DNA from: Calditrichota bacterium
GTDB lineage: Bacteria > CLD3
NCBI GenBank assembly: GCA_008501735.1
Contig: QQUF01000051.1
Span: 1-39,325 of the forward strand
Direction: 5' to 3'
Length of the DNA stretch: 39,325 nt
The notes under the pieces were generated by a model. The model worked only from the letters and a program-made list of their open reading frames with translations. It searched no databases and was not told where the DNA came from. Every line of letters begins with the position of its first letter. The stretch's first letter is position 1. This document shows, piece after piece, positions 1 through 39,325 of this stretch. The translations under genes were made by a program, and so were the position numbers.

Positions 1-3000
1 CTTGTGAATTTTTGGCTAACTGAGTAAGTTAAGTTTGTTCCTGCCGAAACAGTTGAACGAGTCGTAGGTTTAGTAAATTTACTGTCATTAAAAAGGTCAT
101 TTATATTTGCAAAAAGAACATTCGAACCAGTGTTCTCAGCCGAATTTACGACAATGTTTTGTAAAGTTACTGTGTCCGACTGTCTGTACGAAAATGTTAA
201 TGTCAAATTATTATCGTATTTTTTGCCTCTCATCCACCAAAGTAAATAAAACCAACGAGGAATTCTAAACCCTGTTCTTCTTGTGTAACTTACATTGCTA
301 TTAAAACCTTTATCCTCCGAATAAGTTCCTGATGTTCCAGATGAACTACTTGAGCGAGTTGTAGAGTAGTCGTAAGAAACATCAAAACTCACACCACCTT
401 TTATGGAAGTGTTAAAACCAACTAAAGGTGAAAAGTTTGAGCTTACTGAAAAAGCATCTTTTGAAATGTTTAAAGTATCAGATGTAAGACTTTTAGAATT
501 TTGACTATAACTTTCTGTTAAAGTCGAAGTGTAATTATGAGTAAGAGTAACTGAGTTTGCAAATTTACTAAGCCCAAAATAATTTTCAAAACCACTCCAA
601 GAAATTCCCCAGTTTACAAAAGGTTTTCTAAAACTATACTTCCAAAGTTCGACAGCTGCAAAACTTTGAGTATTTCTTTTTGTGTAAGCTCTTGGATCAT
701 AACGCAAAGAAAAAGTACTATCTTCATTTACGGTTATGTCAAAACCTTCTGAAATAGCAGTATTTGTTTGGTAACTAAAAGTAAAAGAAACATTTTTGAT
801 TCTCATTCCACTGTTCAAAGTATAAGAATCGGTTACACTTCTTGTTAAAACTGAACCGCTTAAAATAAATGGATTTAATGGATTTCCGATGTAAGAAAAG
901 TCTCCTTTTGGAGTTGAAAAGTCAGTTCCAGAATTCTCAAAAAACAAATCTTTTGTTAATCCAAATTGGTAACCCAAAGAAGGCATTCCTTCGTTGTTGA
1001 GTTCGTCTGTTGCAAAACCACTTTCGTTTCTTGAAACGTCTCTTGAAGCATTAAACCTAACAGGGTCAATAATTCCGATAAAAGTGTCAACAGCCTTTGG
1101 TATTGTCCAAATTGTAATAGAAGGAAATTTAAACCCATCATCTTTTTTGGCTTTTTCAGCTTTGTCATCAGTTCTATCAGATTTTTCGTCAGAACTTTCT
1201 TCTTTCTCATCAGGTCTTTTGGAAACTAATTCTTCATCAGATTCAGGTCTTTTCGACTCTAATTCTTCTGATTCTTCGTTTCGTCCCTCCCTTTCTTTGT
1301 CGTCAGTTTTTGAATCTTTTTCTTTTCCTAAATCATCACCTTCAAAATCTATATCTCTAAGAGTCCTTGGTCTTTTATTTCCTTCTCCTTCATCTCTAGA
1401 AGAACTTTGTGATTTATCTCTTGAGGCAGGAATTTTATTTGGGTCAAAAAAGGTAAAAGTCCTAAAGAGTTCTTGAAAATCAAGTTGAGCACTCATTGAA
1501 TAATCTCTTCGGTTTGCAAGAGAAATATCTTTGGTCTGTGAGGAAAGTGAGCGGTTATAAGTAAATGAAGAACTTGTTCTAAAAGTTGGATTTGAGGTCC
1601 AACGTAAAAATTCCCAGCCGAAAAGTTTTAGCTTATTAATTTTGGGAAGAAAATCAATAGTTGTATTTTGAGTAGTTGTAGTTCTTTCACCGTAATCTAA
1701 TTTTACAATTTCTTTAAAACCAATATCTCGTGTTGTGTCTGCTAAAGCATCGAAATCTTCTGAACGATTTATTGAAGTTCTCAAAAATGAAAAAGGTGAG
1801 TAATCTCCACCGTAACTTCTTCCAAGAGTAAAAGTTTCCTGAATTGGGCTTATAGTTGTTGCTGTTCTAAGTTGAGTTTCATTTTTAGATTTACTTCCGT
1901 CAGTTGAGAAACTAAGTCTTGAAGGGAAGTAAGAAAATTGCAAACCTTTAAACGCGTTATTTTGTTTTAACAATGGAAGCCAAGAAAAAGGCTTAAATTC
2001 TAAACTTGGGAAGTTTAAAGTATAATCCAAACCAGCAGAATAAGTTTCATTGATACTTTTACTATTTTGTGGGGTAACACTTTTGGAACGGCTATAACTT
2101 ACGTTATTAATTTTTAATGGATCAATTGTGTAGTTTAAAATTGCTGAACGCGAAGGGTTTTTGTTATAAGAAGTAGAGAAACTCATATTTTCAGTTCGAG
2201 TTTCACTTCTGTTAATAATGTCTTGTTTTAAAGAATCTGATTGAGCTTCCTTGAGTGCTTCATCGTAAAGAATGTCAGTTGTGCTTGCTACGTATTTTGG
2301 AGTTTTTTCAGTGTAAGAGTATTGAGCCGTAATTGGAATTCTAACATTCCATTTGTTAGGAAAGAATTTTCCAAATTGTAAAGTTGGGTTTACTCTGTAT
2401 TCTGTTGAGTTAAAGTTTGAACCTGTTTTTGCTTGAATTTGTCTAAAATCTTGGTCGCTAAATTTGAACGAAGTGTTTATAGAAAAGAAATCTGCAAATT
2501 TTAAATCAGCTGAGACTCTGTAAGAAATTCCTTTGTCTCTATTTACTCCTGAAACTCTAAGTTCATTAACCCAAACCTCCGCTGAATTGATTGTGTTGTT
2601 AGAAATATTTCTGAAACCAATTTGGATTCTACCAATGTTTGTAACAGATGGAGTATTTCCTTTAAATGCAAATTTTCTTGGAGGAGTTGGTACTCCGTTT
2701 ATTGTATCTGCTTTCACTTGTTCAAAAAAAGAATCTGCGGTGAAAATATCAAATCCTGCTTTGAGTGTCGTTAAAGCAGCAAAGTTTACATCTAAATTAT
2801 TCTTTTCAACTTGCCATAAATCTTTTTCCGAACCTGAGGATTCGGAAGGGAAAATTGGTTGTTCGATTTCGTAGTAAATATCTTCGTTGTTTCCAAAAGT
2901 CATTCTAAAAACAATGTTTAAATCTGGCAACTCCTCTAATTCTCCAAAATAATCTGTTTGGTTAGTTTCAAATCCGTGTCCGTGAACGTACATTTTTAAA

Positions 3001-6000
3001 ATATCATAATTCGAAAAATCCAATCCTTTGTTCTGAACATTTCCCCTTAAAATCTTTTCTATCCAAAAAATCTCATCAGGTCTTAGGTCTTCAATTTCTA
3101 TAGCAAGAGATTGTTCACGAAGTTTGATGTCTGAAGTTTGGTCAGTTTCTTGTCCAACTCCAGGAGGTGGTTTGTAATTGAAATTTTCGTCTGTATTAAC
3201 AGTACTTATCTTTAGTTTTGTAATTGGAGGAGTTGCATTGTCAATCAAACTAATTTCTTCCCACTCAAACCCAACAAAATCAAAAAAAGCAACGTCCAAA
3301 ATCGAATAACTGATTTCCTCATCTTCAATTGTGGTTCGTAGAGGAATTTCGTTAAAACCTCCTTCTTCAACCCACATTCTAATGTAACCAATGTCTGATA
3401 ATATTAGTTCAGAAGTAGATTCTCCAACAATATCTTCAAATTCGCCTAAAGGTATTCTGTATAATTTCCAACCCCTTTCAGGTCTTGCTCCAAGACTGAC
3501 AAAATTCTTTAAAGAACCTAAATCAACAGAGTAGCTTAAGTAATCGTTTGCTGTATCTAAGTTGTCATCTCCGTCAAGGTCTTCTGTGTCAGGTCTATTA
3601 AATTCACCAATGTTTGACTTACTGTTGTCTTCGAGATTGTTCGATTTTCTAAATGAAAAAATATCACTTTCGTCTCTACCTTCAATATAATTATCTCCGT
3701 TTGGGTCGTCGCTTGAAATACCGTTTTGGTTTCTAAAAACTCTAGCTTGAGTACTATCAGAGAAACAACTTCCAAAACCATCTTCAAATGGGTCAGTACA
3801 ACCATCTAAACCTGTGTCTTCACCTGAATCCAATTCTCTGTTTCCAACGTTTCCTAAATCTGCGATTGGCTGGTCTTCAGTATCGAGAACTTTATCACCA
3901 TTTGAATCCTCGCTAATTTTCCCAATTTCAAGGTGAAGTTTTCCTGAGTTTACATTGTTCGGGTTTCTAACCCAAAGTTCAATGAAATTACTTTCTAATT
4001 GATTTCCAAAAACAGAAGCAGCTTGTGTAATTCCTGCCCATTTTTTTCGACTTGGAGCAGTTGTGTTGTCAGAGTAAACATAAACCATTCTAAAAATATC
4101 GTGTCTATCAGAACCAGATTGTACATCTTTGTCCAAAATGTCAGTCAAAGAAACTTCTGATTCCATCCAAAACATTTCTTCACGGTCTTTTGCTTCAAAG
4201 TTTTTAGGAGGTGCAGATTTTTTCCAAAAAGGAGTTTTTAGAGAAACAGAATTTGCTCTTTCAGCTCCTTCAAAATCGTCAATGTATGCGACACCGTTAT
4301 TGTCTCCTGTGCTAGCATTATTTTTTGTATTTGGATTAGGTAAAGATTGTGCAAACTCAGCCTGTAGGCTTAAAGTTGATTTCGTTTTTGTATCAATTAG
4401 TGGAATTGCGTCAACAATCTCTGTAAGCGGATTTATTTCATTTAAATTAAATCTTGAACTCATTCCCCAAAGAAAGTTTTTGACAGGCTCACGTCCAATT
4501 CTTGGTTTTTCTTCCGTTGAAGTTTGGCTAAGCCAAAGTGCTGTTCCTGCAAATTCTAATTTTGTTTCAGGTCTGTCAATCGGATTGTAAGCTGCTGTAA
4601 CTCCATAAAGTGCTTTTTTGTCAAAAGAGAAGAGGTCGGTACTTTCATACTCAATTTTTAATTCTCGACCTTCGGCAGCAAATTCTGAATTCTTTAATGT
4701 AATTTCGCCTAAAAAGTAGTCAATGTCATAATCAATTCCTTTAACTAATCTTTGTCCATTTGATGTTACAACTTCAGAATCTTCTAAAATGTTAATTGCA
4801 CCAATTGTGATTTTTTCATTTCCTTTTACAGAAGAACTCAAATTTGCACCTTTGATGACAATTGAATAAAGGCTTGCATTTTTAATGTTTGCATCTGTTT
4901 CAGCAACGTTGTAAATATCTCCAACAGATTGTAATTTTTCTAAATTTGTTGGTCCTAATGTCTCAAATTGTAATTTATACTCTTCATCTAAGACTTCGTA
5001 ATCAAATGGTTTTAAACGAGGAAAATAGAGGTATCCGTCATTAAACCTAAAAATATTTAAATTGTAATCGGGCTTGTTGTCTTTATTTTCATCTAAAAAG
5101 AAAACCTCAATAAGTGGAACTCCGGTCAAAGTTGGTGAAGGGACTGTATTTCCTTCTTCTGCAATTTCATTTTGATAAATTGTAACTTGGAAATTTTTAT
5201 TAAAGTCTTCTTCGGTCATTCCACGAGTTCCGATGTTATAAACATTTTTCATTTCGATTTCGTCATAAACTGAACCTTTAGTTGCACCATCTAAAGGTTT
5301 AAGAAGTTTTAATTCTAATTTTTCACCAGCATTTTCAAAAAATTCTCCAACCTGCAAACCAGCTTCAGTTTGATAACTAACTGCTAGAATTTCTTTTTTC
5401 TCTGACATCGAAGAATTCAATTTCAAAATTCCAAGATTAGCATCTAAAGTATATTCATTAGGTTCCAATCGATAAAACCATCTTGCATCTTCACTGGCTA
5501 ATGGCTCAGCATTTGGTTCATTTGGGTTTTCAAATAAATCTACTGCTGTACCAAATTTACCTGTTGTAGTCGGGTCAACAGTTCCTTTGCTTTTATAAAC
5601 TTCAATTCTCACAATTTCTTGTTCTTGTCTGTCAATTGGCAAAGAGTAAGAACCTGTAACTCCCTCGAATTGGATTTGCTCGAAAGTTTCGGCGTAACCA
5701 GTATCTAAAAAATAAAATTGTCTTTTCGCGTAATCGGTATCAGCTTTTAAAATTGAGTCAGCAGAAGCTCCACTCAAGATTTTGGTTTGTCTCTGACTTT
5801 TTTCCAAAGAAACTAAAGAGGTAAGTTCTACAGCACCAATTTTTGAGACGAGTTTGATTCCAAAAAGATTTGAAGATGCAGCACTTGTTCCAGTGATTAA
5901 AGAAGTTCCTGCTTGGAGGTTTAGAGAAGTATTTCCAGCTTCAATTTTTTGAATAATATCATCTTCATAACCTGTGTAAATCAATTTCACATTGTCTTCA

Positions 6001-6857
6001 TTTCCGAAGTCCTGAACATCTTGCACTTGGACTGAAATTTCTAATTTATCTCCAACTTTTCCTTTAATGTTATAACGGTTACTTGCATCAATTTCTGGGT
6101 CGAAAGAAGAAGTTTGGTCGCCTTGACTTAAGGCACTGTTCTTACTTGTTGATTTTGATGCTCCAATGTTAATTTCTGTACTTCCTGTTGCGTTTACAGA
6201 AACGTTGTCACCTCCAAAAATTGTTTGAAAAGCACGGTTTTTAATTTTGATTGGAATAGTGATTTCCAAACCTTGATTTCCATAAGCCAAAGGTTTGTCG
6301 AAACTCTTTTGAAAACTCTTAGCAACTTGGACTCTTCGGTTTTTTTCTGTATAAAGTCGTTTGTAGGTCTCGTAATCAATTACTTTCGGAATTTTTGCAT
6401 TGTGTTCTCCGATTTTTTCACGAATTACAACGTAAGTTTGAGCGGAATCAATGTCAATTTCTCTTTTTAGTGAGTAAGAGTTTAGGATTCGATATTCGAT
6501 TTGGCGGAAAGTTGAATCGTGAACTAAGGCTTTAGTCGTGTCAAAAGTGATTTTTGTAATTGTTGTGTCTAAGCCTGAAAGTGAATCAATAAAAGTTGAG
6601 TCAGAGTAGAGCGTGTCAATTTTTGTTATGTATTTATCTGAAGAGTCTGAAAGTCCTAAAATTCCGAGTGGGAATTTAGGTTTCGTTTTATCGAAGTCTT
6701 TGTCATCAAAAAGAGGAGTGATTAAGTTGTGTTTAAATTCAAATTTCAAGCCTGTTTTGAATTCTTTCTCTTCCGAGTACAAAAATCCTGTAATGCTCAA
6801 AATCGAGATTAAAACTGCAAGTAAGATTGTGAATTTAAATTTAAAGTTCAAAAACAT
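1..6857 (-). CDS. sprA: SprA, T9SS outer-membrane translocon (3' end outside window)
   Basis: The reading frame is open from an ATG at 6857 to the left edge, giving 2285 visible codons; flavobacterial SprA is about 2400 residues, so only the C-terminal tail is missing. SprA/Sov is the giant beta-barrel through which T9SS cargo crosses the outer membrane. The N-terminus is a signal-peptide-like hydrophobic stretch (FTILLAVLISILSITGFLYS). Family hallmarks seen include GDKLEISVQV, YTGYEDDIIQKIEAGN, SLITG followed by LFGIK (about residues 280-350), and SAEVWVNELRVSG (about residue 1425), with beta-rich Ser/Thr/Tyr sequence through the C-terminal half. A very acidic and lysine-rich linker with two SKRP repeats occupies roughly residues 1805-1910. 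The gene is monocistronic in what can be seen; upstream is a 208-base gap. A PorV/PorQ-family gene and a likely T9SS substrate lie elsewhere in the window. Identity is secure. Confidence 0.95.
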   Translation of the reverse strand, partial: MFLNFKFKFTILLAVLISILSITGFLYSEEKEFKTGLKFEFKHNLITPLFDDKDFDKTKPKFPLGILGLSDSSDKYITKIDTLYSDSTFIDSLSGLDTTITKITFDTTKALVHDSTFRQIEYRILNSYSLKREIDIDSAQTYVVIREKIGEHNAKIPKVIDYETYKRLYTEKNRRVQVAKSFQKSFDKPLAYGNQGLEITIPIKIKNRAFQTIFGGDNVSVNATGSTEINIGASKSTSKNSALSQGDQTSSFDPEIDASNRYNIKGKVGDKLEISVQVQDVQDFGNEDNVKLIYTGYEDDIIQKIEAGNTSLNLQAGTSLITGTSAASSNLFGIKLVSKIGAVELTSLVSLEKSQRQTKILSGASADSILKADTDYAKRQFYFLDTGYAETFEQIQFEGVTGSYSLPIDRQEQEIVRIEVYKSKGTVDPTTTGKFGTAVDLFENPNEPNAEPLASEDARWFYRLEPNEYTLDANLGILKLNSSMSEKKEILAVSYQTEAGLQVGEFFENAGEKLELKLLKPLDGATKGSVYDEIEMKNVYNIGTRGMTEEDFNKNFQVTIYQNEIAEEGNTVPSPTLTGVPLIEVFFLDENKDNKPDYNLNIFRFNDGYLYFPRLKPFDYEVLDEEYKLQFETLGPTNLEKLQSVGDIYNVAETDANIKNASLYSIVIKGANLSSSVKGNEKITIGAINILEDSEVVTSNGQRLVKGIDYDIDYFLGEITLKNSEFAAEGRELKIEYESTDLFSFDKKALYGVTAAYNPIDRPETKLEFAGTALWLSQTSTEEKPRIGREPVKNFLWGMSSRFNLNEINPLTEIVDAIPLIDTKTKSTLSLQAEFAQSLPNPNTKNNASTGDNNGVAYIDDFEGAERANSVSLKTPFWKKSAPPKNFEAKDREEMFWMESEVSLTDILDKDVQSGSDRHDIFRMVYVYSDNTTAPSRKKWAGITQAASVFGNQLESNFIELWVRNPNNVNSGKLHLEIGKISEDSNGDKVLDTEDQPIADLGNVGNRELDSGEDTGLDGCTDPFEDGFGSCFSDSTQARVFRNQNGISSDDPNGDNYIEGRDESDIFSFRKSNNLEDNSKSNIGEFNRPDTEDLDGDDNLDTANDYLSYSVDLGSLKNFVSLGARPERGWKLYRIPLGEFEDIVGESTSELILSDIGYIRMWVEEGGFNEIPLRTTIEDEEISYSILDVAFFDFVGFEWEEISLIDNATPPITKLKISTVNTDENFNYKPPPGVGQETDQTSDIKLREQSLAIEIEDLRPDEIFWIEKILRGNVQNKGLDFSNYDILKMYVHGHGFETNQTDYFGELEELPDLNIVFRMTFGNNEDIYYEIEQPIFPSESSGSEKDLWQVEKNNLDVNFAALTTLKAGFDIFTADSFFEQVKADTINGVPTPPRKFAFKGNTPSVTNIGRIQIGFRNISNNTINSAEVWVNELRVSGVNRDKGISYRVSADLKFADFFSINTSFKFSDQDFRQIQAKTGSNFNSTEYRVNPTLQFGKFFPNKWNVRIPITAQYSYTEKTPKYVASTTDILYDEALKEAQSDSLKQDIINRSETRTENMSFSTSYNKNPSRSAILNYTIDPLKINNVSYSRSKSVTPQNSKSINETYSAGLDYTLNFPSLEFKPFSWLPLLKQNNAFKGLQFSYFPSRLSFSTDGSKSKNETQLRTATTISPIQETFTLGRSYGGDYSPFSFLRTSINRSEDFDALADTTRDIGFKEIVKLDYGERTTTTQNTTIDFLPKINKLKLFGWEFLRWTSNPTFRTSSSFTYNRSLSSQTKDISLANRRDYSMSAQLDFQELFRTFTFFDPNKIPASRDKSQSSSRDEGEGNKRPRTLRDIDFEGDDLGKEKDSKTDDKEREGRNEESEELESKRPESDEELVSKRPDEKEESSDEKSDRTDDKAEKAKKDDGFKFPSITIWTIPKAVDTFIGIIDPVRFNASRDVSRNESGFATDELNNEGMPSLGYQFGLTKDLFFENSGTDFSTPKGDFSYIGNPLNPFILSGSVLTRSVTDSYTLNSGMRIKNVSFTFSYQTNTAISEGFDITVNEDSTFSLRYDPRAYTKRNTQSFAAVELWKYSFRKPFVNWGISWSGFENYFGLSKFANSVTLTHNYTSTLTESYSQNSKSLTSDTLNISKDAFSVSSNFSPLVGFNTSIKGGVSFDVSYDYSTTRSSSSSGTSGTYSEDKGFNSNVSYTRRTGFRIPRWFYLLWWMRGKKYDNNLTLTFSYRQSDTVTLQNIVVNSAENTGSNVLFANINDLFNDSKFTKPTTRSTVSAGTNLTYSVSQKFT

Positions 6858-7065
6858 TAAGATTAAGTTTGAATTTACTCTTTAAAAAAATGGTAGCAGT
6901 TTTACTCGTAAAGTGTCTCCGTAATTTGATTTGTTTAAAATTAAGAAAGGTCAAAACTTATCTGCCAATTTGAATCTCGAAGCCCAAAAAGGCAATGGAT
7001 AAATTTCTCTCCACCCGTAAAATAAAACCTGAAAGATTATTCGCACCTTTCAGGTTTAGTAAAAT
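6858..7065. other. Intergenic gap between sprA and the E2 gene
   Basis: This stretch must hold the sprA promoter (minus strand) and the terminator of the E2 transcript. On the minus strand a TTGACC hexamer (plus coordinates 6949-6954) could serve as a -35 element, but no convincing -10 lies at 16-18 bases from it. No obvious Shine-Dalgarno precedes the sprA ATG, which is common in Bacteroidota. No open reading frame of note. Confidence 0.4.
7018..7057 (-). terminator. Rho-independent terminator of the E2 unit
   Basis: An 11-bp perfect inverted repeat (AAACCTGAAAG at 7025-7035 and its complement at 7047-7057) is separated by an 11-base loop. Read on the minus strand it is followed by TATTTTA, a U-rich tail. 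It sits 9 bases beyond the E2 stop codon, as expected for an intrinsic terminator that separates E2 from sprA transcription. Confidence 0.75.
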
Positions 7066-8409
7066 TTATAAACTTTGGTTTACATCAAAATTTCTTAAGT
7101 GATGACAAACTCTTTCTAAGTATTGACCTCCGTAAGCTCCGTCAATCATTCTGTGGTCGTAAGCAAGTGTCAAATACATCATTGAACGAATTCCAATCAA
7201 ATCACCTTCAAGTACAACAGGTCTTTTCTGAATCGAACCAACTCCGACAATTCCAACTTGTGGTTGATTGATTACTGCAAATCCGAGTAAGTTTCCATAA
7301 ATCCCAGGATTTGTAACAGTAAAAGTTCCACCTTGAACTTCGTCAGGTGATAATTTTTTGTCTCTTGCTTTGTAAGCTAACTCGTTAGCACGTTTGCAAA
7401 TTCCAAAGAAATTCAATTCGTCAATATTTTTGATAACAGGAACGATTAATCCATTATTTGGCATTGCAACCGCCATTCCCATATTTATGTCTTTTTTGCG
7501 AATGATGTTTGTTCCGTCAACTGACGAATTCATCAAAGGAAAATCTTTAATGGCTTTAGCAACTGCTTCTAAAATAATTGGAGTGTAAGTTAGTTTGAAA
7601 CCGTGTTTCTTTAAGAAAGCATCTTTGTTTGCCTCTCTGAACTTGACAATTTCAGTCATATCAACTTCGCTCATTGATTGAACGTGAGCAGAGGTGTCTA
7701 AAGACATTCTCATATGATTTGAAATTGACTTTCTCATTGTGTCCATTGGGATTATTTCAACTTTTGATTCGTCGTAAGAGCCAACAGAAGCCTGTGCTTT
7801 TGGTGCAGCTTTTGGAGCAGATTGAGAAACTGTTTGCTGAACTGGAGCAGCAGTTTTTCCTCTGTTTCCTAAATAACTTAAAATGTCGTTTTTGGTTACT
7901 CTTTCATTGCTTCCTGTTCCATTGATTGAATCTAATTCTTCCTGTGAAATGCCTTCTTTTGTAGCAATGCTTCTTACTAAAGGAGAGTAAAATTTTGAAC
8001 CACTTTTTCTTGCACCTGCTGGAGTATTTTTTGAAATTGCTTCAAATTGTGGTGTTAGGTGTGCTTTCGCTTCAGCTGGTTTTTCTTCAACTTGCTTAGG
8101 CTCTTCTTTGGTCTCAACAACTTTTGGAGTTTCCTTTTTAGGCTCAGAAGGAGCGATTGAAGCACTTGCATCAGTTTCAAGTTTTGCAATTATTGTTCCG
8201 ACTCCGACAGTCTCATCTTCGGCAAATAAAATTTCTGCCAAAATTCCTGCGGTTGGTGACGGAATTTCTGAATCGACTTTGTCAGTACTAATTTCAAGAA
8301 TTGTTTCGTCTTTTTCGACTTTATCGCCAATGTTTTTGTGCCATTTAACAATTGTTCCTTCTGCGATACTTTCGCCCATTTGAGGCATTGGAACGTCATA
8401 AAGTGCCAT
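7066..8409 (-). CDS. 2-oxoacid dehydrogenase complex E2 (dihydrolipoamide acyltransferase)
   Basis: This 447-residue protein is the acyltransferase core of a pyruvate, 2-oxoglutarate or branched-chain 2-oxoacid dehydrogenase complex; it moves the acyl group from E1 to CoA using a lipoyl arm. The lipoyl domain is at about residues 2-76 with the lipoylated lysine in STDKVDSEIP (K44). An Ala/Pro/Lys/Glu-rich linker follows, then the peripheral subunit-binding domain (FYSPLVRSIATKEGI to VTKNDILSYL, about 139-180), a second flexible linker, and the catalytic domain ending in YDHRMIDGAYGG, where His419 and Asp423 form the acyltransferase active site. It is the last gene of a minus-strand unit; its Shine-Dalgarno (AAAGGA) overlaps the region of the preceding stop codon, 14 bases upstream. 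E1 and E3 genes are not in the window, so the substrate cannot be fixed; the subunit-binding domain sequence resembles pyruvate/branched-chain types more than SucB. Confidence 0.93.
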   Translation of the reverse strand: MALYDVPMPQMGESIAEGTIVKWHKNIGDKVEKDETILEISTDKVDSEIPSPTAGILAEILFAEDETVGVGTIIAKLETDASASIAPSEPKKETPKVVETKEEPKQVEEKPAEAKAHLTPQFEAISKNTPAGARKSGSKFYSPLVRSIATKEGISQEELDSINGTGSNERVTKNDILSYLGNRGKTAAPVQQTVSQSAPKAAPKAQASVGSYDESKVEIIPMDTMRKSISNHMRMSLDTSAHVQSMSEVDMTEIVKFREANKDAFLKKHGFKLTYTPIILEAVAKAIKDFPLMNSSVDGTNIIRKKDINMGMAVAMPNNGLIVPVIKNIDELNFFGICKRANELAYKARDKKLSPDEVQGGTFTVTNPGIYGNLLGFAVINQPQVGIVGVGSIQKRPVVLEGDLIGIRSMMYLTLAYDHRMIDGAYGGQYLERVCHHLRNFDVNQSL

Positions 8410-8423
8410 AAAATTTATATCCT

Positions 8424-10718
8424 TTATTCTTGAGAGTTTTTAAATATTTCTATAATTTTTTTCGTCTCTTTTTTACTAAAACCTTTGGTAAAAAGCAAAG
8501 AGTTTTTGAAAAGAAAGACGGAATTTAATTCTTTTCCTACCTTTTTTGCAAAATGATTTTGTTTATCTTTTTCAGTCTTTGCAATTGGGCTTTGTTTCTT
8601 AACTAAGTTTTTGTAAGCCTCGAATGCTTCTTTGGCATCTTTTTCCGTATCCCAAGACATTTCAAAAAGCAAAGCCTCTTTACCTTTTTTCTGTAAATGT
8701 AAGTATTTATCTCCATTCCAACCTTCTGTTGCAGAGATAAAAAGAGGCGAGTTTTGCGATTCTTTTAAAGGCAAGGCTTCTGTTCCAAATTTTTCGCCCA
8801 AATTGATTTTTAGGAGAACTTTTTGGTAGAGTTCACCAAGATTGTCTTCTCTAACAATTTTCCATTTTTTAATGACTTTAGAGTATTTTTCTAAATTAAT
8901 TTCATTAGGATTTTCTGACTCAAAATATTTTTGCGGGTGCAAGATTTGTTCAAATGAAATTGGTGGGTTCTGAAAAATTGAATCAACTTTTGCGTAACCG
9001 CCCAAAATATGGTTTGTCATATAAAATTTCATTCCATAAAGTTCTGGAAACTTGAGTTCGTAAAAAACGAAAGGTGAAATTTTTTCCCAATCAACCTTAA
9101 TTGAATCCTCAATTGAGTCAACAGTCGTAGAGTAAAATGGCAAATTGAAAAATGACTTTTGAAATTCGTCTTTGGAAATTTGGAAGTATTTCGGGAAATT
9201 GGAAATGATTTGTCCAGAGACTTTTTTGTCAAAATCCCCTTTCTTATAGAAATCATAAAAAATTCCCATACTTAATTGTTCGCCATTAATGATTGACTGT
9301 TCAGCAGAAAATCTGTCAAAACCAACTGATTCTGAATTTTTATTCCTGTAAGATTTGAACTTGAAACCTGTTCCTTTTTGATTTTGCTGAAATTCCATTT
9401 GGCTTTGAACTACTTGACGAGCCATAACTTTTTCGCTCAAATCAGGTCTTAGAAATGAAATAAAATTAGATTTTGGGTTAAAGAAAACCAACTTTTCATA
9501 AGCGGCAACGTCAGTAATTTGGTCTAAAATCTCATCTTCACTTTCAGTAAAAAATCCAAATTCTTTAAAGGCTTTTAATCGGCTAAGTTTATCAAGTTCT
9601 TTTTCACTAAAGTAATTTTTGAAAATTTGTGGGGAGACAAAATGACCTGCGGAAGAGAAGTGAAATTCTTGTTCTCTGATACTTACGAGTGTTCCTTGAT
9701 ACTTATAAATTTTTGTCAAAATGTTGTAAGAGTTTTCGATGTTGCTTAGTTTTATTGTCGTTTCAATAATCTGACTTACGTCGCTCAAAAGTTCACTCAA
9801 CGAGTCATTAGAAGCAAAAAAGTTCAATTCCAAAATATCCTTACCAAAAGTTTTGTAAGCAAAAATATGCTGAATTGTTTGCCCGTTTGGCGACTTTCCT
9901 TTAAGGTAAAAAATGTTTTTGCTACTTTGTGCAAAAGTGTCAAGTTGGGTTAGTATAAAATCATTTTTAACGCTTTGAGAGGATTTGTCTTTTGCCGCCT
10001 GAATAATTTTTTGAAGCGAATCAATTTGCCCTTTGAAAATCTTAGTGAAGAGGAAAATATTTTTAGTTCTGTGCTTAAACTCCAAATCGCTTCCCGGAAT
10101 AAAATTCGGTTTGAGTTTCCAGTGCAAATTATTAACAGGGATTTGGTAAGGGTAGTAGTTTCCATAAAACTTTTGGAGAAGTTTTTCACCTTTTGGAATC
10201 CAAGTATCAAACCTTTCCAATAATTTTAGGCTTTCGTGAGACTTATAAATTTTATCGGCAATTAGCATAAAATCATCTTCTAATGCGTAGGTGAACTGCT
10301 TGATTGTGAGCTTTCCAACTTTCTTAGCTGTAAAATAATAATTAATGACATTTGGATTTCGGTAAACTTCAACTTCAACATTTACTCCTTTGAGTTCACC
10401 TTGAGTAAATTTTTCCGAATCATAAAAAACAGAATCAGCTCCAATCGAAAGATTATCCAAAATATTTTTTTCTAAAGTGTCAAGGTTTGTTTCAAAACCA
10501 AAATCTGTACTGATGTTTGTAACAGCTTTTTGGTCTTTTTCCCAAAGTGCGACGTTTGAGTCAAAACTTTCGAAGTCGATTGGAATGAACCAAGTTGTGT
10601 CAGGATATTCAACTACATAGTTATAGTAAATGTTAGTGTAAGTCTTTGGTGCATTGTTTTCTGCAAAACAAAAACTTGAAATAATTAAAATTAAAATGGT
10701 AATGGTTATTTTTTTCAT
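8424..10718 (-). CDS. Large secreted protein of unknown function
   Basis: A 764-residue protein with a clear Sec signal peptide (MKKITITILILIISSFCFA, cleavage likely after FCFA). I do not recognise a family. The mature part is mixed alpha/beta, rich in Lys, Phe, Ser and Glu, has no transmembrane segment after the signal and no Cys-based metal motif. The early segment YYNYVVEYPDTTWFIP resembles the start of PsbP/DUF1795-like domains often found in secreted proteins, but that is a weak impression, and a similar pattern may recur further on (about residues 150-320). Its ATG overlaps the stop of the Rieske gene (ATGA), so the two are probably translationally coupled, and E2 follows after 14 bases. 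There is no lipobox, so it is likely periplasmic or exported. The function is unknown. Confidence 0.8.
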   Translation of the reverse strand: MKKITITILILIISSFCFAENNAPKTYTNIYYNYVVEYPDTTWFIPIDFESFDSNVALWEKDQKAVTNISTDFGFETNLDTLEKNILDNLSIGADSVFYDSEKFTQGELKGVNVEVEVYRNPNVINYYFTAKKVGKLTIKQFTYALEDDFMLIADKIYKSHESLKLLERFDTWIPKGEKLLQKFYGNYYPYQIPVNNLHWKLKPNFIPGSDLEFKHRTKNIFLFTKIFKGQIDSLQKIIQAAKDKSSQSVKNDFILTQLDTFAQSSKNIFYLKGKSPNGQTIQHIFAYKTFGKDILELNFFASNDSLSELLSDVSQIIETTIKLSNIENSYNILTKIYKYQGTLVSIREQEFHFSSAGHFVSPQIFKNYFSEKELDKLSRLKAFKEFGFFTESEDEILDQITDVAAYEKLVFFNPKSNFISFLRPDLSEKVMARQVVQSQMEFQQNQKGTGFKFKSYRNKNSESVGFDRFSAEQSIINGEQLSMGIFYDFYKKGDFDKKVSGQIISNFPKYFQISKDEFQKSFFNLPFYSTTVDSIEDSIKVDWEKISPFVFYELKFPELYGMKFYMTNHILGGYAKVDSIFQNPPISFEQILHPQKYFESENPNEINLEKYSKVIKKWKIVREDNLGELYQKVLLKINLGEKFGTEALPLKESQNSPLFISATEGWNGDKYLHLQKKGKEALLFEMSWDTEKDAKEAFEAYKNLVKKQSPIAKTEKDKQNHFAKKVGKELNSVFLFKNSLLFTKGFSKKETKKIIEIFKNSQE

Positions 10719-11041
10719 TTTACTTTTTCGATCTCCAAAATTAATTCGTCTTTTTCGTTAAGGTAAACTGGAAAAATATTCAGTGAGCAAGGCTCTTCTT
10801 CAAGATTTAAGCATTCACCGTTTGGTAAAGAAAATTCCCAACCGTGCCAATCACAAATCACAGAATTTGGTGTTAGAATTGAATTTGTCATAGGAGCTCC
10901 GACGTGAGGGCATTTGTTCTCAAAAGCAAAGAATTTGCTCCTTTTTTTTAATATCAAGATGACAAGGTCATTAACTTTGTGAATTAGTCTTCCATTTTTT
11001 GGAAAATCTTTTTTGTAACAAATTCTAATTTTTGAATTCAA
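10715..11041 (-). CDS. Small Rieske [2Fe-2S] ferredoxin-like protein
   Basis: A 108-residue protein with the two Rieske cluster-binding motifs: CPHVG (Cys44, His46) and CDWHGWEF (Cys63, His66). Such stand-alone domains are soluble electron carriers, for example NirD-like or dioxygenase-ferredoxin-like proteins. There is no signal peptide or membrane anchor, so it should be cytoplasmic. The start is a TTG; the in-frame region upstream runs into a stop after five codons without any ATG, so TTG at 11041 (or a nearby non-ATG codon) is the best available start. It overlaps the next gene by 4 bases. The association with a secreted unknown and an E2 subunit does not reveal its redox partner. Confidence 0.85.
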   Translation of the reverse strand: MNSKIRICYKKDFPKNGRLIHKVNDLVILILKKRSKFFAFENKCPHVGAPMTNSILTPNSVICDWHGWEFSLPNGECLNLEEEPCSLNIFPVYLNEKDELILEIEKVK

Positions 11042-11518
11042 TATTTCGCTATAAATTTAGATTTATCTTTAAATTGAACCGTGAAATTAACAAATTAACA
11101 AAAATTTTGTAAGTCTAAAAATTAAGTATTTTCAATCTATTACACTTCTTTATTTAAAACTTAATGATTCGTTTACATTATTTTCTTGATTTTAAGAATT
11201 ACAAAATTTAATTTCTGTGTGATTTTAATCAAATAATTGCAATTTTCAATTGTTTTAGCAAATCAAAAAATACGGTGAAAAGAAGTGGAAAAATATTTCC
11301 AAACAAATGCATCATTCCAATCTATTAAAAATTTACTCTTACCCAAAAAATTTAAAAATTATCAATTAACGGAATTATACATAAAATTATAAGGCATTGC
11401 TTATTGAAAAAAATGTGTGGTTAATGCGGTGTGGAGCCCAAATTAATCAGATTTAGCGAAAAATTAATTCACTTATTTTAAAAATTTAGCAATAGTTTAA
11501 CAAACACGGAGGAAAATT
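11042..11518. other. 477-base divergent intergenic region
   Basis: It lies between the leftward Rieske unit and the rightward TonB-receptor cassette, so promoters for both should be here. It is very AT-rich, and I cannot single out a reliable -35/-10 pair in either direction. I see no tRNA, riboswitch-like fold, long inverted repeat or credible small gene. The only clear signal is the strong ribosome-binding site at its right end. Confidence 0.5.
11508..11512 (+). promoter_or_regulatory. Strong Shine-Dalgarno (GGAGG) of the TonB receptor gene
   Basis: GGAGG stands 6 bases before the ATG at 11519. This is stronger than most ribosome-binding sites in the window and fixes the start of the receptor. 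Confidence 0.85.
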
Positions 11519-14500
11519 ATGCTAAAAAGGATATTACTATCCTGTGTATGTCTCGGTATTCCACTTGCATCATTTGCAGGAACTACTGGGAAACTTTCTG
11601 GTATGATTACAGACTCAGAAACTGGAGAAGCAATTCCAGGTGTAAGTGTCGTGCTTCAGGGAACAGTCTATGGAGGTATTTCTGACGCATCAGGTAATTA
11701 TGCATTGTACAACATTCCTGCTGGTAGCTACTCATTAGAAGCAAGTTCAATCGGTTATGCAAAAACAACAACCGAAAACGTAAAAGTAATTGCTGATTAT
11801 GGTGCTATTCTTAATGTAAAATTAAAACCTGAATCAATCCAAACAGACGAAGTTGTTGTTGTCGCTGAGAGACCTCTCATCGAAGCTACTTCTACTTCAA
11901 GTGTTCAGATTATCACAAGCGAAACCATTAACAACTTACCAACTCGTGGATATAACGACGTTGTTAGTTTGCAAGCTGGAGTTGTTGAAGATGAAGATAA
12001 CGGAAACTTGTTCGTTCGTGGAGGACGTGCTGGTGAGGTTGCATATTTTGTAGATGGAGTTAGCCAAAATAACCCATTAACAGGAACTGCAAATACTTCA
12101 TTAAATAATAATGCAATTGAACAAGTTGTTGTTATTACTGGTGGTTTTAATGCTGAGTACGGACGTGTTATGTCTGGTGCTGTAAATACTACTACTAAAA
12201 GTGGTGGCTCAGATTTCAATGGTTCATTGGAGTATGTAACTGATAAAATTTCACCTGATGAAAGCTATAATTATAATGTTTATGGTGGAACAATTGGTGG
12301 ACCTCTTTTTACTGATAAGATTAAATTTTTCTTTTCAGGAGAAATCAGAGACTACGGTGATAGGTTTCCAAGAGCCTCTGCTGGTGGAGAACTTCCACAC
12401 AATGGTTTAGAAGGGTGGACTGGTCAAGGAAAACTTAATTTCAAATTAATGAACAATCTTGATTTAGAATTAAGTGGTTTAATGTCTTTTGACGATATTG
12501 AAGAGTATTCACATTTTTACAAATTCGATATTGCCCATTCTCCAAGAAGAGAAGATACTAACCGTTCGCTTTCTGCAAAAATTAAGCAAACTCTTGGTTC
12601 TAAAACATTTTATGAAGTTTATTACAATAATTTCTATAACCAACGTTATAGAGGTGATGGAGTTCATTTTAAAGACTTAGCTTCTTATGGAAGAGATTCA
12701 AATCCTCGACACGATGATTATTACACTGTCTTTTATAATGCTGACCAAGATACTATTTATTCAGTAGCAAATGATACATCGGGTACTGCATACAAAGATT
12801 TATTTGGAACAGCAACTACAACTTCAAAAAAAGTTGATGGAACTTATAAATTCTATGATGCTAACGGAAATGAAATTTCTTTAGATCAAGTTGCAATTTC
12901 TGATGATACACTTCGTTATTCAAAAGACGAAGGACACCTTTTTAGTGATTTCTTGCATTCTGAATCTTCTTATCACGGAATAGGGTTCAATATGACAACT
13001 CACGCTTTTGATAACCATAAAATTAAATTTGGTTTTGAAGGTGAAAGACATACCTTAAGAAGATATCACCATATCTTTCCTGAACTCATTCACAAAGCAA
13101 ACGTTGCCGCTGAAAGAGAAGGAACTTTATCAACAAATGATTATGATGCACTAATTAAAGCTGCTTACCAAGATGTTGATGCTTTTGGGTACGCTGTTGA
13201 TGATCCTGACCAAGAGCTTTCAAGTACTGCAAGTAATAATGCAAGTACTGAGTGGCGTGAAGATTTAAATGGTGCAAAACACCCAATTACACTTGGTGCA
13301 TATGTTCAAGATACTTTTGAATGGGGAAAATTTGTGCTTAATGCAGGTTTAAGATTTGATTATTTAAATTCTGATACAAAAGCATTAAAAAATCCTGGTA
13401 TTCCTCTTGGAAGTAAATTAGATACAGATCCTAATAATTCCTCAAGTTCTCTTGATGATGCAGATTTGGTAGATGCTAAAACTTATACTAAAGTTAGCCC
13501 AAGACTTGGTTTAGCTTTTCCTGCGACTAAGTCAACTCATTTTTATTTCAGTTATGGTAAGTTTTACCAACAACCACATTTAGAGAACCTTTATGTGAAT
13601 TATGATTATTTGGAATATAAAATTCGTGATGGTGGATATTATTTTGCAATGGGTAATCCTAACTTGAAACCTGAAGAAACAATTGCATACGAAGTTGGTA
13701 TCCAAAAAACTTTTGGGGACAACCTTTCTTTTGGTGTTAAAGCATTTTACAAAGATGTTAATGATTTAGTGCAGGTTGTAAATATTCAGTCTCCTGATAT
13801 CGCTGAATCTGACTACTCTTATGCAACTTATGTGAACCAAGATTATGGAACTGTTAAAGGTTTGGATCTTGAGTTTGAAATGAGAAGAACTAACCACATT
13901 GCTGTTGCTGCAAATTATAGTTTGCAATATGCAAAAGGAAGTGGTTCTGATCCTGATACTCAAAGAAATCGTGCTTGGCAAGGTGAAGACCCTGTTAAAA
14001 TTATTGCTCCTTTAGATTTCGATCAAAGACACAATGTTTCATTAAACGTCGATGTTAGAAACTCTAAAAAAGAAGGACCAATGGTTGGTGATTTCTATGT
14101 TTTAGAAAACGCAGGATTTAATGCACAGTTTAATGCAGGTTCTGGTTTCCCTTACACTCCTGTAACTCCTTATAATGAAGTTACTATTCTTAGTGTTAGT
14201 GAAGAGCCACTTGGAAAAATTAATTCTGAGTATGGTCCTTGGACTTATAGTTTAGATGTAAAATTTAATAAAGTTTTTGACCTTTCAAGTAGATTAAACC
14301 TTGAAGCATATATTTGGGTGAAAAACTTATTGAATACTACAAACGAAGTTGATATTTATCATTCTTCAGGTTCTTCAGGAACTACTGGTTACTTAAATAC
14401 TCCTGCTGGTGTTAATGAGTTAAACACTAATGCAGAAGATTTTGAAAGTATTTACAAGCAAGCTGAAAATAATCCTACGAATTTCGGTCAACCTCGTCAA

Positions 14501-14530
14501 GTTAGAATGGGTCTAATTCTAAACTTCTAA
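11519..14530 (+). CDS. TonB-dependent outer-membrane receptor with carboxypeptidase-regulatory-like domain
   Basis: A 1003-residue outer-membrane protein. Order of parts: signal peptide (ILLSCVCLGIPLASFAG), a CarboxypepD_reg-like beta-sandwich at about residues 24-108 (GKLSGMITDSETGEAIPGV to SIGYAKTTTENVKV), a putative TonB box (DEVVVVAERP, about 112-121), a plug domain with VRGGRAGEVAYFVDG and GGFNAEYGRVMSGAVN, then a beta-barrel that ends in the aromatic terminus MGLILNF. Such receptors take up siderophores, glycans or other large ligands, or act in export-coupled systems; no SusD partner is adjacent, so the substrate is unknown. It heads a three-gene unit with a T9SS-type secreted protein (22-base gap) and a PorV/PorQ-like barrel, an arrangement suggesting surface assembly rather than classic polysaccharide use. 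Confidence 0.92.
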   Translation: MLKRILLSCVCLGIPLASFAGTTGKLSGMITDSETGEAIPGVSVVLQGTVYGGISDASGNYALYNIPAGSYSLEASSIGYAKTTTENVKVIADYGAILNVKLKPESIQTDEVVVVAERPLIEATSTSSVQIITSETINNLPTRGYNDVVSLQAGVVEDEDNGNLFVRGGRAGEVAYFVDGVSQNNPLTGTANTSLNNNAIEQVVVITGGFNAEYGRVMSGAVNTTTKSGGSDFNGSLEYVTDKISPDESYNYNVYGGTIGGPLFTDKIKFFFSGEIRDYGDRFPRASAGGELPHNGLEGWTGQGKLNFKLMNNLDLELSGLMSFDDIEEYSHFYKFDIAHSPRREDTNRSLSAKIKQTLGSKTFYEVYYNNFYNQRYRGDGVHFKDLASYGRDSNPRHDDYYTVFYNADQDTIYSVANDTSGTAYKDLFGTATTTSKKVDGTYKFYDANGNEISLDQVAISDDTLRYSKDEGHLFSDFLHSESSYHGIGFNMTTHAFDNHKIKFGFEGERHTLRRYHHIFPELIHKANVAAEREGTLSTNDYDALIKAAYQDVDAFGYAVDDPDQELSSTASNNASTEWREDLNGAKHPITLGAYVQDTFEWGKFVLNAGLRFDYLNSDTKALKNPGIPLGSKLDTDPNNSSSSLDDADLVDAKTYTKVSPRLGLAFPATKSTHFYFSYGKFYQQPHLENLYVNYDYLEYKIRDGGYYFAMGNPNLKPEETIAYEVGIQKTFGDNLSFGVKAFYKDVNDLVQVVNIQSPDIAESDYSYATYVNQDYGTVKGLDLEFEMRRTNHIAVAANYSLQYAKGSGSDPDTQRNRAWQGEDPVKIIAPLDFDQRHNVSLNVDVRNSKKEGPMVGDFYVLENAGFNAQFNAGSGFPYTPVTPYNEVTILSVSEEPLGKINSEYGPWTYSLDVKFNKVFDLSSRLNLEAYIWVKNLLNTTNEVDIYHSSGSSGTTGYLNTPAGVNELNTNAEDFESIYKQAENNPTNFGQPRQVRMGLILNF

Positions 14531-14537
14531 TTAAAAT

Positions 14538-14541
14538 GGAG
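14538..14541 (+). promoter_or_regulatory. Shine-Dalgarno of the secreted-protein gene
   Basis: GGAG lies 11 bases before the ATG at 14553, within AAAATGGAGA. The same ten-base string precedes the next gene at 17688-17697, so the two genes share a leader motif. Confidence 0.6.
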
Positions 14542-14552
14542 AATAAGCTAAA

Positions 14553-17500
14553 ATGAATTATAAAATTCATACATCTTTACTTGTTTCTTTAAGCTTGACT
14601 GCATTTTCAGCAAATGCAATCTTAGCTGAGACACCAAGTTCAAAAAAATCAACTCCCAATATTTCCATAACAGATAATGCCGGTAGAGTAAATATTAACA
14701 ATATTGATATGATTGTAACAAATCACGGTTCTATTGGTTACGATATTGCAAGTGGAAATTCGGGTTTGTTTTTCCCAAATGGGCAAACTGATAGAGCAGT
14801 TGTTTATGCTTCAGGTCTTTGGCTCGGAGCAAAAGACCAAGCTACTGGAGAATTATTAGTGAGAGTTGGTGAGTATTCACAAACTTTCTCACCAGGTGAA
14901 ATCAAAGCTGACGGTTCAGCTGCCGATCCAACACTCGCAAAGCACAAAGTATATACTGCCTATAAAGGTAATGTTCTTCCTGACAATCTAACTGATGCAA
15001 AAAGAGCAGAAGTTCAATCTGATTGGGCAAACTGGCCTTGTGATTTAGGTGCTCCTTGTGAACCTGATGGAACTCCAACAGTTTTGGGTGACCAAACTCT
15101 TTGGTGTGTTTACAATGATCTTCATCCTAATACACCTACAAATGATGCAGCTTCAACTGCAAGAATGGAAGTTGAAGTAAGACAAACCGTTTTTGCTTTC
15201 AACCGTTCAGGTGCTTTAGGAAATGTTGTTTTTGTAAAATATCAGTTCTTTAATAAAGGCACAAAAACACTCGAAGATATGTACTCATCAATTTGGTCTG
15301 ATCCAGATCTTGGTGGTGCTGCTGACGATTATGTTGGTTGCGATACAGATCTTAGTTTAGGTTATACTTACAATGCAGATAATGATGATACTGATTATGG
15401 AAGTAATATTCCAGCTGTTGGTTATGACTTTTTCCAAGGTCCTTTAGTATCAGTTGCAGGTGAAACCTATACGGATAACAATTCAAATGGTGTTTTTGAC
15501 GAAGGTGATGATCCATTAACTACTGGAAAAGCATTTGATAAAGAATGGCCAGGTTATAGAAACTTACCAATGGCTTCTTTTAACAAATACATTAATGGTA
15601 CAGATCCTCACTCACCAGATGAAAGTTATAACTTTATGCAAGGTTTACAAGCAGACGGAAGTGCTTATATAAACCCTGTTACAGGACAACCTACTACATT
15701 CACACATTCAGGAAATCCTGTAAGTCGTCAAGGTGATTTGGATTTTAATCCTGCAGATAGAAGACTTATGCTTTCTGCTGGACCATTCACAATGGCTCCT
15801 GGAGATAGTGCGGAAGTCGTTACTGCGATTATTATTGGACAGTGTGGTGATAACTTAGTTGCTGTTGACCACTTAAAATCTTACGACAAAGCTGCACAAA
15901 CTGTTTTTGATAACAACTTTAGTGCCCCAAGTCCTCCAGATGCTCCAATTGTAACTGCTAATGCCTTAGATAGAAAAATCACAATGGATTGGTATGCAAG
16001 TAAAGCAAGTCATGATTTGTACCCTATTTCAGGAGTTCATAATGCTGATACTTATTCATTTGAAGGTTACAATATTTATCAAGGTAGTTCTGTTTCTGGT
16101 CCTTGGAAAAAAATTGCAACTTACGATGACATTAATGGTGTAACAACTGTTGCTGATGAAACATTTGACGAAAGCGTTTGTGAATTGATTGTGAAACCAA
16201 TTCAAAAAGGTACAGATAGTGGTATTAAGTATTCGTTTGAAGTTACAAATGATTTCCTCTTAAATGAACCATTGAAAAATGGAACTGACTATTTCTTCGC
16301 AGTTACAGCTTACTCTGTTGACCCTAACAGTACTCCAAACAATCTTGAAAGTGCTCAAAATGCAATGACTTTGAGACCACAAGGTTATGGACCTGGTTCT
16401 GACTTCTCAATGGTTTCAGCTGCAGATACTGTAATGCACATTTCTGGAAACAGTGATGGTGTTGTTTCTGTTGACCTAGTTCATGATAACTTGATTACAG
16501 GTAGCAAATATGAAGTAACTTTTTTTGAGGATACTTTAGCTGGTGCTACAGCTTGGAGAGTTACTGATTTAACTAATAATCGTGTTGCTATTGATTCTGT
16601 AACTAATCAAGGTGCTGATGGAGAATTTAATTATCCAATCGCCGATGGTATTCAAGTTAGAGTAGCTGGTCCTCCATTTACTTTAAAAGATTGGGATTAT
16701 ACAGGTCCTCGTTGGGTTAGTGGTACAAATGCTGGTGGTTCACAATTCTTTGGTGGAGCTTTCCTCGGACACAATTTCTTCGGGTCTACTTTAAGTGCTG
16801 GTGATTTAAAACCAATCAGAATAGATTGGATAAATGATCCTGCAGAATGGTCAGATGCTCAGGTTTATTGGAGAGATGTAGGTTATGCTGCACAAGGAAT
16901 TGGAAAATTCCCTGGAAAAGCATATGATATTTCTGATCCAGATAACCCAAGAAGAGTTAACATTTGTTTTGTTGAAAATGATGATGGAACAGGAACTGCA
17001 GGAAACCATAACTTATTATGGGATATGGGAATTGTAAAACCTGATGGAACTTTACATGATGATACTACAGCTCCTCCAAATGGTGGTCGTGAATATTTAT
17101 TCATTATGGATTCTGATTACAATGGTGGTGTTGATTATGACGATAATAATTTTGGACCTTCTGCAGATGTTAATGTTGCTATTTGGCCAAATATTCGTGG
17201 TAGTTTAGCTTCAAACCCTTACCAAGCTGGTGATTTTGATCTTACACTCTTACCAAATATTATCAACACTTCAAATGATGTTTTCCAATTCCAAACTGTA
17301 AAACCTGTAGTTGAAGATTTGGCTAAAGCTTCAAGTGACTTAGATAAAATTACTCCTGTACCAAACCCTTATTACGGTCGTTCTGCTTATGAAGATGCGA
17401 ACAGTAATAATGATGTAAAAATTCGATTTGTTAACTTACCTGAAGGTAGTGCGTCAACAATTAGAATTTTTAACTTGGCTGGTGATTTGGTAAAAACAAT

Positions 17501-17672
17501 TGAAAAGCCTGCTGGAGACGGAATGCGTTCTATCGATTGGGACGGTTCAAACAACGATAATTTAGCAGCTGCTACTGGTGTTTATATTTATCACATCGAA
17601 ATTGATGGTGTAGGTGAAACAACAGGGAAGATGATTTGTGTGTTCAGAAAACAGTTCCCAAACAACTTCTAA
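14553..17672 (+). CDS. Large secreted protein with fibronectin-III-like region and C-terminal T9SS-type sorting domain
   Basis: A 1039-residue exported protein with a Sec signal (LLVSLSLTAFSANAILAE). The first 450 residues are a Gly/Asn/Asp-rich beta domain (GLWLGAKDQATGELLVRVGE and following) with calcium-loop-like acidic stretches such as DNNSNGVFDEGDDP. A fibronectin-III-like region spans about 455-600 (PPDAPIVTANALDRKITMDWY to YFFAVTAYSV). The end, from about 926, has the FlgD-like/T9SS type A signature: TPVPNPYYGRS, then IRIFNLAGDLVKTIE, IDWDGSNN and TGVYIYHIEI. T9SS type A domains guide cargo through SprA to the surface; this one ends in RKQFPNNF rather than a canonical KxxxK-type tail, so recognition is inferred. 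It lies between a TonB receptor and a PorV/PorQ-like gene, consistent with surface delivery. Its ligand or enzymatic activity is not evident. Confidence 0.85.
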   Translation: MNYKIHTSLLVSLSLTAFSANAILAETPSSKKSTPNISITDNAGRVNINNIDMIVTNHGSIGYDIASGNSGLFFPNGQTDRAVVYASGLWLGAKDQATGELLVRVGEYSQTFSPGEIKADGSAADPTLAKHKVYTAYKGNVLPDNLTDAKRAEVQSDWANWPCDLGAPCEPDGTPTVLGDQTLWCVYNDLHPNTPTNDAASTARMEVEVRQTVFAFNRSGALGNVVFVKYQFFNKGTKTLEDMYSSIWSDPDLGGAADDYVGCDTDLSLGYTYNADNDDTDYGSNIPAVGYDFFQGPLVSVAGETYTDNNSNGVFDEGDDPLTTGKAFDKEWPGYRNLPMASFNKYINGTDPHSPDESYNFMQGLQADGSAYINPVTGQPTTFTHSGNPVSRQGDLDFNPADRRLMLSAGPFTMAPGDSAEVVTAIIIGQCGDNLVAVDHLKSYDKAAQTVFDNNFSAPSPPDAPIVTANALDRKITMDWYASKASHDLYPISGVHNADTYSFEGYNIYQGSSVSGPWKKIATYDDINGVTTVADETFDESVCELIVKPIQKGTDSGIKYSFEVTNDFLLNEPLKNGTDYFFAVTAYSVDPNSTPNNLESAQNAMTLRPQGYGPGSDFSMVSAADTVMHISGNSDGVVSVDLVHDNLITGSKYEVTFFEDTLAGATAWRVTDLTNNRVAIDSVTNQGADGEFNYPIADGIQVRVAGPPFTLKDWDYTGPRWVSGTNAGGSQFFGGAFLGHNFFGSTLSAGDLKPIRIDWINDPAEWSDAQVYWRDVGYAAQGIGKFPGKAYDISDPDNPRRVNICFVENDDGTGTAGNHNLLWDMGIVKPDGTLHDDTTAPPNGGREYLFIMDSDYNGGVDYDDNNFGPSADVNVAIWPNIRGSLASNPYQAGDFDLTLLPNIINTSNDVFQFQTVKPVVEDLAKASSDLDKITPVPNPYYGRSAYEDANSNNDVKIRFVNLPEGSASTIRIFNLAGDLVKTIEKPAGDGMRSIDWDGSNNDNLAAATGVYIYHIEIDGVGETTGKMICVFRKQFPNNF

Positions 17673-17692
17673 TAAGCTTTTCACTCAAAAAT

Positions 17693-17696
17693 GGAG
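17693..17696 (+). promoter_or_regulatory. Shine-Dalgarno that decides the PorV-like start
   Basis: GGAG here is 9 bases before the ATG at 17706. It would lie inside the coding sequence if the in-frame upstream ATG at 17691 were used, so 17706 is preferred. Confidence 0.7.
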
Positions 17697-17705
17697 ATAA
17701 CAATA

Positions 17706-18662
17706 ATGAATTATAAAAGTTTAGCTTTTACGAGCTTATCTGCTGTTCTGTTAGCTGGTTCTGTTTTTGCTGGTAATCCAACAAAAATTGGAACTAACTC
17801 TGGAGCAATTCTTAGAATCCCTGTTGGAGCTCGTGGAACTGCTCTTGGTGGAAGTGGAGTTGCTAATCTTACAGGAGTAGAAGCAATTTTCTACAATCCT
17901 GCTGGATTAACAGGAATTAACAAAGTACAAGTAACATTTTCTCATATGAAATATCTTGCTGACATTGATGTAAATTATGGTGCAGTTGGTTTTTCTATGG
18001 GAGAATATGGCAACGTTGGTTTGACTTTTCAAGGTGTAAACATTGGTGACATTCTTGAAACTTCAGAGTCAGCTGCTAGTAGCTTTACTGGAAGAACAAT
18101 TAGCCCAACTACTACTGTAATTGGATTGAATTATAGCTTGGACTTAACTGACCAAGTTACTGTTGGTACTTCTGCAAATTTCTACAACGAGCCTCTTGGT
18201 GATGTTGACGGAAGCACAGTTTTCTTAAACTTTGGTGTCCGTTACAGTAATTTGTGGGAAAACTTAAATGTTGGTGTTGCTTTCAAAAACTTTGGTCCTG
18301 ATGTCGAATACACTAGCTCTAATAAAAATGAGCTTTGGGAACAATACGAATTACCTTCGTATTTTCAAATCGGTGTTGGATACAACTTTGACCTTAACGA
18401 AGAAAGTTCAATTAACGTTGAAGCAGATTTCTTAAACCATAGTTATTCATCAGATGAAGTTTTGTTTGGTGCTGAGTATGAATTTAGAAAAATGCTCTTC
18501 TTAAGAGCTGGTTATGCTTATTCTGCTCAAGATGATTACCTATATGGAATGACTCTTGGTGCCGGACTTAAGTATCAAAGTTTCGGTTTTGACTACGCTT
18601 GGAGACAAACAACCGATTTCTTTGACCACCAACAATTATTTACTTTCAACTTTAGCTTTTAA
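17706..18662 (+). CDS. PorV/PorQ-family outer-membrane barrel protein
   Basis: A 318-residue protein with signal peptide (SLAFTSLSAVLLAGSVFAG) and the family's N-terminal signature GARGTALGGSGVANLTGVEA followed by FYNPAGL. PorV-type 14-strand barrels bind SprA and shuttle folded T9SS cargo to the attachment complex; PorQ-type relatives also belong to T9SS. The remainder is alternating beta-strand sequence ending in the aromatic terminus FTFNFSF. An in-frame ATG at 17691 exists, but the GGAG between the two ATGs and the signal-peptide shape favour 17706. It is the last gene of the receptor/secreted-protein/barrel unit and is followed by a strong terminator. Because many paralogues occur in these genomes, it may be a dedicated partner of the upstream secreted protein rather than the housekeeping PorV. 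Confidence 0.88.
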   Translation: MNYKSLAFTSLSAVLLAGSVFAGNPTKIGTNSGAILRIPVGARGTALGGSGVANLTGVEAIFYNPAGLTGINKVQVTFSHMKYLADIDVNYGAVGFSMGEYGNVGLTFQGVNIGDILETSESAASSFTGRTISPTTTVIGLNYSLDLTDQVTVGTSANFYNEPLGDVDGSTVFLNFGVRYSNLWENLNVGVAFKNFGPDVEYTSSNKNELWEQYELPSYFQIGVGYNFDLNEESSINVEADFLNHSYSSDEVLFGAEYEFRKMLFLRAGYAYSAQDDYLYGMTLGAGLKYQSFGFDYAWRQTTDFFDHQQLFTFNFSF

Positions 18663-18690
18663 TAGTATAAAAGTAATAGGTTAGTAATTT

Positions 18691-18727
18691 AGGGCAGTAA
18701 ACTTTTGGTTTACTGCCCTTTTTGTTT
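18691..18727 (+). terminator. Rho-independent terminator of the receptor/secretion cassette
   Basis: A perfect 12-bp stem (AGGGCAGTAAAC at 18691-18702 paired with 18708-18719), a 5-base TTTTG loop, and a T-rich tail TTTTGTTTT. It lies 29 bases after the PorV-like stop codon. This is the cleanest terminator in the window. Confidence 0.93.
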
Positions 18728-18778
18728 TGTAAGAGTTCTGAATTCAGTAAATTTGAAGAATTCAAAATTAGGATTTTA

Positions 18779-19570
18779 ATGAATTACTATTTTTCGATTT
18801 GGTGGAATTACGTTCTTCAAAACATAAAAGTCGTTTTGACTTACCGAGTAAATTTTATCATTAGCTTCTTTGCAACTTTGATTTACGTTGTAATTAACTT
18901 GAGTTTTATTTGGGTGATTTTTGAAAATATTCCATCACTTGCAGGTTGGAACTTTTACGAAGTCATTTTTATGTTTGGAATCGGTGAAATTACTTTTGGG
19001 GTTTTTGCTGTAATTGGGCAAAATTTTACAAATAATTTGGCTGCCAATATTGTTGACGGACAACTTGATAGAACTTTACTTCGACCAATAAATCCATTCT
19101 TACAACAGTTAATCGAAAATTTTAACTTGAATGACGTTGTTATTGTTTTCAAAGGTTTGGTGTTGGTTACTTTTGCAGTTCTTAATTTAAATTTAGAAAT
19201 TGGTTTAAAAGAAATCCTGATTTTCATCGTGGCAATTTTTAGTGGAAGCATTACTTACCTTGGAATTTTTGTAACGATTTCGAGCTTGTCTTTTTGGCTA
19301 AAGGACAGAAGAGGATTGATTGACCCACTTTACGTAATGAATAATTATTCTCGCTGGCCCCTAAATATTTATCCTAAAATCATTCGTTTTTTTATGACTT
19401 GGGTTTTACCTTTCGCCTTTGTTGCATTTTATCCGACAAACCTAATTCTTGGAAAAGAAGACTTTATGCAAATTTCAATGTTCGCCCCATTTATGGCAAT
19501 CCTGACACTTTGTTTTGCCTTTTTTATCTACTCCAAAGGAATCAAAAAGTATGAATCGACTGGCACTTAA
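18779..19570 (+). CDS. ABC-2 type transporter permease
   Basis: A 263-residue integral membrane protein, with about six hydrophobic segments, of the ABC-2 permease family related to PF06182 (DUF990). Diagnostic stretches are the amphipathic start MNYYFSIWWNYVLQNIKVVL, the loop DGQLDRTLLRPINPFLQQL, and a hydrophobic C-terminal half ending in YSKGIKKYESTGT. It should form the membrane channel of an exporter with a separate ATPase. Such permeases usually occur in pairs next to an ATPase gene, and none is adjacent here. The start at 18779 is chosen over an in-frame TTG at 18722, which falls in the U-tail of the preceding terminator. Its 3' end overlaps the next gene by 20 bases, indicating co-transcription. 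Confidence 0.85.
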   Translation: MNYYFSIWWNYVLQNIKVVLTYRVNFIISFFATLIYVVINLSFIWVIFENIPSLAGWNFYEVIFMFGIGEITFGVFAVIGQNFTNNLAANIVDGQLDRTLLRPINPFLQQLIENFNLNDVVIVFKGLVLVTFAVLNLNLEIGLKEILIFIVAIFSGSITYLGIFVTISSLSFWLKDRRGLIDPLYVMNNYSRWPLNIYPKIIRFFMTWVLPFAFVAFYPTNLILGKEDFMQISMFAPFMAILTLCFAFFIYSKGIKKYESTGT

Positions 19571-20774
19571 GACTTTAATTTTTATATTCTTTTTTTCTTG
19601 TGGCTCAAAAGATGAATCTCAAATTGAGAAGACCGTTGAAGCCGAAATTCAAGAAGAAATCGAAACTAAAATAGAAATTGAAAAAAGTCTTTACGAAAAA
19701 ATCGATACTTTAAAGGTTAAACGAAACGACACTTTCGGCAAAATTATTACTAGGCAAGGTCTTGATTATTCTTGGGTTCCAAAAATCACAACAGTCGCAA
19801 AAGAGGTTTTTGACATCAGAAGAATTAATGTCGGAAGAAAATTTTTGTTCTTTTGGGAAAACGATTCCACGCTTTCAAAAATTGTCTATGAAATTAACAA
19901 GATTTCCTTTTTGGAAATTCAGACTAAAAATGATTCCGTTATTGCAAATTTAATATCAAAAAATATCGAAGTTAGGCAGAAAATTCTTTTGGGAGAAATT
20001 GACTACTCGCTTTACAACACGATAATTGATGCTGGTGGAAATCCTTTAGTCGCAAATAAATTGGTAGATATTTTTGGTTGGGTAATTGATTTTTTCACAA
20101 TTCAGAAAGGTGATAAATTTAAAGTTATCATCGAAGAACGTTATGTTGATGGGAAATTTGTAGATTTTGGGAAAGTTCTTGCTGCTGAAATTACAAATTG
20201 GGGTGAAAGTTATAAAGCATTTTATTTTGAAGAAGACGACGGAGTTTATGGCTATTTTGACGAAGAAGGAAATTCATTAAGAAGATTGCTTTTAAAATCT
20301 CCTTTAAATTTTTCAAGAATTTCTTCAAAATATCAAAAGGGTAGAATGCACCCAGTTTTGAAAAGGCGAAAAGACCATTTGGGAACTGATTACGCTGCGG
20401 CAACAGGAACTCCAATTTGGTCAACTGGAGACGGAAAGGTGATTGAAAAAGGTTACACGCGAGGCAATGGAAATTACGTTAAAATCCGCCATAATAATAT
20501 TTACACAACTGGTTATCTTCATATGTCGAAATTTGCAAGAGGAATGAAGAAAGGCAAAAAAGTTAAACAAAAAGAAATTATTGGTTACGTCGGTTCGACT
20601 GGACTTGCAACTGGACCTCATTTGTGTTACAGGTTTTACAAACATGGAAGACAGATTGACCCTTTTAAAGAAAAAGTTCCATCAACTGAACCAATCCCTC
20701 AAAAATACAAAGAAAATTATCTTAAAAGTGTTCAAAAATGGGAAAAGGAATTAGAGAAAATTTTGTTATTTTAG
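19551..20774 (+). CDS. M23-family peptidoglycan metallopeptidase lipoprotein
   Basis: A 407-residue lipoprotein: hydrophobic leader then lipobox FFFSC with lipidated Cys17, an acidic Glu/Lys linker (about 22-50), a central region and a C-terminal M23 (LytM) domain at about 265-380. Zinc and catalytic residues are visible as HLGTD (His276, Asp280), YLHMS (His324) and GPHLCYRF (His357). The usual HxH is HxC here (Cys359), a variant I associate with Bacteroidota M23 proteins; cysteine can ligate zinc, so activity is likely retained. Enzymes of this family cleave peptide cross-links of the cell wall or activate amidases. The ATG at 19551 places the signal correctly; an upstream in-frame TTG lies inside the permease gene. 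It overlaps that gene by 20 bases, hence probably the same transcript. Confidence 0.9.
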   Translation: MNRLALKTLIFIFFFSCGSKDESQIEKTVEAEIQEEIETKIEIEKSLYEKIDTLKVKRNDTFGKIITRQGLDYSWVPKITTVAKEVFDIRRINVGRKFLFFWENDSTLSKIVYEINKISFLEIQTKNDSVIANLISKNIEVRQKILLGEIDYSLYNTIIDAGGNPLVANKLVDIFGWVIDFFTIQKGDKFKVIIEERYVDGKFVDFGKVLAAEITNWGESYKAFYFEEDDGVYGYFDEEGNSLRRLLLKSPLNFSRISSKYQKGRMHPVLKRRKDHLGTDYAAATGTPIWSTGDGKVIEKGYTRGNGNYVKIRHNNIYTTGYLHMSKFARGMKKGKKVKQKEIIGYVGSTGLATGPHLCYRFYKHGRQIDPFKEKVPSTEPIPQKYKENYLKSVQKWEKELEKILLF

Positions 20775-20797
20775 AACTTTAATTAAAAAAGAGGAAT

Positions 20798-20847
20798 TTC
20801 GTTTTTGTTTACATTGTTGTTGAACTAAAGTCATTTTCAAAAACGAA
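20798..20847. repeat. Imperfect inverted repeat upstream of the diguanylate cyclase gene
   Basis: TTCGTTTTTG (20798-20807) pairs with CAAAAACGAA (20838-20847) across 30 bases, ending 16 bases before the ATG at 20864. No U-tract follows, so it is not a terminator; it could be an operator or a leader hairpin. Support is modest. Confidence 0.4.
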
Positions 20848-20863
20848 TTTCTAAGGAAATCAA

Positions 20864-21778
20864 ATGGACTCAGATAAATTTTTCGATATTAAAGATAAAA
20901 AAATAATGATAGTTGACGATGACCCGTTAATTGTCAAATTAATAGAAAAATTCTTCAAGAAAAAATTTAATTTTGATTGCACAATTTGTAATTCTGGAGA
21001 AGCTTGCCTAGAAGAATTAGAAAAAAATGAATTACCTGATTTAATTCTATTAGATATAAATATGCCTGGGCTTTCGGGGTATGACGTTTGTTCTAAAATT
21101 CGAGATGATAAAAGAATGCATTTAGTCCCAATAATTTTTATTTCAGCTTATGATAAAATTGAAAATAAAATTATTGGATTTAAGTTAGGAGTTGATGATT
21201 ACTTAGTTAAGCCATTTAATATGAAAGAGTTAGAAGTAAGAGCTATTTCTCTTTTAACTCGAATTGACCAACTTATCAAACTCTCTTACAAAGACGAACT
21301 TACTGGTCTTTACAACCGCAGATACTTTAGTGATTTTATGGAATTTCAAATTTCAACTCACAAAAGGCAAAACAAACCGCTTTCACTAATAATTTTTGAT
21401 ATAGATTTTTTCAAAAAAGTTAATGATACTTATGGGCATTTAGCAGGCGATTTTATTCTTCAAGGTTTTGCTAAAGAGATTCAGAAATTTATCCGAAAAA
21501 CAGATTTAGTCGCTCGTATTGGAGGTGAAGAATTTGTAGTCGCTTTCCCTGATACAAATGCAGAATCTGCGAAAAGTAAAATTGAACAATTGAGAAAACA
21601 CATTGAAGAAATGACTTTTGACTTTGAAAACGAGATAATAAAAATAACGTTTAGTGCTGGAGTTGTCGAGTTCAGAGGAATTGTGAATGATACACAATCT
21701 CTTTTAGACAAAGCTGACGTAGCACTTTACGAAGCAAAAAAAACTGGACGCAATAAAATAATAATAGCAAGTAATTAA
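20864..21778 (+). CDS. Response regulator with GGDEF domain (diguanylate cyclase)
   Basis: A 304-residue two-domain signalling protein. The receiver domain (about 12-130) has the acidic pocket DDD (18-20), phosphoacceptor Asp64 in LLDINMPG, and the conserved lysine in DYLVKPF. The GGDEF domain (about 140-300) begins with DELTGLYNRRYF, carries the metal-binding FDIDFFKKVND, and the catalytic signature GGEEF at residues 220-224. An inhibitory-site motif RKTD sits five residues before it. It should therefore make cyclic di-GMP when phosphorylated and be subject to product inhibition. It is preceded by an 89-base gap, so may have its own promoter, and is followed after 3 bases by nadC. The cognate histidine kinase is not in the window. 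Confidence 0.93.
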   Translation: MDSDKFFDIKDKKIMIVDDDPLIVKLIEKFFKKKFNFDCTICNSGEACLEELEKNELPDLILLDINMPGLSGYDVCSKIRDDKRMHLVPIIFISAYDKIENKIIGFKLGVDDYLVKPFNMKELEVRAISLLTRIDQLIKLSYKDELTGLYNRRYFSDFMEFQISTHKRQNKPLSLIIFDIDFFKKVNDTYGHLAGDFILQGFAKEIQKFIRKTDLVARIGGEEFVVAFPDTNAESAKSKIEQLRKHIEEMTFDFENEIIKITFSAGVVEFRGIVNDTQSLLDKADVALYEAKKTGRNKIIIASN

Positions 21779-21781
21779 AAA

Positions 21782-22615
21782 ATGATTTCTACACAAACTA
21801 AAAAATTAGTAAAAATAGCACTTACAGAAGATATTTTAACAGGCGACGTTACTTCAGAAGCAATTTTCCACGAAGAAGAAGCTATCGCAGCAATTTATGC
21901 AAAAGCCAATGGCATAATTTCAGGGTTGGAAGTTGCAAATGAAGTTTGTCATCAAATTGACAAAGGTTTAAATTTTCAACCAAAAGTCAAAAATGGCGAA
22001 GAGGTAAAAAAGAAACAAATTGTTGCCGTTATTGCAGGGAAGACAGTCTCAATTCTAAAAGCTGAAAGAGTAATGCTTAATTTTCTCCAAAGGCTTTCAG
22101 GGGTTGCGACAAGAACTAATAATTTCACAAAGTTATTAAATGGCTACAAAACACAAATTTTCGACACACGAAAAACCACTCCCGGAATGAGATTCTTGGA
22201 AAAAGAAGCAGTTCTTAATGGAAATGGAAAAAATCATAGAATCGGACTTTATGACCAAGCATTGATAAAAGACAATCACATTGAAGCAGTTGGCGGAATT
22301 ACAGAAGCCGTAAACAGAGTTGTCGAATTCAACAAAGGCAAAGAAAACTTCATAATTGTTGTTGAAACAAAAAATCTTGAAGAAATCAAAGAAGCTCTTG
22401 AACTTCCTGTTACAAGAATTATGATAGATAATTTCTCACCAAAAGAAGCAGAAAAAGCAGTGAAATTTGTTAATGGTCGAAAACCACTTGAGGCTTCAGG
22501 TGGAATTACTGAAGAAAATATTGTCGAATATGCAAAAGCTGGAGTCGATTTTATTTCAATCGGAGCTTTAACGCATTCTGTTAAAGCCTTAGATTTAAGT
22601 TTGTTAATAAAGTAG
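21782..22615 (+). CDS. nadC: Nicotinate-nucleotide pyrophosphorylase (carboxylating)
   Basis: A 277-residue enzyme of NAD biosynthesis that converts quinolinate and phosphoribosyl pyrophosphate into nicotinate mononucleotide, CO2 and pyrophosphate. Family signatures: TEDILTGDVTSEAIF near the N-terminus, AERVMLNFLQRLSGVAT, the active-site DTRKTTPGMRFLEKEAV, KDNHIEAVGG, and the C-terminal LEASGGITEENI and DFISIGALTHSVKALDLSL. Length is normal (270-300). It follows the diguanylate cyclase gene with only 3 bases between and precedes the Ig-like lipoprotein by 6, so it is inside a long transcription unit. nadA and nadB are not in the window. Confidence 0.96.
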   Translation: MISTQTKKLVKIALTEDILTGDVTSEAIFHEEEAIAAIYAKANGIISGLEVANEVCHQIDKGLNFQPKVKNGEEVKKKQIVAVIAGKTVSILKAERVMLNFLQRLSGVATRTNNFTKLLNGYKTQIFDTRKTTPGMRFLEKEAVLNGNGKNHRIGLYDQALIKDNHIEAVGGITEAVNRVVEFNKGKENFIIVVETKNLEEIKEALELPVTRIMIDNFSPKEAEKAVKFVNGRKPLEASGGITEENIVEYAKAGVDFISIGALTHSVKALDLSLLIK

Positions 22616-22621
22616 AATCAA

Positions 22622-24292
22622 GTGAAATTTAAGATTTATGAAATCCTATCTTTTCTGATTCTTGTTTCTTGTGCAAAAGTAGAACCTCCAACTGGTGGAC
22701 CTGAAGACACTGTTCAACCAGAAATTCTTGAGTTCTCACCACAAGACCGAAGCACAAATATTTCGCCTTTACCAGAAATAAAAATCAAATTTTCAGAAAA
22801 GATGAACAATGAAAACGTAGAGCAGAACGTTTACTTTGTTCCCGAAGTTGAAGAAATTGATTTCTCTTGGACAGGTTATACTTTTTACGTTTCTCCAAAA
22901 GATTCCCTTCTCAAAAACAAAACTTACACTTTTAATCTTGCACCTGGAATTGAAGATTACCACAAAGTAAAAACAGACTCCGATTTCAAAATTGCATTTT
23001 CAACAGGCGATACAATTGACTCACTTTTTATCTCGGGTAAAACTGAAAAAGCGAGTAGAGTAGTAGTTTGGTGTTTTGAAGTTGAAGAAGACTCTGTTTT
23101 TTTTCCAAAAAAAGAAAAAATTGTTAGCTACACGAAAGCAGATTTGGAAGGAAATTTTTCAATCGAAAATTTGCCTTCTGGGAATTTTAGAATTTTTGCT
23201 TTCACAGACTCAAACAAAGACGACAAATTTACACGAAGCAAAGAAAAATTCGCGGTTTACCACAAAGACATTTCGTTGAATGCCGAAAATATTTCAGAGG
23301 AAAACTTGAGATTGTTTTTCACCGAAAATGATACGACTCAATTAATTGTTAGAAACATTGTTCCTGTTTACGACACAAGATTTAGAGTGAATTTTAACAG
23401 AGAACCAATCGAAATTTCAAAAGATTACCTCAAAATTATTTCAGCAGATTCGACTCAAGAAGTGCAAGTTGAAGATTTTTATTTTAACCCCAACGACTCG
23501 TTGCAAATGATTGTTGAAGTTGAAAGTATGGACTCAACAAAATATATTTTTGATTATACAAAGTTAGTTTATGCTCAAGTAAATAAGCCAAAAGAAGACA
23601 CAACGTTCACATTTAAGTTTACGGGTTTTTCTAAGAAAGACTCATTTTACCCGAAGCCTGTAAAGTTCTTCCCAAAAGAGAAATCGGTTTTGCTTCCAGA
23701 AACAAAAATTCAAGTTTGGTTTGACGAGCCTTTAAATGAAAATAGGCTTAATCAAATAAGTTCCGTTATTGCAAAAAACAAAACAGATTCACTAACAATC
23801 AAAAAAATATTTAAAACTAACAAAAATCAAACCTTCCTAAATATCTTCGAGATTCCGAAAAAAGACAGTACTGAAATTAGAATTTTATTTAATGAGACTT
23901 CACTTTCAGACAAATTCGCAAATCTTAATACTGACACGACTTTAACTATTAGTTATCTTACACCAAATCCAGTAAAGTATTCTACGGTTTCAGGAAAAAT
24001 CAAAACTCAATCGGACCTTAAAAACAGCGTTTTTTCATTAGTTCCAATAAACCAAAAAACTGGAATTGAATTAAAATTAGACTCTGAAAATCGTTTCAAA
24101 AGTAATTTTGTAAAACCTGGAAGTTACTTACCAATGATTTTTGAAGATAGAAATCAAAACCAAAAATTAGATTTGGGCTTAGATTTTCCTTTCCAATTTT
24201 CTGAAAAATTTCACATTTGGGAAACCGATACTTTGATTTTTAAAGAGAATTGGGAGTACGACGAAATTGAACTCAAACTTGAAGATTACTAA
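22622..24292 (+). CDS. Ig-like (SbsA/Big_5 type) domain lipoprotein
   Basis: A 556-residue lipoprotein starting with GTG; lipobox LVSC with Cys17, followed by the characteristic AKVEPPTGGPEDTVQPEI that opens many Bacteroidota Ig-like lipoproteins. A Big_5-type sandwich covers about 33-135 (FSPQDRSTNISPLPEIKI to FKIAFSTGD), then a carboxypeptidase-regulatory-like segment (ENLPSGNFRIFAFTDSNKDD, about 190-215), with a further Big_5-like stretch near 345-450 (FFPKEKSVLLPETKIQVWF) and a second regulatory-like end (PGSYLPMIFEDRNQNQ). Its role is not established; it is probably an outer-membrane or periplasmic structural lipoprotein. The stop codon TAA is directly followed by the ATG of dapF, so the two are co-translated. 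Confidence 0.85.
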   Translation: MKFKIYEILSFLILVSCAKVEPPTGGPEDTVQPEILEFSPQDRSTNISPLPEIKIKFSEKMNNENVEQNVYFVPEVEEIDFSWTGYTFYVSPKDSLLKNKTYTFNLAPGIEDYHKVKTDSDFKIAFSTGDTIDSLFISGKTEKASRVVVWCFEVEEDSVFFPKKEKIVSYTKADLEGNFSIENLPSGNFRIFAFTDSNKDDKFTRSKEKFAVYHKDISLNAENISEENLRLFFTENDTTQLIVRNIVPVYDTRFRVNFNREPIEISKDYLKIISADSTQEVQVEDFYFNPNDSLQMIVEVESMDSTKYIFDYTKLVYAQVNKPKEDTTFTFKFTGFSKKDSFYPKPVKFFPKEKSVLLPETKIQVWFDEPLNENRLNQISSVIAKNKTDSLTIKKIFKTNKNQTFLNIFEIPKKDSTEIRILFNETSLSDKFANLNTDTTLTISYLTPNPVKYSTVSGKIKTQSDLKNSVFSLVPINQKTGIELKLDSENRFKSNFVKPGSYLPMIFEDRNQNQKLDLGLDFPFQFSEKFHIWETDTLIFKENWEYDEIELKLEDY

Positions 24293-25093
24293 ATGAATTT
24301 AAATTTTACAAAAATGGTCGGTTGCGGAAATGATTTTGTTGTAATTGAAAATTTTGACAAAAAGTTCGGCTATAACCCAAAATTAGTTCAAAAAATCTGT
24401 CAGCAAAAATTTGGAATCGGAGCAGATGGACTTTTAGCTTTAGAAAATTCTCAAATTCCAAAAGCTGATTTTAAAATGCGTTACTTTAATGCTGATGGTT
24501 ACGAAGTAGATTTCTGTGGGAATGGAGCTCGTTCAATTTTCAATTTCGCTTTCAAAAATAATATTTCAAATTCTAATGGTTTTTTTGAGGCTTCTGACGG
24601 ACTACATTTTGCAGAAATTATTGGTGAATCTGTGAAACTTAAAATGAAACCAGTTTTACAAAATGAAATTTTTCAAATTAATTTATTCGAAAAATTAAAT
24701 GGATTTTCTCTTAACACTGGAGTTCCGCATTTTGTCTCTTGGCACGAAAACCTTTCAGAAGCAAATTTCATAAAAACTTTAGGTTCTCAAATTAGGTTCG
24801 ATGAAAATTTCCAACCAAATGGAACGAATGCAAACTTTGTTGAAATTTTAGATGGTAATAAAATTTTCGTAAGAACTTTTGAGCGTGGAGTAGAGGACGA
24901 AACTCTTTCTTGTGGAACTGGAGTTGTCGCAAGTGCAATTGCTTCAAAAATTTCTGGAAAGACCAACAGAAATTCTATTCAAGTCAAAACTCTTGGCGGA
25001 AATTTGGCTGTTGAATTTAGTGATGACTTACAAGACATTTTCCTAACTGGAAACGCCGACTTTGTTTTTGAAGGAAAAATTGATTTAATTTGA
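24293..25093 (+). CDS. dapF: Diaminopimelate epimerase
   Basis: A 266-residue cytoplasmic enzyme that interconverts LL- and meso-diaminopimelate for lysine and peptidoglycan synthesis. The two active-site cysteines lie in DFCGNGARS (N-terminal half) and LSCGTGVVASA (C-terminal half); the start FTKMVGCGNDFVVIENF and FGIGADGLL match the family. Length is slightly short of the usual 270-280. The ATG abuts the preceding stop codon, and a TPR lipoprotein gene follows after 12 bases. Confidence 0.96.
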   Translation: MNLNFTKMVGCGNDFVVIENFDKKFGYNPKLVQKICQQKFGIGADGLLALENSQIPKADFKMRYFNADGYEVDFCGNGARSIFNFAFKNNISNSNGFFEASDGLHFAEIIGESVKLKMKPVLQNEIFQINLFEKLNGFSLNTGVPHFVSWHENLSEANFIKTLGSQIRFDENFQPNGTNANFVEILDGNKIFVRTFERGVEDETLSCGTGVVASAIASKISGKTNRNSIQVKTLGGNLAVEFSDDLQDIFLTGNADFVFEGKIDLI

Positions 25094-25105
25094 TGAATTA
25101 AAATT

Positions 25106-26227
25106 TTGGAACAACAAATCAAAAAACTAACATTAAAATTTATTCTTTTCTTAAGTGTCGCAACTTTATCCTTTTCCTGTGCGGCAAAAAAGAAATCCGT
25201 TTCGGTAATTGAAAAAAATGATTCTCAAATCTCAAAAGAATCAAATCTCGATTACTCAAAACCTCTTACTGAAAAGAAAAGAAAGAACCTTCTTGAAAAA
25301 TGGCTCGAAAGAAAAACTAAAGAAACAGGTTTGGAAATTGTTGCTAAAGAAAATTTGGAAAAACAAACAGAAATATTTGCAGGACTTGAGCAAGGTTTTA
25401 ATGCTTTTGTGAACGAAGATTTTGATTACTCAATTGATTTGTTTGAAAAGTCCTTAATTCAATTGGGGACAAATTTTAGTGAAGACAAAGAAACTGTTTC
25501 AAGAGCTTACAACAGTCTTGGAAATTCTTATTACCAAAAACGTTACATTGCCGAAGCACTCGAAGTTTACCAAATTGCAATTTTACTCAAAAGTGATTTT
25601 TCAGAGGCTTACAACAATGTTGGTTTGATGAATTTTATTTTGAGAGATTACGAGAATGCTAAAATTTATTTCAAAAAATCGATTGAGTTAAAACCCGGTT
25701 ATCGAATTGCGATGTTAAACTTGAGAGTTACGGACAAAATTTTAGACAAATCTCTGAACCTCGACAGTATGGAATTGCTCAAAACTGATATTTCTAAAAA
25801 AGAACTTCCAAGCCAAATCAAATTTTACAACTTAATTCTTTCAATTGACAGCACTTATCATTTCGCTTACAACAATTTGGCTGTTTGCTATTTTTTGGAC
25901 AGTGAACACGAAAAAGCTATCGAAAATTTGGAAACTGCGATTGGTATTGAGCCAAATTTTGCTGAAGCCTACAATAATTTAGGTTACATTAATTCTGCCA
26001 AAGAAAACTATCCTGAAGCAAAGAAATTATTTCTCAAAGCAATTTCGCTTAAAGTCGGTTACAAAGAAGCCTACAATAACCTTGCTTACACTTACTACAA
26101 ACTTGGCGATTTGGCGAGTGCGAAAGCATTTTGGAAAGCAGTTTTGGATTACGACCCTTCTGACAAAGATGCTTTAGACGGTTTACGAAGTTTGAGAACT
26201 ACTCGTAAAAACACAGGGAGATTTTAA
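25106..26227 (+). CDS. TPR-repeat lipoprotein
   Basis: A 373-residue lipoprotein with TTG start, leader ILFLSVATLSFSC and lipidated Cys25. After a charged linker, at least five tetratricopeptide repeats can be read from about residue 95 on, with consensus stretches NSLGNSYYQKRYIAEALEVY, YNNVGLMNFILRDYENAKIY, YNNLAVCYFLDSEHEKAIEN, YNNLGYINSAKENYPEAKKL and YNNLAYTYYKLGDLASAKAF. Such repeats form a protein-binding superhelix; the partner is unknown. A nearby ATG at 25093 hits a stop after one codon, so TTG at 25106 is the only start that retains the signal peptide. Its stop codon touches the ATG of the recombinase-like gene. Confidence 0.85.
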   Translation: MEQQIKKLTLKFILFLSVATLSFSCAAKKKSVSVIEKNDSQISKESNLDYSKPLTEKKRKNLLEKWLERKTKETGLEIVAKENLEKQTEIFAGLEQGFNAFVNEDFDYSIDLFEKSLIQLGTNFSEDKETVSRAYNSLGNSYYQKRYIAEALEVYQIAILLKSDFSEAYNNVGLMNFILRDYENAKIYFKKSIELKPGYRIAMLNLRVTDKILDKSLNLDSMELLKTDISKKELPSQIKFYNLILSIDSTYHFAYNNLAVCYFLDSEHEKAIENLETAIGIEPNFAEAYNNLGYINSAKENYPEAKKLFLKAISLKVGYKEAYNNLAYTYYKLGDLASAKAFWKAVLDYDPSDKDALDGLRSLRTTRKNTGRF

Positions 26228-27163
26228 ATGTCAAACTTTTCTTTAAAAAAGTCATCAGAACAAATCGAACTTGATTTAAAAGATGTAATCAACCTTCAAA
26301 GTGCAATTGAAATTTACCTTTCGACAACTCAAACGAAAGCTACAACTTACCACACTTACAGCCGTTCATTGGCAAGATTCAAACTTTGGGCAGATGAAAA
26401 AAGAATTGATTTTTTACAAATTGACACTGCAAAAATGCTTGAATACAAAAGCTACTTGGTTGACGTTTTGGAATTTAAAGAAGCGACAATTTCGACCTAC
26501 TTGACTTCTGTTCGTAGATTTTATGAATTTTTACTTGAGCACAACAAAGTCGATTCAAATCCTGTTAGAGCAGTCAAAGGCGGAAAAAGACCTCAAAAAC
26601 ATTCTACAAAATACTTAACGAAAACACAAATTGAACAACTCTTTAATTTCATTTTGAGTGAAGAAACTGAATTAGCAAAACGTGATGCAATGATTTTCAA
26701 ATTGATGTTGAATGCAGGTCTTGGAGAAATGGAAATTTCTGAATTAAAATTTGGCGATGTAAAAAAGGACAAAAACAATTTCTTACTTTACGTCAAGACT
26801 AAAGGTGAAACTAAAAAGGTTGGAATTCCAATCACACAAGAATTTTTTGATGAGCTTTTAGTATTTTTGGGAGAAACAGAAAACACAATTTCTTTAGCGG
26901 AAAAATCAGATTTTCCAGTAATCAAAAATCTCCATTTAATTTCTGACAAACCACTAACGGTTTCGATTCGTGCTTTGCGAAGAAGAGTTGATTTTTACTT
27001 GGAGCAAACAGGCTTGAAACAAAATGGGATTAAAGCCTTGAGCTTCAGACACACAGCAGCAATTCTTGCACTCGAAAGAGGAATGCCTGTCGAAGAAGTC
27101 AAAACTTTTATGCGGCACAAAATGCTCGACACAACAATGATTTACCAGAATAGTCAGCTTTGA
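26228..27163 (+). CDS. Tyrosine-recombinase-fold protein lacking two catalytic residues
   Basis: A 311-residue protein with the XerC/XerD architecture: an N-terminal SAM-like core-binding domain (about 18-105, YHTYSRSLARFKLWADEK to STYLTSVRRFYEFLLEHN) and a C-terminal catalytic-type domain. Of the catalytic set R-K-H-R-H-Y, I see the beta-hairpin lysine (VKTKGETKKVGIPI), the second arginine (SFRHT, Arg274), the histidine of FMRHKMLDTT and the nucleophile Tyr306 (TTMIYQNS). The first arginine is replaced by Gly166 (NAGLGEMEI where GLRxxE is expected) and the histidine of HxxR by Leu271. It is therefore probably unable to recombine DNA, or strongly divergent. The ATG follows the TPR gene's stop directly (TAAATG), so it is translated with housekeeping genes, and drmE begins 29 bases downstream. 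It may be a DNA-binding relic or accessory. Confidence 0.8.
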   Translation: MSNFSLKKSSEQIELDLKDVINLQSAIEIYLSTTQTKATTYHTYSRSLARFKLWADEKRIDFLQIDTAKMLEYKSYLVDVLEFKEATISTYLTSVRRFYEFLLEHNKVDSNPVRAVKGGKRPQKHSTKYLTKTQIEQLFNFILSEETELAKRDAMIFKLMLNAGLGEMEISELKFGDVKKDKNNFLLYVKTKGETKKVGIPITQEFFDELLVFLGETENTISLAEKSDFPVIKNLHLISDKPLTVSIRALRRRVDFYLEQTGLKQNGIKALSFRHTAAILALERGMPVEEVKTFMRHKMLDTTMIYQNSQL

Positions 27164-27192
27164 GGAAAATTATATTAATTTAAAGGTGTGAA

Positions 27193-29586
27193 ATGTTTGA
27201 TGCAAATTATTTAAAAACAATTGTAAAAGAGATACTATTAAAAATTGAACAAGAAAATATTAATTTTCTTAAGTTTAAATTCGATGATTTCAGCCTAATA
27301 AATTTCTATTTGATAAATGAAGCTTTAAACCAAGAAAAATATAATCTCTTCATTCAGATTCCAGATAAGGAATTAAAAACAGATTTTTATTTGCCTCTTA
27401 TACTATCTGTTTCTTGCACATTATTTAAACAGAATTTTATTGACGATGTTACGGAGTTTAAAGTTGGAGATATTTTACAGCGAGATAATCAAAGATGGGA
27501 ATTAAAAGCGAAAAGAGGTAAAGATTATTTTTTAGAAAAGAGAGACAAAAACAAAACTAAAATGCGGGTTAATGAACTAAAGATAAACACTTTTACTATT
27601 ACAACTGCTCACTTAACTAACAGAAGAACTCGGACAAAATTTAATCACTACAAAAATTTATTTAAGGTCTTATTTAACATTAACGAATTTCCATCAAAAT
27701 TTTCTTATAAAACTGTAATTATTATTGAGAAGAAGGATTTTTATGAAACTATTAAGTCTGCAAAATTAAATGAAATTGAACTTCAAAAAGCCTTGCCGTT
27801 TCAATGGATTTCCAAAAATGGGATTGAAAAAGAGGAGTCTGAATTTATCCCAATTGAGCCAATGATTTATTTAGTACCAGACTATACAACTTTTCAAGAA
27901 CATCTTTCTAATAGGGTTAAACATCTAGAATCTGTAATTTTTGTCGGTAAGACGAAATACCAAAATGATTTATCTAAGATAAATTTAGATTTAAGAAATG
28001 AGACTATCCCAAAAGCAATTTTTATTGGAAGTGAAAATATTGAAAGTTTTGAAAATCAAAAGTCTTGGAAATGGACTATCCCTGAAATTAAATTTTTCCA
28101 AAAAGAGGAATCAAGCAAAGTTTCTTTTATTGAGACCTTAGAAACTGAATCTTTAAAAATATTTAAAGAACTTGAAATTTTCATAAAAAAAATAGATTAT
28201 GATTACAATTTTTCCTTGAAAAATTTACTTCGGTTGAAAAAATTATTATTCGCGTTAGTTATCTTTCCTAGTACTTCAAGACTTGATACACAAGTCCGAG
28301 AAATAAGATCATACTTTAAAACAAATTTTGAACAGGAAATAAAAACTTCTTTCTTTAATATTGGGAAAGACTTGAAGGAATTTAAGGATTTTATTGATAA
28401 AACTAACACACTGTTAGATTATATATTTGATAAGTTAAGAGATGAAAAATATCAAATATTTTTAAATGAAAAGAATGTAGATTGCCTAATTCTTCCTCCA
28501 AAACTAAAGGGAATTTATGAGGAAGAATTTCAAAAAGATGTACGATTTCAAAGAATTAAAATTTTCTCAATAAAGGAATTTATTCAGAATGAAAAGCAAT
28601 TTGATAAAATCAAAAATGTATATTTTCTTTCGGTTTTTGGTCATAATTTACTTCCAAATGAATTGATTAGTAAAATCAAACTAACTTCTCATAACTTTCA
28701 TTTTATTGTTTACGAAGAGGAAAAAGTTTTTTTTGAAAAAATCTTGAAATGTTTTCAGAATGAAATAATAAAAGAATTAAACTCTATTGACAGAGTAGAG
28801 TTAAGTGGAATTCAGTATCCCCAAAAATTACAAATTGAAGAATCAATTTCTGATATTCTAGACAAGTTTTATGAGAAGGAAGAACAGTGTAATCCAAAAT
28901 ATAATTACGAGCCTACAGAATCATTAAGCTATGAAATTGAATTTGAAGACGGAACAAATACAACTTTAGAAGCAAACAAAACCATTCTTTTTGAAAAGTC
29001 GGGTGTAAGTAGAAAAGAAATTGTTTCAAATTTACTCGAAAATGATAAAATTAGAATTTATGAAAATTCTTCTAAAGAAAAATTATTTGAGGTCGCAAGC
29101 AAAGAAGATGGAGATGGAAAATTAAAAGAAGTGCGAAAACATTCAGAACTTTGGAAAACAGCATTGAAAGAATTTTATTGCGACAACTTTATTTATCAAA
29201 GGGAAGATTTACTTAAAAAATTAAAAACTAACGGTGCAAATATTCAACTAACGACTTTAAATAATTGGCTTGAAGCCGATAATGAAACTTTGTTTCCGCG
29301 AACTGAAAGCCTTAATGCGATTCAAAGAACAATCCATAGTCAGGAGTTTAACGAAAAATTTGATAAAATTTTAGAGAGTAAAAACTTTTATAATGGAATA
29401 ATGATTTCTTTAGGAAGAGATTTGAGTGATGAAATAATGGACTACATTCTTTCTAAAGAAGATAAAATGAAAGGAAAAATTCTTAAAGATTTTTCCGATG
29501 AAGAAATAGTTGCATTTATTGATGAGAATTCTAGAGTTAGAACAATAAAGTCAATCAAAATATTGGAGAATGGAAATGTTGAATGA
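27193..29586 (+). CDS. drmE: DrmE-like protein, DISARM class 2 component (putative)
   Basis: A 797-residue cytoplasmic protein with no signal or membrane segment, first of a three-gene unit with drmA and drmB. The call rests mainly on context: class 2 DISARM loci are ordered drmE-drmA-drmB, and drmE products are of about this size. The N-terminal part has LILSVSCTLFKQNFIDD and FKVGDILQRDNQRWELKAKR (about 70-110), which fits my recollection of DrmE, and TFTITTAHLTNRRTRTKFNH. The middle (330-420) is helical and Lys/Phe-rich; the C-terminal 110 residues are helical with LTTLNNWLEADNETLFPRTE. No Walker motif, nuclease motif or Cys cluster is apparent. DrmE has no established biochemical function. 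A Shine-Dalgarno-like AAAGG lies just before the ATG. The 3' end overlaps drmA by 11 bases. The alternative is an unrelated third component of a DrmAB system. Confidence 0.6.
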   Translation: MFDANYLKTIVKEILLKIEQENINFLKFKFDDFSLINFYLINEALNQEKYNLFIQIPDKELKTDFYLPLILSVSCTLFKQNFIDDVTEFKVGDILQRDNQRWELKAKRGKDYFLEKRDKNKTKMRVNELKINTFTITTAHLTNRRTRTKFNHYKNLFKVLFNINEFPSKFSYKTVIIIEKKDFYETIKSAKLNEIELQKALPFQWISKNGIEKEESEFIPIEPMIYLVPDYTTFQEHLSNRVKHLESVIFVGKTKYQNDLSKINLDLRNETIPKAIFIGSENIESFENQKSWKWTIPEIKFFQKEESSKVSFIETLETESLKIFKELEIFIKKIDYDYNFSLKNLLRLKKLLFALVIFPSTSRLDTQVREIRSYFKTNFEQEIKTSFFNIGKDLKEFKDFIDKTNTLLDYIFDKLRDEKYQIFLNEKNVDCLILPPKLKGIYEEEFQKDVRFQRIKIFSIKEFIQNEKQFDKIKNVYFLSVFGHNLLPNELISKIKLTSHNFHFIVYEEEKVFFEKILKCFQNEIIKELNSIDRVELSGIQYPQKLQIEESISDILDKFYEKEEQCNPKYNYEPTESLSYEIEFEDGTNTTLEANKTILFEKSGVSRKEIVSNLLENDKIRIYENSSKEKLFEVASKEDGDGKLKEVRKHSELWKTALKEFYCDNFIYQREDLLKKLKTNGANIQLTTLNNWLEADNETLFPRTESLNAIQRTIHSQEFNEKFDKILESKNFYNGIMISLGRDLSDEIMDYILSKEDKMKGKILKDFSDEEIVAFIDENSRVRTIKSIKILENGNVE
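29565..29569 (+). promoter_or_regulatory. Shine-Dalgarno that decides the drmA start
   Basis: GGAGA inside the end of drmE is 6 bases before the ATG at 29576. The in-frame ATG at 29570 touches this motif with no spacing, so 29576 is the better start. Confidence 0.6.
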
Positions 29587-32500
29587 AAATGACTTAAGAG
29601 CAAGGCAGAAATTTCAAAATAGGATTACTAAAGGAATGCTTGGTCCTGGTTCTGATACTTGGGGACTTGAAGAAAAAGAGGAAATTATTTCTGACTATCC
29701 TTTGCAAAGGTATTTTACAGGTATCTTATTTCCGAAAAGTGAGAAGATTTATTCAGACACGGAAGCTGACGATAAAGAAGTTGAAGCAGAAACACTAGGT
29801 GAACAAGGTGAAGATGAATATATTCAAGAAAATATTGATGATGTAACTGAGAAGGATGAACCTAACGAAAATAAGAAAGAAAAAAATGAAGATTACGAAA
29901 AAATAAGCCAAAACAATTTTTTCCCAAACAACATAGGCTTAACAGTTTGTGTTGCAAATAGCACGAAAGAAATTGATGTTACATTTTCATTTGGAGTTTA
30001 CTTCCAACCCAAACTTTCTGAAACAAAAATAAAAATTTCTGAAAAAGGTTTTAAATCTTTTTCTGATTCTCAAATCCCTATTCAACTTTCATTTAAAGAT
30101 AAGTTAAAATTTGATGGAAAGTTTATGTGCTTAAAAAGAGAATTAGAAGGAAAAGCTTCAAAAGGAAGAAGTGAAGATTATAAAAGTTTTGATGAATTTA
30201 AAAAACAGAAGGAATTTTCAAAATTTGATGCTTCTAATTTTGTTTGGAAGTTAGAAAAATTATTGGGTAGAAAATGGAAAAGGAGAGAAATTGAAATTCG
30301 TAAGAAAATCAAAATTGAAGACCAGCTTTCTAGCCCTCTTGAATTGTCTTTTCTTTCTCATAAAAGTTTAAAAGTTTCCTTTTCAGTTAAGACATACACT
30401 TTTAAAGGGTTGCAATTTGTGAAAATTCAACTTGTAAATAATTCCGATAATCATCCGAGAAATAAATTTTCTAACTTAAACGAAATACTAAATTCTAAAT
30501 GTTTTTTCCAATCAAAAATAAAAATTGAATCCTCAAATATTGTTCCTTACAAAAACTATCGTGAAGAATTTCCTTTTGATGAAGAAGCGGAAAAATTGAA
30601 TTTTATTTATAGAGAAATTAAAAATTACGGCGTTGGACACAATTGTTCGATAACTTGGAATGGAGATAATCCCAAAGAAATTGAATCCACTTTTCTTCCA
30701 ACAATTGACATTCCTGATACAAAAAATGACTTAGAGCATTTGAAAGATTCAAGATTAGATAAAATATTAATGATTAAAAATCTTTCAATTTTTGGATTTG
30801 ACAAAAATGAAACTATTCAAGAATTACGATATTTTGTTAGTAAATACGAAGATTGGATTAATGAACAATCAATCCAAAAAGAAAAATTAGAAAGTTCTGA
30901 TAAAGAAACTGCTTCAGTGATAATTGGAAAACAAAAAGAAAACTTACATCGGTTAGAAAGTAACATTGAACTTTTAGAAAAAAATGAAGAAGCATTTCAA
31001 ACATTTCAACTATCAAATTTAGCAATGTTTATTCAGTTATTTATTTCAAACGACAAGGATTTTGCAAAAGAAGAAAAAGACTTAATAGATTTGAAAGAAG
31101 AAGTTGAATATGATGATTTAAACTATTTCTTAAATTTTAATTTTGAGGCAAAGTCTGAATCAAAAGAACCAAAATACAGACCTTTCCAATTGGCTTTTTT
31201 ACTTCTGAATATTGATGGAATTGTAAACAAAGAAAGTAAATCTCGAAAAGAAATAGTTGATTTAATTTGGTTCCCGACTGGTGGAGGAAAAACAGAAGCC
31301 TATTTCGCAGTTACTGCTTTTACAATAATTTGGAGACGTTTAACTAACGAAACCAAATTCGATGGAATTTCGGTAATTATGCGTTACACTCTTCGCCTTT
31401 TGACAGCTCAACAATTCGAAAGAGCTTCTCGATTAATCGCAGTTTTAGATTTTCTTCGTCAACAAGAAGAATTCAAAAAAATCTTGAAAGACAAACAAAT
31501 TTCAATTGGACTTTGGATAGGGCAGAGTTCAACACCTAATACTTTAAAAGTGGCTTTTAAATCAATTGATGAAATTGATAAAGAATGCAAGCCTACAGGT
31601 AACCCTCGAAGTAAAAATAAATTTCAAATTAGTTCTTGTCCTTGGTGCGGTACAAAAATCATTTCTAAAATAAGTAATGGAAATTGGGATTCTGGTTTTA
31701 GAAAGAGAAGAAAAACTCTAAAAATTTGTTGTCTAAATGGAAAGTGTCCTTTTAAAAATGAAATTCCAGTAAATGTTGTTGATGAGCTTCTTTACGAAAC
31801 TCCTCCGACTTTACTGTTCGGAACAGTTGACAAATTTGCCCAACTTGCTTGGCAAGAAGGACCATTGTCTTTTTTTGGTAAATTGCCTCCCGATTTAATA
31901 ATTCAAGATGAATTACATCTTTTAAGCGGTCCATTAGGTTCGATTACTGGAATTTTTGAAAGTGTAATTGAAATACTTTGTATGAAAAATGGTATTGCAC
32001 CTAAAGTGATTGCTTCAACTGCTACAACTCGAAACACTAACGAACAAGTAGGCAAACTCTATGGAAACAGAACAGTCAATATTTTTCCACCAACAGGAAT
32101 AAATTACAATGACAGTTTTTTTGCGAAGGAAAGTCAAGAGCAGGGCAAAAGACGTTATTTTGGTTTTTTGCCAACAGGGAAAACTGCATTGATTACTCAA
32201 TTACAAATTTTATCTCATTTGTTGGTTGCAAGGTTAGAGAATTATTCAGAAAATGTTTCTGATATGGAAAATGTAAATAATTATTGGACAATTGTTTCAT
32301 ACTACAACAGCTTAAAAGATGTCGGAAAAACTTACAACAAAGTAGGTGATGAAATTAAAACAGGAACTTCACAACTACAAATTCGCCTTAAATCTATTCT
32401 AAAAGAAAATTTTTATTTTAATTACTCAGGACTTATAAATCGAACAAAGGAACTCACAAGCAGAATTGAAAGTGAAAAAATAAAATCCACATTGAAGGAG

Positions 32501-33190
32501 CTTGAAGAAAATTTTACACAAGAAAAATTTTCAACTGACAAAGTTTACCTCAATAACGTAATTGACTTAGTCCTAGCAACAAATATGATTTCTGTGGGAA
32601 TTGACATTAATCGCTTAAACATTATGCTAATGAATGGAATGCCTAAAAATGTTGCTGAATACATACAGGCTTCAAGTCGTGTCGGAAGAAAGACATTTGG
32701 TTTAGTCGTTACTCTTTTAGATGCAAACCGACCAAGAGAAAAATCTTATTTTGAACATTTTCAGCCATTCCATAGAGCATTTTACAAGAGTGTTGAACCT
32801 TTGAGTGTTACGCCATTTACTGAAAATACGATTAGCAAAATGCTTTCAAGTTTACTTGTTTCGTTTGTTAGGCAATACTATCCTGAGTTAAATGGTGAAG
32901 ATCAGGCAAAAGATTTCACAAAGGAAAAAATAATTCCTTTGGTTGATTTCCTGAAAATAAGATTTGCTTCCGATGAAGAAGAATTGAAATTTTTTATTAA
33001 CGAAATTAATAGAGTTGCTGATGATTGGATTTCTAAAACTAAAACTGAAATTGCTGACCTTAAAAAATATAAAGAATTGTTAAAAGAGCCAGATTCAAAA
33101 ACAAAAGAAAACAAAAACAATGATTGGGTAACAATGAACTCAATGAGAGAAATTGACACAAATACATTTATTCGTATTAAGGAACGTTAA
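29576..33190 (+). CDS. drmA: DrmA, DISARM helicase
   Basis: A 1204-residue superfamily 2 helicase. In DISARM, DrmA pairs with DrmB and acts on invading DNA. Motifs seen: Walker A PTGGGKT (567-573, Lys572), MRYTLRLLTAQQFERASRL (motif Ia region), the DELH box in IIQDELHLLSGP (Asp778), STATTRN (motif III, about 812-818), and VAEYIQASSRVGRKTFG (motif VI, about 1026-1042) preceded by ATNMISVGIDI. The box context DELHLLSGPLGS is typical of DrmA. A likely zinc-binding insert lies between motifs I and II (CPWCG near 688, then CCLNGKCPF near 718). Residues about 58-112 are strongly acidic and probably disordered. The start overlaps drmE by 11 bases, and drmB starts one base after the stop, so the three are co-translated. 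Length is normal for DrmA. Confidence 0.88.
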   Translation: MLNENDLRARQKFQNRITKGMLGPGSDTWGLEEKEEIISDYPLQRYFTGILFPKSEKIYSDTEADDKEVEAETLGEQGEDEYIQENIDDVTEKDEPNENKKEKNEDYEKISQNNFFPNNIGLTVCVANSTKEIDVTFSFGVYFQPKLSETKIKISEKGFKSFSDSQIPIQLSFKDKLKFDGKFMCLKRELEGKASKGRSEDYKSFDEFKKQKEFSKFDASNFVWKLEKLLGRKWKRREIEIRKKIKIEDQLSSPLELSFLSHKSLKVSFSVKTYTFKGLQFVKIQLVNNSDNHPRNKFSNLNEILNSKCFFQSKIKIESSNIVPYKNYREEFPFDEEAEKLNFIYREIKNYGVGHNCSITWNGDNPKEIESTFLPTIDIPDTKNDLEHLKDSRLDKILMIKNLSIFGFDKNETIQELRYFVSKYEDWINEQSIQKEKLESSDKETASVIIGKQKENLHRLESNIELLEKNEEAFQTFQLSNLAMFIQLFISNDKDFAKEEKDLIDLKEEVEYDDLNYFLNFNFEAKSESKEPKYRPFQLAFLLLNIDGIVNKESKSRKEIVDLIWFPTGGGKTEAYFAVTAFTIIWRRLTNETKFDGISVIMRYTLRLLTAQQFERASRLIAVLDFLRQQEEFKKILKDKQISIGLWIGQSSTPNTLKVAFKSIDEIDKECKPTGNPRSKNKFQISSCPWCGTKIISKISNGNWDSGFRKRRKTLKICCLNGKCPFKNEIPVNVVDELLYETPPTLLFGTVDKFAQLAWQEGPLSFFGKLPPDLIIQDELHLLSGPLGSITGIFESVIEILCMKNGIAPKVIASTATTRNTNEQVGKLYGNRTVNIFPPTGINYNDSFFAKESQEQGKRRYFGFLPTGKTALITQLQILSHLLVARLENYSENVSDMENVNNYWTIVSYYNSLKDVGKTYNKVGDEIKTGTSQLQIRLKSILKENFYFNYSGLINRTKELTSRIESEKIKSTLKELEENFTQEKFSTDKVYLNNVIDLVLATNMISVGIDINRLNIMLMNGMPKNVAEYIQASSRVGRKTFGLVVTLLDANRPREKSYFEHFQPFHRAFYKSVEPLSVTPFTENTISKMLSSLLVSFVRQYYPELNGEDQAKDFTKEKIIPLVDFLKIRFASDEEELKFFINEINRVADDWISKTKTEIADLKKYKELLKEPDSKTKENKNNDWVTMNSMREIDTNTFIRIKER

Positions 33191-33191
33191 A

Positions 33192-35162
33192 ATGCCCGAA
33201 TACCAAGAAATTCAAACACGAAAAGTAATTAGTTCTTATGGTGGAGTTGGTTCAATTATTGAAACACCTCAAGGAGCAATCAAGATTCTTGATTTTGACA
33301 AATGGCCATTTTTTGAAAATGATTTACACAAGTTGGAAGATGCTCATATTAAAGACAATCGGCTTTTGGCTCGTTTACAGCAAAAAAATGGTTTCCCAAA
33401 TTTAGAAGCATTCATACAAGTTCCTTCCTGTACTGCAAACTACAATTATAAAACCAAGCCCAAAGAAGAAAAGAAAACAATCAGGGCAGAGTATTTTCCC
33501 AAATGGTTTTACTGTAACAAATGTGAAAGATTTTCAAATATTGAAAATTGGTGGAAAAATTGGATACACGTTTTAGAAAAATTCGGAGAACCTATCGAAA
33601 AAATTAGAAGAAGTTTCTTTTCTTCTCCAAAATGTTTTTACTGCTACAACGAAGCACGAAGTAAAAATAAGAATGACAAAAAAAGACGAAAATTTCTTTT
33701 TGAATTAGAACAAGTAAGATTTATTCTTACTTCTCCTCGTGGTGGAATGAAAGACATTCCTTGGGAAAAGTGGCCTTTGGCGAAAAAAAATGAAAGTGAA
33801 GAAAAAACTCAAACTGGAAAGATTAAATTAGATTTCAAAAACCTTTGTTGTGAATCCCAAGATTTGATTTACAAAAAATCTAACAAACTTTCCGATATGG
33901 CGGGAGTTACGATAGAATGTGTAAAGTGTAAAAATAAAAATACACTTACGGGGCTTTGGGGATTAAAATTACCTGTTTTTCAAAAAGAAAAAAATGAGGA
34001 AGAGAATAAAAAAGCATTTTGGAAACCAGTTATCAGAACAAGTAACAGTGTTTATTATCCAATTTTAATTCAAAGTATTTTTTTACCAACAGAACGAGAA
34101 ATTGATGTCTCAGATGTAAATAGAATTCTTAAATGGTTAGAAAAAGGAAAAGATTTAGAATTTATTTACGAGGCTTTGACAGATGATGAAGGAAATTCTA
34201 AATATAAAATTGAAAAAATTGAAAAAATTATCAAAGAGGAGCAAGGAGATGAATTTGAAGAAGAAGTTTTTTATCGGCAAAAGGAATTTAATTTTATTAC
34301 AAATCCAGAAAGAGAGTTTTTTCCTGATGAAAAAAAGAAGACTAAAGATTTAGTTTTTAAAAGAGAAAGATTGGAAATATTAGGAAGTTTTGGTTTTTCT
34401 AACTTAACTATATTGAAAAGACTTAAAGTTACTACCGTACAAACCGCTTACACAAGACAAGAACCTTTAGACAAAGACTTATTTTTGAGTGGCGAATTTG
34501 AGGACGAAGTCCAAATTAGACCAAAATATACCTCTAACTTTGGAAGACAGACACACTATCTTCCAGCAGTAGAAAGTTTTGGAGAAGGTATTTTTCTTAG
34601 TTTGGATAATGAAAAAGTTTCAAATTGGCTGAAAAAAGGTTTCGCCGAAGAGAAATTTTGTTCAAGAATTGACACGGTTTTTCAAAATATGAGAGAAAAT
34701 AATTTTATTAGAAATGAACGATTTCAAGAAGATAAAAATTTTTTAGCAAAATTTATTTTAGTTCATACTTTGTCTCACATTTTGATAAAAGAGTTAGAAT
34801 TTATTGTTGGTTATCCAGCGACATCGTTAAGCGAAAGACTTTACGTTAATTCTGAGGAAATGCAAGGTTTACTAATTTATACAGTAGCTGGTTCTGAAGG
34901 TAGTTTTGGAGGACTAATTACTCAAGGTAAAGAAAGTAGATTTAAAAAGATTCTTGAATCTGCACTACACCGTGCAAGAGATTGTGCATCGGACCCAATT
35001 TGTTACAATTCGATTGACGGACAAGGAGCAGGTTTAAATATTGCCGCTTGTTATTCCTGTGCTTTATTACCTGAAACCTCTTGTGAAGAATTTAATGGTT
35101 TCTTGGATAGAGCACTTTTAATTGACGAAGTATTTGGTTTTTTCAAAGAGGTCTTGTATTAA
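33192..35162 (+). CDS. drmB: DrmB, DUF1998-domain DISARM protein
   Basis: A 656-residue partner of DrmA. It starts MPEYQEIQTRKVISSYGGVG and has RVSG-free zinc-type Cys pairs: CNKC (108/111) with CFYC (148/151), and CC (219/220) with CVKC (243/246). The C-terminal third carries the DUF1998 signature: VHTLSHILIKELEFIVGYPA, SLSERLYV, LIYTVAGSEGSFGGLI and the closing cysteines in CASDPIC and AACYSCALLPETSCEEF. In DISARM, DrmB forms a complex with DrmA on DNA. I chose the ATG at 33192, right after the drmA stop, rather than an in-frame upstream start at 33153 inside drmA, because the family N-terminus begins at MPEY. Its stop overlaps by 4 bases the stop of the convergent CYTH gene, leaving no space for drmC next to it. 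Confidence 0.88.
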   Translation: MPEYQEIQTRKVISSYGGVGSIIETPQGAIKILDFDKWPFFENDLHKLEDAHIKDNRLLARLQQKNGFPNLEAFIQVPSCTANYNYKTKPKEEKKTIRAEYFPKWFYCNKCERFSNIENWWKNWIHVLEKFGEPIEKIRRSFFSSPKCFYCYNEARSKNKNDKKRRKFLFELEQVRFILTSPRGGMKDIPWEKWPLAKKNESEEKTQTGKIKLDFKNLCCESQDLIYKKSNKLSDMAGVTIECVKCKNKNTLTGLWGLKLPVFQKEKNEEENKKAFWKPVIRTSNSVYYPILIQSIFLPTEREIDVSDVNRILKWLEKGKDLEFIYEALTDDEGNSKYKIEKIEKIIKEEQGDEFEEEVFYRQKEFNFITNPEREFFPDEKKKTKDLVFKRERLEILGSFGFSNLTILKRLKVTTVQTAYTRQEPLDKDLFLSGEFEDEVQIRPKYTSNFGRQTHYLPAVESFGEGIFLSLDNEKVSNWLKKGFAEEKFCSRIDTVFQNMRENNFIRNERFQEDKNFLAKFILVHTLSHILIKELEFIVGYPATSLSERLYVNSEEMQGLLIYTVAGSEGSFGGLITQGKESRFKKILESALHRARDCASDPICYNSIDGQGAGLNIAACYSCALLPETSCEEFNGFLDRALLIDEVFGFFKEVLY

Positions 35163-35599
35163 CTCGTCAAATTAATATTTTGGTAAGTTGCTGAGTAAGA
35201 AACTTCTTCACCGAGCCAATCTGTTTTCTCAAATTCACAATCTTCACTTGGTAATTCAATTTCTGCCAAGAGCAATCCTTTGTTCTTACCTTCAAAGACA
35301 TCAATTTCCCAAATCAAATTATTTCCAGCGGGTAGAGTGTACCTAACTTTTTCTAATCTCGAGCCTTCGGTAGTTGCCCAAAGTTTGTCGAAAGTTTCTT
35401 TGTCAATTTCTGTCTCAAACTCCATTCTATTAAAGACTTTCACTTCCTTAACAGTTAAGTAGAATTTCTCACCTTTTTGCCGAACTCGAATTGCTGGTGT
35501 TCTACTTATGTAACCTTGATAAATTTTTTGAGGATTCTCTAAATTATCTGGCAAATACTTTAGTAAGAATTTTCTTTCTATTTCCTGTGAAGTTTTCAT
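35159..35599 (-). CDS. CYTH-domain protein (triphosphate tunnel enzyme family)
   Basis: A 146-residue single-domain protein of the CYTH family, whose members hydrolyse inorganic triphosphate or related triphosphates inside a beta-barrel tunnel. The ExExK signature is at residues 6-10 (EIERKFLL), followed by basic strand motifs IRVRQKGEKFYLTVK and the acidic strand pair EFETEIDKETF and LLLAEIELPSED, as in bacterial class IV adenylate-cyclase-like/TTM proteins. Length about 150 is normal for the short bacterial type. It converges on drmB with a 4-base overlap at the stops and has a plausible own promoter upstream (35637-35665). Its substrate is unknown; members of this family are widespread housekeeping enzymes, so its position next to DISARM may be coincidental. 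Confidence 0.9.
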   Translation of the reverse strand: MKTSQEIERKFLLKYLPDNLENPQKIYQGYISRTPAIRVRQKGEKFYLTVKEVKVFNRMEFETEIDKETFDKLWATTEGSRLEKVRYTLPAGNNLIWEIDVFEGKNKGLLLAEIELPSEDCEFEKTDWLGEEVSYSATYQNINLTS

Positions 35600-35636
35600 T
35601 TTTGGAAATTCCCGTTTTTGATTCTAAAGGAAAAGT

Positions 35637-35665
35637 AATTTACAAGTAATTCCAACCAAATCCAA
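35637..35665 (-). promoter_or_regulatory. Putative sigma-70-type promoter of the CYTH gene
   Basis: On the minus strand TTGGAT (plus 35660-35665) is followed after 17 bases by TAAATT (35637-35642), with TTG just upstream of the -10, an extended -10 pattern. The transcript would start about 30 bases before the ATG. The -35 matches consensus weakly (3 of 6), the -10 4 of 6. Confidence 0.4.
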
Positions 35666-35729
35666 ACTTGCAAATGAATAGCTCTATTTCTCTTACACGA
35701 AAGTACAAAATAAGGTGTTGTAATTTTGT

Positions 35730-35758
35730 TTGACTATCTTGTACCGTTTTTGTAAATT
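35730..35758 (+). promoter_or_regulatory. Putative sigma-70-type promoter of the AlbA/ATPase gene
   Basis: TTGACT (35730-35735, 5 of 6 to TTGACA) and TAAATT (35753-35758, 4 of 6) are separated by exactly 17 bases, with a TTTTTG stretch before the -10. Transcription would start near 35765, giving a leader of about 25 bases with the AGAGG site at 35781-35785. It shares the TTGTAAATT -10 region with the divergent CYTH promoter. Confidence 0.6.
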
Positions 35759-35789
35759 GCAAGAAATCAATATTTTTTACAGAGGTTTT

Positions 35790-37169
35790 ATGTCGATTAC
35801 AAATTACAAACAAAGAAAAGATTCACAACAATTCCAAAAGGTTGTAATCTATGGAAAAAACTTTGATGAATTACAAGAAGAATTGAAAACACATTTTATT
35901 TCTTTTGCTAACTCCAAAGGCGGTGAAATTTATTTTTCTTTCGATAATTCAGGCTTTAGAACCAGTGTAAAATTAAAAGAATTGATTTATAGGATTTTAC
36001 AAGAGCTTTCTGCACGAATAAATCTTGTAATTGAGTTATTCGATGACGAGAATGATTTTGGTTTAATTGCAAAAGTTTGGGAGTCTCCTGTAAAACCAGT
36101 TTATGACAAGAAAGCAGGAATCCTTGCAAGTAGTTTTGTTAGAAGTGGTAAAGGTTACAGATTACTTACTTCTCTTGAACAAGAATATTTGGCTACAGAA
36201 TCTCAAGGTAAAAGTTTTGACAGTTGTATGCTTCCTTCTTCTACGATTGAAGACTTGGATATTGAGAGCTTACGAAAAGCAATTCCAGCTGAAATGAAAA
36301 ATGGCTTACTACTAACGGAAGAGCTTTTACTTGAACAATTAGGTTTGGTCTTGAAAACCAACTTTGGAATGATTGGAGGAATCCCAACAATCGCAGGAAT
36401 CCTTTTGCTTGGCAAAGATGTTATGAAATTCCCTGAGTTCGATGGAGCATTTGTTGAAATTGAGCAAAATGAAAGAATAACAAGCCTTTCGGGTAACTTG
36501 CTTCAACAAATCACAAAGCTGAATGAGAAAGCTCCTAAATTGATGAAAAGCCTAAGTTTGAGAACCGCACTTCTGATTTTTATTGAAAATGCAATTCTTC
36601 ATAAAGACTACACAAAACGCAAACCGATTAAAGTAACAATCGAAAATGATTCTTTTGAAGTCATAACTCCAGGTTTACCAACTTACGGAATGAACCTAAG
36701 TTCTTTGCGAACTCGAAAAGTCCCGAGAAACGAAAAAATATATTATTTCTTTAAATTGTTAGGTAAGAATCAAATTACCTCTTCATCAGAATTAGCCGAA
36801 AATATCGAAGTCGAAACAGAGTATTTTGGCGAATCCCTTAGATTAAAATGTTCTTTGAGAAAAGAGCAGCAAGTAGTTAAGGAAAAAATTGACATTGAAT
36901 CCAAGAATAATTCACTAAATTCCCGTCGCAAAAAAATAGAAAAACGCACCACTTTTGAAGAAACTGATTCTGAACTTTTACCAAGGCACGCAGAAGCTCT
37001 TAAATACTTCTCTAACAAAGAAGATGGAGTGATTACACGCAAGACTTACGAGAAAAAGTTCAATGTTTCTCAAAAAACTGCTAACCTTGATCTTGTGAAA
37101 CTTGAAAAATTACAAAAAATTACAAGATATGGTAAAGCAAGGAGTGTTTATTACAAGATAAACTCTTAA
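35790..37169 (+). CDS. AlbA_2 (Schlafen-like) / HATPase / winged-helix putative regulator
   Basis: A 459-residue protein resembling the COG2865 group of predicted regulators. The N-terminal region (about 20-130) is AlbA_2/Schlafen-like, with FISFANSKGGEIYFSFDNSG. The middle has a GHKL-type ATP-binding pattern: ENAILHKDY (266-274; Asn267, Asp273) and DSFEVITPGLP. The last 60 residues (from about 400) form a winged-helix-like domain (VITRKTYEKKFNVSQKTANL). A basic linker lies before it. Such proteins bind nucleic acid and are commonly annotated as ATP-binding transcriptional regulators; some relatives sit in defence islands. I prefer the ATG at 35790, with AGAGG upstream, over an in-frame TTG at 35730 that would overlap the promoter -35. 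It has its own promoter, is divergent from CYTH and 15 bases upstream of gcvP, so gcvP may be co-transcribed. Confidence 0.8.
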   Translation: MSITNYKQRKDSQQFQKVVIYGKNFDELQEELKTHFISFANSKGGEIYFSFDNSGFRTSVKLKELIYRILQELSARINLVIELFDDENDFGLIAKVWESPVKPVYDKKAGILASSFVRSGKGYRLLTSLEQEYLATESQGKSFDSCMLPSSTIEDLDIESLRKAIPAEMKNGLLLTEELLLEQLGLVLKTNFGMIGGIPTIAGILLLGKDVMKFPEFDGAFVEIEQNERITSLSGNLLQQITKLNEKAPKLMKSLSLRTALLIFIENAILHKDYTKRKPIKVTIENDSFEVITPGLPTYGMNLSSLRTRKVPRNEKIYYFFKLLGKNQITSSSELAENIEVETEYFGESLRLKCSLRKEQQVVKEKIDIESKNNSLNSRRKKIEKRTTFEETDSELLPRHAEALKYFSNKEDGVITRKTYEKKFNVSQKTANLDLVKLEKLQKITRYGKARSVYYKINS

Positions 37170-37184
37170 ATAAAAGTTGCGATA

Positions 37185-39325
37185 ATGGATTTAAACTCTA
37201 ATTCTTACAATAATTTCCAAAGAAGACACATTGGAATTAATCCAATAGAATTACAAGAAATGTTGCAAGTGATAAAAGCAGATTCACTTGATACTTTAAT
37301 TGATGAAACAATCCCTTCACAGATTAGAAAAAAAGATTCTCTCAGAATCAACGAAGCTCTAAGCGAACACGAATACCTAAAACACATTAAAGAAATCTCT
37401 AATAAGAATGAAGTATTTCGTTCTTATATCGGATTAGGCTATCACAATTCAATTATTCCTGGAGTAATCCTTAGGAATATTTTTGAAAATCCAGGTTGGT
37501 ACACTCAATACACTCCTTACCAAGCAGAAATCTCTCAAGGAAGATTAGAAGCTTTGTTGAACTTTCAAACAATGGTTTCTGACCTTACTGGAATGGAAAT
37601 TGCAAATGCTTCTCTTCTAGACGAAGGAACAGCTGCTGCAGAAGCAATGACAATGTTTGACAGACTCAGAAGCCGAAAAGCTAAAAATGCCAATAAATTT
37701 TATGTCTCTGAGAAATGTTTTCCGCAAACAATTGATATTTTACAAACGAGAGCAGAGCCAGTTGGAATCAAAATTATAGTTTGCGACCACAATGAATTTA
37801 TTTTTGACGACACAGTAATTGGAGCATTACTCCAATATCCTGCAGAAGATGGAAATATTATCGATTATTCAAAAGTGATTGAAAATGCTCACGAAAACGA
37901 AGCTTACATTGTTGTTGCAGCAGATATTTTGAGCTTAGCAATCCTTAAACCTCCAGGGGAATTTGGTGCTGACGTTGTTGTTGGAAACTCACAAAGGTTT
38001 GGTGTTCCTTTAGGTTTTGGCGGACCTCACGCAGCTTTCTTTGCAACAAAGTCAGAATTTATTCGCTCGATTCCAGGTAGGATTATTGGAGTTTCTAAAG
38101 ATGCAGAAGGTAACAACGCTTACAGAATGACTCTCCAAACTCGTGAACAACACATTCGCCGAGACAAAGCAACTTCAAACATCTGTACGGCACAAGCACT
38201 TTTGGCAATTATTGCAGGAATGTATGCAGTTTATCACGGTCCAAAAGGGTTAAAACTGATTTCTCAAGTGGTTCACAATTTAGCCACAATTTTGGAAAGT
38301 GAACTAAAAAAGTTAGGCTTTGAAGTAATTAATGAACATTATTTCGATACTTTGAGAATAAAAACAGATAATGCTCAAGAACTCGTTGAATTAGCTGTTG
38401 AGAAACAAATCAATTTTAGAAATGTCAATCACAATACCTTAGACATCTCAATAAATGAAGTAACAACACTAAAAGATATTTCAGAAATTGTTTCAATTTT
38501 TGCAAAATCAATCGGTAAAGTTCTTCTTAATCCTTTAAAGGCATCTGATTACGAAAATTTAACAACCTCACGATTGCCTGAAAATTTGAAAAGAACTTCT
38601 GAGTTTCTCACACACCCTGTTTTTAATTCTCACCATTCTGAAACTCAAATGCTTCGTTATATTAAATCTTTGGAAAACAAAGACCTTTCACTTACTTCTT
38701 CAATGATTTCGTTAGGTTCTTGTACAATGAAACTTAATGCAACCTCTGAAATGATTCCTTTAAGTTGGAGTGAGTTTTCGGCAATTCACCCTTTTGCACC
38801 TTTGAACCAAGCGAAAGGCTACTACGAAGTAATTAAAAATTTAGAAAATGATTTAGCAGAAATTACTGGTTTCGACGGTGTTTCTTTGCAACCAAATTCT
38901 GGAGCTCAAGGTGAATATGCAGGTTTAATGGTAATTCGAGCTCACCAAAAAGACATTGGGCAAAGTAGCAGAAATATCGTTTTAATTCCTTCTTCTGCAC
39001 ACGGAACAAATCCTGCAAGTGCTGTAATGGCAGGAATGAAAGTCGTAGTTGTAAAATGTGATGACAATGGAAACATTGATATCGAAGACTTAAGAGTAAA
39101 AGCAATCCAGTACAAAGATTCACTTTCAGCTTTAATGGTAACTTATCCTTCGACTCACGGAGTTTTTGAAGAAGGTATTAAGGAAATCTGCTCAATTGTT
39201 CACGAGAATGGTGGACAAGTTTATATGGATGGAGCGAATATGAACGCTCAAGTTGGTTTGACAAGTCCAGCAATTATTGGTGCTGATGTTTGTCATTTAA
39301 ATTTACATAAAACTTTTGCAATTCC
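37185..39325 (+). CDS. gcvP: Glycine dehydrogenase (P protein of the glycine cleavage system), 3' truncated by window
   Basis: The first 713 codons of the single-chain, PLP-dependent glycine decarboxylase, which releases CO2 from glycine and passes the aminomethyl group to the lipoyl H protein. Landmarks: [17 protein letters not shown] at the start, [45 protein letters not shown], the second-half [10 protein letters not shown] and [13 protein letters not shown], and the PLP-binding lysine in NLHKTF (Lys709) near the right edge. Full-length proteins are about 950 residues, so the C-terminal quarter lies beyond the window. The ATG at 37185 is 15 bases after the AlbA/ATPase gene. No gcvT or gcvH is visible here, nor a glycine-riboswitch-like leader, since the gene follows another directly. 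Confidence 0.96.

Follow-up and report, generated by a model that had tools for sequence, protein, structure and literature searches.

The window analysed here, which is an entire contig of 39,325 bp from a genome of 4.14 Mb with a completeness rating of 100%, carries on its forward strand three intact and tightly packed genes within positions 27193-35162. The first of this trio, drmE (27193..29586), encodes 797 residues and overlaps by 17 bases the second, drmA (29570..33190), whose product is a 1206-residue SF2 helicase of the YprA/DISARM type. The third, drmB (33192..35162), encodes a DUF1998/MZB protein of 656 residues counted from the ATG at 33192, and its 3' end overlaps a convergent CYTH gene (35159-35599) by 4 bases. 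This ATG, positioned 1 base past the drmA stop codon, is the likely start of drmB rather than the TTG at 33153 from which the open reading frame was listed, because all three aligned homologues start there with MP-. A scan for promoters and terminators returned signals no better than those of shuffled sequences. The arrangement of overlapping or abutting genes running into the CYTH gene, first described in a sequence-only reading of this DNA, is thus confirmed.

The gene names proposed in that reading also hold when the products are compared with profiles and structures. DrmE passes model NF038316 with 94.6 bits against a cut-off of 80, and PADLOC returned no DrmE match at the trio. DrmA contains the motifs PTGGGKT, DELH and SRVGR, matches the PADLOC DrmA profile at 1.2e-191 and aligns with the DrmA chain of PDB 7s9v (7s9v_A) at 1.2e-127 and 430 bits. 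Its score of 863.8 bits lies under the cut-off of 950 for the NCBIfam equivalog model NF038325, as is expected of a divergent branch. DrmB passes NF038324 (328.8 bits, cut-off 240), matches PF09369 (MZB) and aligns with the DrmB chain 7s9v_B at 9e-36 and 127 bits.

Class 2 DISARM is composed of drmE, drmA, drmB, drmC and drmMII (the Ofir 2018 definition as given in PMC9252829). How much of this system is present here? The sequence-only reading had noted the absence of drmC and of any methyltransferase from the window, and the searches agree: queries for DrmC, DrmMI/PglX, DrmD and C5 methylases gave zero matches among all window ORFs, and the same queries do detect these genes in control DISARM loci. 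Extension of the search to the whole genome likewise found neither a drmC nor a DISARM-type methylase. The sole match of a genome-wide PLD search lies within a 763-aa polyphosphate kinase-like gene and does not represent DrmC. The one C5 methylase gene of the genome overlaps a following R.HinP1I-type endonuclease gene (L004:9098-10730), and this pairing identifies it as part of an ordinary type II system and rules it out as DrmMII; that it also scores on the PADLOC DrmMII profile is what many C5 enzymes would do. Many matches to adenine/N4-methylase families are found elsewhere in the genome.

The trio shares with class 2 DISARM the drmE-drmA-drmB order, homologous DrmA, DrmB (as a separate gene) and DrmE proteins, and the position of the DrmA trigger loop. 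It differs in that drmC and drmMII are missing from the window and from the clade described below (one locus, L069, has a weak, non-adjacent DrmC match), and in that its DrmA belongs to a separate clade that often carries Ile at the position of Val1296. Since the core is DISARM-like and both DrmC and DrmMII are missing, we file the trio, on the basis of its gene content, as a methylase-free DISARM-like variant and not as class 2 DISARM proper. Class 1 DISARM (drmD, drmMI, drmA, drmB, drmC; Serratia, PDB 7s9v) shares the DrmAB core at the 430 and 127 bits given above, whereas the trio has DrmE in place of the SNF2-like DrmD, the PglX-like methylase and DrmC; control DrmD and PglX queries found zero matches to DrmD and DrmMI in the window. 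Relative to the class 1 protein (7s9v_A), the trio DrmA is also missing ~120 residues at the N terminus, the region for which an EVE-like modified-base reader domain has been predicted (PMC12458937). ARMADA, Druantia and Dpd have the YprA-family helicase core in common with the trio, which is set apart from all three by its separate drmB gene, a hallmark of DISARM (PMC12458937). ARMADA moreover needs a PglX-like methylase and BrxHII, Dpd needs deazapurine genes, and the DruE of Druantia is a single long protein (PMC12458937); the window lacks PglX, and the ARMADA combination of PglX-like methylase and BrxHII beside a YprA helicase is absent from it. Elsewhere in the same genome, a 1716-aa open frame on the minus strand (L008; G000:C18 ~4325-4714) has its best PADLOC matches among Druantia DruE helicases (1.6e-43) and possibly represents a Druantia-type system.

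Relatives of the locus were identified with an alignment of three DrmA homologues; a scan of genome contigs with a single DrmA sequence had returned zero. The survey of related genomes proposed with the sequence-only reading, which covered 84,980 species genomes and two plasmids, recovered drmE-drmA-drmB in this order at 56 loci. The hosts are mostly Bacteroidota and also include Ignavibacteriota, Chlorobiota, Nitrospirota, Omnitrophota, Pseudomonadota and others; the distribution is patchy and some copies are plasmid-borne. Hosts that can be cultured are among them, for example Flavobacterium lacus (L052) and Sinomicrobium (L028). In two trees the DrmA proteins of the trio loci group as a single clade, with an SH-aLRT support of 100. 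No C5 methylase was found at any of the 56 loci in the available flanks, which reach 3 kb or more to each side in 30 of 55, a count to be read with the knowledge that many of these loci lie on short contigs and are not phylogenetically independent. The same search found a C5 methylase at 20 of 24 comparable DrmA/B loci of neighbouring clades and thereby provides its own positive control. None of the trio loci has a DrmC adjoining drmB, and the DrmC profile run over 57 trio sources gave the single weak match at L069 (1.7e-5), away from drmB; among controls the profile detected DrmC at two of four plasmid loci and, in DISARM loci on viral contigs, at 5 of 17. There is no recurrent fourth gene either, the most frequent neighbour family occurring at no more than 5 of the 56 loci, and a few of the loci neighbour restriction genes, including type I.

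The sequence-only reading had also allowed for decay of drmAB in close relatives. The relatives are not decayed: across ten close pairs, dN/dS values for drmE, drmA and drmB are 0.03-0.20, and the three-gene class is therefore maintained. Broken genes are seen in few members, namely drmA in L037 and L079 and a drmE split over two frames in L051, L074, L076 and L077. A further set of drmE-drmA-drmB loci from Bacillota and others (L081-L099) has the same core order and likewise no DrmC, and differs from the trio in that it nearly always includes a C5 methyltransferase and that Val1296 is invariant in its DrmA. At nine methylase-bearing drmE-drmA-drmB loci without DrmC (L081, L085, L087, L088, L090, L095, L096, L101 and L105) a gene of 420-594 aa resembling a NERD nuclease-helicase fusion is present, and perhaps, judging from this resemblance, it supplies the nuclease of the methylase-bearing branch.

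In Serratia DrmAB, a trigger loop (DrmA residues 176-232) shuts the DNA channel and admits only DNA with a 5' overhang, and Val1296 of DrmA contacts a base and has been proposed as a methylation sensor; DrmC is dispensable for DISARM, which also acts against phages without methylation sites (PMC9142583). Alignment of the window DrmA to 7s9v_A places an acidic low-complexity loop (residues 56-118; 29735..29923, forward strand) against the Serratia trigger loop. It comprises 63 residues with a net charge of -15, and its length and charge are similar in the clade relatives wherever they can be measured. Val1296 is the Val of the C-terminal SMREV motif in 7s9v_A, and the corresponding motif in the window is SMREI (residues 1191-1195; 33140..33154, forward strand), with Ile1195 in its place. 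Among trio DrmA proteins this position is Ile in 42 of 54 and Val in 12 of 54, compared with Val in 26 of 26 others. It has changed at least 7 times on the tree, and the closest relative (L027) retains Val. Ile at this position would fit relaxed methyl sensing, a suggestive reading of the alignment in which the Val-to-Ile change is conservative and not fixed.

An AlphaFold2 model of DrmE built from 61 homologues has a pLDDT of 86.9, and every one of its best Foldseek matches is an SF2 helicase of the LGP2, Dicer, MDA5, RIG-I or XPB kind, with E-values down to 8e-7. The TM scores against these helicases are only 0.2-0.3, because the domains are differently arranged. A Walker A motif ([AG]xxxxGK[ST]) occurs in none of the 61 homologues. 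Helicase fold matches and the absence of Walker A together make a catalytically dead, degenerate SF2-helicase-like subunit that would bind DNA the best reading of the modelled protein. DrmE was also considered as a nuclease, a role against which both motif and fold speak: the 61 sequences contain no conserved acid, histidine or HKD catalytic set, K419, W654 and P702 being their only invariant residues, and the fold matches are helicases. The trio therefore contains one ATPase and no recognisable nuclease, which points to blocking of phage DNA or to recruitment of host nucleases.

The immediate neighbours of the trio in the window are a recombinase, the CYTH gene and an AlbA_2 gene. The upstream genes, including a XerC-like gene with 63% identity, occur without the trio in the sister genus (G001), as do the CYTH, AlbA_2 and glycine-dehydrogenase genes that form the downstream flank here. 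The XerC-like gene (26228-27163), which might have been taken for the integrase of a mobile element, is rejected as such since the sister genus has its counterpart in an identical gene order. The AlbA_2/Schlafen-like gene (35730-37169) is rejected as a fourth component on similar grounds; it is a resident of the lineage and adjoins only 4 other trio loci. The block of CYTH, AlbA_2/Schlafen-like and glycine-dehydrogenase genes (35159-39325) is inverted relative to the upstream block when compared with the sister genus (L144 8499-13921), and a rearrangement has therefore happened at the locus. The presence of both flanks without the trio in the sister genus nonetheless indicates a clean three-gene insertion. 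This empty site, the lower G+C content of the trio (27-32% vs 32-34% in its surroundings) and the lack of DrmE in all 8 remaining genomes of this small phylum indicate that the cassette, made up of these three genes only, was probably acquired horizontally. A DrmA search of the sister genome found no copy.

How might such a cassette spare the host chromosome? We hypothesize that the trio is a complete anti-phage module, sufficient by itself, and that it represents a variant of class 2 DISARM which works independently of methylation and chooses DNA by its structure; we regard this as the probable explanation. We infer that the three proteins form a complex acting in phage defence, in which DrmA and DrmB would form a helicase clamp and the acidic loop of DrmA would act as a gate, holding the DNA channel shut against intact host duplex. 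Only DNA with a single-stranded 5' end, such as entering or replicating phage DNA, would displace the loop; because the loop would exclude intact duplex, self would be spared by DNA structure, with no part played by a methyl mark. Once loaded, the ATPase would translocate and block circularisation, replication or transcription of the invader, and any cutting would be left to host nucleases. DrmE, with its helicase-like fold and no ATP site, would be the probable DNA-binding or substrate-selecting subunit. The broader proposal, that a widespread, mark-free clade of DISARM relatives tells phage from host by DNA end structure through a three-protein complex in which DrmE is a dead-helicase substrate reader and which has no nuclease of its own, is put forward more tentatively, as a reading with slightly less than even odds.

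The sequence-only reading had left a choice between a methylase encoded elsewhere and a methylation-independent DrmABE system. The evidence favors the second, and the first keeps some probability through adenine methylases because genes of the PF02384 type occur in all 22 trio genomes tested, a family that also picks up non-DNA methylases. In its explicit form the first option states that methyltransferases of resident restriction systems mark the chromosome and that DrmAB reads this borrowed mark. It draws on those PF02384 genes, on the many adenine/N4-methylase genes and the one C5 methylase of the present genome, and on the few trio loci that adjoin type I restriction genes. However, the trio genomes have no methylase family in common. 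PF00145 matches are absent genome-wide from 21 of 40, on which ground a common C5 mark is excluded, as judged by these profile searches, for half of the sampled trio genomes, an exclusion that does not extend to an adenine mark; PF01555 genes are present in 17 of 22 and absent from 5. The adenine-methylase-family genes that are present vary in size and kind, from type I-sized to type III- and IIG-sized frames, and a mobile cassette that needs an unlinked methylase would be a risky acquisition. A borrowed mark is for these reasons considered unlikely. Somewhat less likely again is a hidden nuclease, residing in DrmE or in a conserved partner encoded at another locus, with which the trio would degrade DNA rather than block it. 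No activity has been assigned to DrmE, whose rate of evolution exceeds that of DrmA and DrmB in several of the dN/dS pairs, and the NERD-nuclease/helicase-like gene lies beside several methylase-bearing relatives; the lack of a catalytic set in DrmE, its helicase fold and the lack of a recurrent neighbour gene at the trio loci argue against this explanation.

The two remaining alternatives bear on the origin and general function of the cassette. Repair proteins such as MrfA belong to the YprA family of helicases (PMC12458937), and the window DrmA weakly matches YprA/MrfA in the PDB, so that the trio could be a YprA/MrfA-like helicase module that serves mainly in DNA repair or against plasmids and not primarily against phages. 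Yet DrmA, DrmB and DrmE are far nearer to DISARM than to MrfA (430 vs 22 bits), and the cassette is patchy, plasmid-borne, sometimes located beside restriction genes and missing both from the phylum's 8 further genomes (DrmE search) and from the sister genome (DrmA search); we consider this improbable. The inversion beside the locus could further be taken to mean that the trio is what remains of a class 2 DISARM after decay or a recent break in which drmC and the methylase were lost. This is highly improbable and is largely refuted by the DrmA clade, the resident flanks and the purifying selection: an entire clade maintained under such selection descends from the three-gene form, both flanks are resident genes of the lineage, and the rest of the genome yielded neither DrmC nor a DISARM-type methylase.

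DISARM has been named and explained through restriction-modification, and there are already hints in published work that both methylation and DrmC may be dispensable. A natural clade without methylase or DrmC in which the putative structural gate is kept constitutes a minimal three-gene system, one that lets self/non-self discrimination by DNA structure be tested without knockouts and makes testable whether DISARM-type systems need DNA marking at all. DISARM detectors that demand drmC or drmM would miss this whole branch of putative Bacteroidota defence. In the literature searched, many uncharacterized DISARM-like classes are mentioned without detail (PMC12458937), and we found no account of a DrmEAB class that lacks a methylase; the original DISARM paper (Ofir 2018) might contain one.

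Two further arrangements were observed around the trio clade. On a plasmid of Priestia megaterium (L146, NZ_CP064272.1), which forms a long branch beside the clade, drmA-drmB follow three uncharacterised genes, and no methylase or DrmC is annotated within the 14 kb shown. Actinobacterial drmA-drmB loci (L100, L102-L104 and L106) have an upstream gene of ~1570-1945 aa in the position of drmE, and the one inspected, at L100, starts like a GHKL-type ATPase.
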